Assembly: GCF_900100765.1 (NCBI RefSeq)
Contig: NZ_FNFO01000009.1
Location: forward strand, 186,001-250,000
Direction of reading: 5' to 3'
Length of the DNA stretch: 64,000 nucleotides
Origin: Catalinimonas alkaloidigena
Lineage (GTDB): Bacteria > Bacteroidota > Bacteroidia > Cytophagales > Flexibacteraceae
The position numbers and the translations under genes were made by a program. Below, in pieces: positions 1-64,000 of this stretch (positions are counted from its first letter, which is position 1; the number at the start of each line of letters is the position of its first letter). The notes beneath the pieces were generated by a model. It was not told the DNA's origin. It ran no database searches and worked only from the letters and a program-made list of their open reading frames with translations.

Positions 1-248
1 CTAAGCCAAATGAACTCGATATGGAATACCTGTTCACCTTCTCGGACAAGACGCTTCCCATCCTGGCCGATCATGCCGACCTACTGCAAACCGATCGCTA
101 CGAATACCATGAAGGCGTAGCACTGAACGAGCCTCAACGGTTGCAGATGCGCGTGCAGGACTTTTTGAATGAGTACGAAACGCGCCGGTGGTGGGAATGG
201 AACCGGGCCGATGCGCAGGCTTACCGTCAACTGGGCCGCCTGGAATAG
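1..248 (+). CDS. C-terminal fragment of a DUF4153/DUF4173-like membrane protein
   Basis: The frame is open from the left edge of the window and ends at the TAG at 246-248, so only about the last 82 residues are present and the true start lies outside. The fragment begins KPNELDMEYLFTFSDKTLPI and ends in a charged, Trp- and Arg-rich tail (ETRRWWEWNRADAQAYRQL). This resembles the soluble tail that follows the membrane domain in Bacteroidota DUF4153/DUF4173 proteins; that family assignment is from memory and the role is unknown. The internal ATG at 21 is unlikely to be the start because the similarity continues upstream of it. Confidence 0.5.
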   Translation, partial: KPNELDMEYLFTFSDKTLPILADHADLLQTDRYEYHEGVALNEPQRLQMRVQDFLNEYETRRWWEWNRADAQAYRQLGRLE

Positions 249-401
249 GCATAAGTCGGATGACACAACTTCACGTGACGATGCACCTGATTCCACATTT
301 CTCGTTCGAGCCAATTCTGGTACCGCTGACGGGCATTTTCACTCGTCCGGTATCGACCGGCTACCAACTTTCTCTTTCATTCACGCATCAACTCAATCGC
401 T

Positions 402-1121
402 ATGTTTGGTTTACCTCAATTGCCTGAAAAGCGCTATTTTGTACAGCCGGTCGCCTGGGCGACCGGTCTCACGGCCAACGCCGCCTACCGTCCGCTGATC
501 CGCCTGCTGGCGCTGATGTCGTTCCTCTGTGTCGGCCAACTGGCCCTGCGCGTGCTGTGGACCTGGAACGACGACTTTGCCTTCTTCTCCTGGAACCTGT
601 TGCTGGCGTGGGTGCCGCTGGGGTGCGTCTACCTGCTGCGCTTCCGGGAAGGGCTGGCCCGTTGGAAAGTTGCCGCCCTGATGGGGGCCTGGCTGCTGTT
701 TCTGCCCAATGCGCCGTACCTGATCACAGACCTGTTGCACCTGCGCCACTGGCCCGCCGTCTTTTCCATTGTCGACGAACTGATGGTCTTTGCCTTTGCC
801 TTGACAGGGCTGCTGGTGGGGTGGCTGTCCATGTTCCTGATGCACGAACTAGCCATCCGTTCGTGGGGCGAACCGTGGAGCTGGGCGTTTGTCGCGGGCG
901 TTTCGGTGCTGACGGGCTTTGGAGTCTACCTGGGGCGCGTACAGCGCTGGAACAGTTGGGACATCGTAACGCGGCCCCTCTCGCTGGTCTGGCGGGCGGG
1001 CGGCAGCCTCGACGACCTGACCACCTGGGTGCTGACCGTATTGATGGCGCTGATTTTCTTCATCGGGTACCTCTTCTTCCACCAATTGATTAGGTTGGGC
1101 ATCAGACCTGAACAACCATGA
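402..1121 (+). CDS. DUF1361 family integral membrane protein
   Basis: A 239-residue protein with about six to seven hydrophobic segments and no signal peptide, so an inner-membrane protein. Two conserved DUF1361 motifs are visible: FLPNAPYLITDLLHL (residues about 100-114) and GFGVYLGRVQRWNSWDI (about 172-188). The biochemical function of the family is unknown. Its stop codon overlaps the start of the DgkA-type kinase gene (ATGA at 1118-1121), which suggests translational coupling and perhaps a shared role in envelope lipid metabolism (inference). The family call is firm; no activity can be read from the sequence. Confidence 0.87.
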   Translation: MFGLPQLPEKRYFVQPVAWATGLTANAAYRPLIRLLALMSFLCVGQLALRVLWTWNDDFAFFSWNLLLAWVPLGCVYLLRFREGLARWKVAALMGAWLLFLPNAPYLITDLLHLRHWPAVFSIVDELMVFAFALTGLLVGWLSMFLMHELAIRSWGEPWSWAFVAGVSVLTGFGVYLGRVQRWNSWDIVTRPLSLVWRAGGSLDDLTTWVLTVLMALIFFIGYLFFHQLIRLGIRPEQP

Positions 1122-1486
1122 TTCAATTCGCTAAAACGCTCCGCAGTTTCCGTTTCGCTGCCGGCGGCATCCACTGGCTCTTTCGCTACGAAAACAACGC
1201 CCGCGTCCACTTGCTGGCCGCGCTGGTGGTGATCGGGGTCGGCTTTTGGCTGCGCATTTCGCGCACCGACTGGCTCTGGCTGCTGCTGGCCATTGCGCTG
1301 GTCTGGACGGCCGAGATGTTCAACACCGCCCTCGAAAAAGTAGTCGACCTCGTCTCGCCCGAGTACCATCCGCTGGCCGGGCAGGCCAAAGACCTCGCTG
1401 CCGGTGCGGTGCTGCTGACCGCCCTCTTTGCCGTGGTGGTAGGCGTCCTGGTGCTGGGACCGTATGTGGTGGACGTATTTGCGTAG
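1118..1486 (+). CDS. dgkA: Diacylglycerol/undecaprenol kinase family protein (DgkA-type)
   Basis: A 122-residue membrane kinase of the small DgkA family, which phosphorylates diacylglycerol or, in Gram-positive relatives, undecaprenol at the inner membrane. The family hallmarks are present: ENNARVH at residues 25-31, the catalytic helix EMFNTALEKVVD at 66-77, and KDLAAGAV at 91-98, spread over three transmembrane helices. The length matches the family. It starts inside the stop codon of the DUF1361 gene. Whether the substrate is diacylglycerol (lipid recycling) or undecaprenol (cell-wall carrier recycling) cannot be decided from sequence; Bacteroidota members resemble the undecaprenol type. 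Confidence 0.9.
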   Translation: MIQFAKTLRSFRFAAGGIHWLFRYENNARVHLLAALVVIGVGFWLRISRTDWLWLLLAIALVWTAEMFNTALEKVVDLVSPEYHPLAGQAKDLAAGAVLLTALFAVVVGVLVLGPYVVDVFA

Positions 1487-1539
1487 GAAGCCGGAAAACC
1501 GGAGACGGGGGACCGGATTTCCAATTGAACTTACATAAT

Positions 1540-1590
1540 TGCCATCTCGAATGCCGCCGCCGCGGCGGACCGCGTTGTTTGAAATGACAC
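1540..1590. repeat. Short inverted-repeat intergenic element
   Basis: Imperfect terminal inverted repeats TGCCATCTCGAAT (left) and TGTCATTTCAAAC (reverse complement of the right end) enclose a GC-rich palindromic core (gccgccgccgcggcgg). The ends match those of the longer element at 11661-11895, so this looks like a short member of the same interspersed family. It lies in the 217-bp gap before creD. No coding potential is seen. Confidence 0.5.
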
Positions 1591-1703
1591 GGCAAAAGAA
1601 GAACGTGCGACCTGACAACCGGCAAGCCTGCGCACTTGAACCTGAGACTTGCCTCCTGCGACCCCGAACCTGTAACCTTTCAACCTTGTAACCTTAACCT
1701 GCC

Positions 1704-3095
1704 ATGAATAACTTCTTCGAGCGCCTCAACGAGTGGGTGCGCACTTCCGTCACTATCCGCATGTTGTCGGTGGCCTTTCTGATTCTGCTGCTCCTGATTC
1801 CGGCGAGCATGATCGAATCCCTGATCCGCGAACGGGAGATGCGGCAACAGGACGTGATTCGGGAAATCAGCAGCAAGTGGAGCGGGCCCCAGACCCTCAC
1901 CGGACCGATTCTTTCCATTCCCTACGACGCCTACGAGCGTGCCAACGACGGTAAAATGGTGAAGGTGACGCAATGGGCGCACTTTCTGCCGGAAAGCCAG
2001 GCGGTGACGGGCCAGTTAGCCCCCCAAACCCGCCGCCGGGGCCTCTACGAAGCGGTGGTGTACAACGCGCAGCTCCAGTTTGCCGGCCGTTTCCCATCCC
2101 CCGATTTCAGCGAACTGGGCATCGCGCCCGACCAAGTGCATTGGAACGACGCTCTGGTGGCGGTAGGCATCAGCGACATGCGAGGCATTGAAAAGGAGAT
2201 TCAGCTGCAGTGGGCCGGTCAAACCTACGCGCTGAATTCCGGTATAGAAACGCGCGACGTGCTACCGGGGGGAGCCAGCGTAAAAGTGCGGGTCGCCGAG
2301 GGTGCGGGACGTTACGAGTACCGGTTCGACCTGGAACTGAAGGGCAGCCAGTCCGTTTTCTTCGTCCCTGTCGGGCGGGAAACGAACGTGACGCTGCAAT
2401 CCGACTGGCCGACGCCCAGCTTCGACGGCGCCTTTTTGCCTGCCGAACGGGACGTGACGGAGACCGGCTTTCAGGCGAAGTGGCACGTGCTGCACCTCAA
2501 TCGGCAGTATCCGCAACAGTGGAAGGGGAGTGCCTATCACCTCGCCACAGAAGCTTCTCCTCGCTATGGTATAGAACCTGCGTTGCAGCAATCGGATCAG
2601 GCCGCCTTCGGGGTACACCTGCTGGTGCCGGTCGATCAGTACCAGAAGTCGATGCGGACGGCCAAGTACGCCATCATGTTGATCGCCCTCACGTTTGTCG
2701 TTTTCTTTTTCATCGAAATCCTCACCCGCCGCAACATCCACCCCATCCAGTACATCCTTGTCGGGCTGGCGCTGTGTGTGTTCTACACGCTGCTGCTGTC
2801 GCTTTCCGAACAAATCGGTTTCAACGCGGCCTATGCCGTAGCGGCGCTGGCAACCATTGGGCTGATCACCGCCTACGTCAGCAGCATCTTCAAAAATGGG
2901 CGCCTCACCGCGCTCATGGCCGGTATCCTGACGGTGTTGTACGGCTTCATCTTCGTCGTGCTGCAGCTGGAAGACTACGCCCTGTTGCTCGGCAGCATCG
3001 CGCTGTTCGTGTTGCTGGCCGTCCTGATGTGGCTCACCCGCCGCATTGACTGGTACCAGTTCGGCAAGAAGCCACCGCAGGAAGAACTGGCGTAG
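1704..3095 (+). CDS. creD: Cell envelope integrity protein CreD (inner membrane)
   Basis: A 463-residue CreD/YbjO-type inner membrane protein. It has an N-terminal transmembrane helix (about residues 20-36), the conserved region SMIESLIREREMRQ directly after it, a large beta-rich periplasmic domain (about 50-310), and about five C-terminal membrane helices (about 320-455). In Enterobacteria CreD belongs to the CreBC regulon and affects envelope stability and colicin tolerance; in Bacteroidota it is often not next to creBC, and no such genes are seen here. The leader just before the ATG contains degenerate AACCT repeats instead of a Shine-Dalgarno site. The length is typical of the family. Confidence 0.92.
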   Translation: MNNFFERLNEWVRTSVTIRMLSVAFLILLLLIPASMIESLIREREMRQQDVIREISSKWSGPQTLTGPILSIPYDAYERANDGKMVKVTQWAHFLPESQAVTGQLAPQTRRRGLYEAVVYNAQLQFAGRFPSPDFSELGIAPDQVHWNDALVAVGISDMRGIEKEIQLQWAGQTYALNSGIETRDVLPGGASVKVRVAEGAGRYEYRFDLELKGSQSVFFVPVGRETNVTLQSDWPTPSFDGAFLPAERDVTETGFQAKWHVLHLNRQYPQQWKGSAYHLATEASPRYGIEPALQQSDQAAFGVHLLVPVDQYQKSMRTAKYAIMLIALTFVVFFFIEILTRRNIHPIQYILVGLALCVFYTLLLSLSEQIGFNAAYAVAALATIGLITAYVSSIFKNGRLTALMAGILTVLYGFIFVVLQLEDYALLLGSIALFVLLAVLMWLTRRIDWYQFGKKPPQEELA

Positions 3096-3098
3096 GAG

Positions 3099-3689
3099 AT
3101 GACAACTAATGGCGGTATCGTTGCAAACAGTAGCATTCTGCTGCTTTTTTATGTGCTGCGGTGCTTAGTTCTGAATTTAATTATGCTGATGCCTCTCGTT
3201 ATCACAGTTGAGGTCATCATGCTACTGGTGATTTTAGCGAGGTTGTGCCTGAAGCGTTACCGGACGCAAAAGAATCTCGTGCGATCGGTGGTACATATAG
3301 CATGTATTTCCTCTGTATTTCTTTTCATAGGTGATTGGTGTGCTGTCTTTACTTTGTCAGTCGTTCATCACCGTACAATTAGCATTTTCACAAAATATCA
3401 GGAGCAGATTCCTGTCGGTGATCGGGTAAACGGAGCATGGATTCTGGAAGAACCTGATTTTATGATTTCTGATGAGGAAAAAAATATTCTCGCCACCAAC
3501 TATGCACGATGGAGTCCCTGTTTCTACGAACGAGGTTACTGCTATGTAGAGTTTGGAGGATTTTTGCGGAATGCGGGAGGGTACTGTCTTAGACTTGATG
3601 CTGCTCAAGAAACGTGTCTCAGGGGTTTCGGATTTCACAGAATCACAATCACAAAGCCATTAATTGGAGGTTGGAGACGTTACGAGTAG
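3099..3689 (+). CDS. Orphan membrane protein, AT-richer than its surroundings
   Basis: A 196-residue protein I do not recognise. Residues 1-55 form one or two long hydrophobic segments (SSILLLFYVLRCLVLNLIML and following), about 65-95 another, and the C-terminal half is soluble with several cysteines (CFYERGYCYVEF, YCLRLDAAQETC) that could form disulfides if exported. The ATG lies 3 bp after the creD stop, so it may be cotranscribed. Base composition is visibly more AT-rich than its neighbours and codon choice differs, so recent acquisition is plausible. A real gene is supported by the long open frame in AT-rich DNA; function unknown. Confidence 0.55.
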   Translation: MTTNGGIVANSSILLLFYVLRCLVLNLIMLMPLVITVEVIMLLVILARLCLKRYRTQKNLVRSVVHIACISSVFLFIGDWCAVFTLSVVHHRTISIFTKYQEQIPVGDRVNGAWILEEPDFMISDEEKNILATNYARWSPCFYERGYCYVEFGGFLRNAGGYCLRLDAAQETCLRGFGFHRITITKPLIGGWRRYE

Positions 3690-3782
3690 TTGAGCTACGT
3701 TATGAACGTATATCAATAAAATTAATCTTTCGTTTAGTTTTATTGAAATAGTGGTTAATTTTATGCATTCTTGTTGCGCGAT

Positions 3783-4076
3783 ATGCCCAAAAAACTTCCG
3801 CTGAAATGTCCGAGTTGTGAAACTACGTTGAAGGTGGAAAGTCTGCAGTGTACGCAGTGCGCTACGCGGGTGGTGGGTTTGTTCGATTTGCCCCTGTTGA
3901 CGCGGCTCAGTCCCGACGATCAGCGTTTTGTGGTGCTGTTCCTGAAGGCAAGCGGCAGTTTGAAAGAGATGGCCAAGCAGCTGGGCTACAGTTACCCGAC
4001 CGTGCGCAACATGCTGGACGACCTCATTGCCCGCATCCACACGCTGGAATCTGAAACCAATCCTTCGAACGAATGA
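3783..4076 (+). CDS. DUF2089 family zinc-ribbon/HTH protein
   Basis: A 97-residue DUF2089 protein. A four-cysteine zinc ribbon (C9-x2-C12 ... C23-x2-C26) is followed by LPLLTRLSPDDQRFVVLF and a helix-turn-helix-like segment (LKEMAKQLGYSYPTVRNML, about 58-77). The ATG at 3783 fits the family start better than the TTG at 3771. It overlaps the next gene by ATGA (4073-4076), the first of two such couplings, giving a three-gene operon with a Yip1-like membrane protein and a secreted hydrolase. A DNA-binding regulator acting on its own operon is the natural guess but is inference only. Confidence 0.87.
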   Translation: MPKKLPLKCPSCETTLKVESLQCTQCATRVVGLFDLPLLTRLSPDDQRFVVLFLKASGSLKEMAKQLGYSYPTVRNMLDDLIARIHTLESETNPSNE

Positions 4077-4684
4077 ACGTAACCGCCTGGCTTCTTAATC
4101 CTTTTCAGAAAGTGGCAGGTGAGCAGGCGCTGGCGTGGGGGAGTGGCGTGGTGGTGTTGGGTGGGCTGACGGCCTGGTGGCATCAGGCGCGGTTCGATGG
4201 CGTGCTCGACATGCACCTCGTGGAAGGCGGACCGTGGGTGGGGCCTTTCCTCGACGGCGTAGTCAACGTGCTGGTGCTGACAATTGTCTTCTACCCGCTG
4301 GGGCTGCTGCTGAACCGGGGGCGCGTGCGTCTGCTCGACGTGGTGGGCACCATGGCCCTGGCGCGGGCTCCGTTTGTACTGCTGCCGTTTTTGAACAGTC
4401 ACGATTTTTTGCAGCGTACCTCTTCCGAAATCCTGACGCATGTCCAACAGGGTACCGTGGCAGAAATCGATAACCTGGACCTGACGCTTCTGCTGCTTAT
4501 CTCGGTACTTTCGCTGGGGCTGCTGGTGTGGATGGTGCTGTGGCTGTACCGCGCCTATGCGGTGTCGTGCAACGTGCGCGGTGCGAAAGGCATTATCAGT
4601 TTCATCGTCGGGTTAGTGCTCGCCGAGCTCCTTTCCAAGTGGCTGATTGGTCACTGGGTGCAACCTTACCTTTCTTCTTTATGA
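4073..4684 (+). CDS. Yip1-like integral membrane protein
   Basis: A 203-residue membrane protein with about five hydrophobic helices and the opening MNVTAWLLNPFQKVAGEQ, similar to bacterial YIP1-domain proteins (start, NPF-like motif and polytopic pattern). Function is unknown. It is translationally coupled at both ends: its start overlaps the DUF2089 stop and its own stop overlaps the ATG at 4681 of the hydrolase gene. The consistent overlaps imply fixed stoichiometry with its neighbours. Family assignment is moderate because YIP1 is a diffuse membrane family. Confidence 0.65.
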   Translation: MNVTAWLLNPFQKVAGEQALAWGSGVVVLGGLTAWWHQARFDGVLDMHLVEGGPWVGPFLDGVVNVLVLTIVFYPLGLLLNRGRVRLLDVVGTMALARAPFVLLPFLNSHDFLQRTSSEILTHVQQGTVAEIDNLDLTLLLLISVLSLGLLVWMVLWLYRAYAVSCNVRGAKGIISFIVGLVLAELLSKWLIGHWVQPYLSSL

Positions 4685-6105
4685 AAACCTTCTTTTTGTA
4701 CCTACTGCTCGTGGGAGTCCTGGTGGAGACCACCTGGGCTCAAGACCTGACCGGCACCTGGCAGGGGGCATTGAGCGTGCAGGGCCAGTCGCTGCCGTTG
4801 GTGGTGCACCTCAAACCGGTCGACGGAGGCTACACCGGGACGCTCGACAGCCCGAAACAGAATGCCTTCGGCCTGGCGATCTCTTCTGTGGAGTTGAACC
4901 AAAAGCGACTCACGCTGGGCCTGACCGCCCTGGGTGCGAGCTACGAGGGCACGCTGGTCACGGCCGATTCGCTGGCAGGCACGTGGAAACAGGGCGGCGC
5001 TTCCTTTCCGCTGAACCTGAAGCGTACCGATACGGAGGTGGGGGAAAGTCGGAAGCCGCAGGAGCCGAAGCCACCGTTTCTGTACGAAAGCAAAGACGTG
5101 AGTTTTCAGAATGCCGTTGCCCACCTGCAACTGGCGGGCACGCTGACCCTGCCGAAAGGGGCGGGGCCTTTTCCGGCGGTGGTGCTGGTGAGTGGCTCCG
5201 GACCGCAGAACCGCGACGAGGAGATTTTCGGACACAAGCCCTTCGCCGTACTGGCCGATTACCTGACCCGGCATAACATCGCGGTGTTGCGCTACGACGA
5301 CCGCGGGCAGGGCCAGTCGCAGGGCGATTTTGCGACCGCCACCACAGAAGACTTCGCGACCGATGCGGCAGCGGCGTTTGCGTTTCTGAAGCAACAGGCG
5401 AAGATCGATCCCACGCGCGTCGGCATCGTCGGGCACAGCGAAGGCGGCCTCATTGCGCCGATGTTAGCGGCGCAGGATACGACGGTGGCGTTTCTGGTGT
5501 TGCTGGCCGCGCCCGGCGTGGCGACCGACGACCTGATGTTGCAGCAGTCCATTCTGATCAGCGAAGCCAGTGGTGCCGCCCCGCAGGAGATCGAGCAGCA
5601 GGTGCAACTGAACCGGCAACTCTTCAACATCCTGAAATCGAACGACGAGCCCGAAGCGCTGCTGGAACAGATGACCGAACTGGTCGATGCCGAGGCCAAG
5701 CGGCGTGCCGGAGGCGACGAAGCCACCGAGGCGGCTCTGAAGCAGCAGATGACCCGGGCCCTCGCGCCGACGATGTCGCCCTGGTTCCGTTACTTCATCA
5801 ACCTCAACCCCCGTCCCACGCTGATGCAGGTCACGTGTCCGGTACTGGCGCTCAACGGCGAAAAAGACCTCCAGGTGCCTGCGGGTCCGAACCTGAAAGC
5901 TCTGGCCGATGCCCTGAAAAGTAGCGGCAATACGCGCGTCACCACCCGGGAGCTGCCGGGACTGAATCACCTGTTCCAGACCGCCCAAACCGGTCTCCCG
6001 GCCGAGTACGGGCAGCTGGAAGAAACCTTTGCACCGGTTGCGTTAGAAACCATCGCCGACTGGATCAACGGCCTGGCTCAGCAGACGTACGGCGTGAAGG
6101 AGTAA
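4681..6105 (+). CDS. Secreted alpha/beta hydrolase (S33-like, lipocalin-like N-domain)
   Basis: A 474-residue exported serine hydrolase. The signal peptide is residues 1-20 (cleavage about TWA-QD). Residues 21-115 form a beta-rich domain common before such hydrolases (DLTGTWQGAL opening), and the alpha/beta hydrolase core is about 145-474. The nucleophile is S253 in GHSEGG, the acid probably lies in ALNGEKDLQVP and the histidine in LPGLNHLFQ. The start is set at 4681, within the stop of the preceding gene and directly before the signal peptide; an in-frame upstream start at 4528 would bury the signal. The substrate is not evident; esterase or peptidase activity are both possible. Confidence 0.88.
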   Translation: MKTFFLYLLLVGVLVETTWAQDLTGTWQGALSVQGQSLPLVVHLKPVDGGYTGTLDSPKQNAFGLAISSVELNQKRLTLGLTALGASYEGTLVTADSLAGTWKQGGASFPLNLKRTDTEVGESRKPQEPKPPFLYESKDVSFQNAVAHLQLAGTLTLPKGAGPFPAVVLVSGSGPQNRDEEIFGHKPFAVLADYLTRHNIAVLRYDDRGQGQSQGDFATATTEDFATDAAAAFAFLKQQAKIDPTRVGIVGHSEGGLIAPMLAAQDTTVAFLVLLAAPGVATDDLMLQQSILISEASGAAPQEIEQQVQLNRQLFNILKSNDEPEALLEQMTELVDAEAKRRAGGDEATEAALKQQMTRALAPTMSPWFRYFINLNPRPTLMQVTCPVLALNGEKDLQVPAGPNLKALADALKSSGNTRVTTRELPGLNHLFQTAQTGLPAEYGQLEETFAPVALETIADWINGLAQQTYGVKE

Positions 6106-6111
6106 AACGAG

Positions 6112-6574
6112 CACAACCCTGCGCAGCGTCCACGCCTGCCCCTGGGGTGATACCTGGAGGCACTGGGCGTACTGAGCAGGGCTGCCTCTGTTGTACTACG
6201 CGCAGCTCCCGGACACGATTCCGCGCCACTTCGGGCCTGCGGGGCAGCCGGATGCGTACGGTGCAAAGGAACTGATCGGAACCTTGCCTGCGATTGGAAG
6301 CCTGCTGTACCTCGACCTAGTTTTTTTGAACCACTATCCCCACATCTTTCATTATCCGGTAAAAATTACGGCCGAACATGCACCTCGCCCGTACCGCCTG
6401 GCCATTCGCCGGGTTCGGGTGCTGAAGTGCGTGATCGTCGGTAGCTTTGCCTACCTCACGTACGCCACCCTGGGCAACCGTGAGGGCCTCGGCACGTTCT
6501 TCCTGCTGGTGTTTCTCCCGCTTACGCTAGGCAGCACCGAGTGCTTCGTCTACCGGGCGCTTACAAAATGCTAG
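6112..6574 (+). pseudogene. Decayed DUF1648-domain membrane protein gene
   Basis: Frame 6191-6574 (TTG start) encodes LPDTIPRHFGPAGQPDAYGAK, the DUF1648 signature, followed by membrane helices; such proteins normally have about 30 more residues with a helix before this motif. Upstream the expected N-terminus is visible but broken: one frame reads AQRPRLPLG-stop-YLEALGVL (TGA at 6148-6150) and a shift of frame after about 6175 is then needed to reach YYAQLPDTIP. The frame of the intact part is closed by a TGA at 6173-6175. I therefore read it as a gene inactivated by a stop and a frameshift, though a short protein from TTG cannot be excluded. Confidence 0.5.
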
Positions 6575-6592
6575 ACCGGTAACTAGGCTAGC

Positions 6593-7360
6593 TTACGCCT
6601 TCACGGCTTTGAGCCAGGCGTGGGCCATCAGTTGCGCCCCGGCCACGGACGGATGCACGCCGTCGGGCGTCCAGTAAGAGGCTGGCGCTTGTTTCTGGGC
6701 CTGATCGAACACGTCCTGGTACGGAATCAGGGTGGCGTTGAATTGCTTCGCGATGTCGCGGGCTGCCTCCTGGTATTTCGGAAACTCGGGGTACCACTGG
6801 TCGGTAACGGCCTTGACGTTCGGTACCGCAAACGGTTCGCCGATGATCAGCCGCACGTTGGGCAGGGCCTTTTTGGTACGTTCCAGCAGCGCGATGTAAT
6901 CGTTCCGGTATTTGTCCAGATCGCCGTCGTAATTGCCGTTGATCATGTGCCAGAAATCGTTCACCCCGATCAGGATGCTCAGCACGGTCGGCTTCAGGTT
7001 CAGTGCGTCGGTATCCCAGCGGTCGGCCAGCTGGTACACCTTGTTGCCGCTGATGCCTTTGTTGTAGATAGTCAGGGTCAGCTCCGGTGCCTGGTACAGC
7101 AACTGCGAACCGGCCATAAAAGCGTAGCCGCGCCCGAGGGCCACGTCGTTGTTGGCGTCCATTTTTTCCTTGTCGCGCCCGGCGTCCGTGATGGAATCGC
7201 CCTGAAACAGAATGACATCGCCTTTCTGAAGCGACACTTTTTGCGTAGCGGTCGGGGCCATGGCAGCGGTAACAATTTCGGGAAGACTCAGGGCAAGCGC
7301 GCCGCCCAAAGTAGCGTTGCGCAGAAAGTGACGACGGTTGGAGGAATGTGTCTCGGACAT
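6593..7360 (-). CDS. Tat-exported SGNH/GDSL esterase
   Basis: A 255-residue SGNH hydrolase. The N-terminus has a twin-arginine-type signal (NRRHFLRNATLGG, residues 9-21). Block I is GDSITD with catalytic S56, block III contains GVNDFW, and block V is DGVHPS near the C-terminus with the Asp/His dyad. The start is set at 7360 because the Tat signal begins there; the longer frame to 7540 adds unrelated residues. It is divergent from the GH106 rhamnosidase gene, sharing a 189-bp intergenic region. With that neighbour a role in removing acetyl groups from rhamnogalacturonan is likely (inference); other acyl esters are possible. Confidence 0.87.
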   Translation of the reverse strand: MSETHSSNRRHFLRNATLGGALALSLPEIVTAAMAPTATQKVSLQKGDVILFQGDSITDAGRDKEKMDANNDVALGRGYAFMAGSQLLYQAPELTLTIYNKGISGNKVYQLADRWDTDALNLKPTVLSILIGVNDFWHMINGNYDGDLDKYRNDYIALLERTKKALPNVRLIIGEPFAVPNVKAVTDQWYPEFPKYQEAARDIAKQFNATLIPYQDVFDQAQKQAPASYWTPDGVHPSVAGAQLMAHAWLKAVKA

Positions 7361-7549
7361 GGGGAGTAGGTGGATAATAAAACGAAAAAATCCTTTGGTC
7401 GTGAAGGTATATTTTTCGAGGGGTTGCGCCAAGAAAAAACAGCGCTTCTCTGCGATCGGCTTGCCAAGTGCCACCACGGCCGGGTGAGTATAGGGAAAAC
7501 GGGCGTGGCTCTTGTCTCTTACTGCAACGCTTCCTTTCAAGAATTACGC

Positions 7550-10366
7550 ATGCGCAACTTTATACGACTGGCAGGCTTCCTGTGTCTCCTCGGGGGGAGT
7601 CCATCGGGCTGGGCACAGTCAACCTCCGACGGATGGCCGGAACGCACCGCTACCCACCGGCCGTGGACCCGCTGGTGGTGGATGGGCAACGCCGTCGACC
7701 CGGCGAACCTCGATACACTGCTGACGCGCTACGCTGCGGCGGGTTTCGGGGGCGTGGAAGTAACCCCGATTTACGGCGCCATGGGCTACGAAGACCGCTA
7801 CCTGCCGTACCTGTCGCCCACGTGGATGGACGCCCTCCGCTTTTCGGCGCAAAAGGCCGAGGCAGTAGGGATGCGCCTGGACATGAACCTGGGAACGGGC
7901 TGGCCGTTTGGCGGCCCGCAGATCCAACCCGAACACGCCGCGTCGCAACTGGTGATGCAGACCTACGACGTGCGGGGCGGCAAGAAATGGACACACAGTT
8001 TGCAGGTCGATGACCCGAAGCAGCGTGAGTTGGGGGCTACGTTGCAAGCGGTCGTGGCCTACGGCGACGGAGGCGAAGTGGTGGACCTGACCGATCAGGT
8101 GAGTGACGCCGGCCAACTGACCTGGAAACCAAAACGGGGCCAGTGGAAGGTCTACGCTGCGTTTGCCGGACACACGCGGCAACAGGTGAAACGGGCCGCG
8201 CCGGGGGGCGAAGGCTACACGATGAACCATTTTTCGGAAGAGGCGCTACAGACCTACCTCCACCGTTTCGATACGGCGTTCGGTGCGCAGCCTCCGAACG
8301 TGCGGGCCTACTTCAACGACAGCTACGAAGTGTACAACGCCGACTGGTCGCCGAATCTGCTGGACGCGTTCCGGCAGCGGCGGGGCTACGACCTGGCGCT
8401 GCACCTGCGCGAACTGGTGAGCGACGACAGCACGGAGACGCTTGCCCGCCTCAAAAGCGACTACCGCGAGACCCTCAGTGAACTTCTGCTCGAAAACTTT
8501 ACCCGCCCCTGGACCGGGTGGATTCACGGCAAAGGGGGCCTTTCGAAAAACCAGGCGCACGGCTCGCCCGGCAACCTGCTCGACCTCTACGGTGCGGTCG
8601 ACATTCCCGAGTGTGAAACGTTCGGGTCCAGCTACTTTCCCATTCCCGGCCTGCGCCGCGATTCGGCCGACGTGCGCAACGTCGATCCCGATCCCATTTT
8701 TCTGAAATTCGCCTCGTCGCCGGCGCACGTGCTGGGCAAGCCGCTCGTCTCGTGCGAGGCCTTCACCTGGCTGGCCGAGCACTTCAAGGTCGCGCCTTCG
8801 CAGTGCAAACCCGAGGTGGAACAGACCTTTCTGGCGGGCGTCAACCACGTCTTTTACCATGGCACCACCTACTCGCCGCTGGTCGGCGACCAAGCCGCCC
8901 CGTGGCCCGGCTGGCTCTTTTATGCCTCGACCAACTTTGCCCCGTCGAACAGTTGGTGGCCGCAGGTGCAGGGCCTGAACCAGTACATCGCGCGGTGCCA
9001 GTCTGTGTTACAGGCGGGTCGGCCCGACAACGAACTGCTGGTCTACTGGCCTATTTATGACGTGTGGCACGATGCGCACGGCATGGAGTACCAGATCGGC
9101 GTGCACGACGTGGACGAGTGGCTGCACCCAACGCCCTTCTACCAACTCGCCAGGCAGCTGACCGACCGGGGCTATAGCCTCGACTTTGCGTCGGATCTTC
9201 AACTGGAACAGGCCCGAGTGGTGAACGGCAACGTGCGCGTGGCCGATGGGGGGGGCGACTACGCGGTGCTGGTGCTGCCGAAAAGCGAACACCTGCCGGT
9301 CGAAACGTTCGAACAAGCGATGCGACTGGCCCGCGAAGGGGCGACCGTGGTGTTACAGGCTTTGCCGCAGGAAGTGCCGGGACTGCACCAGCTTGACGAA
9401 CGGCGCCAGCAATTGCAACAACGTGTACGGGAGCTGTCGTTTACCGCCGGTACCAACGGCGTGCAGGAGGCGCAGGTGGGCGAAGGGCGCGTGGTGCTGA
9501 CCGCGCAAGTAGAATCCACCCTGCCGACCTTGGGACTAAACCGAGAAACCCTGACTGATTTGGGGTTGAAATTCATTCGTCGGAAAATCGACGGCGGCAC
9601 TTACTACTACGTGGTGAACCATACCCCCGACGCGGTCAATCAAGTGGTCACGCTCACTACGGCCGCGCAGGCAGTGACGATGCTGGACCCCCAGTCGGGT
9701 GCTTACGGCACGGTGCCGGTGCAAACCGGTGGGCAGGGCACGCAAGTAAGGTTGCAACTCGCGCCCGGCGAGGCGATGATTCTCCGGACTGCCGATCAGC
9801 CCCGGGGAGATGCACCCGTCTGGGCTTACGTCACCGAGACGGGAACCGCCCAACCTTTGAATGGACCATGGACATTGCGCTTTACCGAGGGCGGCCCCGA
9901 ACAACCCAAGGACCAGAGCCTGAGTTCGCTTATGTCCTGGACGGAACTTAACGATCCCGACGCCGGACGGTTTTCGGGATGTGCAGAATACAGCACCACG
10001 TTCGAGTGGTCGCCCGAAGAAGGGGTCGACGACTACCGCTTGCAGTTGGGAAACGTGCGGGAAAGCGCCCGGGTATGGCTCAACGGCGAAGAGGTCGGCG
10101 TGTTGTGGAGCCTTCCGTTTCAGGCACGTGTCGGGCCGTTCCTAAAAAAGGGCACCAATACGTTGAAAATCGAGGTGTGCAACCTGATGGCCAACCGCAT
10201 CCGCGACATGGACCGGCGGGGTGTCGAGTGGAAGAAATACCACGAAATCAACTTCGTCAACATCAACTACAAATCGTTCGACGCCTCCGACTGGGCGCCG
10301 CAGCCGTCGGGGTTGCTGGGGCCGGTAACGTTGCAACCCCTCCGGCACACGCCGAACCATCCCTGA
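7550..10366 (+). CDS. Secreted alpha-L-rhamnosidase, glycoside hydrolase family 106
   Basis: A 938-residue GH106 enzyme. The signal peptide is residues 1-22 (WAQ end). The GH106 opening RPWTRWWWMGNAVD is at about 36-49, followed by the TIM-barrel-like catalytic region with VEVTPIYG, AYFNDSYEVY and SCEAFTWL motifs, and a C-terminal beta-sandwich (about 790-938) ending GLLGPVTLQP. GH106 enzymes remove alpha-L-rhamnose from rhamnogalacturonan or from flavonoid glycosides. The start is placed at the ATG at 7550 before the signal peptide rather than the far-upstream in-frame start at 7370. The GH105 gene follows in the same direction after 40 bp, so the two are probably cotranscribed and both act on rhamnogalacturonan I fragments. 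Confidence 0.92.
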   Translation: MRNFIRLAGFLCLLGGSPSGWAQSTSDGWPERTATHRPWTRWWWMGNAVDPANLDTLLTRYAAAGFGGVEVTPIYGAMGYEDRYLPYLSPTWMDALRFSAQKAEAVGMRLDMNLGTGWPFGGPQIQPEHAASQLVMQTYDVRGGKKWTHSLQVDDPKQRELGATLQAVVAYGDGGEVVDLTDQVSDAGQLTWKPKRGQWKVYAAFAGHTRQQVKRAAPGGEGYTMNHFSEEALQTYLHRFDTAFGAQPPNVRAYFNDSYEVYNADWSPNLLDAFRQRRGYDLALHLRELVSDDSTETLARLKSDYRETLSELLLENFTRPWTGWIHGKGGLSKNQAHGSPGNLLDLYGAVDIPECETFGSSYFPIPGLRRDSADVRNVDPDPIFLKFASSPAHVLGKPLVSCEAFTWLAEHFKVAPSQCKPEVEQTFLAGVNHVFYHGTTYSPLVGDQAAPWPGWLFYASTNFAPSNSWWPQVQGLNQYIARCQSVLQAGRPDNELLVYWPIYDVWHDAHGMEYQIGVHDVDEWLHPTPFYQLARQLTDRGYSLDFASDLQLEQARVVNGNVRVADGGGDYAVLVLPKSEHLPVETFEQAMRLAREGATVVLQALPQEVPGLHQLDERRQQLQQRVRELSFTAGTNGVQEAQVGEGRVVLTAQVESTLPTLGLNRETLTDLGLKFIRRKIDGGTYYYVVNHTPDAVNQVVTLTTAAQAVTMLDPQSGAYGTVPVQTGGQGTQVRLQLAPGEAMILRTADQPRGDAPVWAYVTETGTAQPLNGPWTLRFTEGGPEQPKDQSLSSLMSWTELNDPDAGRFSGCAEYSTTFEWSPEEGVDDYRLQLGNVRESARVWLNGEEVGVLWSLPFQARVGPFLKKGTNTLKIEVCNLMANRIRDMDRRGVEWKKYHEINFVNINYKSFDASDWAPQPSGLLGPVTLQPLRHTPNHP

Positions 10367-10406
10367 TTCTTAAGCCGCTACTTCTATCATGATCGTCTAC
10401 TCCTCC

Positions 10407-11651
10407 ATGAGAAAATCCATTGTTGTCTGCCTGCTGCTGTGCGTGGCAGGACACATACGTGCGCAGAACGCCAGCCACACCGAAGCCGTGGTCCGGAAAA
10501 TCGCGGACCGGATCGTCAGCAACGCACAGTATACGTTCGTTTCAGAAACGGATGGTAAAGTCTACGCCTCGACCAAAGACATTCCCAAGAATGTGGAGGT
10601 CAAATTCGCCTCGCCGTTGCAGGAGTGGCACTACTCCAACGGTGTGCTGAACCTGGCGATGGTCAACCTGGGGCGCTACCTCCACGAGCAGAAATACCTT
10701 GACTACGCGGCCAAACACGTCGCCTTCGGATTCGAGAACTACGCGTTTTTCCAGAAACGTTTTAAGCACGACCGGCCCCACCACCGCTATCCATTCGGAC
10801 AGCTCTGGACGATGGACGAACTGGACGATTTCGGAGCGATGGGTGCGAGTGTGTTGGAAGTCTACCAGACGGTAAAAAAGCCGGAATACAAAGCCTACGT
10901 CGAGAAGGCAGGCAATCACATTCTGAACGAGCGCTTGCGGATGCAGGACGGAACGCTGGTGCGCGCGTTTCCGCACGAAAACACGCTGTGGGCCGACGAC
11001 TTGTACATGAGCGTGCCATTTCTGGTGCGGATGGGCAAGGAAACGGGCGATACCAAGTACTTCGACGATGCGGTGAAGCAGGTCCTGAACTTCAGCAAGT
11101 ACCTCTGGGACGAAGAACACGAACTGAACTGGCACTGCTACTACACCGACCTGGAACGAAACGGCGTGGCGCACTGGGGGCGCTGCAACGGCTGGATCAT
11201 GCTGGCGCAGGTTCATCTGCTCGACAACCTTCCGCCCGACCATCCGCAGCGGCAGGCAATCATCGACAACCTGGAACGGCAGATTGTGGGCGTGGCGCGC
11301 TACCAGAATGGCAACGGCGTCTGGCATCAGGTGCTGGACCGCCCCGACTCGTACGAAGAATCGTCGGCCACGGCCATGTTCGTCTACGGGGTGGCGGCGG
11401 CCGTCAACCGGGGGTGGATTCATCCGTCCTATGCCACCATTGCCGTGGAAGGATGGAAGGGACTGGAAAAACTGATGATCACGGACGACGGCCAAATGAA
11501 GGCTATTTGTGTGGGAACCGGCATTCGCGACGACATGCCGTTCTACTACAACCGTCCTACCTCGATGAACGAAAAGCACGGCCTCGGCCCGTTGCTTGAT
11601 GCCGGGGTGGAAATCCTGAAGTTGGAGCGAGGTGTCCTCGCCAAGAAATAA
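10407..11651 (+). CDS. Unsaturated rhamnogalacturonyl hydrolase, GH105 (YteR/YesR-like)
   Basis: A 414-residue (alpha/alpha)6-barrel enzyme that hydrates and releases the 4,5-unsaturated galacturonate left at the non-reducing end by pectin lyases. The signal peptide is residues 1-19 (RAQ end). Visible GH105 signatures are MDELDDFGAMGASVLE, WADDLYMSVPFLVRMG (catalytic Asp), HWGRCNGWIMLA and DSYEESSATAMFVYG. The ATG at 10407 sits directly before the signal peptide and is preferred over 10389. It lies 40 bp downstream of the rhamnosidase gene in a likely operon; enzymatically it acts downstream of a pectate lyase such as the PL10 at 57385. Confidence 0.93.
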   Translation: MRKSIVVCLLLCVAGHIRAQNASHTEAVVRKIADRIVSNAQYTFVSETDGKVYASTKDIPKNVEVKFASPLQEWHYSNGVLNLAMVNLGRYLHEQKYLDYAAKHVAFGFENYAFFQKRFKHDRPHHRYPFGQLWTMDELDDFGAMGASVLEVYQTVKKPEYKAYVEKAGNHILNERLRMQDGTLVRAFPHENTLWADDLYMSVPFLVRMGKETGDTKYFDDAVKQVLNFSKYLWDEEHELNWHCYYTDLERNGVAHWGRCNGWIMLAQVHLLDNLPPDHPQRQAIIDNLERQIVGVARYQNGNGVWHQVLDRPDSYEESSATAMFVYGVAAAVNRGWIHPSYATIAVEGWKGLEKLMITDDGQMKAICVGTGIRDDMPFYYNRPTSMNEKHGLGPLLDAGVEILKLERGVLAKK

Positions 11652-11660
11652 GCCATTATT

Positions 11661-11895
11661 TGTCATCTTGAACGGATGCCGAATGCCGCCCAGCGGAATG
11701 CCGCATCCTTGTCATCTCGAGGTTAGGAGAGATCTCCAACGTGTTGGTTTCTAGCTCTCCCGTAAGCTTTCAGCCGCGCCGCGTAGGCTTGTGGTTGCGG
11801 CAGGATCATGTGAAAGATCTTTTTCCAGAACTGAGAAGATCTCTCACCGCATCGGCACGGTCCGCCGTTGCGGGACCGATTCGTTCGAGATGACA
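11661..11895. repeat. Composite inverted-repeat intergenic element (MITE/REP-like)
   Basis: The left end TGTCATCTTGAACGGATG and the reverse complement of the right end, TGTCATCTCGAACGAATC, match closely, so the gap between the GH105 and GH43-like genes is bounded by terminal inverted repeats. A second copy of the left end, TGTCATCTCGA, lies at 11710-11720, and a small hairpin (ggatgc ... gcatcc with CCGC/GCGG inside) fills 11673-11708. GAGATCTC-like motifs recur inside (11728, 11848). No coding sequence is seen. A shorter relative is at 1540-1590. Confidence 0.6.
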
Positions 11896-11923
11896 AAAAA
11901 TTATGGAGTTCAAATGCTACTAT

Positions 11924-12994
11924 ATGACGTCCCGTCGTGACTTTCTGGCTTCCCTCAGCGTGCTGACCGGCGCGAGTCTCGTGGGCTGGCCGCAGGGCGT
12001 GCGTGCGCAACCCTCTGCCGATTTCCTTCACGGGTTCGTAGATCGGCTGCGCCCCGTCGGGCGGGCCCTGGAGCTGGAAGGCTGGTACGTCTGGTGCAAC
12101 AGCCCCATCGAAGGGCCCGACGGCAAAACCCATGTCTTTTTCTCGCGCTGGCGCGAAGAGAAAGGCATGGGTGGCTGGCTCAACGGCTGCGAAATTGCCC
12201 GCGCCGTCGCTGACTCGCCCGAAGGGCCTTTTACCTACGTCGAGACGGTGCTGTCGCCGCGACCGGGGGCGTGGGACGCGACGACCTGCCACAATCCGCA
12301 CATCCGCCAGATCGGTGACCAGTATTGTCTACTCTACATGGGCAATGCGAACGGCAAAACGAACACCAAGCGGGTCGGCATGGCGCTGGCCTCCTCGCTC
12401 GAAGGACCGTGGCGGCGGCCGGACCAACCGCTGCTGGACGCGGGGCCGACCGGTGCGTGGGACGACCACTGCACCACCAACCCGTCGCTGATTCAACATC
12501 CGAATGGGCAGTACTGGCTCTACTACAAATCGTGGAACACGGCCGACTACGAAAATGAACAAGGGCGCATCCGGGGCAACCGGAAGTATGGCGTGGCCGT
12601 AGCCGATCGCCTCGAAGGACCCTACACTCGATACGAGGGCAATCCGGTAGTCGACTTTTCGGGACGCGGCAACAACACGCAACTGGAAGATGCCTTTGTG
12701 TGGCGGCAGGGGAAAACGTGGTACATGCTGGCCCGCGACATGGGGTACTTCAACCACGAAGTCGGCATCCTGATGGAATCCGCCGACGGCCTGCACTGGT
12801 CCGCCCCGGTGGTGGCGTTTCGCCCGCTGTCGACCTACGTGCAGGAGCCGCCCGCGCCGCCGCATCTGCACCGTTACGGGCGTGTCGAGCGGCCCCAGCT
12901 CTTGTTCCGCAACGGCAAGCCGGCCTACCTGTTTACGGCCGCCCAGGGCGGGAAGTACAGGACCGCCTCTTCGTTTATTTTCCGCCTTGCCTGA
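11924..12994 (+). CDS. Tat-exported GH43-like five-bladed beta-propeller glycosidase
   Basis: A 356-residue protein with a twin-arginine signal (TSRRDFLASLSVLTGASLVG; cleavage after RAQ). The body shows repeated blade motifs of glycosidase propellers: WNGCEIARAVADSPEGPF, CHNPHIRQIGDQYCLLYMG, TTNPSLIQHPNGQYWLYYK, NTQLEDAFVWRQGKTWYMLA and RPQLLFRNGKPAYLF. This is the GH43/GH117-like fold, but the exact family and substrate cannot be assigned. It follows the rhamnogalacturonan genes, separated by the repeat element, so it may have its own promoter. The ATG at 11924 precedes the Tat signal directly; the ATG at 11903 would add seven unrelated residues. Confidence 0.75.
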   Translation: MTSRRDFLASLSVLTGASLVGWPQGVRAQPSADFLHGFVDRLRPVGRALELEGWYVWCNSPIEGPDGKTHVFFSRWREEKGMGGWLNGCEIARAVADSPEGPFTYVETVLSPRPGAWDATTCHNPHIRQIGDQYCLLYMGNANGKTNTKRVGMALASSLEGPWRRPDQPLLDAGPTGAWDDHCTTNPSLIQHPNGQYWLYYKSWNTADYENEQGRIRGNRKYGVAVADRLEGPYTRYEGNPVVDFSGRGNNTQLEDAFVWRQGKTWYMLARDMGYFNHEVGILMESADGLHWSAPVVAFRPLSTYVQEPPAPPHLHRYGRVERPQLLFRNGKPAYLFTAAQGGKYRTASSFIFRLA

Positions 12995-13098
12995 ACGACT
13001 TCTGTCGTGGTTCTATGTTACTTCTTTGCGTGGAGGGCTAACCAAAATGCAATGCTGCCGTATAAAGATGTAGATTGTAAACATAGAATTGAACGATC

Positions 13099-13275
13099 AT
13101 GAGTATCATAGAGGTAATCTTAGCTATATTTTTGCCCCCCGTGGCCGTTGCCCTGCGTTTTGGCTTGGGCGGTAAGTTTTGGTTGAATGTGCTGTTGACC
13201 ATCATCGGGATTATTCCCGGCGTCATTCACGCGTTTTACGTGTTGAGCAAACCCGCAACAGCGCACGCCTACTAA
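13099..13275 (+). CDS. Pmp3/YqaE-type small membrane protein
   Basis: A 58-residue reading frame translating to MSIIEVILAIFLPPVAVALR, then FGLGGKFWLNVLLTIIGIIPG, then VIHAFYVLSKPATAHAY. The two hydrophobic hairpin helices, the central FLPPVAV and the IIGIIPGVIHAFYV end are diagnostic of the UPF0057/Pmp3 proteolipid family (stress-induced modulators of membrane potential in yeast and plants; bacterial role poorly known). It stands alone with a strong terminator 29 bp downstream. The length is normal for the family. Confidence 0.9.
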   Translation: MSIIEVILAIFLPPVAVALRFGLGGKFWLNVLLTIIGIIPGVIHAFYVLSKPATAHAY

Positions 13276-13303
13276 CGACGTTACATCAGTAACATTCCAT
13301 CTG

Positions 13304-13339
13304 CCGGTTCGGACCCTTGGGAACGAACCGGTTTTTTTT
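13304..13339 (+). terminator. Rho-independent terminator after the Pmp3-like gene
   Basis: A perfect 8-bp stem CCGGTTCG/CGAACCGG with a 12-nt loop is followed directly by a run of eight T. It lies 29 bp after the small membrane protein stop. Confidence 0.85.
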
Positions 13340-13501
13340 ATGCAGACACTTGTCTACCGTGCAGCAGGGGTGGACAGGGTTGAGTATCAGGGACTGACGT
13401 ATGTCGGAGGAGGGCAATTTGTCGCGGCGGCCCGGTACGCAACTGGACGAAAAGCGTGTATCTTACGGGCAACCTCTTCCTAACCCTTTTCCCCAACTTC
13501 G

Positions 13502-14194
13502 ATGGCCTACTTCCTGAAATCTGCTTTCGTCTTGAGCACCAGCGTATTGCTCCTCACCGGTTGCAACGATTCTTCTTCCTCCACTTCGGCTACGGCCGAG
13601 GATTCTACGGCTCGTACCAGCACCACCGCGACAGCCGAAGCCGAGTGGATTCCGTTGTTCGACGGTACGTCGCTGGCGGGCTGGAAAGTCAACGAACACC
13701 CCGCCACCTTCACGGTCGAAGACGGCAGCATCGTTGCGCATGGCGAGCGGGCGCATCTGTTCTATGACGGTCCGGTCATGGACCACACGTTCAAAAATTT
13801 TGAGTTGAAGGCCGAGGTGATGACAACGCCGGGTTCTAATTCGGGGGTGTATTTCCACACCCAATACCAGGACGAAGGCTGGCCTTCGAATGGCTATGAA
13901 GTGCAGGTCAACAACTCACATCCCGATCCGCGGCGCACGGCCAGCCTCTACGCAATCGACGATGTGGCCGAGCCTGCCTCTCCTGATAACCAATGGTTTA
14001 CACTTTACATCAAAGTCGACGGAACGCATATCGTCACCGAGGTCGACGGCAAACCGATGGTGGATTATACCCAACCCGACAGCGTCGATACCACGACCGG
14101 CCGGGGGTTGGCCCAAGGCACCTTTGCGTTACAGGGGCACGATCCCGAAAGTAAGGTGTACTTCCGCAGTGTGATGGTCCGCCCGTTGCCGTAA
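13502..14194 (+). CDS. DUF1080 (3-keto-disaccharide hydrolase) lipoprotein
   Basis: A 230-residue lipoprotein. The signal peptide carries the lipobox LLTGC with C21, followed by a Ser/Thr-rich linker (about 22-47), then a single DUF1080 concanavalin-like domain starting EWIPLFDGTSLAGWKV. Family landmarks such as NFELKAEV, NSGVYFHTQY, NGYEVQVNN and GTFALQGHDPESKVYFRSV are present. Members are reported to hydrolyse 3-keto-disaccharides or bind glycans; no 3-keto-sugar oxidoreductase is nearby, so the substrate is open. It is monocistronic and converges on the cupin gene. Confidence 0.9.
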   Translation: MAYFLKSAFVLSTSVLLLTGCNDSSSSTSATAEDSTARTSTTATAEAEWIPLFDGTSLAGWKVNEHPATFTVEDGSIVAHGERAHLFYDGPVMDHTFKNFELKAEVMTTPGSNSGVYFHTQYQDEGWPSNGYEVQVNNSHPDPRRTASLYAIDDVAEPASPDNQWFTLYIKVDGTHIVTEVDGKPMVDYTQPDSVDTTTGRGLAQGTFALQGHDPESKVYFRSVMVRPLP

Positions 14195-14205
14195 TGCGCC
14201 GGAGC

Positions 14206-14670
14206 CTAGTGGCTGGGCTGTTTGGGTACTTTGACGCCTTTGTTGTTCCATTTCCACACGACGAACGTCAGCGGCGTGGTGCCGGTGTTGGTGATGCCGT
14301 GCTCGTCCCAGGGCGCGGCGTACTGCATATCGCCCGCTTGGGCCGGAAACGTTTTGCCGTTCATCGACCAGGTGCCTTCCCCTTCGGTCACCATCAGAAA
14401 CTCTTCCTCGGCGTGCAGGTGGGGCGGGTGAATTTCCATACCGGGTTTGATCACCGCCACGGCCGCCAGTAGGTCTTTCGTGCCGTAGGTCTCGTCGGTG
14501 TAGTAGGTGTAGAGCGATCCCCACTCAAAATCTTCTCTCGATGCTTTTTGCTGCGAAATCACGGCCGAAGGATTTGGTTTGGCCAGACGGCGGGCATACG
14601 AAAAGCCGGCGGTGAAGCTCAGGCCGAGCAAGAAAACGGCAACCAGCGCGAGGGTAATTTTTGTCTTCAT
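14206..14670 (-). CDS. Membrane-anchored or exported cupin-domain protein
   Basis: A 154-residue protein with an N-terminal hydrophobic helix (residues 5-24), either a signal anchor or an uncleaved signal. The cupin motif 1 is HPPHLHAEEEF (H81, H84, H86, E90) and motif 2 contains WDEHGITNTG (H124), so the metal-binding set looks intact. Single-domain cupins of this type often bind a divalent metal, but the ligand or reaction is unknown. It converges with the DUF1080 gene, with 11 bp between stop codons. A role in sugar or redox chemistry in the periplasm is conceivable but unsupported. Confidence 0.82.
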   Translation of the reverse strand: MKTKITLALVAVFLLGLSFTAGFSYARRLAKPNPSAVISQQKASREDFEWGSLYTYYTDETYGTKDLLAAVAVIKPGMEIHPPHLHAEEEFLMVTEGEGTWSMNGKTFPAQAGDMQYAAPWDEHGITNTGTTPLTFVVWKWNNKGVKVPKQPSH

Positions 14671-14999
14671 AGCGTGTAGTCAGGGTATAGGAATGGGATT
14701 AGAGAAGCCAAATTATGCAAAAGTGGGCGATTGGTATACAGGCCGTGGAGTGTGCGAAAGGTGCGGTTGTAAAATACGAGGGTGAAGTTTCATTTAAGAA
14801 TGGATCTGCACCGAGATTGTATTATTGGTAGACGTGGGGGAACTCTTGCGAAGCGGAAACGGCTTATGGGCGTATCTGTTCTCAACCTATTGAATGACTA
14901 TGAATTGTTAAGGTAGCGGCTTTCTGCAAAGACAATATCCGTAAGTTTTGTACAGTTATAGAAAAGCAGAGGAGCCTAATCCTGAGCAATTTAGTGCCT
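14671..14999. other. Intergenic region, 329 bp, no gene seen
   Basis: This divergent gap between the cupin gene (minus) and the small membrane protein gene (plus) must hold both promoters. TAAGTTTTG at about 14943-14951 is near the -7 consensus of Bacteroidota but is not an exact match. Short open frames here have no family-like features. Confidence 0.4.
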
Positions 15000-15317
15000 A
15001 TGAGTAACTACATAGAAATCGCCGACGACACCGTCGTTTCTTCTCTTTATGTAAGCGCCATCGCCCTGGCTTACGAAATGATCAACTGGTGGGCTGCCCA
15101 TCAGGCCCGGGGGCAGAAATTGAAACTTATGTGGATTGGCCACCTGGGTTGTGTGGCGTATCTGTTGGGTGCTCTGCTGACGCTGGTTTTCCCTTTTCCG
15201 TCCGATACGGTTTCTACGCTGGCGGTCGTCACCTCGGGTGTCATGCGCATGAGCGGCATCGGCCTGATCATCGTTGGGTACATCCGCTTGTTACAGATGG
15301 TCCGCACGCTGGGCTAA
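15000..15317 (+). CDS. Small three-helix membrane protein of unknown function
   Basis: A 105-residue protein with three hydrophobic segments (about residues 11-32, 45-63 and 72-95) and the ending GLIIVGYIRLLQMVRTLG. I do not recognise a family. The ATG at 15000 is preferred over an in-frame GTG at 14994. It is monocistronic and ends before a bidirectional hairpin terminator at 15357. It does not appear linked in function to the minus-strand cassette that follows. Confidence 0.6.
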   Translation: MSNYIEIADDTVVSSLYVSAIALAYEMINWWAAHQARGQKLKLMWIGHLGCVAYLLGALLTLVFPFPSDTVSTLAVVTSGVMRMSGIGLIIVGYIRLLQMVRTLG

Positions 15318-15356
15318 GCCGACGCCGCTTGTTCTCTAAAAAAGTAGAATCTCTGC

Positions 15357-15378
15357 AAAAACCTTATGTAAGGTTTTT
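15357..15378. terminator. Bidirectional hairpin terminator
   Basis: AAAAACCTTA and TAAGGTTTTT form a perfect 10-bp stem around two bases, with A-rich and T-rich flanks, so it can work in both directions. It separates the plus-strand small membrane protein from the end of the minus-strand HAD/kinase/ligase cassette. Confidence 0.75.
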
Positions 15379-15450
15379 GAGGCTCTTTGCAGAAAAATCC
15401 GGTAGCAATTCGACTCTATCGTTCTGTCTGTCAGGATGCTACACGCCCGG

Positions 15451-16302
15451 TTACTCCGTGATGGCGGCTGACTCGCAGATATACGTAGGGGTAATTCCCG
15501 TCGCCTGAATGTACTGCTTGGCCAGATGAGCGGGCGTGTTGCCCGACAGGACCATGACCGTATCCAGCCCAAACTTGTTGCCCCCCAGAATGTCGGTGCC
15601 CAGCGTATCGCCGACCATCAGAATGTCGTTCTTGTCGACCGGGTGCATCGGCTGCACGTGCTCGTAGGCGTAGATGAACATTTGTGCGTCGGGCTTCCCG
15701 AAGCGAATGATGCGTTTGCCGGTCACGTCCTCCACCATGTTGGCAATGGCCCCGATGGCGGCCGCCACTTCATTTTTCGAAACCGGATACGCTTTGTCGG
15801 AGTTGGCTACGATGGCCGGAATGTTCCGGTGGCGCAACAGGTTGATCACTTTGTTGATGTCGCGGTTCCAGTCGAACCCTTCGTCGTCCAGAAACACCAC
15901 CACTTCCACGTCCTCTGCAGTTGCAGGGTCCAGTTCGCCTATCGGAATGGCCGTCAGCGAAAGGGTTTCGATGTAGTGGGCCGAATTGGGCGTGCCCAAA
16001 TACGCCACCTTCCCCTTTTTGACTTTGTAGCGCAGGTACTCGCTGGCCAGCATGCCCGACGAGATGATTTTGTCGGGGGTGATGTCGTGCAGCCCCACGC
16101 GGTGGTACGAGTCGGCGAGCAGCTCCGGACTGCGCGAGGCATCGTTGGTCAATACATAATAGCCGATCCCCTGCGCGTTGAGGTAGTCGATGGTACGGTC
16201 CACACCGTCGATGCGTCCGTGTGCGTTTTTGAGCACGCCGAAGGCATCGAAAAAAACTACTTTATACTTCGAGACAATCGATTTGAAATTTCGGATTTTC
16301 AT
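15451..16302 (-). CDS. HAD superfamily class IIA (NagD-like) protein with altered motif I
   Basis: A 283-residue HAD protein, last gene of a three-gene minus-strand cassette. Motif I reads VVFFDAFGVLKNAHG: the nucleophile D19 is present but the usual second Asp of DxD is F21. Motif II is YYVLTND, motif III includes RFGKPDAQMF, and motif IV is MVGDTLGTDILGGNKFGLDT. The class IIA cap lies between motifs II and III. A few IIA subfamilies (TIGR01459 type) also lack the second Asp, so activity is possible but unusual. It starts 42 bp after the kinase gene. Role unknown; a phosphatase or lyase acting on the kinase product is an inference from context. Confidence 0.82.
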   Translation of the reverse strand: MKIRNFKSIVSKYKVVFFDAFGVLKNAHGRIDGVDRTIDYLNAQGIGYYVLTNDASRSPELLADSYHRVGLHDITPDKIISSGMLASEYLRYKVKKGKVAYLGTPNSAHYIETLSLTAIPIGELDPATAEDVEVVVFLDDEGFDWNRDINKVINLLRHRNIPAIVANSDKAYPVSKNEVAAAIGAIANMVEDVTGKRIIRFGKPDAQMFIYAYEHVQPMHPVDKNDILMVGDTLGTDILGGNKFGLDTVMVLSGNTPAHLAKQYIQATGITPTYICESAAITE

Positions 16303-16344
16303 AAAAAGGGTTACTACGCTTACACAAACTCCTGTTACAGAGCA

Positions 16345-17388
16345 CTAAAGTTGAAGGGTCGAAAGAATTTTATCGGGGTTGAACCGTAGGTCGATCAGCG
16401 GGAAGTAGGTGTTGAACGCCTCGAGCTGCAGCTTGGAGGCGTAGATTTCGTGGAAGAAATAGCGCCCGTCTTTGATGACGTAGTTGAGGATGAAGAATCG
16501 GTAGGCCTCCTTCATAAACAGCACTTCGGGGCGCGTCAGCGGATAAATCTGGTGGTATTCTTCCAGAAACCACATGAACCGGTCTTCCATCAGCGGGTCG
16601 ATCAGGTAGCTGAACACCGTCCGGTCGCCGATGGTGGAACACACGCGGCTGAAGAAGTAAAAATCCAGGATGCGCGAACTCATCCGGAACCAGTCGTAGT
16701 CCCAGCGCGAATAAAAATGCAGGTTTTCGTCGACCGAAAAGTTGCCGATGTTCCAGTCCACAAACACTGGAATGGCCGGAAACGAATCGGCCTTGAGGCG
16801 GTCCATGTTTTCCAGCAGCAGCACGCACTGGTGCTTGATGTCGTCGAGGTGGAGACGGTACTCAAAACGGCCCAGGTCGGTCTTGATGATTTCCATCAGG
16901 TGGTAGATGTCGTACTTGATGGTTTTAGACCAGCCGGGCAGCACGTTGCGGATCTTGAAGCAGGCTTTGTGGAACTTGGCCAGCTCGCGCCCCATGGCCC
17001 GGATGTTTTCTTCGGGCTGGATGCGGGGCAGGCGCTCCTTGACGCTGATGGGGTTGTAAAACACCACCCACGCGTCGATAAACTGGTCTTTGTGGCGGTA
17101 GGTGTACAGCTGGTTGTGTTTGGTGAGCGACCGCGCCAGAAAGTTGCTGTAAGGTTCGGGCAGGTTGGTAGACAGGGCGTTGATCAGCGAATGGTCTTCC
17201 AAAAAATGCTCAAACCGCCCGAAGTACGAGAGTTTGGCGATGACCATGTCGTCGTTTTCCAGTTTGACGCGGAACACGTGGTTGGTGGAAACTTTGGCGC
17301 TGATGTCGGTGATGGAGAGCACCCGCCGGGAAGAGTCGTACTCGCGCCAGGCCCGTCGGATGATGGGGTCGTAATTGATGATCCGCAT
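16345..17388 (-). CDS. APH-fold small-molecule kinase-like protein with atypical catalytic loop
   Basis: A 347-residue protein kinase-like (aminoglycoside/choline kinase) fold. The N-lobe has TNHVFRVKLENDDMVIAKLS with likely ATP lysine K52. The catalytic loop is FVDWNIGNF (D211, N216), in which the usual His of HxDxxxxN is Phe. The metal-binding segment is RWDYDWF (D230, D232). No transmembrane helix or signal is seen, so it is cytoplasmic. It sits between the glutamine-synthetase-like ligase (4-bp gap upstream) and the HAD protein, so all three are probably cotranslated. The phosphoacceptor is unknown. Loss of the His alone does not abolish activity in related kinases. Confidence 0.72.
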   Translation of the reverse strand: MRIINYDPIIRRAWREYDSSRRVLSITDISAKVSTNHVFRVKLENDDMVIAKLSYFGRFEHFLEDHSLINALSTNLPEPYSNFLARSLTKHNQLYTYRHKDQFIDAWVVFYNPISVKERLPRIQPEENIRAMGRELAKFHKACFKIRNVLPGWSKTIKYDIYHLMEIIKTDLGRFEYRLHLDDIKHQCVLLLENMDRLKADSFPAIPVFVDWNIGNFSVDENLHFYSRWDYDWFRMSSRILDFYFFSRVCSTIGDRTVFSYLIDPLMEDRFMWFLEEYHQIYPLTRPEVLFMKEAYRFFILNYVIKDGRYFFHEIYASKLQLEAFNTYFPLIDLRFNPDKILSTLQL

Positions 17389-17392
17389 AACG

Positions 17393-18730
17393 TCAGATAA
17401 GTTCGAAGTATCGTTTCAGTTCCCAGTCGGTAACCTCGCGCTGAAACTGCTGCCATTCCCACGCGCGGGTGGTGGCGTAGTGATCGACAAAAGCGTCGCC
17501 CAGGAGCGTCCGCGCCAACTCCGACTGTTTCATACGTTGGGTGGCTTCCCACAGGTTAGGCGCCAGCGTGCCGTGCGCCTTGTTCTGGTAGCCGTTGCCC
17601 TGCGTCGGCGGCACGGTGAGCGGCAGTTCCTGTTCGATCCCGTACAGACCCGAGGCCAGGCAGGCCGCCATGGCCAGGTAGGCGTTGGTATCCGAGCCGG
17701 ACACGCGGTGCTCGATGCGCATGTGCTGCGGCGTGTCGTTGATGACGCGCAGTGCGTTGGTGCGGTTTTCGACGCCCCAGGTAACGGTGGTAGGCGCCCA
17801 GGCGCCTTCGACCAGCCGCTTGAAACTGTTGATGGTGGGCGCAAACAGCGGAAGCAGGTCGGGCAGGCAGTGCAACTGCCCGGCTAGGTAGTGCGCCGCC
17901 AGTTTGCTCAGCTTGTGGGGTTGTTCCGCTGCGTAAAACAGGTTTTCGTCGTTGTGCCACAAGCTCTGGTGGATGTGGCCGCTGCAGCCGGGCAGGTCTT
18001 TGTTCCACTTGGCCATGAAGCTGGCCAGCAGCCCGTGGCGAAACGCAATTTCCTTGACGCTGTTCTTCAGCAAAACCGCACGGTCGGCCGCTTCCAGTGC
18101 TTCGGTGTGTCGGATGGCGGCTTCCACCACGCCCGGCCCCGTTTCGCAGTGCAGCCCTTCCAGCGGCACGCCGAACCGATCGAGCAGTTCGAACAGGTTT
18201 TTGAAGAAGGCGCTGTTTTGCGAGAGGCGCAACACCGAATAGCCGAACATGCCCGTGGTGGCGGGTTGTGGTGCATGGTAGCCGCGCGCTTCGAGCGACT
18301 GCGACGTCTCCCGGAAATTAAACCACTCGAATTCCTGCGCGAACTGAGGCTGGTAGCCCATCGACTCCGCCTTGTGCACCATCCGCTTCAGCAGCGACCG
18401 GGGGCAGGCCGGCGTATCCTGTCCGTCGAAATCGGCCAGAAAAAAGGGCAGGTCGTCTTCCCACGGAATCTGCCGGAACGTCGACAGGTCGATCCGCGCA
18501 AACCGGTCGGGATAACCCGTATGCCAGCCGGTCAGGTCCACGTGGTCGTACACTTCGTCCTGTACGTCCCACCCGAAAATAACGTCGCAGAACCCCAGTC
18601 CATGCGCCAGCCCGTTGAGAAATTTGTCGCGGTGGATGTACTTGCCGCGCAACACGCCGTCGATGTCGGCCACGGCATATTTGACGCGCGAAAAGCCCTG
18701 CAGGCGTTGTTGGAGTTCGTCTTGTGTCAT
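17393..18730 (-). CDS. Glutamine synthetase-like ligase (gamma-glutamylpolyamine synthetase type)
   Basis: A 445-residue glutamine synthetase superfamily ligase. The beta-grasp N-domain runs to about 110; the catalytic barrel has QEFEWFNF (metal Glu), GPGVVEAAIRHTEALEAAD, GCSGHIHQSLW, the ATP/glutamate region ENRTNALRV and the C-terminal VSGSDTNAYLAMAACLASGL. The tyrosine adenylylation loop of classical GlnA is not seen, and the overall form resembles PuuA/GlnT ligases that condense glutamate with amines. It is the first gene of a ligase-kinase-HAD cassette; 369 bp separate it from the divergent lacI-type gene. The amine partner is unknown, and it is unlikely to be the main ammonia-assimilating enzyme. 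Confidence 0.88.
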   Translation of the reverse strand: MTQDELQQRLQGFSRVKYAVADIDGVLRGKYIHRDKFLNGLAHGLGFCDVIFGWDVQDEVYDHVDLTGWHTGYPDRFARIDLSTFRQIPWEDDLPFFLADFDGQDTPACPRSLLKRMVHKAESMGYQPQFAQEFEWFNFRETSQSLEARGYHAPQPATTGMFGYSVLRLSQNSAFFKNLFELLDRFGVPLEGLHCETGPGVVEAAIRHTEALEAADRAVLLKNSVKEIAFRHGLLASFMAKWNKDLPGCSGHIHQSLWHNDENLFYAAEQPHKLSKLAAHYLAGQLHCLPDLLPLFAPTINSFKRLVEGAWAPTTVTWGVENRTNALRVINDTPQHMRIEHRVSGSDTNAYLAMAACLASGLYGIEQELPLTVPPTQGNGYQNKAHGTLAPNLWEATQRMKQSELARTLLGDAFVDHYATTRAWEWQQFQREVTDWELKRYFELI

Positions 18731-19099
18731 AGAAGCGTGCTAGCCATAAACGCAGCGGCTGAAACAAAACGCGGGGGAGAGGGGCCCGCCGGTCAGCCAC
18801 ATGGCAAAGCTAATAAACCTGAAGGAGCCGGAGCGACGCTGACGGAAACTCGGCCGGAAAATGCTCCTTTTCTGCCGTTGAAGTAGTCCGGTTGCCATGA
18901 ATATGAAGGCAGAAACCGGGTAGATGGGCGACCAGCCAATGAGTCAACGCCGTTACTGCGCGAAATCCCAACCGTGTGTTCTGTTCCGGTTTTTTGTTAT
19001 TTTCCTGTGGGCAGCGTAACCCCTCGGGTGTGGCCGCAGGTATAAGACCTGTGGAGGGAGTGCGCTGTGCTCTCTGATGCACCACCTCTCGCAATTCCC
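18731..19099. other. Divergent intergenic region, 369 bp
   Basis: This gap lies between the ligase cassette (minus) and the LacI-type regulator gene (plus). It contains a partial inverted repeat CAGGT-N5-ACCTG at about 19035-19050, just upstream of the regulator start, and a T-rich stretch (GGTTTTTTGTTATTTTCC) near 18980-19000 that could be part of a promoter. No coding frame with family features was seen. Confidence 0.35.
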
Positions 19100-20134
19100 A
19101 TGAGTAAGTTTCTGAGTACCGTCGACCTGGCCAAAGCCCTCAATCTTTCCCCTTCTACCGTTTCGCGTGCCCTGAACGATCATTATTCGATCAGCGAGAA
19201 AACCAAAAAACGAGTACTGGAGTACGCCCGTGAAGTCGGCTTCCAGAAAAACCTGAATGCGTCGCGACTGTTGCGCGAGCAGACGTTTACCATCGGGATT
19301 GTGATGCCCGAAATTTCCAGTTACTTCTTTTCGACGGTGGTGCAGGGCCTGAAGCAAGTGCTGGAGCCAGCCGGCTACGACATGCTCATCATGCAGACGG
19401 GCGAACAGCTCGACAACGAAGTCCGGGCAGTGCGGTTTCTGACCTCCCTGCGCGTCGATGGGCTGATCTACTCCCCATCCATCGAAACAAAATCGTACGA
19501 ACACCTGGAGGTCGTGATGAAAAACCAGATCCCTTTCGTGAACCTGGATCGTGGCCTGCCCGGCGTGCATTGCTATCAGGTTTTAGTCAACGACGAGCTG
19601 GGCGCGTTTCAGGCGGTGCAACACCTGATTCAGAGCGGTTGCCGGCGCATTGCGCACGTAGCCGGACCGCAGAATACCTTCAACGCCCGCAATCGATTCA
19701 AGGGCTACCAGCGCGCGCTGGAGGCGAATGGCCTGCCTTACGACGATGCGCTCGTGGTCTATACCGATTACCGCATGAGCCACAGCATGGAAACGGTACA
19801 TCAGCTTTTTAAGCGCAAGGTGCTGCCGGATGGCATTTTCGCGATCAACGACGAAATGGCGGTCGGGTGTATTTCGGCGGCCCGCAAGCGCGGCCTGCGC
19901 ATTCCGCAGGACTTGGCAGTGGTAGGCTTCGACGACGAAATGTACGCTTCCTATTTCTATCCGGCCCTTTCGACCGTTAAGAACCCGATGGCCGACATGG
20001 GCGAACTGGCCGCAAAGCTGTGTCTGGAGCAAATCCACGAGTACGACCCCGAGCGGTTCGAGGTGAAGTTGCTGCAGCCGGAAGTGATCATCCGCGACTC
20101 GTCGCGGCGGTCCAGCACCAAGTTTTTTGCCTGA
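19100..20134 (+). CDS. LacI family transcriptional regulator
   Basis: A 344-residue LacI/GalR regulator. The DNA-binding headpiece is residues 1-55 (TVDLAKALNLSPSTVSRALN, hinge helix near 50-60), followed by a periplasmic-binding-protein-like effector domain (TIGIVMPEISSYFFSTVVQG, VDGLIYSP, GFDDEMYASYFYPALSTV). The ATG at 19100 gives the standard headpiece; the upstream in-frame start at 19067 would add residues not found in the family. A perfect palindrome that matches LacI-type operators in form lies just downstream, in front of the inositol oxygenase gene, so that gene is its most likely target (inference). The effector is probably a sugar or cyclitol. Confidence 0.92.
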   Translation: MSKFLSTVDLAKALNLSPSTVSRALNDHYSISEKTKKRVLEYAREVGFQKNLNASRLLREQTFTIGIVMPEISSYFFSTVVQGLKQVLEPAGYDMLIMQTGEQLDNEVRAVRFLTSLRVDGLIYSPSIETKSYEHLEVVMKNQIPFVNLDRGLPGVHCYQVLVNDELGAFQAVQHLIQSGCRRIAHVAGPQNTFNARNRFKGYQRALEANGLPYDDALVVYTDYRMSHSMETVHQLFKRKVLPDGIFAINDEMAVGCISAARKRGLRIPQDLAVVGFDDEMYASYFYPALSTVKNPMADMGELAAKLCLEQIHEYDPERFEVKLLQPEVIIRDSSRRSSTKFFA

Positions 20135-20160
20135 AAACCGGCCGACCGACCCGCCGCTAC

Positions 20161-20176
20161 ACGCAAAGCTTTGCGT
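20161..20176. promoter_or_regulatory. Perfect 16-bp palindrome, candidate LacI-family operator
   Basis: ACGCAAAGCTTTGCGT is its own reverse complement. It closely resembles the PurR/LacI-family operator ACGCAAACGTTTGCGT, differing only at the central dinucleotide step (GC in place of CG). It lies 27 bp after the LacI-type gene and 134 bp before the inositol oxygenase start. A transcriptional attenuator is less likely because no T run follows. Confidence 0.6.
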
Positions 20177-20309
20177 AAAAATCACACAATGAGGTGTCGG
20201 GCGGCCGAACGGCTTGCGTATTTTTGCTTTAGAGGTGAAATAATCGGGAGCTCGAGTACATTTTTTTCGCTTCCGGTTTTTTTAACAACACCGCTTAACC
20301 ACCACGTGT

Positions 20310-21164
20310 ATGATTGAAAAACCCAAGCCCCTGGACATTGAAGACCTCTGGGAAGAGGATCTGCTGACCCGTTATCCTGAACCGGATCAAAAAGCCAAAG
20401 AAGAGTTTCGGAATTATGACAGTCCGGGTCGCGACACGGTGCGCGAGTTCTACCGCATTAACCACAGGTACCAGACGCACGATTTCGTACAAAAGAAGCG
20501 CACGGAGTTTCTGGGGTTGAATCGCCGGAAAATGACCTTGTGGGAAGCGGTGGAGTTTCTGAATACCCTGGTGGACGATTCGGACCCGGATACGGACCTG
20601 GATCAAACACAGCATTTGTTGCAGACTTCGGAGGCGATCCGTGCCGACGGGCATCCCGACTGGTTCGTGCTGACGGGTTTTTTACACGATCTGGGCAAGG
20701 TGCTTTGCCTGTTTGGCGAAGAACAGTGGGCTGTGGTTGGCGATACCTTTCCGGTGGGTTGCCGGTTTTCCGACAAAGTGGTCTATCCCGAGTTTTTCGA
20801 GCAGAATCCGGATCATCACGACGAGCGCTACAACACAAAATATGGCATCTACGAGCCCAATTGTGGGTTGCGTAATGTGTACATGTCGTGGGGCCACGAC
20901 GAGTACCTCTACCATGTGATGAAGGATTATTTGCCGGAAGAAGGCCTTTACATGCTTCGGTATCACTCGTTCTACGCGCAACACCGCGAGGAAGCCTACA
21001 CGCACCTGATGGACGAGCACGACCATGCCTACTTCAAATGGGTGAGGGCCTTCAACCCGTACGATTTGTACTCGAAAGCAGCTACCCCGCCCGATGTGGC
21101 AAAATTGCGGCCGTATTATGAAGACCTGGCTGCGAAATACTTACCCGATACCTTGAGATTTTAG
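20310..21164 (+). CDS. myo-Inositol oxygenase (MIOX)
   Basis: A 284-residue non-haem di-iron oxygenase that converts myo-inositol and O2 to D-glucuronate. All six iron ligands of the animal enzyme can be placed: H102 (LDQTQHLLQT), H126 and D127 (GFLHDLGK), H196 (SWGHDEYLYHVM), H219 (RYHSFYAQH) and D252 (FNPYDLYSK). The substrate-binding region DSPGRDTVREFYRINHRYQT near residue 37 is also conserved, as is the end LRPYYEDLAAKYLPD. The length equals that of eukaryotic MIOX. Glucuronate would enter the same catabolism as pectin-derived uronates. It stands alone behind the palindrome at 20161 and is followed by a terminator. Soluble, cytoplasmic. Confidence 0.95.
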   Translation: MIEKPKPLDIEDLWEEDLLTRYPEPDQKAKEEFRNYDSPGRDTVREFYRINHRYQTHDFVQKKRTEFLGLNRRKMTLWEAVEFLNTLVDDSDPDTDLDQTQHLLQTSEAIRADGHPDWFVLTGFLHDLGKVLCLFGEEQWAVVGDTFPVGCRFSDKVVYPEFFEQNPDHHDERYNTKYGIYEPNCGLRNVYMSWGHDEYLYHVMKDYLPEEGLYMLRYHSFYAQHREEAYTHLMDEHDHAYFKWVRAFNPYDLYSKAATPPDVAKLRPYYEDLAAKYLPDTLRF

Positions 21165-21200
21165 TCGTTTGTAATAGTTTGTTTATAGTGTAAGGTGGTG

Positions 21201-21235
21201 AAAGCGCAGACCTCAAGATCTGCGCTTTCTTTTTT
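21201..21235 (+). terminator. Rho-independent terminator after MIOX gene
   Basis: The perfect 10-bp stem AAAGCGCAGA/TCTGCGCTTT with an 8-nt loop is followed by CTTTTTT. It lies 36 bp past the stop codon. Confidence 0.88.
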
Positions 21236-21274
21236 GCCCCGTCACGATGCGCCGAGAAGCAGTAACTTGGCTCC

Positions 21275-22249
21275 GTGGCCATTCGCTATCTGAAAAACCG
21301 GGAAATCGATCGCGCGGCGTGGGATCGGTGTGTGCAACAGTCGCCGCAACGCATCGTGTACGCCCACAGTTGGTACCTGGACCAATGCGAGCGCGCGTGG
21401 GCGGGAGTGGTGGATGAACAGGGCGGCGAATACGTCACGGTGATGCCCGTGCAGTTCCGACGTAAGTGGGGCCTGCCGTATCTCTATCAAGATCCGTTTG
21501 CCAAAGAACTGGGGATTTTTTCGACCCTGGCTTCGCTCGCGCCAGCGTATGTGCAGCAAATCATTGCCTGCGCTTTTCGGCCGTTCCGCTACGGAGTGCG
21601 CTACGCTTTCAACACGCACAACACGGCGGTGTTGCCCGACTTGCGCACGACGATGTGCGCTACCCACCATCTGAGTCTGGCGCCTTCGTACGAAACCCTC
21701 TGGCAGGGCTATTCTTCCAAGCGGAAACCTTGCGTACGGAAGGCGCAGGCGAGTGGACAGGTACTCACGGCTTCGTCTGACCTGGAGCCGTTGCTCCGGT
21801 TGTTTAAACAGTTTACCGCACCCAAAATTGCGGGCCTTGCATCGTATCAATACGACCTCTTATGGGGATTGTACCGGGCGTTGTCGGAGCGGGGGCTGAC
21901 CGAGCTCTGGTACGCGCTACAAGGAGAGGAAACCACTGCCGGCGCGCTGTTTTTTCGGTACCAGCATCAGCTTATCTACTTCTGGGGAGCTTCCTCGGAG
22001 CGGGGACGCGCCGAGCACAGCATGTCGCTTTTGCTCGACCATGTCATTCGAACGTACGCAGGTCGTCGCGCAGGAGGAGAGGCGTACCGACTGGATTTCG
22101 AGGGGAGCGATGTGCCGGGCATTGCCGCCTTTTACCGCAGTTTTGGGGCTGTGCGCCAACCGTTTGCCGAAGTGCGCTTCAGTCGGTTGCCCGGCTGGTT
22201 GGAACAAGTGCTCCGTTGGCGGCAGTCGCGGCGGGGCTTCACCACGTGA
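21275..22249 (+). CDS. GNAT/FemAB-like acyltransferase (BioF2-type)
   Basis: A 324-residue cytoplasmic protein built of two GNAT-like lobes. The second lobe has GALFFRYQHQLIYFWGASSE and LDFEGSDVPGIAAFYRSFGA, the pattern of the Bacteroidota BioF2-like/FemAB-type acetyltransferases, and SSKRKPCVRKAQASG marks the lobe boundary. The substrate is unknown; relatives act on peptidoglycan precursors or polysaccharide modification. The start is GTG at 21275, because no in-frame ATG precedes MAIRYLKNREIDRAAWDRCV and the upstream ATG at 21247 is in another frame. Its 3' end overlaps the convergent DinB gene by 11 bp. Confidence 0.72.
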   Translation: MAIRYLKNREIDRAAWDRCVQQSPQRIVYAHSWYLDQCERAWAGVVDEQGGEYVTVMPVQFRRKWGLPYLYQDPFAKELGIFSTLASLAPAYVQQIIACAFRPFRYGVRYAFNTHNTAVLPDLRTTMCATHHLSLAPSYETLWQGYSSKRKPCVRKAQASGQVLTASSDLEPLLRLFKQFTAPKIAGLASYQYDLLWGLYRALSERGLTELWYALQGEETTAGALFFRYQHQLIYFWGASSERGRAEHSMSLLLDHVIRTYAGRRAGGEAYRLDFEGSDVPGIAAFYRSFGAVRQPFAEVRFSRLPGWLEQVLRWRQSRRGFTT

Positions 22250-22760
22250 GTGCGTAGCGTTCCCGTAAAATGCCCAGGTGGTGCTGTGCGTGTCCGGCGA
22301 TGATATACGCCAACGCCCGTGCACTCACGGGCGCCTGACTGGCGGTGCCCCGGCGTTCCCAGTCGGCTGGCTGCAGGGTGTGAAACAGACGCAACGTGGC
22401 CGTGCGTACTTCCATAAATTCCTCGACCAAATCAGCGATGGAGCGCCGGTCGAACTGCGCCGCTTCTACATACGGATTTTGATCAAAACCCGGCAGCGGC
22501 GTCTGATCGCCCCGCCCGATGCGCAGGAGACGGTACGCAAAAATACGCTCAGTATCGGCCATGTGCCCGATCACCTCCTTGACACTCCACTTACCGGGCG
22601 CGTACCGAAATTGCGCTTGATCGTCTGATAAATGCTTCAGGTATTGAAGCACAGTGTGTTGCTGCGGTAGCGTAGAGGTCAGTCCGTCAGGCGACACTTG
22701 GCTGACATACGTGGCATAAAACGGCGCGTACTCGTCGGATGTGGGTGGAGAGAGCTGCAT
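22239..22760 (-). CDS. DinB-like (DfsB/YfiT-type) metal-binding four-helix protein
   Basis: A 173-residue DinB superfamily protein. The three metal ligands expected of the fold are visible: H66 in IGHMADTERIFAYR and the pair in AGHAQHHLGILRER near the C-terminus. Members include thiol-S-transferases of bacillithiol and mycothiol metabolism and many uncharacterised stress proteins; no assignment to a thiol is possible here. Soluble and monocistronic. Its end overlaps that of the acyltransferase gene on the other strand. The ATG at 22760 fits the family start (LSPPTSDEYAPFYATYV). Confidence 0.88.
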   Translation of the reverse strand: MQLSPPTSDEYAPFYATYVSQVSPDGLTSTLPQQHTVLQYLKHLSDDQAQFRYAPGKWSVKEVIGHMADTERIFAYRLLRIGRGDQTPLPGFDQNPYVEAAQFDRRSIADLVEEFMEVRTATLRLFHTLQPADWERRGTASQAPVSARALAYIIAGHAQHHLGILRERYALTW

Positions 22761-22836
22761 AAACGGTTCAGAAAATAGGGTACATATACTACATAATAAG
22801 CAGGCATACGATACACTGAAAGTGGGAGAGGACTTC

Positions 22837-24363
22837 TTAGTCCGTACCGTAACGTCGTTTGAACTGACGTACCCAGTAGCGCCGTATGCCGATCAGAAAG
22901 CCGGTGCCCAGGAGAATCCCGAGTCCCCAGGCAATCCACTGACGTGGTTGTAGACCCGAATGCAAGGCAAGGCGCGGGTCGCCTACTAGCATCCAGCCGC
23001 TCCACTGGCGTGGTGACGCCAGCGTGGGGTCGGCCAAGGCGGCGAGCTGGGCCTGATGCAACGCTTCGAGCATGGGTCTGTCTTCTTGCAGACCTGCCAG
23101 AAAGATACGCAGGAAGGCGCCGTCGGCCGCTGGCGCAGCCGGCCCCCGGTAGACCAGCAGGTTTTTCCCGCCGTGGTAGAGCAACGCCTGCGTGAGTTGC
23201 GGCCAGACGGACGCTACCGCCTGTTCCAGCACGAGCAGACGAGGCTGCAACGGATGTACAAACCACTGTGCCAGCGTCGTAGTATCTATCAACGGTGCGT
23301 AGTAAATGACTTGTGCGCTATCGGCCTCGCGCCAAAAAGCCGATTCCGTAGCGTCATGGCCTGTCAGGATCTGCCCTTCCAGTGCCTGTTGCGCCATCTG
23401 TACACGGTCCGTAGCGCCGGGTTGTGCGGTTGGCGGTGCAAAGCTGAGCAGTGGTACCCCACCCTCCAACGGTGCATTGCGGAGGGTTTCAATGTAGGAC
23501 GTACCGCTCCAGTGGTAGCTTACAGCTTGGTTACGGACCAGATAGGGTAGGGATGCAAACCCAGGCGCAGTGGCGGGGGACGAAGGCAAAAGCGCTTCGA
23601 AAGGTAAAGTTTGCAGGGGACCATCCGGAAACACCAGGAGGTGCTCGTGAAGCGTAATGTCGAACTGCCCGATCAGGGTCTGGTAAAGTTGAGCGGCAGC
23701 AGCGACGTACGCAGTGACATCGTCAGTCTGTAACGCCCGCTGAAATGCGGCAACCAGGCGGGCCACTGCAGTAGCATCGGCCAAAGCATACGCCTGAGCT
23801 GACGTCTTATCGATCCGCACGAGGTAACCGTTTCCCTCTATAAACAGGTAAGAAAGCGCCGTGGCGCCAAACGGAATCCGTTGCTGAACGTCGGAAAGGC
23901 CGCTGACTTCCGGGCGGTACTTCAGGTCGTAGTAGCGTGGATAGCGTCGGCGGAGCGCCGTCAGGAATGGGTCGTCGGATGCAGCTTCGGCCCTAGTAGT
24001 GCTTTGCCACCACCGCTGTTCTGCCCGTTGCAACGAGTCTGGTAACACTTCAAATTCCGGTAGCATCTGGCGTAACCGCGCGCGCCGCAGTCGCTCGCCA
24101 ATACGGAACAATGAATCCAGATTTGAATGGGAAAAGTCCAACTGGTAGTTCTCCCACGCCGCTTGCCACGCTGCTACGTCAGGAGCATCCACAGAGGGGG
24201 TGCTGTCAATAGCGACCTGCGAAACAAGGCTGTCGGATGCAGAAAGAGGCGCAGCATGGGCCTTTCCGGCCAGAAAACAGGCTCCAACTACCCATATCAA
24301 CGCAAGAGAGAGCCAGCGAAGCGAAACGAAATTACCAAAGAAAGGAGAAGTGCCTGCGTCCAT
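22837..24363 (-). CDS. Membrane-anchored CHAT-domain protein lacking catalytic residues
   Basis: A 508-residue protein: N-terminal signal or anchor helix (about 14-37), a helical region (about 60-140), a CHAT caspase-like domain (about 160-450) and a C-terminal transmembrane helix (about 473-492) with a basic tail. The CHAT fold is supported by LHEHLLVFPDGPLQTLPFEALL, LVRNQAVSYHWSGT and WSGWMLVGDPRL. The catalytic positions are lost: the His-Gly box reads AQVIYYAPLID and the Cys box reads RLLVLEQAVASVW, so it is probably a dead protease. The TPR array usual before Bacteroidota CHAT domains is largely missing. It may act as a scaffold. No partner gene is adjacent. Confidence 0.72.
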   Translation of the reverse strand: MDAGTSPFFGNFVSLRWLSLALIWVVGACFLAGKAHAAPLSASDSLVSQVAIDSTPSVDAPDVAAWQAAWENYQLDFSHSNLDSLFRIGERLRRARLRQMLPEFEVLPDSLQRAEQRWWQSTTRAEAASDDPFLTALRRRYPRYYDLKYRPEVSGLSDVQQRIPFGATALSYLFIEGNGYLVRIDKTSAQAYALADATAVARLVAAFQRALQTDDVTAYVAAAAQLYQTLIGQFDITLHEHLLVFPDGPLQTLPFEALLPSSPATAPGFASLPYLVRNQAVSYHWSGTSYIETLRNAPLEGGVPLLSFAPPTAQPGATDRVQMAQQALEGQILTGHDATESAFWREADSAQVIYYAPLIDTTTLAQWFVHPLQPRLLVLEQAVASVWPQLTQALLYHGGKNLLVYRGPAAPAADGAFLRIFLAGLQEDRPMLEALHQAQLAALADPTLASPRQWSGWMLVGDPRLALHSGLQPRQWIAWGLGILLGTGFLIGIRRYWVRQFKRRYGTD

Positions 24364-24549
24364 GAAGTACAGAAAAAGAAGATAAATTTTATTATTCGGT
24401 CAAAAATTTTATATTAACGCGATTACGCTTCACACCTGCGCGTTTTGGCAAGTCATCCACACTTGCTTACCGATCGTTCTCTCACGCATCGGTCTACCAT
24501 CAGCCTCCTACGGCGGAAGACACTTTTGATTTTGAACCTTAAAGCTACT

Positions 24550-24762
24550 ATGCCCATGCAAACCACAATGCTGACCTACAGCAAAACTGTGCTCGAAAAA
24601 GTAAGTTTCGATCCACGACTTTTTGAAAAGGAACTCCGCAAAGCGATGGCCTACCTTCCGGAAGAAGACGTCAGCAAATTACTGGACTGGTGCCAGCAGC
24701 GATATGGACGTCAATACACCGCTATTCTGGACCGCTGCTTTGCAAATACAGCGACTGCTTAG
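24550..24762 (+). CDS. Small conserved Bacteroidota protein of unknown function
   Basis: A 70-residue soluble protein with the core YSKTVLEKVSFDPRLFEKEL and LPEEDVSKLLDWCQQRYG. I recall the pattern of a small, widely conserved Cytophagales protein (KVSFDxxLFEKELRKA ... WCxxxxG), but no function is known. The ATG at 24550 is preferred; the upstream extension to 24445 is Ser/Thr/Arg-rich and lacks the family pattern. It is monocistronic, between the divergent CHAT gene and tRNA-Glu. Confidence 0.7.
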   Translation: MPMQTTMLTYSKTVLEKVSFDPRLFEKELRKAMAYLPEEDVSKLLDWCQQRYGRQYTAILDRCFANTATA

Positions 24763-25067
24763 GGAAACGCTTCAGAGAATCAGTACTTTGCTTTACACCT
24801 CCTCTCCCGCTCCGAGTGGTGGGGAAAGCAATCAGAACACAGAACTCCGCTAACGTAACTTAAGGTCTGTTGGCTCAAAGTCAGAAGTTTCCCTGAAGGA
24901 AGGGGCGCCTCGACACTACCAATGTGGGGCTAATCTTCTGGTTATCAACATCTTGTAAAAAGGTTAAAGAAAGAGCAGAAAAAAAAGTACACAAGCTTTG
25001 TTTTTCTGCTGTAGCCTCATACTTTTGTGCCTCGCAAAACGAAAGCCCCTGGTTTTGCAGACAATAT
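24763..25067. other. Intergenic region, 305 bp, ending in the tRNA promoter
   Basis: Apart from the promoter at 24997-25027 nothing certain is seen. A-rich sequence (agagcagaaaaaaaagtac) lies directly upstream of the promoter and may act as an UP-type element. Confidence 0.4.
24997..25027 (+). promoter_or_regulatory. Bacteroidota housekeeping promoter of tRNA-Glu
   Basis: The -33 box TTTG (24997-25000) and the -7 box TACTTTTG (25020-25027, consensus TAnnTTTG) are separated by exactly 19 bp, the Bacteroidota consensus spacing. Transcription should begin near 25034, about 34 bp before the mature tRNA. Confidence 0.85.
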
Positions 25068-25139
25068 GGTCCGTTCGTCTAGGGGTTAGGACGCATCCCT
25101 TTCACGGATGAAACACGGGTTCGATTCCCGTACGGACTA
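25068..25139 (+). tRNA. tRNA-Glu, anticodon TTC
   Basis: A 72-nt cloverleaf. The acceptor stem GGTCCGT/ACGGACT has a G-U at the first pair, the D arm contains the GG of ttagg, the anticodon arm is CATCC-CTTTCAC-GGATG with TTC at 25101-25103, and the T arm is ACGGG-TTCGATT-CCCGT. The discriminator is A and CCA is not encoded. A strong terminator follows at once. No integrase or duplicated 3' end was found near it. Confidence 0.96.
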
Positions 25140-25144
25140 CTAAA

Positions 25145-25178
25145 ACGCCCTTCCAGTCACCTGGAAGGGCGTTTTTTA
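25145..25178 (+). terminator. Rho-independent terminator of tRNA-Glu
   Basis: The perfect 12-bp stem ACGCCCTTCCAG/CTGGAAGGGCGT has a 4-nt loop (TCAC) and is followed by six T. It begins 6 bp after the tRNA. Confidence 0.92.
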
Positions 25179-25310
25179 TTGCCTGATTTGAGGCGTGTTT
25201 TGAGCTGGGTCGTGATGAACTCAAATCGGATAGGTGGGGAGGAGCAGGCATCGGGGTGATCCATCTTTCGTGAGTGTTGCCTAAGTTGCTGTGGCAAACC
25301 AACTGCATAT

Positions 25311-26768
25311 ATGTTCATCCGGATAATTTTTGGGCTAGCCTTGATCGGCGGGCTGGCTGCCTGTGCCACAAAGGTGAGTGAGGAGCAGGCTCCACAGGAA
25401 GGGGATCGTCCGCCCAACGTCATCATCATCTTTACGGACGACCAAGGGTACGCCGACGTTGGGTGTTTTGGGGCAACGGGTTTTCAGACACCTCACCTGG
25501 ACCAGATGGCGCGCGAAGGAGTGCGGTTGACGGATTTTCACGCGGCGCAACCGGTCTGTTCTGCTTCGCGGGCCGGGCTGTTGACGGGCTGTTATCCGAA
25601 CCGGATTGGGATCAACAATGCGTTTATACCCCATGCGCCGGTTGGGCTGAACCCGTCGGAGACAACCCTGGCCGAAATGCTGAAGCAGGAGGGGTACCGT
25701 ACGGCGATGTTCGGCAAGTGGCATTTGGGCGACTATGCTGCGTTTATGCCCAACCAGCAAGGGTTCGACGAGTACTTCGGGATTCCTTATTCGAACGACA
25801 TGTGGCCGCATCATCCACAGCAGGGATCGGTGTTTCATTTCGGGCCGCTGCCGCTTTATGAGAACGAGCAGATCATCGATACGCTGGATGATCAGTCGAT
25901 GCTGACCACGCAACTCACAGAACACGCCGTCGCCTTCATCGAGCGGAATAGAGATCAGCCTTTCTTCTTGTACGTCGCGCATCCGCAGCCGCACGTACCG
26001 CTGTTTGTATCGGACAAGTTCAAGGGGAAATCGGAATTGGGCCTGTACGGCGATGTGATCATGGAACTGGATTGGTCGGTCGGGCAGATTCTGGAGGCGG
26101 TGGAACAGGCAGGCATCGACGAGCAGACGATGGTGATTTTTACGTCGGACAACGGGCCGTGGCTGTCGTATGGAGAACACAGTGGGCATGCCGATCCGTT
26201 ACGCGAGGGCAAGGGAACGAGCTTTGAGGGAGGGCACCGCGAGCCGTTTATCCTGCGCTATCCCGGCGTGGTACCGGCCAACCTAACGGTCGATGTGCCG
26301 GTCATGGCGATCGACCTGCTGCCGACCATTGCGGCCCTCACCCACAGCACCTTGCCCGACAAGAAAATCGATGGGAAGGATGTTTGGCACATCCTGACGG
26401 GGCAGTCGACTGAGAGTCCACACGAAGCTTACTATTTCTATTACCACGTCAACGAACTGGAAGCGGTTCGCCAGGGCGACTGGAAACTTTATTTTCCGCA
26501 TACGTATCGCACCCTGGGCGGGCGGGAAGGCGGCCAAGGAGGGCTGCCTGCCGATTATACGTACGTTACCCTGACCGAGCCGGAGTTGTACAACCTGAAA
26601 GAAGACGTCGGTGAACGCCATAACGTGGCGGCCGCGCATCCCGACGTGGTGACGCAACTGACGGCCCTGGGAGAGCAAATGCGCACGGAGCTGGGGGATA
26701 ACCTGACGGGCCGGGAGAGCGGTGTCGGAAGTCGTGCGCCGGGGAAGGTGCCTGCGGCAGCAGAGTAA
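25311..26768 (+). CDS. Lipoprotein sulfatase, FGE-dependent S1 family
   Basis: A 485-residue sulfatase. The lipobox LAAC places the lipid anchor at C18. The metal-binding start is PNVIIIFTDDQGYADVG (D43, D44). C83 in PVCSASRAGLLTG is the formylglycine precursor (CxAxR core). FGKWHLGDY and TSDNGPW are further S1 landmarks. It would cleave sulfate esters from a glycan at the cell surface or in the periplasm and needs a formylglycine-generating enzyme encoded elsewhere. The ATG at 25311 starts the signal peptide directly. It converges on the SusCD operon with a terminator between, so it is a separate unit, but a shared substrate is plausible. Confidence 0.93.
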   Translation: MFIRIIFGLALIGGLAACATKVSEEQAPQEGDRPPNVIIIFTDDQGYADVGCFGATGFQTPHLDQMAREGVRLTDFHAAQPVCSASRAGLLTGCYPNRIGINNAFIPHAPVGLNPSETTLAEMLKQEGYRTAMFGKWHLGDYAAFMPNQQGFDEYFGIPYSNDMWPHHPQQGSVFHFGPLPLYENEQIIDTLDDQSMLTTQLTEHAVAFIERNRDQPFFLYVAHPQPHVPLFVSDKFKGKSELGLYGDVIMELDWSVGQILEAVEQAGIDEQTMVIFTSDNGPWLSYGEHSGHADPLREGKGTSFEGGHREPFILRYPGVVPANLTVDVPVMAIDLLPTIAALTHSTLPDKKIDGKDVWHILTGQSTESPHEAYYFYYHVNELEAVRQGDWKLYFPHTYRTLGGREGGQGGLPADYTYVTLTEPELYNLKEDVGERHNVAAAHPDVVTQLTALGEQMRTELGDNLTGRESGVGSRAPGKVPAAAE

Positions 26769-26921
26769 CCGGCACACGCTGCGCGGACCCTGCGTTGGAA
26801 TGAACGTGCGGAAGAAGCTTCTCCTTATTCAGAGGTTCTTTTGATGGGTCCACGTTGCCCTTGGGGAATCGCGGGTTGGGTGCATTAGTAAGACGCGCTT
26901 CTGTGGGTAGTTCCATACCCC

Positions 26922-26956
26922 TAAAAAACAGACAGGCGCCCCTACCTGAGCGCCTG
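26922..26956 (-). terminator. Terminator of the sigma/FecR/SusCD operon
   Basis: On the minus strand the stem CAGGCGC/GCGCCTG with a 10-nt loop is followed by TGTTTTTTAG. It lies 28 bp after the SusD stop codon. Confidence 0.75.
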
Positions 26957-26983
26957 CCTGAACTTTTCTACCACCAAAAGGGA

Positions 26984-28684
26984 TCAATATCCGTCGTTCT
27001 GTTTATAGAGCGGGTTGGCGTTGAGCGCCCGGAACGGAATCGGGAAGTACTTTCGATGCTCGGCCGAAGGTTCTTTGTCCCACCAGGCGTTGTTGGTGAA
27101 ACGGTTCCAGCGGATCAGGTCCGTCCGGCGACGGCGCTCGCCCAGGAATTCGCGGCCCCATTCGTCAACAAACTCGGCGTCGTTGAGGGTAATGGCCCCC
27201 TGCGAATAACTGTACGACGCCCATTTGTCGGCCGGGAAGGCACGCTCGCGTACGGCGTCCAGCAGAGCCGCTGCCCCGTTTACGTCGCCGGCGCGGTACT
27301 TGCACTCAGCCAGCGAGTAATAGATCTCGGACAGGCGAATTTCGGGCGCGTCGGGATCGAGGGCGTAGGGCGTATCGTCGGGGAACCAGGGGAACTTCAG
27401 CAGACGGGCACCCGAGTTTTCTTCGCCCAGGTTAACGGCCGAGCCTTTTTGCAGGCCGGCGTCGCCTTCAGAGAAACGCCCGACCTGATCGACAAAGACC
27501 AGTTGTTTCCCGTTGTATTCTTCCGTGCCCAGCACCGGATCGGTTGTGCCGAGTTTGTACTGCGGCCCGATCAGGAACATGCCCTCGTAAGTACCGTCTC
27601 CGGTGTATTTAAAAGGTTGCTTCCGCAGATCATCCTCGTAGAATTTCTCGTACGGCATGCCTTGCTCGTACCCTTCAGACTCCGAGTACAGATTGCCTTC
27701 CAGGTCGTAGGAGGGCGTCAGGTGAATGCCGTTCCAGCCTCCACCGAATTTGTTAGGCGTGCCCAGAATCTGGTAGGCGTTGTAGTGCATGGCCGTGTTG
27801 TACATCCAGCTCATTTCCCACTGGTTCATGGCCTGCGGGAAGGCGAAGATCATCTCAGACGAGGCATCGTTCGTGTAGGTGAACGGCCCGTTCCAGGCCG
27901 GGTCCAGCGAATAAGGACCGTACTTGCCGTCCAGGATGTCCTGGCAAATGGCCGCGCATTCTGCATACTTGGACTGCCCAACGTACACCTCAGCGTTGAG
28001 GTACAGCCGCACGAGCACCGTCATGGCCGCCGCTTGCGTAAAGCGCCCCGTATAGGTGATGTTGGCGACGTCGGTATTCGTTGGCAGGGCAGGAGCCGCT
28101 TCTTTCAGTTCGGTTTCGATGAAGTTGAAGACCTCCTGCGCGTTCGATTGGGGAACCACGTCGGTCGTATTGGTTGAGATCGGCACGTTCCGGAACGCAT
28201 CGAGCAGTTGCACGTAGAACCACGCCCGCAACACGCGCATTTCGGCAAGGTGCGCCTGTTTTTCAGCCTCTGTCATGTTAAACTGGCTGTAGTCCAGGGC
28301 TTCGATGTCCTGCATCGTGTTATTGCAGAGCGAAACGCCCCCGAACAGACCCGACCAGACCCCGAACACAACGCCCTCTTCGGGCGTCCAGGTGTGCTGG
28401 TGGAGGCGAATCCACTGCCCGCCGTCGTAGCCGTGCTTGCCCTTCTGGGTCCAGACAAAATGGTCGGCGGTCAGCTCCTGAGCAATCCAGCGGTCGCCGT
28501 CCCAACCGGCCCAGTGGGCGTGCTCGTAGGGACGCAACAGCGAAGCGATGATGGCGTCTTTGCTTTGATAATAGTTACCGGCACCAATGCGGTCGAACAT
28601 CTCTTCGTCCAGGTTCGTGCAGGAAAAGGTTCCGAACAGAAACAGGAGAAGCGACGCGTACTGAGTGAGTTTGATATTTTTCAT
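26984..28684 (-). CDS. SusD/RagB family outer-membrane lipoprotein (glycan-binding)
   Basis: A 566-residue SusD-family lipoprotein, the surface lid of a SusCD nutrient importer. The signal peptide ends in the lipobox TFSC (C22), followed by TNLDEEMFDRIG. TPR-like helices and family landmarks include LAEMRVLRAWFYVQLLDAFR, VLVRLYLNAEVYVG, ISEIYYSLAECKYRAGDVNG and the terminal YFPIPFRALNANPLYKQND. It is 20 bp downstream of the SusC gene in the same operon. The cargo is not evident from sequence; the nearby sulfatase hints at a sulfated polysaccharide (inference). Confidence 0.95.
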   Translation of the reverse strand: MKNIKLTQYASLLLFLFGTFSCTNLDEEMFDRIGAGNYYQSKDAIIASLLRPYEHAHWAGWDGDRWIAQELTADHFVWTQKGKHGYDGGQWIRLHQHTWTPEEGVVFGVWSGLFGGVSLCNNTMQDIEALDYSQFNMTEAEKQAHLAEMRVLRAWFYVQLLDAFRNVPISTNTTDVVPQSNAQEVFNFIETELKEAAPALPTNTDVANITYTGRFTQAAAMTVLVRLYLNAEVYVGQSKYAECAAICQDILDGKYGPYSLDPAWNGPFTYTNDASSEMIFAFPQAMNQWEMSWMYNTAMHYNAYQILGTPNKFGGGWNGIHLTPSYDLEGNLYSESEGYEQGMPYEKFYEDDLRKQPFKYTGDGTYEGMFLIGPQYKLGTTDPVLGTEEYNGKQLVFVDQVGRFSEGDAGLQKGSAVNLGEENSGARLLKFPWFPDDTPYALDPDAPEIRLSEIYYSLAECKYRAGDVNGAAALLDAVRERAFPADKWASYSYSQGAITLNDAEFVDEWGREFLGERRRRTDLIRWNRFTNNAWWDKEPSAEHRKYFPIPFRALNANPLYKQNDGY

Positions 28685-28704
28685 GGGTGGATAGTCAATT
28701 GGTG

Positions 28705-31700
28705 TTAGAAGTTAGCCTGTACGCCCAGTGAGAAATTCCGTACGACAGGGTAAACATTCAGGTCGGCGATGCCCGGCTCCAGGCCCTGTGCGTTGATCGT
28801 GGTGGGGTCCAGCCCGGTAAACTTCGTGATGGTGAAAACGTTGCGCACTGTGCCATACACCCGCAGCGAGGACACGTATTTGCTCTTGATGGTCGGCGTC
28901 CAGCCCAGCGAGGCGTTGTCGAGGCGCAGGTACCCACCCGGCTCCAGGAAGTAATCCATCATCTCTTTTTCGGCCAGGATGTGTCCGTTGCGGTCGTAGG
29001 CATCGCGCAGCAGGTTGACGCCCGGTTGCGACTGCAGACCGTAGTACATCTGGTAGAGGTTCAGGATGTCGTAGTTGAGGCGGCTGCGGAAATACAACGA
29101 CAGATCGAAGGCGCCGTAGCTGAAGCGGTTGTTCCAGCTGATGTCCCACTTGGGGTTGCCGTTCCCGATGTACGCCCGATCTTCTTCGGTTTTCAGGGTC
29201 GAGAGCTTCTTCTCGCCGTCGGCTCCGTAAATCAGGATGCGGCCCTGGTCGTCGACTCCGGCGTAGCGCAGTCCGTAGAAGCTACCGATCTCAACACCCT
29301 CTTCCAGCCGTTGGGCCGGTCCCGGGTTCCCCGGCGAAGGCAGGCTGTAGCGGTCGATGTAACCGCGACCGAAGTCTTCGTTCGAGAAGCTCACCACTTT
29401 GCTTTTTACGTAAGAGACTACGCCCGTCGTGGTGTAGTTGAAGCGACTTCCCTGGATGACGTTCCAGGTAATGTTGCCTTCCAGACCCTGGTTGCGCATT
29501 TTCCCTACGTTGACGTAAATCTGATCGTTCACCATCGGCGGCTTGGGCGCGTCGTAGTTGCTGATCATGTCTTTGGAATCACGGATGAAGACGTCGAGGC
29601 TACCGGATACGCGGCTGTTGAACAACGTGAAGTCCACCCCTACGTTATAGTTGATCGCTTTCTCCCAGCGCAGGTTGGGGTTGGGGTTTTCGTTCGGTCC
29701 GTACACGCGAATCCAGCTGCCGCTTTCGTTCAGGTAAGCACCAAAGTTAGTATAAGTTGCCTGCGAACGGTAGCGAGGGAATCCCTGCCGCCCCGTTACG
29801 CCGTAGCCGGCCCGCAGTTTCAGGTCGTTGATGGCGGGCGATTCGGGCAGGTACTTGGCAATGCGCCAGCCGGCCGAAATGGCTGGGAACCAGCCCCATT
29901 TGTTGTTGTCACCGAACTTGGTAGAGCCTTCGCGGCGCAGCGACGCGGTCAGCAGATAGGTGTCGTTAAAATCATAATTGACACGTCCAAAAAAGCCGAT
30001 CAGCTTCTCTTTTTCTTTCCACGAATCCATGTTGGCTTGCCCTTCGCGCAGGAAGAGGCCCGCGTCCAGGTTGTTGTACGTGAAGGCATCGGAGGCGAAA
30101 TCCATGTTTTCCGCGTAGAAGCCCCGGTTCACGAAGTCCTGGTACAGGTAACCTCCCAGCAGTTTGAGGTCGTGAGCGCCTTTGATCAGCATGTAATTGC
30201 CGACCCACTGGAACGTGCGGTCGATCCACTCTTCGTTTTGCAGGCGGGCACGGCCCCGGCGGTTGCTCTGAATCGATTCCTGTGCCGTGCTGGGGTAGAA
30301 CTCCCGGTTGTACTCGTTCCGGTTCTGCTGGGCAATCTTCACTTCGGTGTTCAGGTTCTTCAGGAGGTTCACCCGCACGTTGAAGTCGGCGATCAGGTAC
30401 TTGTTCTCGCCGCTTTTCTCTTCGCCCATCAGCCGATGCACCGGGTTGTAGGTATCGTATCCCTGGAAGAAAGCGTAGCGCGTCGGGTTGTTCGGGTCCA
30501 TAATGGGCAGCGTGGGGTTCAGCTTGAGCGCCTGCTGGAACGCCCCGTAGTCACGGTGATCGCCACCGCTGATGTACGTCTGCTGGACTTGCGTGTTGGC
30601 CAGGTTTCCGTAGAACTCAACCACGTCGTCGAAGGCCTTCTGGTTAAAGTTCAGGCGGACGTTGTACTCTTCCCGGTCGCTGATCAGGTCAATGCCGCTT
30701 TTGGTGCGGTAAGTGCCCGACAGGCGGAGCAGGGTTTTGTCGTTGCCACCTGAAATCGACAGGTTGTGGTTCTGTCCGAAGTTGTTTTTGTTGAGCAGCG
30801 CGTCGTACCAGTCGGTGCGGTACCCCTGGTCTACGTCACGGCCGCGTGCCAGAAACTCTTCCGGCGAAAGAACGTCGGGTCGTCTCGCCACGCCATCGTG
30901 TTCGATGTAGCTGTTGTAGCCTACGTTGACCCGCCCGGAGGCGCCTTTTTTGGTCGTGACGATCACCACGCCGTTGGCCGCCCGCGAACCATAGATGGCC
31001 GCCGCCGAACCGTCTTTCAGTACCGAGATGGACTCGATGTCTTGCTGAGCCACGTTGCTCAGGCTACCGCCGGGCAGTCCGTCGATGATGATGAGCGGAC
31101 CGGTACCCCCTTCGATCGACGCCGCACCCCGCACCTGAATGTCTGTACCGCGGTTCGGGTCGCCCGCCGCCGGGTTCGAGATCGTAACCCCGGCCACCTT
31201 TCCGTCGAGGAACTGTAGCGGGCTGTTGACCGCACCGGGCACGAAGTTTTTGCTCGTGACCGTCACGACAGCGCTGGTCAGGTCCCGTTTTTCTTGCGTG
31301 CCGTAGCCGACCACCACGACTTCTTCCAACGCTTTTACGTCTTCTTCCAGCGTCAGGTCAATCGATGTCTGGTTGCCTACCGCTACCTCCTGCGCCAGAT
31401 ACCCCACGGCGCTGATGATCAGCGTAGCATTGTCGCCCACGGTCAGCGTGTAGCGTCCTTCTACGTCGGTAATGGTTCCGTTCGACGTGCCTTTTTCCAG
31501 GATGTTCACCCCGGGGATGCCTTCGCCGGCCGTGTCGATAATACGACCGGAAATCTGCTTGTCCAGGGCGTGGAGACGGTGGTGCTGAAGCGAGACGATT
31601 TCGTTAGACGACATCATCGGCACCTCAGCGGTCTTTGTAGGGAGCATGGTGTTGGTCAGCGTGCTCGGCGGGCTGTAGACCAAATAATTGTGCTGGTCGA

Positions 31701-32019
31701 GCTGCCGGATGCGGATGCCCGTCTGCTGATTGATTTTATCAATCTGTGCCTCCAGTCCGCCTTGATACGGCTTCCGGAGGGTAACGCGCTTGGTCGAGAA
31801 GTCACTGCCAATCACGAAATAAACGCCGTATTCGGCCTTTAGCTCGTTCAGTACTTCCGGTAGCGCGCGCCATTTGACCTGCTCTTCGCGCGTGGGCTCC
31901 TGAACGGAGGCGTAGCGTTGCAAAGAGACGAGTTGCTGAGCCGATGCCCCGTCGCTACTCGCGTAGAGCAGCGCAAAAAGGGCTCCGGCGTTCAGCCAGC
32001 AGTAGAAATGTTTGCGCAT
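28705..32019 (-). CDS. SusC/RagA TonB-dependent outer-membrane transporter with STN domain
   Basis: A 1104-residue SusC. After the signal peptide (about 1-28) comes an STN domain (about 50-118, LPEVLNELKAEYGVYFVIGS), then a carboxypeptidase-D-like regulatory domain (about 155-240, ISGRIIDTAGEGIPGVNIL), the TonB box region VVVVGYGTQEKRDLTSAVV, the plug (PLQFLDGKVAGVTISNPAAG) and a long beta-barrel ending in aromatic F (SLGVQANF). The STN domain is the part that contacts FecR-type anti-sigma factors, and a FecR gene lies 55 bp upstream, so it should signal substrate arrival as well as import it. It pairs with the SusD that follows. Confidence 0.96.
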   Translation of the reverse strand: MRKHFYCWLNAGALFALLYASSDGASAQQLVSLQRYASVQEPTREEQVKWRALPEVLNELKAEYGVYFVIGSDFSTKRVTLRKPYQGGLEAQIDKINQQTGIRIRQLDQHNYLVYSPPSTLTNTMLPTKTAEVPMMSSNEIVSLQHHRLHALDKQISGRIIDTAGEGIPGVNILEKGTSNGTITDVEGRYTLTVGDNATLIISAVGYLAQEVAVGNQTSIDLTLEEDVKALEEVVVVGYGTQEKRDLTSAVVTVTSKNFVPGAVNSPLQFLDGKVAGVTISNPAAGDPNRGTDIQVRGAASIEGGTGPLIIIDGLPGGSLSNVAQQDIESISVLKDGSAAAIYGSRAANGVVIVTTKKGASGRVNVGYNSYIEHDGVARRPDVLSPEEFLARGRDVDQGYRTDWYDALLNKNNFGQNHNLSISGGNDKTLLRLSGTYRTKSGIDLISDREEYNVRLNFNQKAFDDVVEFYGNLANTQVQQTYISGGDHRDYGAFQQALKLNPTLPIMDPNNPTRYAFFQGYDTYNPVHRLMGEEKSGENKYLIADFNVRVNLLKNLNTEVKIAQQNRNEYNREFYPSTAQESIQSNRRGRARLQNEEWIDRTFQWVGNYMLIKGAHDLKLLGGYLYQDFVNRGFYAENMDFASDAFTYNNLDAGLFLREGQANMDSWKEKEKLIGFFGRVNYDFNDTYLLTASLRREGSTKFGDNNKWGWFPAISAGWRIAKYLPESPAINDLKLRAGYGVTGRQGFPRYRSQATYTNFGAYLNESGSWIRVYGPNENPNPNLRWEKAINYNVGVDFTLFNSRVSGSLDVFIRDSKDMISNYDAPKPPMVNDQIYVNVGKMRNQGLEGNITWNVIQGSRFNYTTTGVVSYVKSKVVSFSNEDFGRGYIDRYSLPSPGNPGPAQRLEEGVEIGSFYGLRYAGVDDQGRILIYGADGEKKLSTLKTEEDRAYIGNGNPKWDISWNNRFSYGAFDLSLYFRSRLNYDILNLYQMYYGLQSQPGVNLLRDAYDRNGHILAEKEMMDYFLEPGGYLRLDNASLGWTPTIKSKYVSSLRVYGTVRNVFTITKFTGLDPTTINAQGLEPGIADLNVYPVVRNFSLGVQANF

Positions 32020-32074
32020 AGGATATTGGTGTTATAGGTTGACGAATGATTAAGTGCGTGTGCGGGAGGACCGA

Positions 32075-33073
32075 TTATTGGTCTTTCTTACGGATGGTCA
32101 CGTGCTCCTCCTGGCGGTCGATCTTCAGCTGGTAGGATAGCGAGAGGATCTCCAGGATGGCATCGGCTTCGCCCAGGTACACGCTCCCGTAGAGCGGCAT
32201 GTTGGCGACGGCAGTATCGGGAATCGAAATGCGGAGGCCGTAGATGTCTTCCAGGATGGTCGACACTTCTCCGAGGGTGCGGTTTTCCAAAATCAGTTCG
32301 CGCTCTACCCACGCGGTGTACTGGCGGGGCTCGGCGGTATGTTTTACAAAGCGTTCTTGTGCGGCATATTCGACCAGTTCGCCGGGCTTCATCAGCATGG
32401 CTTCGCCGTCGGCGGCCAGGCGTACTTTGCCCTCTTCCAGCACCACGCGCGTCCGCTGGTCGCGGGAGCGAACGTTGAACCGCGTGCCCAGCACTTCGAC
32501 GGCCAGTTCGGGCGTGTGGACGATTAGCTTGACCGCGCCGGTATCGTGCTGCAGCTTCCGGACGCTGAAAAACGCCTCACCTTCCAGATACACGTCACGC
32601 TGACCATGCCAATGAGCCGGATACCGGAGCGTAGAGTTGGCGTTCAGCACCACCTCAGAGCCGTCGGGTAGCATGATGACTTCCTGTTCGCCGTTGCCGG
32701 TGGCGTAGAAATGGTCGCGCGGCGCGAAGTACAGGTAAGCAACCACCCCGGTAGCCACTAGCAACAGCACTGCCGCGGCCCATTGCAACAGCGGGCGGCG
32801 CGTGCGCGGAGCCATGTGCACCACAGGGGTTTCCTGACGGCGGCGATGGATGTTTTGCAAGGTGGCGGCGACTTGCTGATCCGACAGGGGCGTTTCGTTG
32901 CGCTGCAACAGCAACAGAAACTGACGGGCCATGTCGACTACCGGGCGTTTCTCCGGGTTGCGCGCCAGCCAGCTCTCCCAAAATGCATTCGACTGTGCAT
33001 CGGGATGGTACACCCACTGTTGAAAGGACTCGTCCTGTACGAAATCTTTGAAGTTGTAATGCTGGTAATCCAT
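32075..33073 (-). CDS. FecR-type anti-sigma factor (inner membrane)
   Basis: A 332-residue FecR protein. The N-terminal cytoplasmic part (about 1-83, DYQHYNFKDFVQDESFQQWV) should bind the sigma factor; one transmembrane helix (about 88-108, LLQWAAAVLLLVATGVVAYL) and a periplasmic FecR domain (about 120-240, NGEQEVIMLPDGSEVVLNAN, FSVRKLQ, VEVLGTRFNV) follow, then a C-terminal secretin-like domain (SISYQLKIDRQEEHVTI-like end) that meets the STN of SusC. The ATG at 33073 is the correct start; the longer frame runs back into the sigma gene. It is translated 130 bp after the sigma stop. Confidence 0.93.
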   Translation of the reverse strand: MDYQHYNFKDFVQDESFQQWVYHPDAQSNAFWESWLARNPEKRPVVDMARQFLLLLQRNETPLSDQQVAATLQNIHRRRQETPVVHMAPRTRRPLLQWAAAVLLLVATGVVAYLYFAPRDHFYATGNGEQEVIMLPDGSEVVLNANSTLRYPAHWHGQRDVYLEGEAFFSVRKLQHDTGAVKLIVHTPELAVEVLGTRFNVRSRDQRTRVVLEEGKVRLAADGEAMLMKPGELVEYAAQERFVKHTAEPRQYTAWVERELILENRTLGEVSTILEDIYGLRISIPDTAVANMPLYGSVYLGEADAILEILSLSYQLKIDRQEEHVTIRKKDQ

Positions 33074-33203
33074 GGCAGAATCGGCGGCTCTACAGATAGT
33101 TAGCCACCTGCCTCCCGTTTGTGACAGCAAACGCGGAAAAAATTTTAAAAAAATCGAAAAAGGGTAGGAACACGGGGGAGGTGCACCCCGCGGGCGGCAT
33201 GGG

Positions 33204-33803
33204 TCAGGCCTGGAGAACGGTGAGCAACACCAGCAGCTCCAGCACAATGTTGTTCTGCAGTTCTTCCAGGGCGCGGTCCAGCAGGCGGTAGACCGTGCGG
33301 GTACTGACCGCAAGAATGTCGGCGATTTCGGCGGCCGACATCTGGTTGTAAAACCGCAGGTAGATGATCTCTTTCTGGGAGTCGGGCAGGTGCTCCAGCG
33401 CGGTAGTCAGCTGGTGGAGGTGTTCTTCTTCCAGCTGATCGGCGGCGCGGTCAAAGTCGTCGGCCAGCGACAGCACCCGGTCGTGCGCCTGGGTCAGGGC
33501 TTCGTAAAACGCAAACGAAAACGGTTGGCGAAACTGCCGCCGCAATTTCCGGCGCAGGGCTTTGAACAAATAATTGCGAATGGAAGCCGTGGGGCCCAGA
33601 TGCGCCCGCCGTTGCCAGAGGTAGACGAACAAGTCCTGGATGGCGTCCAGCACTCGCTCCGATTGCTGAGGCATCACCCGCAAGCCGTAGTTGTACAGAA
33701 CCCGGACATAACGCTGGTAGATCGCCACGTAGGCGGCTTCGTCGCCGGCACGGAAGCGATCCCAGAGCTGTGCATCGGAGGTGGATGGTGGGTGATTTGG
33801 CAT
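33204..33803 (-). CDS. ECF RNA polymerase sigma factor (SusCD-associated)
   Basis: A 199-residue ECF sigma factor. Region 2 includes LWDRFRAGDEAAYVAIYQRYVR and DAIQDLFVYLWQRR, and region 4 is LPDSQKEIIYLRFYNQMSAAEI with the HTH DILAVSTRTVYRLLDRAL. It is the first gene of the sigma-FecR-SusC-SusD operon and should direct its own transcription once released by FecR. A hairpin CCCCCG-AAG-CGGGGG is present in the leader (33873-33887). The length and order are typical of hybrid ECF-controlled polysaccharide loci in Bacteroidota. Confidence 0.95.
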   Translation of the reverse strand: MPNHPPSTSDAQLWDRFRAGDEAAYVAIYQRYVRVLYNYGLRVMPQQSERVLDAIQDLFVYLWQRRAHLGPTASIRNYLFKALRRKLRRQFRQPFSFAFYEALTQAHDRVLSLADDFDRAADQLEEEHLHQLTTALEHLPDSQKEIIYLRFYNQMSAAEIADILAVSTRTVYRLLDRALEELQNNIVLELLVLLTVLQA

Positions 33804-34087
33804 GCCTCACGAAAAAGAAGGCTTAAGTGTACGTAGAAAAATAGCAATCTCAAAAAAAAGACCGGTGCCACCTCCCCCGAAGCGGGGGTTCGATATGAGG
33901 TTTCGCCGCGCCGTGGACACGGGGGCCTGCCGCCGTTGGTAACCTGCGAACGCCCGACGCGTAGGCAGAAAATAAGGTGCGCTTCAGTTTCGCAGACCTC
34001 GGGCGAGCCTGCCCTGCAGTACGCAGTACCTGCGTGCTGATGAGGCGTTTACCAGTGCTAATTTTTTTTACCTAATCCACAACCTAC

Positions 34088-35929
34088 ATGCTACACAAGT
34101 ATCTCCTTGCCTTCTTGCTGCTGGTGTCCACCGCCTTTCCGGCGTTTGCTCAACTGGACACCATCCGCATCGATCTGGGCGCCAGTGCCTTTCCGAGCGC
34201 AGCCCCCTGGAACAACCTGACCGACGAAAAAGCCGGAGCCATCGAAGACCTGTTGAACCAGGCCGGACTCAACACCGGCATTTCTGTGGCAGTGACCGAC
34301 GCTTTCAACGGCAACAACACCAACGGACTGCCCGCCAACGATTCGCTCTCCATCGTCGGGGAGGCGTCGCGCGACAGCTTCTTCGGCAGCAAAGTGCCGG
34401 CCGTGGGGGGCAACGAAATCACCGGGGGCGTCACCTTCTCGGGACTCGACCCGAACACCGCTTACAGCTTCGGGTTGTTTGCCTCGCGCGAAGCGACCGA
34501 CAACCGCGAAACGACCTACACGGTCGAAGGTGCAACATCCGAAACCGTGAGCCTGAACGCCGCGAGCAACGTCGACAGCATGGCGCGCGTCCACAACCTC
34601 TATCCCTCGGCCGAAGGCACCATCGTGGTGACGGCCACCACCGGGGTCAACAACAACAATCCGAGTGGTTATTACTACCTCGGGGTGATCGAAGTCGCGT
34701 ATGTGAATACGGCAGGGCCCGGCGAAAAAATGCTGACGCTGCTTTCGCCCAACGGCGGCGAGTGGTGGGAGGAGGGGGCACAACCCCAAATCCAGTGGCG
34801 GAGCACAAACGTGGCTACGGTCGACATTTCGTATTCGACCGACAATGGCCTTACCTGGAACGAAGTGGCTTCCGACATTCCGGGCTTTAACCAGTCGTAC
34901 ACCTGGACGGTGCCCGGTTTCCTTTCTGCCGAAAGCCTGGTGCGCGTGGTGGACAGCAGCGAGCCGACCGTGGGCGATACCAGCGACGCGGTGTTCAGCA
35001 TCGTGGGCGACGACCCGGCGCAGTACACCATCGTGGTCATCGGTTCGTCAACGGCGGCCGGTACGGGACCTTCGTCGCTGGACAGCGCCTGGGTGTGGCG
35101 CTATCGCAACTACCTCACGCAGATGGACACCCGTTTTCAGGTAATCAACCTGGCGCAGGGTGGGTTCACAACCTACAACGTTTTGCCTACCGGGACCGCC
35201 ATTTCGGGCGTGAGCCAGAGCATCGACACGGCCCGCAACATCACCAAGGCCGTGAGCTTTGTGCCCGATGCCATCATCGTCAACTTGCCTTCCAACGACG
35301 CGGTCAACAGCTATTCGGTCGCCGATCAACTGGCGAATTACGACCTGATCGCTCAAACGGCCGACTCGGCGGGTGCTTCGCTCTGGGTCACCACCACGCA
35401 ACCGCGTGACCTGACCGACGCCGGGCAGATTCAGATTCAACTGGACATGCGCGATTCTACCCTCGCCCGGTTCGATTCGCTGGCGATTGATTTCTGGAGT
35501 GGCTTTGCGGAAGAGGACGGGACGTTGCTGGATGCCTACGACAGCGGCGACGGGATTCACCTGAACGACATGGCCCACCGGATTTTGTTCGAACGGGTGA
35601 TCGCGAAAAACATCTACAACTACGTGCTGGATAATCCTAACCCCAACGACGATCCGGTCACTTCGCTGCGGACGCAATCGCGCGTGCCGTTGCACGTCTA
35701 CCCCAACCCGGCGGCCGATCGCCTGCAGGTCAGTGTGGGTGCAACCGAGGGCGCTTTTCTGACCCACCTCCGGCTCGTAAACGCTCTGGGACAGACCGTA
35801 GCCGAGGCACAGCCGGAAACGGGCACCCGCGCGTATCAGGTCACTACGGCCGGTTTGCGGAGTGGGGTCTACTTCCTGCAGGTCGAAACCACCAAGGGCC
35901 GTTCGTCGGCCAAAGTGATTGTCAAGTAA
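34088..35929 (+). CDS. T9SS-secreted multidomain SGNH hydrolase
   Basis: A 613-residue secreted esterase. The order is signal peptide (1-22), an Asn/Gly-rich beta-sandwich domain (about 23-205), a Kre9/KNH-like Ig domain (about 213-308, LLSPNGGEWWEEGAQPQIQW), an SGNH domain (about 312-520; GSSTAAGTG block I, GIHLND block V) and a T9SS type A sorting domain (about 540-613, VYPNPAADRLQVSV ... SGVYFLQVETTKGRSSAKVIVK). Block I is GSS rather than GDS, known in some carbohydrate esterases. The substrate is probably an acetylated polysaccharide outside the cell. It is divergent from the sigma factor gene and not part of the SusCD operon. Confidence 0.87.
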   Translation: MLHKYLLAFLLLVSTAFPAFAQLDTIRIDLGASAFPSAAPWNNLTDEKAGAIEDLLNQAGLNTGISVAVTDAFNGNNTNGLPANDSLSIVGEASRDSFFGSKVPAVGGNEITGGVTFSGLDPNTAYSFGLFASREATDNRETTYTVEGATSETVSLNAASNVDSMARVHNLYPSAEGTIVVTATTGVNNNNPSGYYYLGVIEVAYVNTAGPGEKMLTLLSPNGGEWWEEGAQPQIQWRSTNVATVDISYSTDNGLTWNEVASDIPGFNQSYTWTVPGFLSAESLVRVVDSSEPTVGDTSDAVFSIVGDDPAQYTIVVIGSSTAAGTGPSSLDSAWVWRYRNYLTQMDTRFQVINLAQGGFTTYNVLPTGTAISGVSQSIDTARNITKAVSFVPDAIIVNLPSNDAVNSYSVADQLANYDLIAQTADSAGASLWVTTTQPRDLTDAGQIQIQLDMRDSTLARFDSLAIDFWSGFAEEDGTLLDAYDSGDGIHLNDMAHRILFERVIAKNIYNYVLDNPNPNDDPVTSLRTQSRVPLHVYPNPAADRLQVSVGATEGAFLTHLRLVNALGQTVAEAQPETGTRAYQVTTAGLRSGVYFLQVETTKGRSSAKVIVK

Positions 35930-35952
35930 CAGCACCGCAGAGCGGCAAAGGC

Positions 35953-35982
35953 AGCGGGCTATCTCTCCGGAGGTAGCCCGCT
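35953..35982. terminator. Hairpin between convergent SGNH and CAT-like genes
   Basis: AGCGGGCTA/TAGCCCGCT forms a perfect 9-bp stem with a 12-nt loop. There is no T run on either side, so it may act as a processing or Rho-assisted terminator. Confidence 0.45.
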
Positions 35983-36011
35983 TGTGGTAAAGGAGTAGCC
36001 GGACGCAGCGA

Positions 36012-36644
36012 TCACGCCGGATTCATCAGTTCCTGAAAGCGCTCGACAAACAGCCCTACGTCGCGGCCATCGACCAGCGCGTGGTGGACGTGGATGGAAA
36101 CGGGCATGGTGCGCTTTCCGTGCGCCTCCACCATCTTGCCGAACGAGACTTTCGGGCTGCTGTCCGGGTAAGAGAAACTGCGGGCGTGCGACAGGGACGT
36201 AAACCGCAGCCACGGCAGGGCAGAAAGGTGCATCACCGCCACCTCGTGGTTTGTATGGTCGGGAAACAGCGTGGTCGAGGCACGTACCTGCGCAATCGGG
36301 CCTTCGGCCTCCCGTACGAACGTCGCAAACTCTTCGTGGTAATCCAGGTACGAGAACCCGAATGTGCCGTCCGGCCGGTCGATGGTCGGCGAGGCGTGAA
36401 CACGGTCGTAGACGTACACCTCCTCGTCCAGAATCCGGTAGCGAAACGGTTCCGTTTGGTTGGCCGCCGTCAGCGCATGGTGCAGGTAGGCAAGGAAAAA
36501 CGAATGCCCCCGCTGCTTGGCCGTGCGGTACGCACCGGTGCAGTCGATCTCCACACAAACGCCGTGAAACGGCTCTTCGAATTTGCGGAAGAAGTGAAAG
36601 TGGTCTTTGCGCGACCAGCGATCCAGCGCGAGTCGGTGTTTCAT
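36012..36644 (-). CDS. Chloramphenicol acetyltransferase (CAT)-like acyltransferase
   Basis: A 210-residue CAT-family protein. The catalytic segment VSIHVHHALVDGRDVGLF (about 182-199) has the HHxxxDG motif, and the start DRWSRKDHFHFFRKFEEPFH matches the conserved N-terminus. CAT enzymes acetylate chloramphenicol from acetyl-CoA, but many chromosomal Bacteroidota homologues are of unknown substrate, so resistance cannot be claimed. Its start overlaps the stop of the HAD phosphatase gene by 4 bp (TCAT on the plus strand), so the two are coupled. Cytoplasmic, no signal peptide. Confidence 0.85.
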   Translation of the reverse strand: MKHRLALDRWSRKDHFHFFRKFEEPFHGVCVEIDCTGAYRTAKQRGHSFFLAYLHHALTAANQTEPFRYRILDEEVYVYDRVHASPTIDRPDGTFGFSYLDYHEEFATFVREAEGPIAQVRASTTLFPDHTNHEVAVMHLSALPWLRFTSLSHARSFSYPDSSPKVSFGKMVEAHGKRTMPVSIHVHHALVDGRDVGLFVERFQELMNPA

Positions 36645-37330
36645 GGCAGCAGGAAGGGAAGGATGTCGGCGATGGTGTCGACCTGCCGAAAGTGGGGATG
36701 ATCGACGTGGTGCTCGATGTGCTCGTGCGCCCAGGTGGTGTGGTAAGGAATGTGAATGCCGTGCCCGCCCAGCGCCAGCACCGGCAGCACGTCGGACTTC
36801 AGCGAGTTGCCCAGCATTAGAAATTCGTCGGGGCGGATGTCGAGGTGGCGAATCAGTTTCTGAAAATCCGCCTCTTTTTTGTCGGACATGATCTCGACGT
36901 GGTGGAAATAATGCTCGATGCCCGAGTTTTTGAGTTTCCGTTCTTGGTCCAGCAGATCGCCCTTGGTGGCCACCACGAGCCGGTACCGGTCCTGCAATGC
37001 CTGCAACACCTCTTCCACGCCCTCGAGCAGTTCAATGGGCCGCGCCAGCAGCGCTTTGCCGTATGCCAGCGCCTTTTCGATCACCTCCAGGCTGACGGTC
37101 CGGTCCGTAACGCGCAGCGCCGTTTCGATCATGCTCAGCATGAAGCCCTTCACACCGTAGCCGTATAACGCCAGGTTCTGCATCTCGGTTTTGAACAGTT
37201 CCTGCCCGACGGTGTGGTGCGGCAGGTAATCTTCCAGCAGTTGGCAAAACTTCGTTTCGGCTTCCTGAAAATAGGGCTCGTTGACCCAGAGCGTGTCGTC
37301 CGCGTCGAACGCAATGACTTGAATGGCCAT
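36641..37330 (-). CDS. HAD family hydrolase (class IA phosphatase-like)
   Basis: A 229-residue HAD phosphatase. Motif I is IAFDADDTLW (D9, D11), motif II RLVVATKGD, motif III KKEADFQKLI and motif IV DEFLMLGNSLKSDVLPVLALGG, with a helical class I cap (about 16-95). All catalytic residues look intact. It is translated first in a two-gene unit with the CAT-like acyltransferase. The substrate is not predictable from sequence. Confidence 0.88.
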   Translation of the reverse strand: MAIQVIAFDADDTLWVNEPYFQEAETKFCQLLEDYLPHHTVGQELFKTEMQNLALYGYGVKGFMLSMIETALRVTDRTVSLEVIEKALAYGKALLARPIELLEGVEEVLQALQDRYRLVVATKGDLLDQERKLKNSGIEHYFHHVEIMSDKKEADFQKLIRHLDIRPDEFLMLGNSLKSDVLPVLALGGHGIHIPYHTTWAHEHIEHHVDHPHFRQVDTIADILPFLLP

Positions 37331-37560
37331 GACTCATTACACAAGGTTGGAGACGTGAAGGTACAGAATGGCGGGCGTTCCCTCGAAGCACCGCATCCGC
37401 CCTGTGGGGCCATGCCGTGTCAAGGGCGGATCGGATAGGATCTTCTTTTGCGATTTTAGTAATTTTTCCGGTACTTGGGGGTATCCTCCGCGATGCCGGG
37501 GCGCTCCGGCGCTGGGTTCTCTTTCGGCCATGGACGTGCTTCTCCAACGTCACGCTTATC

Positions 37561-39468
37561 ATGCGGTATCTACTGATTCTTTTCTGGGCCGGGCTCTGGT
37601 CAGCCTTACCTGCTTCCGGGCAGTCGAGTACGCCGGACGACAGCCTGGCCCTGCAGGCGGCTATCGAGGCCGTATACCCGCTGGAGGCGGCCGATCCCGA
37701 CAGGGCCGTGGCGCTTTACGATAGTTTGCAGGCGGCCTGCGTGGCGAAGGCTTACTGGGTAGGGGCAGGGCGGGCTGCGCAATACGCCGGCATTGTCGAG
37801 AGCGACCGGGGGAAGTACGACCAGGCGCTGCACCATTACCGGCAGGCCATTCCCCACTTCGAAGCCGCCCACTTCCCGACAGGCTTGGCCAGCACGCAGA
37901 ACAACATGGGTGTGCAGTTTACGCTCCAGGGCCGGTGGGATAGCGCGGCCGTGCACTACGTGCGTGCCATCGAACGCTACGAAGCGCTGGCGGATACCAA
38001 CGCACTGGTCATTCTTTACGGCAACACCAGCGCCGTGTTTAAGGAACTCGGCCGTTACCCGAAAGCCCTCCGCTACGCCGAAACGGGCCTGCAACTGGCC
38101 CAGGCCTTCGGCGATTCGCTGCGGCTGGCCGACGCGCTCATCAACCTCGCTACGGTCCAGCCCCAGGTGGGCCAGTCGGAGCAAGCTGCTCAGAACGGCC
38201 ACCAGGCCCTGCGGATCGGCGAAGCCCTCCACGATCCTTTTGTGCAGTACCTGGCCCACAACATCCTGGCAGATTTGGCGCAGGCGCGTCACCAGCCGAT
38301 GCAGGCGTTGCAACACGCCCGGCAGGCCCGGCAGTACGCGGACGCTTTCGGCGATCCGTTTCATCGGGTTACGGCCCTGAAGAACCTGGGCGCCAGCCTG
38401 TTTGAGAACCAGCGGACGGACAGCGCCCGGGTCTACCTGCAACAAGCAGCCCGGCTGGCCGCGCAGATCCATGCGTGGGACAAACTGGCCGAGACGCACC
38501 TGCTGCTCAGCGACGTGACGGCCCGCCGCCATGATTACGCGACCGCCCTGCAACACCTGCATGCGTACCGTCACCTGCACGACTCGCTCGAAAACGCCCG
38601 AACCCAACGGCTGGTGACCGAACTGGAAGCCCGCTACCAGTCCGAACAGAAAGATCGTCGCCTGGCCGAGCAGCAACTGGCGGTGGCGCAGGCGCAAAGC
38701 CGGGTGGCCCGTCAGCGGGCGCTGAACGGATGGCTGGTCGGCGGGCTGCTGTTTCTGCTCAGCGTAGGCGCGTTGCTCTACCGCACGTTCCGGCAACGGG
38801 CGGCGCTGAAAGACCAGACCATCGCGGCCCTGGAAAAACAACAAGAGGTGGAGCGGCTGCGGGCGTTGCTGGAAGGGGAAGAAAAGGAGCGGCAGCGGCT
38901 GGCCCGCGAACTGCACGACGGCATTGGAGGGCAGATGGCCCTCTTGCAGGCCAAAGCACGCGGGAAGCAAGACGTGGCGCAACTGGCCGACGAAATTCGG
39001 GACGCGAACCAGGAAATCCGACGCATTGCCCACAACCTGACACCCGGTATTTTGCAGCGGCATGGCTTCTGCAAGGCGGTCGAAACGTTTGTAGAAGAGA
39101 TGAACGCCGCCCTCGTAACGCCGCAGGTCGTCTGGCAATGCTTTGGGCCGGAAGCACGCATGCCCCCGCACGTGGCGTTGCCGCTCTACCGGATCGTCCA
39201 GGAACTGGTGTACAATGCCCGAAAACACGCCGGAGCCCGGCAACTCCTGGTGCAACTGAACATCGGCGACGAGGCGCTGGACCTGACCGTGGAGGACGAC
39301 GGCAACGGGCAACTGCCGCAGGCAAAAGCGAAGGGGCGGGGCATCGGTTGGTCCAACATCGAGCAGCGGGTCGCGTCGCTGGGCGCTACCCTGCACATTG
39401 AAGCCACACCGGGGCAAGGCTCTACGGTAACACTTCAGGTACCGATTTCTGCGCTGCAACATGGTTAA
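37561..39468 (+). CDS. TPR-containing sensor histidine kinase (HisKA_3 type)
   Basis: A 635-residue kinase. The signal peptide is residues 1-20 (SGQ end), a tetratricopeptide array spans about 60-360 (repeated Ala/Tyr helical pairs such as DQALHHYRQAIPHFEAAH), a coiled coil about 345-385, one transmembrane helix about 386-406, the dimerisation/phosphoacceptor helix ERQRLARELHDGIGGQMALL (H452), and an HATPase domain (LVYNARKHAGA N box, VEDDGNGQLPQ and GRGIGWSNIEQR G boxes). TPRs in the periplasm should sense a protein or peptide ligand. The ATG at 37561 begins the signal peptide. The response regulator gene overlaps by 8 bp. Confidence 0.93.
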   Translation: MRYLLILFWAGLWSALPASGQSSTPDDSLALQAAIEAVYPLEAADPDRAVALYDSLQAACVAKAYWVGAGRAAQYAGIVESDRGKYDQALHHYRQAIPHFEAAHFPTGLASTQNNMGVQFTLQGRWDSAAVHYVRAIERYEALADTNALVILYGNTSAVFKELGRYPKALRYAETGLQLAQAFGDSLRLADALINLATVQPQVGQSEQAAQNGHQALRIGEALHDPFVQYLAHNILADLAQARHQPMQALQHARQARQYADAFGDPFHRVTALKNLGASLFENQRTDSARVYLQQAARLAAQIHAWDKLAETHLLLSDVTARRHDYATALQHLHAYRHLHDSLENARTQRLVTELEARYQSEQKDRRLAEQQLAVAQAQSRVARQRALNGWLVGGLLFLLSVGALLYRTFRQRAALKDQTIAALEKQQEVERLRALLEGEEKERQRLARELHDGIGGQMALLQAKARGKQDVAQLADEIRDANQEIRRIAHNLTPGILQRHGFCKAVETFVEEMNAALVTPQVVWQCFGPEARMPPHVALPLYRIVQELVYNARKHAGARQLLVQLNIGDEALDLTVEDDGNGQLPQAKAKGRGIGWSNIEQRVASLGATLHIEATPGQGSTVTLQVPISALQHG

Positions 39469-40081
39469 CCTCGGCATCACCGACGATCACGAACTGGTCC
39501 GACGCGGCCTTCGCGACCTGCTGCGCCCGTCGGAACGGCTGCGGCTGTGCGCCACCTGGGATTCGGCGGTGGCCACGCAGGCCGGCATCGAAGCGGCCCG
39601 CATTGAGGTGCTGCTGCTGGACGTACACCTGCCCGATCGGCGGGGACCGGAACTGTGTCGCGTGCTGAAGGAGCGCCACCCGACGCTGCACATCCTCGGC
39701 CTGTCGACCTACGACCAGCTGATCATCGTACAAGAGATGATGGACGCCGGGGCAGGAGGCTACCTGCTGAAAAGCACGGACCTCGGCGAGATCGAAACGG
39801 CCGTGCAGACCGTCTGTGCCGGGCAGGCGTACCTGGCCCCGACCTTGGCCGAGCGCATGAGCCGCCTGGCACGGGAGCCGCGCACGCTGCGACTGACCCG
39901 GCGGGAGCAAGCCATTCTGACGCTGATCGGCGAAGAATTTACCACCAGAGAGATCGGAGAACGGCTGTGCATCACCGAGAAAACGGTAGAGACCCACCGG
40001 GCGCACCTCTACCAGAAACTGGGCGTCAAAAACGTGGCGGGGCTGGTGCGGGAAGGCATTCTCCGAGGATACATTGGGTAA
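39461..40081 (+). CDS. NarL/FixJ-type response regulator
   Basis: A 206-residue regulator with a receiver domain (D8, D9, phosphoacceptor D54 in VLLLDVHLPDRRG, LKSTDLGEIETAV) and a LuxR-type HTH (about 142-206, LTRREQAILTLIGEEFTTREI ending TVETHRAHLYQKLGVKNVAG, split here for length). It overlaps the kinase gene by 8 bp and is certainly its partner. The two genes immediately downstream encode exported proteins, which are likely targets or parts of the same unit (inference). Confidence 0.95.
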   Translation: MVNLGITDDHELVRRGLRDLLRPSERLRLCATWDSAVATQAGIEAARIEVLLLDVHLPDRRGPELCRVLKERHPTLHILGLSTYDQLIIVQEMMDAGAGGYLLKSTDLGEIETAVQTVCAGQAYLAPTLAERMSRLAREPRTLRLTRREQAILTLIGEEFTTREIGERLCITEKTVETHRAHLYQKLGVKNVAGLVREGILRGYIG

Positions 40082-40153
40082 AAATCAGGGAAAACCCTGA
40101 TGCATCCGGACCGGAAATGGGGGTGATTTGTCCTACACAAAACTCCCATTGCC

Positions 40154-41224
40154 ATGAAAAATGTAATTCTTCTGCTGAGTGCCCTGATGCTAACGTGCCC
40201 GGCCTCGGCGACCATCCTCACCCTCGACAATTCAGAAAACTCGGCGGCGCAGTACGCCTCCTTCGGGGCTGCCCAAAATGCTGCCTCCGCGGGCGATACC
40301 CTCCTGGTGCACCCCTCCGTCTATTCTTACGGCGACGTCAACCTCACGAAGCGCCTGGTACTCATCGGACCGGGACATGATGCAACGCAACTGAACGGGA
40401 TGGAAGCCCGATTCGGGATCATAAAACTGCAGACCAACAGCAGTGGAAGCGTCATCGAATCGCTGCTCTGTAGTGCTGTGCAAGGCGATGTGTTCCAGCA
40501 GACAGACGACATCACGATCCGCAACTGCTACCTCGAATCGGGCGCGCCCGTAAAAAGTAGTTTCGGCGATGGTTCCAGTGCCGACCGCTGGCTGGTGGAA
40601 GGCAACGTGATGACGGCCACAAACTGTGGCGGATGCGCCCTCCTGAACCTGGAAACGAGCAGCGACGACTGGATCGTGCGCAACAATTTTATCCAGCTGG
40701 GGAGTAACTTCAACGGCATGCTGTTGCTGAAGGCCAACGCCACGTTCATTTTTTCGAACAATGTGGTGCTGGTACGCCAGACGAACTTCCCGGTTTTCAG
40801 GCAGGTGGCCGGGGCGCATTTCCAGAACAACATCTTCTGGATGCTGACTGATGTAACCGATTTTACTGAGGAATGCACAAATTGTTCTTTCGTGCACAAC
40901 CTGTTCTATTCCCCTACGGCCACCCTCGACGCCATTCCGGGCACCAACAACGTGATGAATCAGGAGCCCCTTTTTACGCAACTCACCGCGGAGCAACCCC
41001 AGTTTGTTCACACCAACGATTATCGCCTCGCGGAAGGGTCACCGGGCAAAGCCGGCGGTACCGACGCTTCTGACCTGGGTCTCTACGGCGGCAATTACCC
41101 CTTCCGGATGGCGGGCTTTTCGCCCACGGTCCCGCGTGTTTCTTCCCTGACGCCGGCCTTTCAGTCGGTGCCCCAGGGCGGTACTGTCAACCTGCAACTC
41201 TCGGGTTTCCGAGCCGGACAATGA
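40154..41224 (+). CDS. Secreted right-handed beta-helix protein
   Basis: A 356-residue exported protein with a signal peptide (1-19, ASA end) and successive beta-helix rungs (DDITIRNCYLESG, DRWLVEGNVMTATNCGG, DDWIVRNNFIQLGSNFNG, ATFIFSNNVVLVRQTN, GAHFQNNIFWML), followed by a short Ig-like tail (PRVSSLTPAFQSVPQGGTVN). It has no complete T9SS sorting domain. No polysaccharide lyase catalytic motif was recognised. Its stop overlaps the ATG of the next gene (ATGA at 41221), so the two are coupled. It lies 72 bp after the response regulator. A surface adhesin or glycan-binding role is possible. Confidence 0.75.
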   Translation: MKNVILLLSALMLTCPASATILTLDNSENSAAQYASFGAAQNAASAGDTLLVHPSVYSYGDVNLTKRLVLIGPGHDATQLNGMEARFGIIKLQTNSSGSVIESLLCSAVQGDVFQQTDDITIRNCYLESGAPVKSSFGDGSSADRWLVEGNVMTATNCGGCALLNLETSSDDWIVRNNFIQLGSNFNGMLLLKANATFIFSNNVVLVRQTNFPVFRQVAGAHFQNNIFWMLTDVTDFTEECTNCSFVHNLFYSPTATLDAIPGTNNVMNQEPLFTQLTAEQPQFVHTNDYRLAEGSPGKAGGTDASDLGLYGGNYPFRMAGFSPTVPRVSSLTPAFQSVPQGGTVNLQLSGFRAGQ

Positions 41225-42243
41225 AACGGGGGCGCGTGTATTTTCTCCAGTGGAGCGTCCTGCTGATGCTCCTGTGTTGGTCCGGTCCGATGGCGGCACA
41301 AAGGCTGGTCGACGCCGAGTACTTTGTCGATACCGATCCGGGTGTCGGCCAGGCCACACCCCTGCAACTGGCTCCGGCCGGGCAATGGGAGAACCTTGCT
41401 CTGATGCCAAACGTCAGCACCCTCCCGCCGGGATTGCACCGGGTGTGTGTGCGGATCAGGGAAGGTCGTCAGGTCTGGAGCCAGTTCCGGTGTGGTTTCG
41501 TGCTGGTTACGCGTACGGCTACGTTCAACATCGTGGCGGCAGAATACTTCTGGAACGAAGACCCCGGCGTGGGGCAGGGCACGCCGCTGGCGTTGGAAGC
41601 AGGAGCCAGCGTGGAGACAGACCTGCAAGTGCCGACGGACGGACTAACGCCGGGACTGCACCGGTTGCACGTCCGTCTGCGCGGCGCTGACGGAGCCTGG
41701 AGTCCGTACCTGCGACGGTTGGTCTTCGTAACGGGGCAACCGGACCGGCCGGTGGTGGCGGCAGAGTATTTCTGGGATCGGGACCCGGGCGTCGGGCAGG
41801 GTATTCCGCTGGACATCCCTACCGGCGATGCGCCTGACCTCGCCTTACAAATTCCGGTCGATACCGTCGCGCAGGGGCGGCACCGGTTGTACGTACGGCT
41901 GCAAGCCCGTGACGGCGGGTGGAGTCATTACAGCAGCACGTCGGTGTCGGTCAGTGGCGTCACGGCGGTAGCCTCCCTACCCGACGGCATGGCAGTGAGT
42001 CGTCCGTACCCCAACCCGGCGCGTGCGGAGGTCACGGTCCGGCTCGCACTGCATCGGTCCTGGCGTGGGACAGTGGTGGTGTACGATGCGCTGGGGCAGG
42101 AGCTCTACCGAAACGCCACTGTGTCGTGCCCGCCCGGCACCCATGTGTTGCGCATTCCCTGCGCCGCCTGGCCCGCGGGGCTGTACCGGATCAGCCTTCA
42201 GGCGGCGGATACGCATTGGCACTACCCTTTTGTGCGGCAGTAG
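41221..42243 (+). CDS. T9SS-secreted protein with three AEYFxxxDPGVGQG repeats
   Basis: A 340-residue exported protein. After the signal peptide (1-27) come three tandem repeats of about 75 residues (31-105, 106-179, 180-250). Each opens with (D/A)AEYFxxxDPGVGQxxPL and ends with GxHRLxVRLxxxDGxWS. A T9SS type A sorting domain follows (about 258-340, SRPYPNPARAEVTVRLALH ... AGLYRISLQAADT). Similar repeats occur in other Bacteroidota surface proteins; the function is unknown. It is translationally coupled to the beta-helix protein and sits in the two-component gene cluster. Confidence 0.82.
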   Translation: MKRGRVYFLQWSVLLMLLCWSGPMAAQRLVDAEYFVDTDPGVGQATPLQLAPAGQWENLALMPNVSTLPPGLHRVCVRIREGRQVWSQFRCGFVLVTRTATFNIVAAEYFWNEDPGVGQGTPLALEAGASVETDLQVPTDGLTPGLHRLHVRLRGADGAWSPYLRRLVFVTGQPDRPVVAAEYFWDRDPGVGQGIPLDIPTGDAPDLALQIPVDTVAQGRHRLYVRLQARDGGWSHYSSTSVSVSGVTAVASLPDGMAVSRPYPNPARAEVTVRLALHRSWRGTVVVYDALGQELYRNATVSCPPGTHVLRIPCAAWPAGLYRISLQAADTHWHYPFVRQ

Positions 42244-42299
42244 TTCTACTGTATCGCGACCGATAAACCGATCCTATACGCAGAGTTGCTGTTGCCGGA

Positions 42300-42338
42300 A
42301 ACCGGGCGGATGCGTAAGGCAGCCGTCCGGTTCATTTT
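42300..42338 (+). terminator. Terminator of the kinase/regulator/secreted protein unit
   Basis: The stem AACCGGGCGG/CCGTCCGGTT (one G-T mismatch) with a 13-nt loop is followed by CATTTTTTATT. The convergent ABC permease gene ends at the T run. Confidence 0.75.
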
Positions 42339-43559
42339 TTATTCGTGGCGGATGGCGTCGACCGGATCGAGGCGGGCGGCGCGCAGGGCCGGGTAGGTTC
42401 CGAACACCACGCCGATCAGCAGTGCCAGGCCGGCAATAAACCCCAGGGTGGAAGCCGTAAACGCGACCTGAAAAGGTGCTTCGGTGATGTGCCGGAGAAC
42501 GGCCACCAGCACCAGCGACCCCAGCATGCCGACAATCAGCCCGAGTAGGCTGCCAAAGCCGGAAATGGTAACCGATTCGGAGAGGAATTGCAGTAGAATG
42601 TCGCGCCGCTTGGCGCCGGTGGCCTTCCGAATGCCGATTTCCATCGTACGCTCCGTGACCGAAATCAACATCACGTTCATCACGCCGATGCCGCCCACCA
42701 GTACCGAAAGGCCCGTGATGAATCCCATGACCAGCCGGAAGATGAGAAAGCCCCGGTTGGCTTGTTGGACGCGCCCTTCGTTTGTGCTTACAAAAAAATC
42801 GTCTGCCTGGTCCGGAAACTGGCTGCGCAAGTGTGCTTCTGCCGCGGCTTGGTAAACCGGAACGTCCTCGACCGTGGGGGCTTCCAGAAAGACCTGCGGC
42901 GGATTCTTGCGAAGTTCGTCTTCCGAAAAGAGTGTTATCGGCAAGTAAGCTTGTGCCAAGGTGCCATCGCCGGCGAACAGGCCCACCACCCGGAAGGTCT
43001 CGCCGCGCAGGGAAAGCGTTTGGCCTACGACGGTTTCCGGGGCGGCCGTGCCGACCAGTTGGCGCGCCAGGGCGCGGTTCACCACCACCACCGGGCGGTG
43101 CGCCCGCACGTCGGCTTCTGTAAAGAGTTCGCCGGCTTCCACTTCGACGTGGGGCGGGAAAGGAGCGGTGGTCCCCATGGCGATCAGGCCCAGGCGTCGG
43201 GTGGTATCGGGCAGCAGCAGTTCCGTCGGCTGTCGGATGTACAGATTGCCCTGGATCGGCTGCGGCAGCGACGTCATCAGCTTCTGAAAGCGCTCGTAGT
43301 TGAGGTACGGATACGTGTCCTTGGCAATGCGCACGTGATCGACCTCCCTGGTCGTCTGACTCCCCACGATAATGTGCCGTAGCGATGTGGTGGAAACCTG
43401 CTCGTGGGCGTAGGATTCCATTCCGTCGATGAGCGACAAGATGCCGACCAGCGCCGCCACGCCGATTACGATGCCCAGCACAGACAGCATAGTGTGTAAA
43501 AAATGCGTGCGGATGTTGTGCAACGCCAGGGCAAACGAGGTAAGGACGGTTTTCAGCAT
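42339..43559 (-). CDS. MacB-type ABC transporter permease (FtsX family)
   Basis: A 406-residue permease with an N-terminal helix (about 18-42, HTMLSVLGIVIGVAALVGIL), a large periplasmic MacB_PCD domain (about 45-270), and three C-terminal helices in an FtsX domain (about 285-400) ending AALRAARLDPVDAIRHE, a hallmark of this family. It would use an ATPase subunit encoded elsewhere; none is adjacent. The ATG at 43559 (MLKTVLTSFALALHNIRTHF) fits the family start, and the longer frame to 43787 is not family-like. Such permeases export peptides, lipoproteins or toxins, or serve in signalling. Confidence 0.9.
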   Translation of the reverse strand: MLKTVLTSFALALHNIRTHFLHTMLSVLGIVIGVAALVGILSLIDGMESYAHEQVSTTSLRHIIVGSQTTREVDHVRIAKDTYPYLNYERFQKLMTSLPQPIQGNLYIRQPTELLLPDTTRRLGLIAMGTTAPFPPHVEVEAGELFTEADVRAHRPVVVVNRALARQLVGTAAPETVVGQTLSLRGETFRVVGLFAGDGTLAQAYLPITLFSEDELRKNPPQVFLEAPTVEDVPVYQAAAEAHLRSQFPDQADDFFVSTNEGRVQQANRGFLIFRLVMGFITGLSVLVGGIGVMNVMLISVTERTMEIGIRKATGAKRRDILLQFLSESVTISGFGSLLGLIVGMLGSLVLVAVLRHITEAPFQVAFTASTLGFIAGLALLIGVVFGTYPALRAARLDPVDAIRHE

Positions 43560-44076
43560 GGGGCAGAGGGTGAGGTAAGAAAGGTAGGCAAAACGAGCCA
43601 AAAGGACAGCAAGCGTGCGGGAAAAGGTGATACCTGCCTCACCGAAAAGTCCGTGCGACATTGTTACCGCAGTGTCAAAAAAGGATGCCTGTGCTGTAGT
43701 GCCGTGCCTGGATTGGCGCCAGGCCAACAACTTTTTTCGTGCCGGATCAGTATACGTTTGGGTACGTTCTCGGGACCGTGACGACAAGGCTGATTTTCAC
43801 GAGTTTACAGAAGCGAAACGCAGAGCACAAGCTGCTGTGAGGTAGTGATGCAGAAGCCAGTTTGCCTTGGCCCCGGTGCCCAAACTACGTGCGTAGGCGA
43901 TCCGCCGGGCGGTTCCCCTACGACGCAGCCCACTCCGACCAGAAGGGAAAGGAATTTATCTTCCTTATTTCATAGGTAATAAAATAGAGATAATTGATCT
44001 TTTTTGATGGTATTGTCGATTCAAACTCCCAAATTGCAAGACTGAGCCCTTATTTTTTACTTAAAAGTTTCATCTT
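43560..44076. other. Divergent intergenic region, 517 bp
   Basis: This holds the promoters of the ABC permease (minus) and the M43 protease (plus). A small inverted repeat TTGGC-N5-GCCAA (43713-43727) followed by a T run is present, and the last 120 bp before the protease gene are strongly AT-rich (cataggtaataaaatagag). No coding frame with family features was seen. Confidence 0.4.
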
Positions 44077-45792
44077 ATGAAGAAAGTGTCCTTTATCCTG
44101 CTGTCCGCTTTGTTCCTGGCCGGTCCTGCCTGGGCGCAGCGCGTGTGCGCCACCATGGAAGCGCTGGATCGTATTGAGGCGGAAAACCCGGAGGTCTCGG
44201 AGCAGATGCGTCGTATTGAGCAGTTTACGCAGCAGTACGTGCAGCAAATGCGCAATCCGAAAGGCCTGCAAACGCTTGCCGACGAGGTCTACACCATTCC
44301 GGTCGTGGTGCATGTCGTCTATCGTACCGATGCGGAAAACATCACCACCAGTCAGATTCAGTCGCAGCTCAACGTGCTGAACAAAGACTTTCGCCGCTTG
44401 AACGCCGACTACGGGAACACTCCTTCAGAATTTGCGGGGCGGGTCGCCGATGCCAAAATCGAATTTGCGCTGGCCAAGGTCAGCCCCGGCGGAAAACCCA
44501 CGTCGGGCATCACCCGCACCAAAACGACCCGCACTTCTTTCAGCTCGGACGACCGCGTCAAGTCGACCGCGCAGGGCGGCCGCAACGCCTGGCCTGCCGA
44601 CAAGTACCTGAACATCTGGGTCTGTAAGCTCAGCGGCGGCCTGCTGGGCTATGCACAGTTTCCGGGCGGTCCGGCCTCGACCGACGGGGTGGTCATCAAC
44701 TACACGGCGTTTGGCACCAACGGCACCGCCGCCGCTCCTTTCAACAAAGGGCGGACCGCTACGCACGAAGTTGGCCACTACCTGAACCTGCGCCACATCT
44801 GGGGTGATGGCGGATGCGGTGCCAGCGATTACGTCTCGGATACGCCCGACGACGACGGGCCGAACTACGGCTGTCCTTCGCACCCCATTTCTTCGTGCGG
44901 CGTGCGCTCCATGTTTATGAACTACATGGATTACGTCGACGACGCCTGCATGTACATGTTCACGACCGGCCAGAAAACCCGCATGCGGGCGGTGTTGGCC
45001 GCCGGAGGGGCACGTGGTTCGCTGGTCGGCAATGCCGGGGGTGGCAGCAGCAACACCCCGACTTATTGCGCCTCGCAGGGAAACAGCACCGCAGACGAAT
45101 GGCTCAACCGGGTGAAGGTCGGCAGCATCAACAAACTGTCCGGCGACAACGGCGGATATGTGGACTTTACTACAACTTCAGCGAACCTGACCAAAGGAAA
45201 TTCTTACAGCCTGACCCTGACACCGGCCTGGTCGGGCACGGTCTATGGCGAGGGCTATGCGGCCTGGATCGACTACAACCAGGATGGCGACTTCGACGAC
45301 AGCGGCGAGCGGGTGTACAGCCGCAGCAGCACGACGGCTACCTCGGTTACGGGGTCGTTTGTGGTGCCGAGCGGTGCCAAAACCGGTTCGACGCGGATGC
45401 GTGTCGCGATGAAATACAACGGTACGCCCCAGCCCTGCGAAAGCTTTGCCTACGGAGAGGTAGAGGACTATACCGTGGTGATCGGGACCGGTGGAACGCG
45501 TTCCGCCGAAGCTACTGCCGAGCCGGTTGTGCGCTACTATCCTAATCCGGCCCGCGAAAGCCTTACCATGGAAGTGACGTTGCCCGACGAGGGAACTCCG
45601 GGCATGGCCACGCCATTGGCGGTGGAAGTCTTCAACACCAGCGGACAACGGGTCGACGCCTTTACCTGGACTGCCCCTACGGGCCAGTCGGTGCGGACGA
45701 TCGACATCCAGGCCTGGCCGGCCGGGCTTTACCTGATTCGCATGGAAGGCGACCGGTTGCGAACCACCGAGCGGATCACGGTCGTGAAGTAA
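44077..45792 (+). CDS. T9SS-secreted M43 family metalloprotease (cytophagalysin-like)
   Basis: A 571-residue secreted zinc protease. Signal peptide 1-19, a short propeptide, the M43 pappalysin-like catalytic domain (about 70-320) with HEVGHYLNLRH (H230, E231, H234, H240) and the Met-turn MNYMDYVDDACM, then a GEVED-type beta domain (about 345-460, ending GEVEDYTVVIG) and a T9SS type A domain (about 483-571, VRYYPNPARESLTMEV ... AGLYLIRMEGDRLRTTERITVVK). Its targets are extracellular proteins. It stands alone, with a strong terminator downstream. Confidence 0.94.
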   Translation: MKKVSFILLSALFLAGPAWAQRVCATMEALDRIEAENPEVSEQMRRIEQFTQQYVQQMRNPKGLQTLADEVYTIPVVVHVVYRTDAENITTSQIQSQLNVLNKDFRRLNADYGNTPSEFAGRVADAKIEFALAKVSPGGKPTSGITRTKTTRTSFSSDDRVKSTAQGGRNAWPADKYLNIWVCKLSGGLLGYAQFPGGPASTDGVVINYTAFGTNGTAAAPFNKGRTATHEVGHYLNLRHIWGDGGCGASDYVSDTPDDDGPNYGCPSHPISSCGVRSMFMNYMDYVDDACMYMFTTGQKTRMRAVLAAGGARGSLVGNAGGGSSNTPTYCASQGNSTADEWLNRVKVGSINKLSGDNGGYVDFTTTSANLTKGNSYSLTLTPAWSGTVYGEGYAAWIDYNQDGDFDDSGERVYSRSSTTATSVTGSFVVPSGAKTGSTRMRVAMKYNGTPQPCESFAYGEVEDYTVVIGTGGTRSAEATAEPVVRYYPNPARESLTMEVTLPDEGTPGMATPLAVEVFNTSGQRVDAFTWTAPTGQSVRTIDIQAWPAGLYLIRMEGDRLRTTERITVVK

Positions 45793-45814
45793 AAGCAAGC
45801 AACATAGTATCCCT

Positions 45815-45847
45815 CGAAAAAAGCGCGGCACTCCCGCGCTTTTTTCG
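45815..45847 (+). terminator. Rho-independent terminator of the M43 protease gene
   Basis: The perfect 14-bp stem CGAAAAAAGCGCGG/CCGCGCTTTTTTCG has a 5-nt loop and contains its own T run, so it can act in both directions. It ends one base before the upstream candidate start of the next gene. Confidence 0.88.
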
Positions 45848-45878
45848 TATGCTATTGCGCAAACGAAGCCTTGAGGAA

Positions 45879-46601
45879 ATGACTGCACGTACAGAAGAAA
45901 CACGCAACCGGGGAAAGCATCCGAGCGACGAGAAACTATTCAGCGCGAAGTGGCACCCCGCTCTGAAAGAAGCCGTCGACGACCTGGAATTCCTGCTGGA
46001 GCGGGGCTACGGCAGTGCGTCGGCTCTGCAACTGGTGGGCAATCGGTACCGGCTCAACAAACGGCAACAGGAAGCCGTGTTGCGCATGAGCGCGTCTGCC
46101 CAAGAAGCCGAGCTGCGTCGACTGAAGGCCTGTAGTCCGGCGGCACTGGCCGGAGCCACGGTCGCCATTGACGGATTCAACCAGCTCATTCTGCTGGAAA
46201 GCATCCTGTCGGGAGCCTACGTTTTCGGCTGCCGGGACGGCACCATCCGCGACATTTCCAGTGTGCACGGTTCGTACAAACGGGTCGTCAAAACCGAAGA
46301 TGCCGCCCGGACCATCGGGGAGGCGTTGCAGGAGCTACGGGTCGCGCAGGTCGCGTGGTGGCTGGATGCGCCCATTTCCAACAGCGGGCGGCTCAAGTCC
46401 TTTTTGCGGGACATCGGGCAGGCGTATGGGTATCCGTGGGAACTGGAACTGGCCAACAACCCCGATCTGGTGCTGGCCGAAAGCGACGATATCGTGATCA
46501 CTTCCGACGGCTGGATTCTGGATCGTGCCGACCGGTGGTTCAATTTTGGAGCGTATCTGGTCGAGCGGCAGAAAGTACACCCCCAACTCATCCGTGTGTA
46601 A
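45879..46601 (+). CDS. DUF434/DUF5616 protein
   Basis: A 240-residue cytoplasmic protein with the DUF434 region (DLEFLLERGYGSASALQLVG, NRYRLNKRQQEAVLRM) and a second domain (DGFNQLILLESILSGAYVF, DGTIRDISSVHGSYKR, WWLDAPISNSGRLKSFLRDI, AESDDIVITSDGWILD) that belongs to the DUF5616 type and looks like a NYN/PIN-like nuclease fold by its Asp pattern (inference). The ATG at 45879 is chosen; the ATG at 45849 lies right against the terminator hairpin. Conserved across Bacteria and Archaea but uncharacterised. Single gene. Confidence 0.82.
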   Translation: MTARTEETRNRGKHPSDEKLFSAKWHPALKEAVDDLEFLLERGYGSASALQLVGNRYRLNKRQQEAVLRMSASAQEAELRRLKACSPAALAGATVAIDGFNQLILLESILSGAYVFGCRDGTIRDISSVHGSYKRVVKTEDAARTIGEALQELRVAQVAWWLDAPISNSGRLKSFLRDIGQAYGYPWELELANNPDLVLAESDDIVITSDGWILDRADRWFNFGAYLVERQKVHPQLIRV

Positions 46602-46706
46602 ATCGTGCTTTCCCGAAGAGACATACGTCGACGCCCCTGTGGCCGGAAAGGCTTTCTCGCACCACCGCCTGCGTTGTCGAAGGGCGTTCAGGCGTGACTA
46701 GCGAAG

Positions 46707-48353
46707 TCAACTCACCCGCGAAATGCTGCGCAGATCCGACGCGAGCTGGCGGACCACTTCGCGGTTGTCGGGATCGTACACCCAATAGTTGTCGAACAAA
46801 TCCACAATTTCGGGGTTGGTCTTGGCGCCGGCCAGCGTGAGGCTGTGGAAACGCGTCCCGGTCTTCTGTTTTTTGTGCATCTGCCGGACGATGTCTTCCC
46901 GAATGTCGTACATCACGAAATCGGAGACCATCAGCACATCGGCGTCTTCGTAGTCTTTGTCGTCCAGCATCCGCAGCGCTTCGTGCATCGCCGGCGAAAT
47001 GTCGGTCCCTCCGTCGAAGCGGCGGTTCAGAAAGTCGACGATCTTGTCCATCGACGTTTCCAGTTCCATCAGGTTGATCGTGTGCAGCCCTACCGAAAAC
47101 GAGATCAGGTAGGCGTGGCGGCGTTCGCGGGCGGCCATTTTGAGTACGGCAAAGCAAAGCACCTTGGCAATGTGTTCGGGCGTGCCTTCCATCGAGCCGC
47201 TGGTGTCGATGCAAATGATGAACGGCCCGCGCTCCTGCGCTTTTTGCTGGGCTTGTTGCTCGTAGAGCATGTCCCGTCCCTTCACAGCCTGTTCGCCCTG
47301 GTACTGGAACGTGAGGAGTCGCTTTTCGAGGTATTTTTTGAAGAAAAGAGTTTCGGTGACGGGCGTGCCGAGCAAGGCCGCTTCGGTGGGAAGGACGTTC
47401 GGCAGGTCGTCGCTTTCGTGAACGCCGCTGATTTCGCCGCGCAGGCCGGGCACGGTTTTCCACTCGCTTTTCGAGATGGCGCGGGCGTAGAGCTGTTCGT
47501 CGAGTTCGGTTTCGGCGTCGCGCCAGCGGCCCAGCAGTTGCGCCAGTTGCCGGATGCCGTGCTCATTCTGCAAAATTTCGGCGTAGCGTTCCAGCACGTT
47601 GAACGTGTGCTTCTTCCACAAGCCTTTGTCGAGGTCCCAAAACCGACCGACGTCGAGCGTAAACGGCGCGATGAGGTCGAGCAGCTTCTGAAATTCTTCC
47701 ACCTTCTGGTACAGCAGTTGGCTGAATTCTTCGCGTTCCTCTTCCATGCGTTCCATCTCGTAGCGCAGGCTGCGGGCGATCAGCAGCGCTTCCCACTGCG
47801 TCAGCAGGTCCTGAATGATCCGTTCGATGGGGTGTTGCCAGTCCATCCCGTGTTCCCGGTAGGCCGCATCGAGCCGTTGGAGAAAGGCTTTCCGGTCGCG
47901 GAACGTATCGTCGAACCGTTCCTGGTAAAAAAGGACGTCCAGCTCTTCGCGCGTATAGTTTTCCTTCAGAAACTGGGTGAGGTGATACCACGTCTCGGCA
48001 AAAATGCGCAGCGGCCGTTCCTGCCACGACCCTAGCCGCCGGAACTCTTCCTGGTAGGGATTCTCCGTCTTGACACGCTGGTGCGTCTTCCGCATCCACT
48101 GCAACGTGTCCTGCACCACCTGCGTCGCCAGTGCGTCGTGCTGCCCTAACACCTGAAGCGTCGTCTCGTGCGAAAACACCCGGTCGAGGGTTTCTTTCAA
48201 CAGATCGAACTCTGCCGACGGAGCCGCCAGCGCTTCCAGTTCGCCGCCGGGGTGGTTGAACCGATGCAGCAGGTAGCGCACGAGGTAACGGCGCGTGCCT
48301 TTGTCGAGCAGCGCCCCGAACTCAATAAACTGTTTAAAATCGTCTTCTTTCAA
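46707..48353 (-). CDS. ViaA-like VWA-domain protein
   Basis: A 548-residue soluble protein. A helical N-terminal region (about 1-340, rich in Glu/Arg coiled-coil sequence such as YEMERMEEEREEFSQLLYQK) precedes a von Willebrand A domain (about 370-548) with the MIDAS motif DTSGSM, GGTDISPAM and VSDFVMYD. This matches ViaA, the partner of the MoxR-type AAA ATPase RavA, which helps mature metal-containing complexes. No AAA gene is adjacent, so the partner, if any, is elsewhere. The length fits ViaA homologues. Monocistronic on the minus strand. Confidence 0.87.
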   Translation of the reverse strand: MKEDDFKQFIEFGALLDKGTRRYLVRYLLHRFNHPGGELEALAAPSAEFDLLKETLDRVFSHETTLQVLGQHDALATQVVQDTLQWMRKTHQRVKTENPYQEEFRRLGSWQERPLRIFAETWYHLTQFLKENYTREELDVLFYQERFDDTFRDRKAFLQRLDAAYREHGMDWQHPIERIIQDLLTQWEALLIARSLRYEMERMEEEREEFSQLLYQKVEEFQKLLDLIAPFTLDVGRFWDLDKGLWKKHTFNVLERYAEILQNEHGIRQLAQLLGRWRDAETELDEQLYARAISKSEWKTVPGLRGEISGVHESDDLPNVLPTEAALLGTPVTETLFFKKYLEKRLLTFQYQGEQAVKGRDMLYEQQAQQKAQERGPFIICIDTSGSMEGTPEHIAKVLCFAVLKMAARERRHAYLISFSVGLHTINLMELETSMDKIVDFLNRRFDGGTDISPAMHEALRMLDDKDYEDADVLMVSDFVMYDIREDIVRQMHKKQKTGTRFHSLTLAGAKTNPEIVDLFDNYWVYDPDNREVVRQLASDLRSISRVS

Positions 48354-48630
48354 AATACGTGGGTCAATCAGGTAGCCTTCCTCAAAGGAAACACGAACCG
48401 CCCGGAATAGTTGACGACGTGCCTACGTTTTTAAAATCTGTCGGCAAACAAAAAACAGTATACTTTTTGCAAAACCGCTTCTTTACGAGTGCAGCCCGCC
48501 ACCCTCGTGGATGAGGTCGGATCGTGGGAGGAGGTAGAAGTTAGGCGATCCGCCCGCTGGCTCTTGACGCACAATCTTGTCACGAAATGCTGTACTGTAA
48601 CCCTTTGCCCGATTCTGACCCTACTACGGA

Positions 48631-49626
48631 ATGAACAACTCTTTTTGGCATCAACTCTTGTGTGGCCTGGTGCTGGCGTGCCTGAGCGGCGCTCCCGTTC
48701 TCGCCCAGTCGTCGCCGCCGATCCCCTACGATACGTCCTTTACACCGCAGTCGACCTACCTGAAAGAGCGAAAAAACTTTCCGAACGTCGAACTGGTGAC
48801 GCCGCAATTGCCCCGGGGCGTGGCGTGGGAAAAGGACGTCGTCTACCGGGAAATCAAAGACACACCGTACGGCGACCGGCAACTGCACGCCGACATTTTT
48901 CATCCGAAAAAGACGGCGGCCGGACCCTACCCGGCGGTGCTGCTGATCCACGGCGGTGGCTGGCGGTCGGGTAGTAAATTCAACCTGATTCCGATGGCGC
49001 AGCAACTGGCTGCGGCCGGGTACGTCACGCTGGCGGTCGAGTACCGTCTCGCGCTGGAAGCACTGTATCCCGCCTCCCTCGTCGACATCAAAGCGGCGAT
49101 TCGCTGGCTCCGCGCCCACGCCAGGGAGTACCACGTCGATCCGGAAAAAATCGCGGTGCTGGGCTGTTCGTCGGGGGCGCAGGTGGTGACGCTGATCGGC
49201 ACGACCCCGAGCGATCCGCAATTTGAGGGAGGGGCGTACCCGGACCAGTCGAGCGACGTGCAGGCCATCGTCAACATCGATGGTGTGGTGTCGTTCATCC
49301 ATCCCGAAGCCGAAGCCGAGGTAAAAGGCAATTCGGCCAGCACCTGGCTGGGGGCGCGCTACGAAGAAAATCCGACGCTCTGGACAGCCGCTTCTCCGTT
49401 GGAGCACGTCAGCGCACAAACGCCGCCGATCCTGTTCGTGAACAGTTCGATTCCCCGGTTCCACGCGGGCCGCGACGATTTCTTCCAAAAATTAGATGCG
49501 TACGGCACGTACCACGAAGTCCACACCCTGCCCGACACGCCCCATCCGTTCTGGCTGTTGCATCCCTGGTTCAAACCGACCGTCGGCTACGTCCGCGGCT
49601 TTTTGGATAAGGTCTTTAAGGAGTAG
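48631..49626 (+). CDS. Secreted alpha/beta hydrolase (BD-FAE/carboxylesterase-like)
   Basis: A 331-residue exported esterase with a signal peptide (1-25, LAQ end). The oxyanion motif is HGGGWRSGS and the nucleophile is the Ser in LGCSSGAQVV; the Asp lies probably in FVNSSIPRFHAGRDDF and the His in LPDTPHPFWLL. HGGG-type hydrolases of this group remove acetyl or feruloyl groups from plant polysaccharides. The CE8 pectinesterase gene follows in the same direction after 88 bp, suggesting joint action on pectin side groups (inference). Confidence 0.87.
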   Translation: MNNSFWHQLLCGLVLACLSGAPVLAQSSPPIPYDTSFTPQSTYLKERKNFPNVELVTPQLPRGVAWEKDVVYREIKDTPYGDRQLHADIFHPKKTAAGPYPAVLLIHGGGWRSGSKFNLIPMAQQLAAAGYVTLAVEYRLALEALYPASLVDIKAAIRWLRAHAREYHVDPEKIAVLGCSSGAQVVTLIGTTPSDPQFEGGAYPDQSSDVQAIVNIDGVVSFIHPEAEAEVKGNSASTWLGARYEENPTLWTAASPLEHVSAQTPPILFVNSSIPRFHAGRDDFFQKLDAYGTYHEVHTLPDTPHPFWLLHPWFKPTVGYVRGFLDKVFKE

Positions 49627-49714
49627 GTGATTGATGAACCAGGATTTGATCAGGGTACAAAGCGCACGTAGTCTCTACTAACCACAACAAAAGGATATCA
49701 CCAATTACCTCATC

Positions 49715-50698
49715 ATGCTATATAACCGTCTCTTCCTTGTCTGCGCTATTAGCTTCTGGATCGCGTGTTTTACTGTTCCGGCTTCCGCCCAAAATCCCGG
49801 CTATCAAACCGAATTTACGGTGGCGCAGGACGGCAGCGGTGACTTTACCCGTATTCAGGAGGCCATCGATGCCACCAAGGCTTTTCCCGATGAGCCCATC
49901 ACGATTCGGCTCAAAAAGGGGGTCTACAAAGAGAAGGTGCGCGTGTATTCCTGGAATACGAAACTGTCGCTGATCGGAGAAGATCGGGAAAACACGGTCA
50001 TCACCTACGACGACTATTTCGACAAGATCAACCTCGGGCGGAACAGCACATTTCACACCTACACGCTTCAGGTGGAGGCCAACGATTTTCGCCTGGAAAA
50101 CGTCACGGTCGAAAACACGGCGGGTCCGGTGGGGCAAGCCGTGGCGTTGCACGTGGAAGGTGACCGCTGCGTGTTCGTTAATTGTGCGTTCAAAGGCAAC
50201 CAGGATACCGTTTACCTGGCGGGCGAGCGGTCGCGCGACTATTTCCGCAACTGTTATATCGACGGCACGACCGACTTTATTTTCGGGGAGGCGACGGCCT
50301 GGTTCGAAGCGTGTGAAATCCGGGCGAAGAGCGATTCGTACATCACCGCCGCCTCCACCGTGGAAGGACGTCCCTATGGTTTTGTGTTTCACGAATGCGA
50401 CATTACGGCTGCGCCTGACGTGAAACAGGTGTACCTGGGGCGGCCCTGGCGGCAGTTTGCCCGCACTGTTTTTCTTGAATGCAACTTGCAGGCCCCCATC
50501 GCCCCGGAAGGGTGGAAGGCGTGGAGCAACAAAGACGACAAGCAAACCACGTTCTACGCGGAATATGCGTCACAAGGCCCCGGTGCGCAACCCAAGCAGC
50601 GCATTGCCTGGTCGCATCAGCTTTCCAAAGCGGACGCCGCCGCTTACACCCCCGAAAAGATTCTGGAAGGGTGGATGCCGGAGGCGGCTAAGCCCTGA
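49715..50698 (+). CDS. Secreted pectinesterase, carbohydrate esterase family 8
   Basis: A 327-residue CE8 enzyme that removes methyl esters from homogalacturonan. Signal peptide 1-25 (ASA end), then a right-handed beta-helix with all family motifs: GSGDFTRIQEAID, VGQAVALHV, the oxyanion Gln and catalytic Asp in GNQDTVYLAG, the second Asp in DGTTDFIFGEATAWFE, and the substrate Arg in VYLGRPWRQFART. The de-esterified product is the substrate of the PL10 lyase at 57385. It follows the alpha/beta esterase gene and ends next to the convergent VOC gene. Confidence 0.95.
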   Translation: MLYNRLFLVCAISFWIACFTVPASAQNPGYQTEFTVAQDGSGDFTRIQEAIDATKAFPDEPITIRLKKGVYKEKVRVYSWNTKLSLIGEDRENTVITYDDYFDKINLGRNSTFHTYTLQVEANDFRLENVTVENTAGPVGQAVALHVEGDRCVFVNCAFKGNQDTVYLAGERSRDYFRNCYIDGTTDFIFGEATAWFEACEIRAKSDSYITAASTVEGRPYGFVFHECDITAAPDVKQVYLGRPWRQFARTVFLECNLQAPIAPEGWKAWSNKDDKQTTFYAEYASQGPGAQPKQRIAWSHQLSKADAAAYTPEKILEGWMPEAAKP

Positions 50699-51085
50699 TT
50701 ACATCACCTGAGCAATTTGCAGGTGGTTGCCGCACGTATCCTCAAAAACCGCCAGTTTGGCCGTGCCCATTTCGGTGGGCGGCACGCTGAACACGACGCC
50801 CCGCTGTTGCAGCCGTTCGTACGTCTGTTGCACGTCGTCGACCTGGAATGTCGTGTAGGGAATACCCGCTTCGAATAAGGCGCGCTGGTATACCTGGGCC
50901 GGTGCAAAACCCATGGGTTCCAGGAGGAGTTCTGTGCCGTCGCGCTCTTCTGGGGAAACAACCGTGAGCCAGCGGTGTTCGCCCATCGGAATCTCGGTTT
51001 TTTTAACGAAGCCCAACACGTCGGTATAGAAGCGGAGCGCTTTTTCCTGATCGTCGACGGGGACACTGGTGAGGTTGATTTTCAT
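50699..51085 (-). CDS. VOC (glyoxalase/bleomycin-resistance fold) protein
   Basis: A 128-residue single-module VOC protein (two beta-alpha-beta-beta-beta units): NLTSVPVDDQEKALRFYTDVLGF, TVVSPEERDGTELLLEP, YTTFQVDDVQQTYERLQQRG and TAKLAVFEDTCGNHLQIAQ. It probably binds a metal, but the reaction is unknown. It lies 45 bp downstream of an AraC-type regulator in the same direction, likely one transcript. Its stop is adjacent to the convergent pectinesterase stop, with no overlap. Confidence 0.88.
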   Translation of the reverse strand: MKINLTSVPVDDQEKALRFYTDVLGFVKKTEIPMGEHRWLTVVSPEERDGTELLLEPMGFAPAQVYQRALFEAGIPYTTFQVDDVQQTYERLQQRGVVFSVPPTEMGTAKLAVFEDTCGNHLQIAQVM

Positions 51086-51130
51086 AAAGGGGCAAGGGGT
51101 TACGTGCTCCGCAAAGTCGCCATCACTCGG

Positions 51131-51553
51131 TTAAGATCGTTCTTGAAAATTGCTTTTCTGCGCGTGTCGCCGCTGAAAAGTGCCGGGCGTGGTGCCGGTC
51201 ATTTTCCGGAAGAGGGTGGTAAACGAGCCCACACTGTCGAACCCGACGGCAAAGCAGACCGCACGGGCCGGTTGTCCCTGTCGTAACCGCAATTTCGCCT
51301 GTTGAATCCGCACCGACGTCAGGTACTGGTAGGGCGTTTGGCCGTAGAGCCGTTTGAACAGCCGGAGGAAGTGAAATTTGGATAGGAATGCCTCTCGGCA
51401 GAGCGCGTCCAGCAGAATCCTTTCCGAAAACTGGCGCTCCATGAACTGCTTTGCCCTGCGGACGCGGGCCACCTGTTCCGGTGGCGGATAAACCGTAGTC
51501 CGGAGCTGATCCATCTGCTGTTGGTAGAAGGTAGGCGGGGCGGGGAGTGGCAT
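51131..51553 (-). CDS. Small AraC-family regulator
   Basis: A 140-residue protein consisting almost entirely of the two AraC helix-turn-helix units (QFMERQFSERILLDALCREA, FLSKFHFLRLFKRLYGQTPY, RIQQAKLRLRQGQPARAVC, FDSVGSFTTLFRKMTGTTPG), with no ligand-binding domain. Such stand-alone HTH proteins usually control the neighbouring gene, here the VOC protein. The ATG at 51553 is preferred because the longer frame begins inside the terminator hairpin at 51570-51609. Similar AraC/VOC pairs are common in Bacteroidota. Confidence 0.88.
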   Translation of the reverse strand: MPLPAPPTFYQQQMDQLRTTVYPPPEQVARVRRAKQFMERQFSERILLDALCREAFLSKFHFLRLFKRLYGQTPYQYLTSVRIQQAKLRLRQGQPARAVCFAVGFDSVGSFTTLFRKMTGTTPGTFQRRHAQKSNFQERS

Positions 51554-51569
51554 CACAAAAGCATGATAC

Positions 51570-51609
51570 ACAAAAAGCCGCACCTTGCGTAAAAGATGCG
51601 GCTTTTTGT
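51570..51609 (-). terminator. Terminator of the TIM-barrel protein gene
   Basis: The perfect 13-bp stem ACAAAAAGCCGCA/TGCGGCTTTTTGT has a 14-nt loop and T runs in both orientations. It separates the exported TIM-barrel gene from the AraC/VOC unit. Confidence 0.85.
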
Positions 51610-51631
51610 CGTTATGGCCCAGCAGCGAACG

Positions 51632-52474
51632 CTATACCACTTGTAAAATGCCCCGCACGTAGCCGACCGACTCGGCCAGGCCGACGATGGGGTCTTTTCC
51701 GTCTTTTTCGTACTCAAAAGCGACGGTACCCTGGTAATTGATTTTTTCGAGCGTCTTGAGCAAGCGCGGAATGTCGATGAGGCCGCGGCCTACTTCGAGC
51801 GGCGTACCCTCACCGTCGTTGCGGTTCACGTCCTTCATGTGCATGTCGTAAAGACGATCTTTATATTTCTCCACCATTTTCGCGGGGTCTTCGCCGATGC
51901 GCTGCACGTGCCCCACATCGATGCAGAAGCCGATGCGCTTGTCGAGGTCCTTGATTTTGGCATAGACGTCGTTCACGCTGGAATAGAGCTTGTCGCCGGG
52001 GCCGTGGTTGTGGATGGCGACTTTGATGTTGTACTGTTTCACCATCTGGTTGGTCAGGTCCAGCAGCTCGTGGTTGGGCACGCCGATGATCATCTCCAGG
52101 TCGGCGGCTTTGGCGTATTCGAACGTTTGCTTCACCTCGTCTGCCGTTTTCATGTAAATCACCCCGGCACCGTAGAGGCTCAGGCCAGCGTCGCGTACCT
52201 TTTTTGCCGCCGCTTTGATATCGGCCGCAGAGGCGTCCAGCGGCATGTGCATGCTTTTGAGGGCGATGTTTTTCAGGTTCAGCCGCTTCGTCATTTCGAT
52301 GGTTTCGTCCAGGCTAAACTCCCGGAACGTATAGGAAGCGACACCGAGGGTAAGGCCGGACGCGGCTCGGCCGGACGCGGTAGGCTGGGCCGACAGGCGG
52401 GGAATGGACAGCGAGGCGGCTCCGGCGGCTCCCAGGCCGAGAAGCTTCAAAAATTCGTGACGGGTAAAAGACAT
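51632..52474 (-). CDS. Tat-exported sugar phosphate isomerase/epimerase-like TIM barrel
   Basis: A 280-residue AP-endonuclease-family-2 TIM barrel. The N-terminus RHEFLKLLGLGAAGAASLSI is a Tat-like signal although the pair is RH rather than RR, so either export route is possible. Barrel motifs with metal ligands are visible: HNHGPGDKLYSS (His pair), FCIDVGHVQRIG (Asp/His), YDMHMKDVNRND and VAFEYEKD (Glu). Many exported Bacteroidota members act on keto-sugars or are of unknown role. Monocistronic between two terminated units. Substrate unknown. Confidence 0.85.
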   Translation of the reverse strand: MSFTRHEFLKLLGLGAAGAASLSIPRLSAQPTASGRAASGLTLGVASYTFREFSLDETIEMTKRLNLKNIALKSMHMPLDASAADIKAAAKKVRDAGLSLYGAGVIYMKTADEVKQTFEYAKAADLEMIIGVPNHELLDLTNQMVKQYNIKVAIHNHGPGDKLYSSVNDVYAKIKDLDKRIGFCIDVGHVQRIGEDPAKMVEKYKDRLYDMHMKDVNRNDGEGTPLEVGRGLIDIPRLLKTLEKINYQGTVAFEYEKDGKDPIVGLAESVGYVRGILQVV

Positions 52475-52513
52475 AGGTGTTGGGGGATAGGTGACTAAAC
52501 ACCTACAAGAGTA

Positions 52514-53140
52514 CTAATTCCGGCCCTCATACTCATCGTTGTGGACCAGGTAATTGGTCAGCTTATTCCACTGGATTTCCTGAAAGGCCATCCAGGCCCC
52601 TTCGGAAATGACCGTATTGAGGGCACTGCGCGCGCCCGCTTCTTTGCCCTTGTTGTTGATGCCCTCGTTTTCGCCGATCTCGTACGCGGCGAGGGTCGTG
52701 CCTTTTTGTTCGACCCTGAACGTGCTGCTGGCCTCCTTCACAAAGAAATGCTCTACGTGTTCGTCGTTGCTCTGCGGATCGGTGCAGGGGTGTACGGTAA
52801 ACTGAAGCGCGTGCGGCTCTTCCTGAATGTCGGTAATTTCGACCCAGTTCTCGGGGAGCGGTCCCGGCAACAGAATGCGGATGAACTGCCCCACGTCCGA
52901 GGCGGGTTCCAGGGTGGGGCGGCCGTGGCGGTCGTGCAGTTCGAACCGGGCCGACAAGCCCGACAGGTCGGACCAGCGGTTGACGTCGAGCAGTTTCGCT
53001 TTGGCACGGGCAAATGCGGCCTCAGCCTCGGCGGGTGTTGCAAACGTGCGTTCGCTGTCGTATAATTTATCTTTGCGGGCGTGCCCAAAAATCGTTTCGA
53101 CTTCGGTCGAGACGCGGTCGATGATTTTCTTAACCCCCAT
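52514..53140 (-). CDS. Conserved soluble protein of unknown function
   Basis: A 208-residue protein without signal or membrane helix. It opens MGVKKIIDRVSTEVETIFGH and continues with a helix rich in Ala/Lys (TPAEAEAAFARAKAKLLDVN), a beta-rich middle (RILLPGPLPENWVEITDIQE) and a helical end (GAWMAFQEIQWNKLTNYLVH). I do not recognise a named family; the alternation of strands and final long helix would suit a START/SRPBCC-like ligand-binding fold, which is a guess. The ATG at 53140 is preferred to the long upstream extension. It is divergent from the M16 operon. Confidence 0.6.
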   Translation of the reverse strand: MGVKKIIDRVSTEVETIFGHARKDKLYDSERTFATPAEAEAAFARAKAKLLDVNRWSDLSGLSARFELHDRHGRPTLEPASDVGQFIRILLPGPLPENWVEITDIQEEPHALQFTVHPCTDPQSNDEHVEHFFVKEASSTFRVEQKGTTLAAYEIGENEGINNKGKEAGARSALNTVISEGAWMAFQEIQWNKLTNYLVHNDEYEGRN

Positions 53141-53320
53141 ACGGTTCTCTGTTTTAGCCACTTGTACGTAGTTCGCGCCTGCTGTGATACAGGCCACGAC
53201 CGGGAACTTCTGTGCAGGCGATGCTCTTGTGTGAGATAGATCCAACCGGTGGCGAGCTTTAGCAACAGAAACCAACCGGCCTCGTACCTTTGTCCAATTG
53301 ATTTACCAAACAACCTACCT

Positions 53321-54745
53321 ATGCGTGCGCTTTTTTATTGGCCCTTGTTGGGCATCGTCACCCTCCTGTTGGCTGCGGGCTGCCGGCGCAGCACTCTGCA
53401 GGAAGCGCCCTCCCAGGCCGAAACCTCCGGCGTTTTTCCGTATTCGATCCACCAGAAACCGCTGCCCAACGGCCTGAACGTGGTCACCGTACCGTACGAC
53501 AGTCCGGGGCTGGCTTCGTTCTACCTGGTGGTGCGGGTCGGGTCGCGCGAAGAAGTCGAAAGCGGCAAGTCGGGCTTCGCCCACTTTTTCGAACACATGA
53601 TGTTCCGCGGGACGGATCGATACCCCAAAGACCGCTACGGAGAAGTCCTGAAAGGGATCGGTGCGGCCGCCAACGCCAACACGTGGTGGGACCGGACGGT
53701 CTACCACATGACGGGCAATGCCGACATGCTGGAAACCATGTTTGAGCTGGAGGCGGACCGATTCCAGCACCTTAACTACTCAGAGGCTGATTTTAAAGTA
53801 GAGGCCGGGGCGGTGAAAGGGGAATACACCAAGAGCTACGCCAGCCCCTCGTCCAAGTTGTACGTGAAAACCTACGACCAGGCGTTCGATCAGCATACCT
53901 ATCAGCACACGACCATCGGGTTTTGGGAGGATGTGGTGGACATGCCCAACCAGTACGCCTACTCGAAGCAATTTTACGACCGGTTTTACCGACCGGAATA
54001 CACCACGCTGCTGGTGGTGGGCGACGTGACGCCAGAGCAGGTCAACCACCTGGCCGAACAGTATTTCGGCGATTGGGAGCGGGGCAATTACCAACCCACC
54101 ATCCCGACGGAACCCGAACAGACGGCCACCCGCTACGCCCACGAACAGGCCGCCGGTTACCCGCCGACGCTAAGCCTGAACTACAAGAGCCCGGCGTTCA
54201 GCGTGGAGAATAAAGACAAAGCGGCCCTCGATCTGCTGGCCATGCTGGCGTTCTCGCCGAAGTCGGACATCTACCGCAAGCTGGTGATCGACGAACAGAA
54301 AGCGCGGAACCTGGGCGCCTACGCGTTGGACACGCGCGATCCCGGCCTGTTTACCATTTCGGCTTCGCTGGTGAAGGCCGACGACCTGCCGTATGTCAAA
54401 GCGCAACTCGATTCGGTGATTCAACGGTACCGGGAGGTGCCCGTCAAGGCCAAAGCCCTCGGCGAAGCGCAGTCGCGACTCAAGTACAGCTTCGCCATGG
54501 ACCTGGACAGCCCTTCACAAATTGCCGAAGCGCTTTCGCAAGTCATCTGGCTGACGGGCGACCCGACCGACATCAACCGCCTGTTCGATCTGTACGACGC
54601 CGTAATGCCGGAAGACCTCCAGCGCGTCGCCCGCCAGTACCTGGTGGACGAACACCTGACGCTGGGCACCATTTCGCCCGCGGCGGAGTCGCCGTTTGCG
54701 AGCCAACGCAACGCTACCGGCACCCCCCAGGGGTCTTCTAATTAA
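53321..54745 (+). CDS. M16 family zinc peptidase, catalytic subunit (lipoprotein)
   Basis: A 474-residue M16B peptidase. The signal ends in a lipobox LLAAGC with C21. The inverted zinc motif HFFEHMMF has H88, E91 and H92, and the distal Glu is in VEAGAVKGEY. Two M16 domains follow in order (about 40-230 and 235-440). It should form a heterodimer with the non-catalytic subunit encoded 19 bp downstream, as in other Bacteroidota and mitochondrial processing peptidases. Likely periplasmic or surface oligopeptide degradation. The ATG at 53321 starts the signal peptide. Confidence 0.93.
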   Translation: MRALFYWPLLGIVTLLLAAGCRRSTLQEAPSQAETSGVFPYSIHQKPLPNGLNVVTVPYDSPGLASFYLVVRVGSREEVESGKSGFAHFFEHMMFRGTDRYPKDRYGEVLKGIGAAANANTWWDRTVYHMTGNADMLETMFELEADRFQHLNYSEADFKVEAGAVKGEYTKSYASPSSKLYVKTYDQAFDQHTYQHTTIGFWEDVVDMPNQYAYSKQFYDRFYRPEYTTLLVVGDVTPEQVNHLAEQYFGDWERGNYQPTIPTEPEQTATRYAHEQAAGYPPTLSLNYKSPAFSVENKDKAALDLLAMLAFSPKSDIYRKLVIDEQKARNLGAYALDTRDPGLFTISASLVKADDLPYVKAQLDSVIQRYREVPVKAKALGEAQSRLKYSFAMDLDSPSQIAEALSQVIWLTGDPTDINRLFDLYDAVMPEDLQRVARQYLVDEHLTLGTISPAAESPFASQRNATGTPQGSSN

Positions 54746-54764
54746 CCTTTCAACCTACGCATTC

Positions 54765-56339
54765 ATGAAAAATATACTCTACCGTGGCCTGCTGGGCGTC
54801 GCCTTGCTGGCGCTTCCTCTGGTCGTCCGGGCGCAGGAGGTGGTCGAACTGCCCAATGCGCAATCCAATAAAGTAGTGGTGAAACTGGCCTTCCGCAACG
54901 GGTCGGTCACCGATCCGCTGGGCAAAGAGGGCCTCACGAACCTGACAGCGGAAGTCTGGACCAACACCGGTAGCGACCGCTACACCAAACCCGAAATCGA
55001 TGCGTTGTTGTATCCGATGGCGGCGTCGTACGGTGCTTTTACAGACAAGGAGATGACGACCCTGACCTTCGAAGTGCACGAAGATCATCTCGATCAGTTT
55101 TACGCCATTTTTCAGGGTGTTTTGCTCCGCCCCGCCTTCCACGAAAAAGACTTTAGCCGCGTGCGGAGTAACCTGAAGAATTATGTGGAACAGGTAATCA
55201 AAGCTTCGTCGGACGAGGATTTCAGCAAGCTGGCCCTGGAAGAAAAGCTTTACGAAGGCACGCCCTACCAGCACCCAAAGTACGGCACTGTGCAGGGCCT
55301 CGACGCCATTACGCTCGAGGACGTGAAGCAGCATTTTCGTACGCAGTTCACCCGCCACAACGTGACCATCGGCATTGCCGGCAAGTATCCCGCCTCTTTC
55401 CTGACGAAACTGAAAGCCGACCTCAACCGGCTTTCGGACGTGGCCCCGGCGACGGTCGTGGTGCCCCGGCCCGAGATGCCCGACGGCCTGCACGTGGAGT
55501 TGATTCCCAAACCGAACAACCTGGGAACGGCCATTTTTGCGGGATACCCGATTGACATCGACCGCAGTTCGGACGACTGGCCCGCCATGCTGGTGGTTAA
55601 CTCGTACCTCGGCGAGCACCGCAAATCGTACTCCAAGCTCTACCAGTTGATCCGCGAAAAGCGCTCCATGAATTACGGCGATTATACGTACATCGAGTGG
55701 TACGAGGCCGGGGGGCAGCACCAATTACCACTGACCGGGTTTCCGCGTTCGTCGAATTACTTCGCCATCTGGATTCGGCCGGTGCAGACCGCCTACAGCC
55801 TGACGTCGCAGTACGACGAACTGAGCGATCTTCAGGTCGGGCACGCGCCGTTTGCGCTGCGGATGGCGCTGTACGAAATCGACCGGGTGAAAAACGAAGG
55901 ACTGACGCAGGAGGAGTTCGACCTGACGCGGCAGTTTCTACGCAGCTACCTGAAACTCTACATCCAGACGCCCGAGCGACGGCTGGGCTTTCTGCTCGAT
56001 TCGCGGTTCTACGGCCTGCAGGACTACATCGCCGAGATGGACGAAGCGCTGGCTAACCTGACGCTGGAGCAGGTCAACGCGGCCGCGGCCCGCTACCTTC
56101 AAACCGAAAACCTGGATGTGGTGATGATTACAGACGAGGCCGAGGCTGCGCCTTTGAAAACCCTGCTGGAAACCCAGGCGCCTTCGCCTATGAGCTACGC
56201 CAACGTGGTCCGCGAAAGCCTGCCCGAATCCGTTTTCGAACTCGACAAAACCGTCGAAGCTTTTCCGCTCCGCGTCGATGAAGTGACCGTGGTGCCACCG
56301 GCCGACGTGTTTCAACAGGGCCGCGAAGGAACGCCCTGA
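54765..56339 (+). CDS. M16 family peptidase, non-catalytic partner
   Basis: A 524-residue exported M16 protein with a signal peptide (1-20, RAQ end). The zinc motif is absent: the corresponding segment reads LTNLTAEVWTNTGSDRY. The substrate-binding C-terminal domain keeps SYLGEHRKSYSKLYQLIREK and YTYIEWYEAGGQHQLPL, including the RxxY-type region for peptide binding. It follows the catalytic subunit by 19 bp and surely works with it. The ATG at 54765 is chosen because the signal peptide starts there; the longer frame overlaps the upstream gene. Confidence 0.92.
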   Translation: MKNILYRGLLGVALLALPLVVRAQEVVELPNAQSNKVVVKLAFRNGSVTDPLGKEGLTNLTAEVWTNTGSDRYTKPEIDALLYPMAASYGAFTDKEMTTLTFEVHEDHLDQFYAIFQGVLLRPAFHEKDFSRVRSNLKNYVEQVIKASSDEDFSKLALEEKLYEGTPYQHPKYGTVQGLDAITLEDVKQHFRTQFTRHNVTIGIAGKYPASFLTKLKADLNRLSDVAPATVVVPRPEMPDGLHVELIPKPNNLGTAIFAGYPIDIDRSSDDWPAMLVVNSYLGEHRKSYSKLYQLIREKRSMNYGDYTYIEWYEAGGQHQLPLTGFPRSSNYFAIWIRPVQTAYSLTSQYDELSDLQVGHAPFALRMALYEIDRVKNEGLTQEEFDLTRQFLRSYLKLYIQTPERRLGFLLDSRFYGLQDYIAEMDEALANLTLEQVNAAAARYLQTENLDVVMITDEAEAAPLKTLLETQAPSPMSYANVVRESLPESVFELDKTVEAFPLRVDEVTVVPPADVFQQGREGTP

Positions 56340-56359
56340 GCAGGAGCACGCTGAAATAG

Positions 56360-56396
56360 AAACGAGGCGATGGGCTATAAGTCCATCGCCTCGTTT
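56360..56396. terminator. Bidirectional terminator between M16 operon and orphan gene
   Basis: A perfect 14-bp stem AAACGAGGCGATGG/CCATCGCCTCGTTT with a 9-nt loop lies between convergent genes. Confidence 0.85.
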
Positions 56397-56442
56397 GCGT
56401 TAAGAGATTTTCTTCCGGTCTTCGGAGCGCCGGTTTCCTTGC

Positions 56443-57027
56443 TTAAAACACGAGCGCCCGGAAGAAGAACGGGGCCAGGTCGCGGTTGTAATTCAGGGCT
56501 GCATCGTTCAGTTGCACCGTGTGCAGGTTGCGGTTGGGGCCGCGTTGCGAGTGGCGCAGCGCTTTGGCCTGGGTCAGCGGATCGATATACAGCCTCACGT
56601 TTTCGGGCGTCCAGCCAAAATCGCTGGTGTCGCACAGAATGCCTTCTTCGTGGTATTGGTTGAACCCGAACCCGACGAAGCACTGCTCGACGAAATCGGC
56701 AAACCAGGTACCTACCCGCGGGGGCAGGTCGCGTTCCTGGCAATACTGCGCCGCATGGGCGGCGATGCCGTCGGGGCCGGTTCCGAAAACAGGCTGCCCG
56801 GCAATTTGTTCGATGTCCGTGTAGTTTTCCAGGAGTCGCCACGTGGTGTCGTCCAGGGTATTTACGTTCAGGTGCTGAAAGATGCTGTTCTGGTCCAGCA
56901 GGCGCATGGCCCGGTCGAAGTAATAGACCCGGGTCTGGCCTTTCATGTTTTCGACGACCAGGTTGTTGGCGTAATAGTCGAGGTAATATTGCGCGGCGAA
57001 GTCTTTCGCGATGGTTTCTCCACTCAT
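56443..57027 (-). CDS. Soluble orphan protein
   Basis: A 194-residue acidic protein without signal or helix, beginning MSGETIAKDFAAQYYLDYYA and ending AALNYNRDLAPFFFRALVF. It is rich in aromatic residues (YYLDYYANN, RVYYFDRAMR) and resembles a small NTF2-like or SnoaL-type domain at the start, but no family can be named with confidence. It is monocistronic and converges on the M16 operon, separated by the hairpin at 56360. Function unknown. Confidence 0.55.
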   Translation of the reverse strand: MSGETIAKDFAAQYYLDYYANNLVVENMKGQTRVYYFDRAMRLLDQNSIFQHLNVNTLDDTTWRLLENYTDIEQIAGQPVFGTGPDGIAAHAAQYCQERDLPPRVGTWFADFVEQCFVGFGFNQYHEEGILCDTSDFGWTPENVRLYIDPLTQAKALRHSQRGPNRNLHTVQLNDAALNYNRDLAPFFFRALVF

Positions 57028-57384
57028 AATGGTAACAGTTAGTTGCCATGATTAACGCAGAAGTCCGAGCAATGTTAGCGGGCGAGCGGGCGGAAGGCGA
57101 AAAATCGTGGGTCCGTTTGGTCTCCGACGGAAATCCTGCGGTGGGGCGGGTATAAATGAAGCGCTCAGGTTTCTACTATGGTAGATTCTGCCGTCACGCA
57201 ACTGCGGCGCACCGCACCTGCCACAGGCATCGTTTTCAGGCGAATCGCCACCGATGGCCGCACCTCTGCCACCTGCTTGCGTATGAACGCTCTCTTTTTC
57301 GTTTCTGTCCAGTTGTGCCCCACGTGACGGCCCGCCAATGGGCCTGATACCGACCTCACCTTTTCACCTCAAACCACCACTTTT
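57028..57384. other. Divergent intergenic region, 357 bp
   Basis: This lies between the orphan gene (minus) and the PL10 lyase gene (plus). A CCGCCAATGGGC palindromic spot near 57328 and an ACC/CAAACC-rich leader just before the lyase ATG (cacctcaaaccaccactttt) are visible. No convincing TTTG/TAnnTTTG pair or coding frame was found. Confidence 0.4.
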
Positions 57385-59040
57385 ATGCAAACTTCCGGAA
57401 AACACCTTGTCCCCGTGTTCCTGGCCCTGCTGCTGCCCCTGATGGGCGGCTGGCAAACTGACCCGGAGCCGGAGCACGCCCCCGTCAGCAAAGCGGAAAT
57501 CCTGACGACGATGAAACGCGCTACGCAGTTTATGGACGACAAAGTCAGTTACCAAGGCGGCTATGTCTGGTCCTACCTGCCCGACCTGTCGCGGCGCTGG
57601 GGCGAGATGGAGGCCAAAAAGACGATGATCTGGGTGCAACCGCCGGGCACGGCCACCATGGGCCACCTGTTTCTGGACGCCTACCATGCGACCGGCGACT
57701 CCTACTACTACCGCGTGGCCAAACGCGCCACCGAAGTGCTGATGCGGGCGCAGCATCCCAGCGGCGGGTGGAATTACATGGCCGATCTGGCGGGCGAGGC
57801 GTCGCTGCAGGAGTGGTACCGTACCATCGGGGCGAACGGCTGGCGGCTGGAAGAGTTCCAGCACTACTACGGCAACGCTACGTTCGACGACGCCGGAACG
57901 GCCGAAGCCTCGAAGCTGCTGTTGCGGATGTATCTGGAGAAGCGCGAACCGGCAATCAAAAAGGCCCTGGACAAGGCCATTGCGTTTGTGAAGGAGAGCC
58001 AGTACGACATGGGCGGCTGGCCGCAGCGTTACCCACCGGCCGGTGCGTTTACGAAACAGGGCCACGCCGACTATTCTTCCTACATCACCTTCAACGACGA
58101 CGTAGCGCAGGAAAATATCGAGTTTCTGGTGCTGTGCTATCAGGCGCTGGGCGATACTAGTTTGCTGGACCCCATCCGTCGGGCAATGGACTCTTTTCTG
58201 GTCACCCAACTGCCCGCCCCACAGCCGGGCTGGGCATTACAGTACACCACGGATCTGCAACCCGCCGGTGCGCGGACGTACGAACCCAAGGCGCTTTCGA
58301 CCGCCACGACGGTCAACAATGTGCGGCAACTGATGAATTTCTACCGCCTGATGGGTGACAGAAAGTACCTCGCGCGGATTCCGGAAGCGCTCGACTGGCT
58401 GGAAGCCCTGCGGCTCCCCGACGACGCAATCGTCGACAACCGAACGCACCCGATGTTCATTGAGCTGGGTACCAACAAGGCCCTGTACCTGCACCGGCGC
58501 GGCTCCAACGTGGTCAACGGTGCTTATTATGCCGATTACGATCCGACGCACACCATCGCCCATTACCGCTCTACGCGCTTTGTGGATGTGGCCGACCTCC
58601 GCACCCAATTTGAAGCCATTCGCCAGCTTTCGCCCGAGGAGGCCACGGCCAAGTCGCCGCTGAAATCCGGGGTGAAGGTAGAGTTGCCGCGCTATTTTAC
58701 GCTACGCGGGGCTAAAATCTCTGACCTGAATAGCCGCGGGCTGTCCCGCCGCGCAGCCTCGACCGAAGAAGTACAACAACTGATCAGCACCCTGACACCG
58801 GACGGCTACTGGCTTACCCCTCTGCGGGTCACAACGCATCCGTACATCGGTCCCGGTACGACAGAAGTGGCCGAGGGCGACTTTCGGTCCCAGTTTGTCG
58901 GCGATCAGTACGATACCTCGCCTTACTACACCGATCAGGCGCAGGAAGGCATTTCGACGGGTGCGTTCGTGAGAAACATGGACGTGCTGATCGAGTACCT
59001 GACGGCGCACGACCAGGCCGTGTCGCAACAAGGCGATTAG
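57385..59040 (+). CDS. Secreted pectate lyase, polysaccharide lyase family 10
   Basis: A 551-residue PL10 enzyme with a signal peptide (about 1-22). The (alpha/alpha)-toroid shows the family pattern: RATQFMDDKVSYQGGYVWSY, HPSGGWNYMADLAGE, FDDAGTAEASKLLLRMY, YDMGGWPQRYPP, YITFNDDVAQENIEFL (catalytic Asp region) and ALSTATTVNNVRQLMNFYRL. It cleaves de-esterified homogalacturonan by beta-elimination, giving the unsaturated ends that the GH105 at 10407 removes. C-terminal residues about 430-551 form a beta-rich extension of unclear role. Monocistronic, with a hairpin after the stop. Confidence 0.9.
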   Translation: MQTSGKHLVPVFLALLLPLMGGWQTDPEPEHAPVSKAEILTTMKRATQFMDDKVSYQGGYVWSYLPDLSRRWGEMEAKKTMIWVQPPGTATMGHLFLDAYHATGDSYYYRVAKRATEVLMRAQHPSGGWNYMADLAGEASLQEWYRTIGANGWRLEEFQHYYGNATFDDAGTAEASKLLLRMYLEKREPAIKKALDKAIAFVKESQYDMGGWPQRYPPAGAFTKQGHADYSSYITFNDDVAQENIEFLVLCYQALGDTSLLDPIRRAMDSFLVTQLPAPQPGWALQYTTDLQPAGARTYEPKALSTATTVNNVRQLMNFYRLMGDRKYLARIPEALDWLEALRLPDDAIVDNRTHPMFIELGTNKALYLHRRGSNVVNGAYYADYDPTHTIAHYRSTRFVDVADLRTQFEAIRQLSPEEATAKSPLKSGVKVELPRYFTLRGAKISDLNSRGLSRRAASTEEVQQLISTLTPDGYWLTPLRVTTHPYIGPGTTEVAEGDFRSQFVGDQYDTSPYYTDQAQEGISTGAFVRNMDVLIEYLTAHDQAVSQQGD

Positions 59041-59068
59041 CATTCGGGGTGTTTGTAACACACAACGC

Positions 59069-59110
59069 AACGCCTCCCTCGTGCCGCATCGACATCACGG
59101 GGGAGGCGTT
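59069..59110. terminator. Hairpin between PL10 lyase and VOC gene
   Basis: AACGCCTCCC/GGGAGGCGTT pair over 10 bp, with CGTG/CACG extending the stem inside. No strong T run follows on the plus strand, so termination by this hairpin is likely but not certain. Confidence 0.5.
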
Positions 59111-59121
59111 GGTACAGGAGG

Positions 59122-59523
59122 TTACGAGCGTTCGCGCTCCGTCAGCATCGGGGTGCCGCGTTTGCAGAGTTGCAGGGCCAGGCCCCAGGGATCGCGCAGC
59201 ATCACCAGATGCGAGCCATCCGGGTACGTCTGGTCACTGACCAGGGTCGCGCCCGCCTCGATAAGTCGATTTTTATCCACGTCCGGATCGGCCGAGACAA
59301 AGGCTAGGTGCACCAACAGCGGGTTCATGTGGGCATAATCGGGTACTTCGTCGGCCGGGTTGGTATAAATCTCGATCATGATGCGGCCGCTGTCGTCGGC
59401 CAGAAACGTCATAAACGGCGCTTCGGGCGATTGTTTGACGATCGTAAGGCCCAGGTGGGTCACATACCAGTCCGCCATGTGCTGGGGGTGTTGAACGTTC
59501 AGGGCAAAATGCTCTAACTTCAT
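59122..59523 (-). CDS. VOC (glyoxalase-fold) protein
   Basis: A 133-residue single VOC module: MKLEHFALNVQHPQHMADWYV with H5 as a probable metal ligand, APFMTFLADDSGRIMIEIYT, LVHLAFVSADPDVDKNRLIE and SHLVMLRDPWGLALQLCKR with a second set of ligands. Soluble. It differs in sequence from the VOC at 50699. Substrate unknown; monocistronic, converging on the PL10 lyase gene. Confidence 0.88.
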   Translation of the reverse strand: MKLEHFALNVQHPQHMADWYVTHLGLTIVKQSPEAPFMTFLADDSGRIMIEIYTNPADEVPDYAHMNPLLVHLAFVSADPDVDKNRLIEAGATLVSDQTYPDGSHLVMLRDPWGLALQLCKRGTPMLTERERS

Positions 59524-59909
59524 AAATCGTGGTTTTGGGGTCTAGAGAGATGTCGCTACTAAAGAACCACGAAAGGTCGAAGTATACTAGCGCCCCGCGG
59601 TTGGCGGGTCGGCATTGCCCGCGCAAATGCGCCGATCTGCATACAATCCTTTGCATTTTTTCGGGGGAAAATGTTTGTGCAGAGGGGTGGACAGAACCGT
59701 GCCCGGACGTTATATTTGTGTATCACCCGTTCGGTAACGCGCGAGAGGAATTTTTTCACTGCCGAACGCCCACCCACTTCAAACATTCTGCACACCCCAT
59801 TGGCCTGGCCACACAGGTCCCGGAGGACTTATGTCTTACCGCATAGGCGCTCCGCCCGCCACAACAGGCATCCTGCACATTTCGGGTCGTATTCATTAAT
59901 CTCAGGTGT
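59524..59909. other. Divergent intergenic region, 386 bp
   Basis: TATATTTG at 59711-59718 matches the -7 consensus TAnnTTTG on the plus strand, but no TTTG stands at the expected -33 position. A short palindrome GCGCAAATGCGC (59620-59631) is present upstream. It may drive the secreted protein gene at 59910. Confidence 0.4.
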
Positions 59910-60614
59910 ATGTTGAAGCAAGTATTCTACGTTTTGATTTTGATCGCCCTTGGGGCACGTTTCGGGTCCACGGGTTACGCACAGGACGTTTCGTATTACG
60001 AGAAACAGCACGTTAGCGCCCACAGCGGCTTCTGGCAAGTGCTGACCGATCCGGACAACCGCACAACGACCATCCGGTTTTATGACGAACACCGGCAGGT
60101 CGTCTATCAGGAAGAATTGGTGGGGAAGTACGTACGACTCACGGCCCGGAATCGCCGGAAGCTGGACGGCATGCTCGAACAGGTGCTGCACAACCGGCTG
60201 GTGGCCGCCACGGTGGGTGTAACCGAAATGCAAAAGTTAGCGCGCGGCGCTTTGCTGAAGATGCCCGACGTTCTGTTGCGGGACGAATCCAAGGTAGAGA
60301 AGCAACTGGCGTTACAAAGGGCCCAGATCCGGCTAAATGCGTATATGATGCCGCAAAGCCTGCGGATGAAAGTGCTGATCGACAACCCGAAAGAGGAACG
60401 GATGAAGATTCGGCTGATGGATACGGAAGGGGCGACGCTCTACGAGGAAAACACCTCAGCGGTGAGTTACCACCGGCCGTTCGACCTGCAGGGCATGCCG
60501 GTGGGCACGTATACGCTGCTGGTGAAATCCAGGAAACAGTCGTTTGTGCGGGAGCTTGAAGTCAAACCGGCAGACAAGCCGCTGGCCGTCATGTCTGACG
60601 TGGTGCTGCCCTAA
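59910..60614 (+). CDS. Secreted protein of unknown function with T9SS-like tail
   Basis: A 234-residue exported protein (signal peptide 1-24, YAQ end). The middle (about 60-145) is helical and basic (KYVRLTARNRRKLDGMLEQV); the C-terminal part (LMDTEGATLYEENTSAVSYH, LQGMPVGTYTLLVKSRKQSF) resembles the last repeat of a T9SS sorting domain or a Por_Secre_tail-like beta sandwich, without the PNP motif. The N-terminal TTIRFYDEHRQVVYQEELVG looks similar, so the protein may have an internal duplication. Function unknown. Confidence 0.6.
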   Translation: MLKQVFYVLILIALGARFGSTGYAQDVSYYEKQHVSAHSGFWQVLTDPDNRTTTIRFYDEHRQVVYQEELVGKYVRLTARNRRKLDGMLEQVLHNRLVAATVGVTEMQKLARGALLKMPDVLLRDESKVEKQLALQRAQIRLNAYMMPQSLRMKVLIDNPKEERMKIRLMDTEGATLYEENTSAVSYHRPFDLQGMPVGTYTLLVKSRKQSFVRELEVKPADKPLAVMSDVVLP

Positions 60615-61724
60615 TTAAATTTCGACCCGTTCCATGGTTTTCAGGTAATCCGGGTCAAGGTCGGCACCGATGCCCGGTCCGCTTCCGGTCGGCAAGAGTA
60701 CCTGTCCTCCTGCACCATACGTAATCCCCCCGATGACCGGGTCGTCCGCCAGCATGAGCGGTGAGTCCAGGTCGAAGTGGACAATGTTGGTGCGCGCCAG
60801 CACGAGGTGAAACAGGGCGGTGATGGCCAGGCGGCTTTCGGACATGCAACCGACCTGGCAGAGAATGCCACTGGCTTCGGCAATGGCAAAAATGTGGAGG
60901 GCGTGGCGCAGTCCCCCCGATTTGGAAAGCTTCACGTTGAAATAGTCGCAGGCACCTGCACGGGCCAGCCGGAAGGCGTCGTGCGGCGAGAAAAGCGATT
61001 CGTCGGCCATGATGGCGATGGGGCTTTGCTGCCGCACCCGCACCAGATCGGGCAGGTTCCAGTGCGGTACCGGTTCCTCGCAGTGCTCTACGTCGAACGG
61101 TGCCAGCGCCCGCAAGGTGGTCAGGGCCGTCACGCCATTCCAGCCCTGGTTGGCGTCAATGCGAAGGGGAAGGGCCTCGCCCACCGCCTCGCGAATGGCC
61201 CGGATGCGGGCCACGTCCTCGGCCGGGGTGGTGCCCAACTTGATTTTAATCGCCGGAAACCCTGCCGCCTGAAAACGGGCGGCCTGTTCGGCCATCCGCT
61301 CCGGCGTGCCGATACCCACCGTCATGTCGGTATGCACTTCGCGGTCGTTCGCCCCGCCCCACAGTTGGTAGAGGGGAACGCCGCACCACTTGGCCAGCAG
61401 GTCGTGCAACGCCATGTCGAATGCGCTTTTGAGCGTTGGGTTGTGCGAAAGCGCCCGGTCTAGTTCGTGCAATCGCTTTTCCAGTTCCAGCGGATTTTTC
61501 CCTTTCCAGAGGCGCGCGACCTGTTGCGCCAGAGCAAACTGCGTTTCCTGCGTTTCGCCCACGATGTATACGTACGGACAGCCTTCGCCCACGCCCGTCA
61601 GTCCCTGGTCGGTATGCAGCCGGATGTAGAGATTGGTCGCCGACGGAATGATGCCCAACGAAATCACGAAGGGCTCTTTCAGTGGAATGTTCAGCTTGAA
61701 AATCTCCACGTGGGTGATGGTCAT
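60615..61724 (-). CDS. Enolase-superfamily enzyme (mandelate racemase/MLE group, dipeptide epimerase-like)
   Basis: A 369-residue enzyme with the capping domain (about 1-120) and barrel. Catalytic Lys in AIKIKLG (KxK motif), metal ligands in IDANQGW (Asp), CEEPVPHW (Glu) and IMADES (Asp), and the opposite Lys in NVKLSKSGGL. The C-terminal FDLDSPLMLADDP has a DxD like that which binds the amino end of the substrate in Ala-Glu epimerases, so dipeptide epimerase is the favoured reading; muconate or succinylbenzoate activities are alternatives. The ATG at 61724 (MTITHVEIFKLNIPLKEPF) fits the family start. Confidence 0.85.
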   Translation of the reverse strand: MTITHVEIFKLNIPLKEPFVISLGIIPSATNLYIRLHTDQGLTGVGEGCPYVYIVGETQETQFALAQQVARLWKGKNPLELEKRLHELDRALSHNPTLKSAFDMALHDLLAKWCGVPLYQLWGGANDREVHTDMTVGIGTPERMAEQAARFQAAGFPAIKIKLGTTPAEDVARIRAIREAVGEALPLRIDANQGWNGVTALTTLRALAPFDVEHCEEPVPHWNLPDLVRVRQQSPIAIMADESLFSPHDAFRLARAGACDYFNVKLSKSGGLRHALHIFAIAEASGILCQVGCMSESRLAITALFHLVLARTNIVHFDLDSPLMLADDPVIGGITYGAGGQVLLPTGSGPGIGADLDPDYLKTMERVEI

Positions 61725-61793
61725 GGAGGCGTCGGTGCGGTCGGCAGGAAAGGTCGTCATACAGCAAGGGGGTACAGAAACGTCAGCGCAACA

Positions 61794-62513
61794 TTACTGA
61801 AGCCGCTCGATCTCTTCGGTAACGTGGACCATAAGTTGTTCCAGTTTTTGCACCAGAGTTTCATATTGAATGAGCGTAAACCTGCGGTTGTATTCGATGC
61901 GCCAGAGGTAGCTGAGCAGCTTCCGGTGGTCGGTGGGTGTCAGGTGTACCGTTGGGAGCAGGTCGGTGAGTCGGCCCCGCTCATCGAACACTAGGTAGTC
62001 GACCATCAGGTCGTTGATGGGGTGAAAGTACAAGGTGTAAAACTGCATTTCAGCGTAATGTTCTTCTAATTTCTCGATGATTTCGAAGTGGAAGTCGTAC
62101 AGGGCCACGATCTCCAGGCGCAGGCTATCGTTAGTGATGATGTCCAGCCCCCGGGTTTTAAGCGATTCGTACGCTGCTGAGTTCTGAATGGCAATAAAGT
62201 CGCGAGTGAGGTAACTGAAGTAGAACGGCAGGGAGTCGGGCACAGGTTGCGGGCTGCGGAGGTAAGTCCTGAAGACGGCGCAGGCTTTGAGTCCCCGGCG
62301 GTGTCCTGACATATTATCCTGAATATCGGTCTGATCGAGCTGCAGACCATCCCGGATTTCCGTAAGGGTTTTGATCTCGATGTTGCGCTTGCGGCGGTTT
62401 TCGTTCCATTCGTCCAGGGCAAACGCCAGCGTCACCCCCAGAAAGACTACAAACAACTCGAACAGATATGTACTCCAACGGACGGTTTTGAAAGTGGTCA
62501 TACCAAATCGCAT
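61794..62513 (-). CDS. DUF6090 family membrane-anchored protein
   Basis: A 239-residue protein with one transmembrane helix near the N-terminus (about 12-32, STYLFELFVVFLGVTLAFAL) and the family motif FALDEWNENRRKRNIEIKTLTEIRDGLQLD after it; the rest is a helical, charged extracytoplasmic or cytoplasmic domain. DUF6090 proteins are frequent in Bacteroidota and uncharacterised. An alternative start at 62501 (MTTFK) is possible. It precedes the enolase-superfamily gene by 69 bp on the same strand and may be cotranscribed with it. Confidence 0.78.
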   Translation of the reverse strand: MRFGMTTFKTVRWSTYLFELFVVFLGVTLAFALDEWNENRRKRNIEIKTLTEIRDGLQLDQTDIQDNMSGHRRGLKACAVFRTYLRSPQPVPDSLPFYFSYLTRDFIAIQNSAAYESLKTRGLDIITNDSLRLEIVALYDFHFEIIEKLEEHYAEMQFYTLYFHPINDLMVDYLVFDERGRLTDLLPTVHLTPTDHRKLLSYLWRIEYNRRFTLIQYETLVQKLEQLMVHVTEEIERLQ

Positions 62514-62602
62514 ACGCTTTCGGGAAAACGAATCTGCTGCTGTCGCAACGCATCGTGACGTGTCACCATACTACCTGTCGGCCAAGATAACCCTTTTACC
62601 AT

Positions 62603-62631
62603 AAAAAAAGCCCCGGCACAGACCGAGGCTT
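62603..62631 (-). terminator. Terminator of the small lipoprotein gene
   Basis: On the minus strand AGCCTCGG/CCGGGGCT (one G-U) with a 6-nt loop is followed by a run of seven T. It lies 38 bp past the stop codon. Confidence 0.75.
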
Positions 62632-62669
62632 CGAGCAACAGAGAAGGTCGTACGGACGACGCCCGCAGG

Positions 62670-62879
62670 TTATTGTGCCGAATGCTGACTTTTGAGAAAC
62701 GTGTGATGGGCAGCCGGTGGTTGAGCAGCAACCGTATGTTGAGGTTTGATCAGGCGCTGCTGATCCTTGGCAAACGTGTGCAGCGTCGGAGGGGTGTGCG
62801 CTGCCTGAGTGCGATGCGACGTGGTACAACTGCCAAGCCCTGTCAGGGCCAGCAGCGCATAAAATGCAAGCTTTTTCAT
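62670..62879 (-). CDS. Small His/Gln/Pro-rich lipoprotein
   Basis: A 69-residue protein. Residues 1-18 are a lipoprotein signal (MKKLAFYALLALTGLGSC, lipobox LGSC, C18). The rest is polar and rich in His, Gln, Thr and Pro (THRTQAAHTPPTLHTFAKDQ) with two related HTFxKxQ stretches. No family is recognised; a metal-binding role for the histidines is speculative. It is followed by a good terminator, supporting a real gene. The start lies at the end of the decayed gene upstream (ATGA overlap). Confidence 0.6.
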   Translation of the reverse strand: MKKLAFYALLALTGLGSCTTSHRTQAAHTPPTLHTFAKDQQRLIKPQHTVAAQPPAAHHTFLKSQHSAQ

Positions 62880-63270
62880 GGCGAGACGGCTATTGTTGGC
62901 AAAGGTAACGGACCGTTGGTCGACGCTCTCAACAGAGCCATTAAAAAGCGCTTAAACTTTACCGGAATGAGGGCAGAAGCACGGGTCGGCTCAATACAGA
63001 AAAAGAATACTTTTTTTTTAGTGGATTTCTGGTACGACTCAAACTCACCTTTGTACCTGCCGGCCAGGTAGCGGTCTAGCTGCGGAAGGTTGTAAAACGC
63101 GAAAAAGCAAAACAACAGCGGAATTACGAAGGAGCCGTAGTGGCGGGAAGAGGTAGGCCGTCACCCACAGCAGGTCGCCCTCGTCGGACAAAATCCAGCA
63201 GGCAAGGGCGAGAAGCCCGAGTTCCAGCGCGAGGCTGGTACACTTCTGAGGATGCTGCGGAAATGGTGAC
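62876..63270 (-). pseudogene. Decayed methyltransferase-like (isoprenylcysteine/DUF1295-type) membrane protein gene
   Basis: The frame from 63115 downstream encodes IPLLFCFFAFYNLPQLDRYL then AGRYKGEFESYQKSTKKKVFF, which resembles the conserved C-terminus (LPxLDxYLxxRYGxEFxxYxxRTKK) of membrane-bound ICMT/DUF1295-type methyltransferase or reductase families. Its own frame is closed upstream by a TGA about 60 bp away. In another frame just upstream (about 63140-63255) HPQKCTSLALELGLLALACW and LSDEGDLLWVTAYLF give the preceding helices. Together they look like one gene broken by a frameshift. The tail after KKKVFF does not look family-like. No functional product is expected. Confidence 0.4.
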
Positions 63271-63330
63271 CGTAAAGCCTATGTATCAAATCATAAAAGA
63301 CGTTGCCCTACGTATACCGCGGCTAGCGCA

Positions 63331-64000
63331 TTACTGTGCGGTCAACATCTGTCCGTAGCCCTGCGGGGCCAGCGTCTCGTCCTGACGGGCCAGTTTCCCA
63401 TTGACGAAAACGTAGCGAAAGCCCTGTGCCAGGTTGTGCGGTGCCGTAAAGGTGGCCGTAGCGCGGATGGTGCGTGGATCGAATACCAGCAAATCCGCTT
63501 TTTTCCCGGCCGCAATTTCGCCCCGGTCGGGGAGGTGAAAGGTCTGGGCGGGGAGCGAGGTCATTTTGCGAACGGCTTCTTCCAGCGAAAAGAGCTTTTT
63601 CCGCTGCACGTACGACTCTATGATTTTGGCAAACGAGCCGTAGCCGCGGGGGTGCCACATGGTCGGACTGCCGTCAGAGCAGACCATGATGTAGGGTGCC
63701 TGAAGAAGCCGCTCCTGTAGGGTGCTGTCCATCACGAAATACGCCCCCGAAGCGCCCGTCGGGCCGATGTCGTCGATCAAAACGTCTTCGAACGGTTTTT
63801 TGTGTTCCCGGGCGACGGTGGCCAGCGTCATACCCGCCCAGGGGGCCGTTCCGAACAATGTCGCCTCCGGGCCGTTGCGCTGGTTGATTTTGTTGCGCAG
63901 GTACTCGGCCAGTTCGCTGCGGCGAGTGCGCACCACCTGTGCGTAGTCGTGCGGGGCTTTGGCCCACTCCGGGAACACAATGCCGATGCCCGTGTAGCTG
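63331..64000 (-). CDS. N-acyl-D-amino-acid deacylase (D-aminoacylase) family, C-terminal part
   Basis: The frame continues past the right edge, so the N-terminus lies outside. About 222 residues are present, beginning SYTGIGIVFPEWAKAPHDYA. The amidohydrolase landmarks are MVCSDGSPTMWHPRGYGSFA (metal Asp and the HPR motif), VRKMTSLPAQTFHLPDRGEI and GKKADLLVFDP at the end, typical of COG3653 N-acyl-D-amino-acid deacylases that release D-amino acids from acylated forms. The enolase-superfamily epimerase lies on the same strand 1.6 kb downstream, so both may serve D-amino-acid or cell-wall peptide use (inference). Confidence 0.87.
   Translation of the reverse strand, partial: SYTGIGIVFPEWAKAPHDYAQVVRTRRSELAEYLRNKINQRNGPEATLFGTAPWAGMTLATVAREHKKPFEDVLIDDIGPTGASGAYFVMDSTLQERLLQAPYIMVCSDGSPTMWHPRGYGSFAKIIESYVQRKKLFSLEEAVRKMTSLPAQTFHLPDRGEIAAGKKADLLVFDPRTIRATATFTAPHNLAQGFRYVFVNGKLARQDETLAPQGYGQMLTAQ

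Follow-up and report, generated by a model that had tools for sequence, protein, structure and literature searches.

A recurrent bacterial operon pairs a predicted γ-glutamyl-amine ligase with a kinase and a HAD protein in place of oxidation genes

What does a ligase of the glutamine synthetase fold do next to a kinase and a HAD protein, both with an odd residue in the active site? The three genes lie together in the window, the whole 64 kb stretch of Catalinimonas alkaloidigena DNA analyzed here, and their features are collected in Table 1. The coordinates bear out the packing described in the original prediction: all three genes are on the minus strand, with a gap of 4 bp between ligase and kinase (17389-17392) and of 42 bp between kinase and HAD (16303-16344). 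The two unusual motifs to which it had pointed, FVDWNIGN in the kinase and DAFG in the HAD, are likewise read in the window sequence. A promoter scan of the intergenic region upstream of the ligase gave no match, the hairpin downstream of the HAD gene is absent from the consensus hits of the scan, and an Rfam search over 14500-19200 returned no RNA motif at gathering score.

Table 1. Features of the ligase-kinase-HAD locus, in positions of the window.
Feature	Position	Strand	Size and basis
Ligase, glutamine-synthetase-fold γ-glutamyl-amine ligase (predicted), operon gene 1	17393..18730	-	445 aa; Pfam, equivalog profiles, tree, active-site columns
Kinase, APH/choline-kinase fold	16345..17388	-	347 aa; AlphaFold model, Foldseek, VIA-align; K52, D211, N216, D230 invariant
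Kinase catalytic loop FVDWNIGN codons, residues 209-216	16741..16764	-	read from sequence
HAD class IIA protein	15451..16302	-	283 aa; TIGR01460, 2hx1 relative, alignment
HAD motif I DAFG codons, residues 19-22	16237..16248	-	read from sequence
Hairpin, possible two-way terminator, between convergent genes ending 15317 (+) and 15451 (-)	15350..15400	.	by eye
Intergenic region between operon and divergent LacI-type regulator gene (by eye)	18731..19066	.	ORFs; operon promoter expected here

We first consider how often the three genes travel together, for which we chose E-value limits of 1e-60 (order) and 1e-40 (phylum) for the HAD and 1e-80 for the ligase. We examined 291 genomes of the order; 48 of them carry the kinase, and exactly these also carry the HAD. 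Among the new genomes of a phylum sample, the HAD is present in 34 of 34 further kinase-positive genomes, where it always adjoins the kinase, as against 0 of the 46 kinase-negative genomes tested. The two genes are apart in 10 of the 48 order genomes (by 2.0-6.1 kb in eight, by 439 kb in one and on another contig in one). In a set of 80 public kinase loci, the HAD gene begins no more than 300 bp downstream of the kinase in 75; in four the distance is up to 1.2 kb, with an intervening gene, and at one locus (L093) no HAD was found. The ligase stands immediately 5' of the kinase in 25 of 48 kinase-positive genomes of the order and in 27 of 34 of the phylum sample, and in the latter sample 29 of the 34 genomes with the kinase have the ligase, versus 1 of the 46 without it. 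It is absent from 19 of the 48 and 5 of the 34, and in 20 of the 50 public genomes with the kinase no ligase match was obtained.

Computed in this way, the three genes form a recurrent and widely inherited operon; their adjacency in other genomes is common rather than rare. The idea of a single three-gene cassette stands as far as the operon recurs and gives way where the ligase is missing: kinase and HAD are an inseparable core, and the ligase is optional. The kinase-HAD unit spans at least Bacteroidota and Balneolota, with some loci under odd MAG labels (Rickettsiales, Gemmatimonadetes, Latescibacterota) that are possibly mis-binned. A kinase outside Pfam and a HAD of solved structure (2HX1) are thereby shown to be one pair, often inherited with a ligase. 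Strict coupling with an optional ligase would also suit a different arrangement, in which the HAD is a damage-control phosphatase for a side product of the kinase, the kinase serves general salvage and the ligase is a mere frequent neighbor. However, the ligase counts of the phylum sample, with 27 ligases directly upstream, amount to an association too close for chance, and we consider this arrangement quite unlikely.

Two further ideas about the locus were rejected. A search of 72,556 plasmid records at E ≤ 1e-5 gave nothing for the kinase, which speaks against its being plasmid cargo. Nor did we find, among the genes between kinase and HAD, a fourth operon member common to different lineages. 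In one genus, eight loci have intervening genes, and five of them share a YHYH-type protein plus two further proteins at this place, with an ECF-type sigma factor in four (by eye). The intervening genes are different in Siphonobacter, in L149 of the same genus as the YHYH-type loci (a fucosidase) and in a Cyclobacteriaceae MAG, L034 (an FkbM methyltransferase).

Which reaction might the ligase catalyze? It matches Pfam Gln-synt_C with 323 bits and falls below the curated cut-offs of all three specific profiles: GlnA type I (TIGR00653, 208.7 bits versus 429), GlnT/type III (TIGR03105, 218.9 versus 470) and the γ-glutamylputrescine synthetase PuuA (NF045547, 205.5 versus 650). In the tree, a fork (97/85) parts GlnA and GlnT from PuuA, and the ligase goes with PuuA, a placement among long reference branches, several of which meet and may, as the program warned, be falsely joined. 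In an alignment of 67 ligases (40 kinase-linked and 27 other), the equivalents of the metal, glutamate and ATP residues E129, E131, E212, E220, G265, H269, H271, R321, R339, R344, E357 and R359 are identical in every row, and the position of N264 in the glutamine synthetase fold is Pro in 66 of 67. The flap residue E327 is replaced by Trp and Y179 by Phe in 67 of 67. Aromatic residues at the E327 flap are also given for PauA7 (W296) and GlnA4 (F331) (PMC6529630). We conclude that the protein is very probably a γ-glutamyl-amine ligase, in keeping with the resemblance to gamma-glutamylamine synthetases originally proposed.

The same data bear on the simplest alternative, an ordinary ammonia-using glutamine synthetase in an operon of plain nitrogen assimilation. 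Fold and catalytic residues are common to both, and the column of D50, which belongs to the ammonium site, is Asp in 57 of 67 rows (38 of 40 kinase-linked and 19 of 27 other), so that ammonia remains formally admissible as a substrate. Yet the distance from the GlnA and GlnT cut-offs, the two flap replacements and the tree position all disfavor it, and the source genome already carries GSII- and GSIII-type genes, which leaves this alternative very improbable.

The neighbors of the ligase narrow the choice of substrate. In 24 of the 25 order genomes that have the ligase without the kinase, the ligase has an Fe alcohol dehydrogenase (Fe-ADH) within 4.5 kb in the same orientation, usually accompanied by a GATase and an aldehyde dehydrogenase (AldDH). 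Of the 40 kinase-linked rows of the tree, none shows an Fe-ADH near the ligase; in some of them the flanking sequence spans only about 1.3 kb. GATase (E ≤ 1e-20, a limit of our choice) occurs in 21 of 25 ligase-only genomes; of the 48 kinase-positive genomes 6 have it, and of the 25 trio genomes one. Since matches were accepted down to 5e-21, diverged copies may be missed in these counts. Neither the 64 kb window nor the sequence around the other kinase-linked rows contains an alcohol or aldehyde dehydrogenase or a γ-glutamyl hydrolase beside the ligase. The ligase thus changes partners, oxidation genes in one set of genomes and kinase-HAD in the other. The ligase tree splits by operon partner as well, with only 18% of bootstrap trees setting the kinase-linked ligases apart by one branch and with the catabolic-plus-other side at 85/93, under the starred level; no alignment column separates the two sets at limits of 85%/80%.

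The layout of the ligase-only operons is, by analogy, that of γ-glutamyl-ethanolamide catabolism. A relative in Photobacterium (48% identity) likewise has an AldDH/Fe-ADH/GATase operon, and like layouts are described for ethanolamine γ-glutamylation in Streptomyces (PMC6529630) and Phaeobacter (PMC10132767). Examples of this pathway are GlnA4 of Streptomyces coelicolor, ETAGA/GETADH/GAADDH/GGAH of Phaeobacter, and Chromohalobacter salexigens. The trio ligase is like these in its fold, its kept catalytic residues and the aromatic at the E327 flap, and its orthologs in the same order stand in Fe-ADH/GATase/AldDH operons; unlike them, the trio has kinase and HAD in place of dehydrogenases and hydrolase, a comparison made at operon level. 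A further comparison is with the E. coli Puu putrescine pathway. PuuA, with the same glutamine synthetase fold, is likewise a γ-glutamyl-amine ligase, but the trio ligase has about 32% identity to it, far under its profile cut-off as given above, and no puuB/C/D/E-type gene was found in the window (tblastn, E ≤ 1e-5). An amino alcohol, ethanolamine first of all, is in our judgment the somewhat favored substrate of the ligase.

For the kinase, Pfam gives no family at E ≤ 1, and NCBIfam a single weak match, to infA (E 0.05, far under the cut-off). Its AlphaFold model (pLDDT 90) nevertheless has the APH/choline-kinase fold, with a best match of Z 20.1 and rmsd 3.8 over 306 residues, which agrees with the APH fold that had been predicted. 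Scores of Z about 17-20 were obtained for AmiN, NahK, homoserine kinase, APH(2''), and choline and aminopropanol kinases. The fold neighbors thus include kinases of amino alcohols (homoserine, ethanolamine, choline, aminopropanol) along with those of sugars and antibiotics, and because of the latter no substrate can be read from the fold. Like the APH/choline kinase/homoserine kinase family, the protein keeps the fold over about 300 residues and the catalytic Asp, the Asn, the metal Asp and the Lys, with K52 and DYD230-232 invariant in the family alignment. Unlike that family, it has Phe for the His of the HxD motif in 46 of 46 aligned kinases (F[VIM]DWNIGN, hence FxDxxxxN for HxDxxxxN) and forms a separate, highly conserved family. 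It is likely to be a small-molecule kinase.

The HAD protein passes the curated cut-off of HAD-IIA (TIGR01460, 132.1 bits versus 100) and narrowly misses that of the hypothetical HAD-IIA family TIGR01459 (98.7 versus 103.75). Its nearest solved relative is 2HX1 (E 7e-108), of the same class as NagD and chronophin, and over 283 residues its sequence is the same as that of the HAD in another trio genome (G081); a search of the open-licence PMC literature found no biochemical function for it. Unlike HAD phosphatases with DxD in motif I, the proteins of this family have Phe or Tyr as the second residue of the pair in 30 of 30 aligned sequences (D[AS][FY]GV), while T52, K203, D232 and D237 are invariant. 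The absence of the usual acid/base Asp makes plain hydrolysis of an alkyl phosphate doubtful. As for the description of both active sites as altered, the odd motifs are there, but they are fixed throughout each family and the core catalytic residues are kept. They are therefore family features rather than signs of decay, and we rejected the idea that kinase or HAD is dead or decaying.

Putting these parts together, we would read the locus as follows. In an ATP-dependent step, the ligase would couple glutamate through its γ-carboxyl to the amino group of a small amino alcohol, for which ethanolamine is the likeliest candidate, and so form a γ-glutamyl-amino alcohol. In its relatives, this product would be oxidized by the Fe-ADH and the aldehyde dehydrogenase and then cleaved by the GATase-type hydrolase; in the trio, the kinase would instead phosphorylate the hydroxyl of the γ-glutamyl product or of the amino alcohol itself, and the HAD-IIA protein would remove or otherwise handle the phosphate. 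We infer the ethanolamine substrate, the order of the steps and the HAD reaction from these comparisons. That all three proteins serve one pathway seems reasonably likely to us; the whole scheme, an operon of amino-alcohol metabolism with kinase and HAD replacing oxidation, we put forward tentatively. The earlier suggestion of glutamylation, phosphorylation and then dephosphorylation is compatible with the data, though unproved. A more specific form, which we regard as doubtful, is that bacteria glutamylate and then phosphorylate ethanolamine to a γ-glutamyl-phosphoethanolamine-type metabolite, whose phosphate would be handled by a HAD without the standard acid/base Asp, with kinase and HAD acting as one unit across Bacteroidota and Balneolota. 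We found no description of such a metabolite in the open-licence PMC literature, nor, as had been supposed, of a pathway made of these three proteins, and the trio operon is apparently undescribed so far. If the scheme is true, one ligase has two fates, oxidation for food or phosphorylation, set by its operon partners. The ligase chemistry, being well guessable, narrows the candidate substrates of the two orphan enzyme families to a short, concrete list.

The many genomes with the pair and no ligase mean that the substrate of the pair need not come from the ligase. One way to accommodate this is that the pair supplies the amine: the kinase would phosphorylate a precursor, an unlinked enzyme would convert it, the HAD would free the amine or amino alcohol, and the ligase would then attach glutamate to it as a cap, serving storage, detoxification or export. 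Where the ligase is missing, the pair would act alone. The scarcity of GATase in trio genomes fits, as it suggests that the known route does not recycle the capped product. On the other hand, no converting enzyme recurs beside the pair (10 proteins next to nine ligase-less loci are all unrelated, with no recurrent partner), and the missing acid/base Asp speaks against a simple alkyl phosphatase. Such a supply role is, in our estimate, unlikely.

Alternatively, kinase and HAD could modify proteins reversibly, turning enzymes of the glutamine synthetase type on and off by phosphorylation. YihE of E. coli, which has a protein-kinase role, is among the fold neighbors (1zyl, Z 18.6), and the strict pairing would suit a writer and an eraser. 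Seven of the 80 loci (Chitinophagaceae, Balneolaceae) have a GSII-type gene no more than 7.5 kb away, and two of these seven a GSIII-type gene as well; one neighbor of each type was confirmed by Pfam, and a 720 aa neighbor in Segetibacter was rejected as GSIII, being a SLOG/TRPM-like protein. But the GSII adjacency is limited to two lineages and the ligase of the 25 ligase-only genomes manages without the pair, so that we judge a protein switch decidedly improbable.

Returning to amino-alcohol metabolism, we find EutB in 21 of 25 trio genomes of the order sample; it is in 1 of the 23 remaining kinase-positive genomes and in none of the 25 with the ligase only. It also occurs in 45 of 218 order genomes with neither gene. 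Among public genomes (overlapping with the order sample), none was detected in the Marinoscillum or Balneolaceae members tested. Because these public genomes have it in 8 of 20 trio genomes versus 1 of 30 others, we do not take EutB to be a general partner and keep it as a lead only. At genus level, a Fisher test (count 22/107) gives p 0.0026, a value that, like any Fisher p-value from related genomes, overstates independence.

The three genes of the cassette encode a ligase of 445 residues, a kinase-fold protein of 347 and a HAD-IIA protein of 283, with gaps of 4 bp (ligase/kinase) and 42 bp (kinase/HAD), in a genome of 7.1 Mb. Among their surroundings, the LacI-type regulator was not seen to recur as a neighbor of the trio.

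Features of the trio and its surroundings, in window coordinates
Feature	Position	Strand	Remark
Ligase, kinase-fold protein and HAD-IIA protein, in that order	18730 to 15451	minus	
LacI-type regulator (by eye)	19067-20134	plus	divergent from ligase gene
myo-Inositol-oxygenase-like protein (by eye)	20310-21164	plus	downstream of LacI-type regulator
CHAT-type-protease-like protein (by eye)	22837-24363	minus	
Hairpin, possible two-way terminator (by eye)	15350-15400		between two convergent genes

We find the kinase in 48 of 291 genomes of the order Cytophagales (limit E<=0.001, weakest match 2e-119) and the HAD in 48 (limit E<=1e-60), and the two sets are identical. In 38 of these genomes the two genes are adjacent (<300 bp apart); in 8 they share a strand at a distance of 2.0-6.1 kb, one genome has them 439 kb apart and another on different contigs. 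In the phylum draw the kinase occurs in 37 of 316 genomes; the HAD gene lies adjacent downstream in all 34 new kinase-positive genomes and was found in 0 of the 46 kinase-negative genomes tested (limit E<=1e-40, weakest match 8.5e-78). Among the public kinase loci (the best 80 of 357), the HAD start is <300 bp from the kinase in 75 and <1.2 kb away in 4 more. Five loci of one genus (L144, L145, L147, L148 and L151) share intervening same-strand genes that separate kinase from HAD: those for a YHYH-type protein and two further proteins and, in four of the loci, for an ECF-type sigma factor noted by eye. Within the window's own family the kinase is present in 1 of 11 genomes, that of the window, as are HAD and ligase at the limits used, which suggests that all three genes were either lost elsewhere or transferred in.

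The original prediction pointed to altered active sites in both the kinase and the HAD, and its motifs (FVDWNIGN and DAFG) match exactly on re-reading. The catalytic loop reads F[VIM]DWNIGN in 46/46 aligned kinases, in all of which K52 and D230-Y-D232 are unchanged, and HAD motif I reads D[AS][FY]GV in 30/30 aligned HADs, with T52, K203, D232 and D237 equally constant. Judging by these alignments, permanent replacement of the kinase HxD His and of the second Asp of the HAD DxD is a fixed family trait. Both alterations are thus real and family-wide, and the core catalytic residues are intact: nucleophile, catalytic Asp, metal ligands and Lys are all still present. Other HADs carry a non-Asp residue at the second position of motif I (Tyr in haloacid dehalogenases, Ala in phosphonatase, Ser in LHPP), and since such enzymes exist, the change is, by analogy, more suggestive of an unusual leaving group or substrate than of a dead enzyme.

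The kinase matched no Pfam family at E<=1, and its sole match among sequences of solved structures was noise (E 0.66). Its AlphaFold model (mean pLDDT 90.4) has a predicted APH/choline-kinase fold, with AmiN as the top structural match (Z 20.1), followed by N-acetylhexosamine kinase (19.9), homoserine kinase (19.2), aminopropanol kinase (18.8), YihE (18.6) and choline kinases (~17-18); the Foldseek list also includes P. vivax ethanolamine kinase. Because the substrates of these neighbors are diverse, the fold alone cannot name the substrate.

The ligase scores far under the cut-offs for type I GlnA, type III GlnT and PuuA, and its closest solved structures are 11zs and 5dm3. In an 80-row tree, whose long branches make the joins unsure, GlnA and GlnT lie across a starred fork (97/85) from the ligase and PuuA lies nearer, in keeping with the resemblance to γ-glutamylamine synthetases first proposed; a Photobacterium protein, which joins a long Sagittula branch, is nearest outside the main ligase group. 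Its metal, glutamate and ATP residues are those of GlnA, bar N264, which is Pro in 66/67 rows. At the ammonium site, Y179 and E327 are replaced by Phe and Trp, respectively, in 67/67 rows, but the D50 column retains Asp in 57/67. In one report on Streptomyces GlnA4 (PMC6529630), the aromatic residue that takes the place of E327 (Phe in GlnA4 and Trp in PauA7) formed one part of the case for a larger amine as GlnA4 substrate, and use of ethanolamine was then demonstrated in vitro.

In the simplest scheme covering all the findings, the ligase would join glutamate to an amino alcohol to give a γ-glutamyl amide, the kinase would place phosphate onto a hydroxyl, and the HAD would take it off or transfer it. 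From homology, the ligase step is a well-supported prediction; phosphorylation of a hydroxyl, judged from the fold, is plausible; and the HAD step is the weakest of the three because the acid/base Asp is absent.

How closely the ligase belongs to the pair can be read from its distribution. In the order (limit E<=1e-80) it occurs in 54 genomes, 29 of them kinase-positive, and in the phylum draw in 29/34 kinase-positive versus 1/46 kinase-negative genomes. The grouping seen in the window recurs across genomes, with the ligase gene immediately preceding the kinase gene in 25 of the 48 kinase-positive genomes of the order and 27 of the 34 of the phylum draw. The same arrangement is found in 23 of the best 80 of 357 public loci, another 25 of which are Dyadobacter loci with no ligase upstream; 30 of 50 non-Dyadobacter public genomes searched contain the ligase somewhere. 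Since the pair persists in genomes without the ligase, the free amino alcohol may instead be its substrate or its product.

The partners of the ligase differ between genomes with and without the kinase. In 24 of the 25 ligase-only genomes an Fe-alcohol dehydrogenase (Fe-ADH) lies <=4.5 kb away on the same strand. It is usually accompanied by a GATase and an aldehyde dehydrogenase (AldDH), and an amino-acid permease is also frequent; in the Photobacterium relative the gene order is AldDH, Fe-ADH, GATase. This layout resembles the ethanolamine γ-glutamylation operon that PMC10132767 describes in Phaeobacter. Near kinase-linked ligases, Fe-ADH was found in 0/40 tree rows, with flanks of only ~1.3 kb in some, and a GATase of catabolic type (E<=1e-20) is present in 21/25 ligase-only, 6/48 kinase-positive and 1/25 trio genomes. 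No alignment column separated kinase-linked from other ligases at the limits used. Kinase-positive genomes whose ligase is not next to the kinase often have it within a catabolic operon (L160, L212, L214 without visible AldDH, L215, L219, L220). The exceptions are L159 and L213, without a catabolic partner, L156 and L158, with the permease alone, L221, which lies at the end of a contig, and the Emticicia loci L216, L217 and L218. These last three show a third gene context, which in the one annotated (L217) places the ligase between an ATP-grasp-like protein and a GntP-type permease.

Which amine is used? EutB is present in 21/25 trio genomes, 1/23 other kinase-positive, 0/25 ligase-only and 45/218 genomes with neither (counted by genus, 6/8 versus 22/107). 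In public genomes, which overlap the order sample, it occurs in 8/20 trio genomes versus 1/30 others, and it was not found in the Marinoscillum or Balneolaceae members tested. Because this enrichment is patchy, ethanolamine as substrate is supported within part of Cytophagales and unproved elsewhere. At two eut loci of the order, a permease has 43-45% identity to that of the catabolic operon, with EutC confirmed beside one. In the window's genome, eutB (G000:C2:424619-426004, outside the window; L205 7620-9005) adjoins eutC and gltB, both named by eye, a neighborhood of ethanolamine ammonia-lyase and glutamate synthase genes that would couple ammonia release with ammonia assimilation.

The original prediction knew of no pathway made of these three genes, and we too found no functional account of the trio, of phosphorylated γ-glutamyl amides or of 2HX1 in the open-licence literature. 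PDB 2hx1 is identical to the HAD of a trio in another genome; it carries no label beyond predicted sugar phosphatase. We class the trio as a variant of the known γ-glutamylation-type amine metabolism, the variant itself being new.

A regulatory reading, in which the pair is linked to glutamine synthesis, is kept alive by a GSII-type gene <=7.5 kb from the pair in 7 of the best 80 of 357 public loci (L100, L104, L106, L109, L110, L111 and L113, from Chitinophagaceae and Balneolaceae). In L113 this gene is ~150 bp upstream of the kinase, and L100 and L106 also have a GSIII-type gene nearby; Pfam confirmed the GSII of L106 and the GSIII of L100. Separately, the Segetibacter loci L104 and L111 share a gene near the trio, ~3.8 kb ahead of the kinase, whose SLOG/TRPM-like product carries a SLATT domain (Pfam check in L111).
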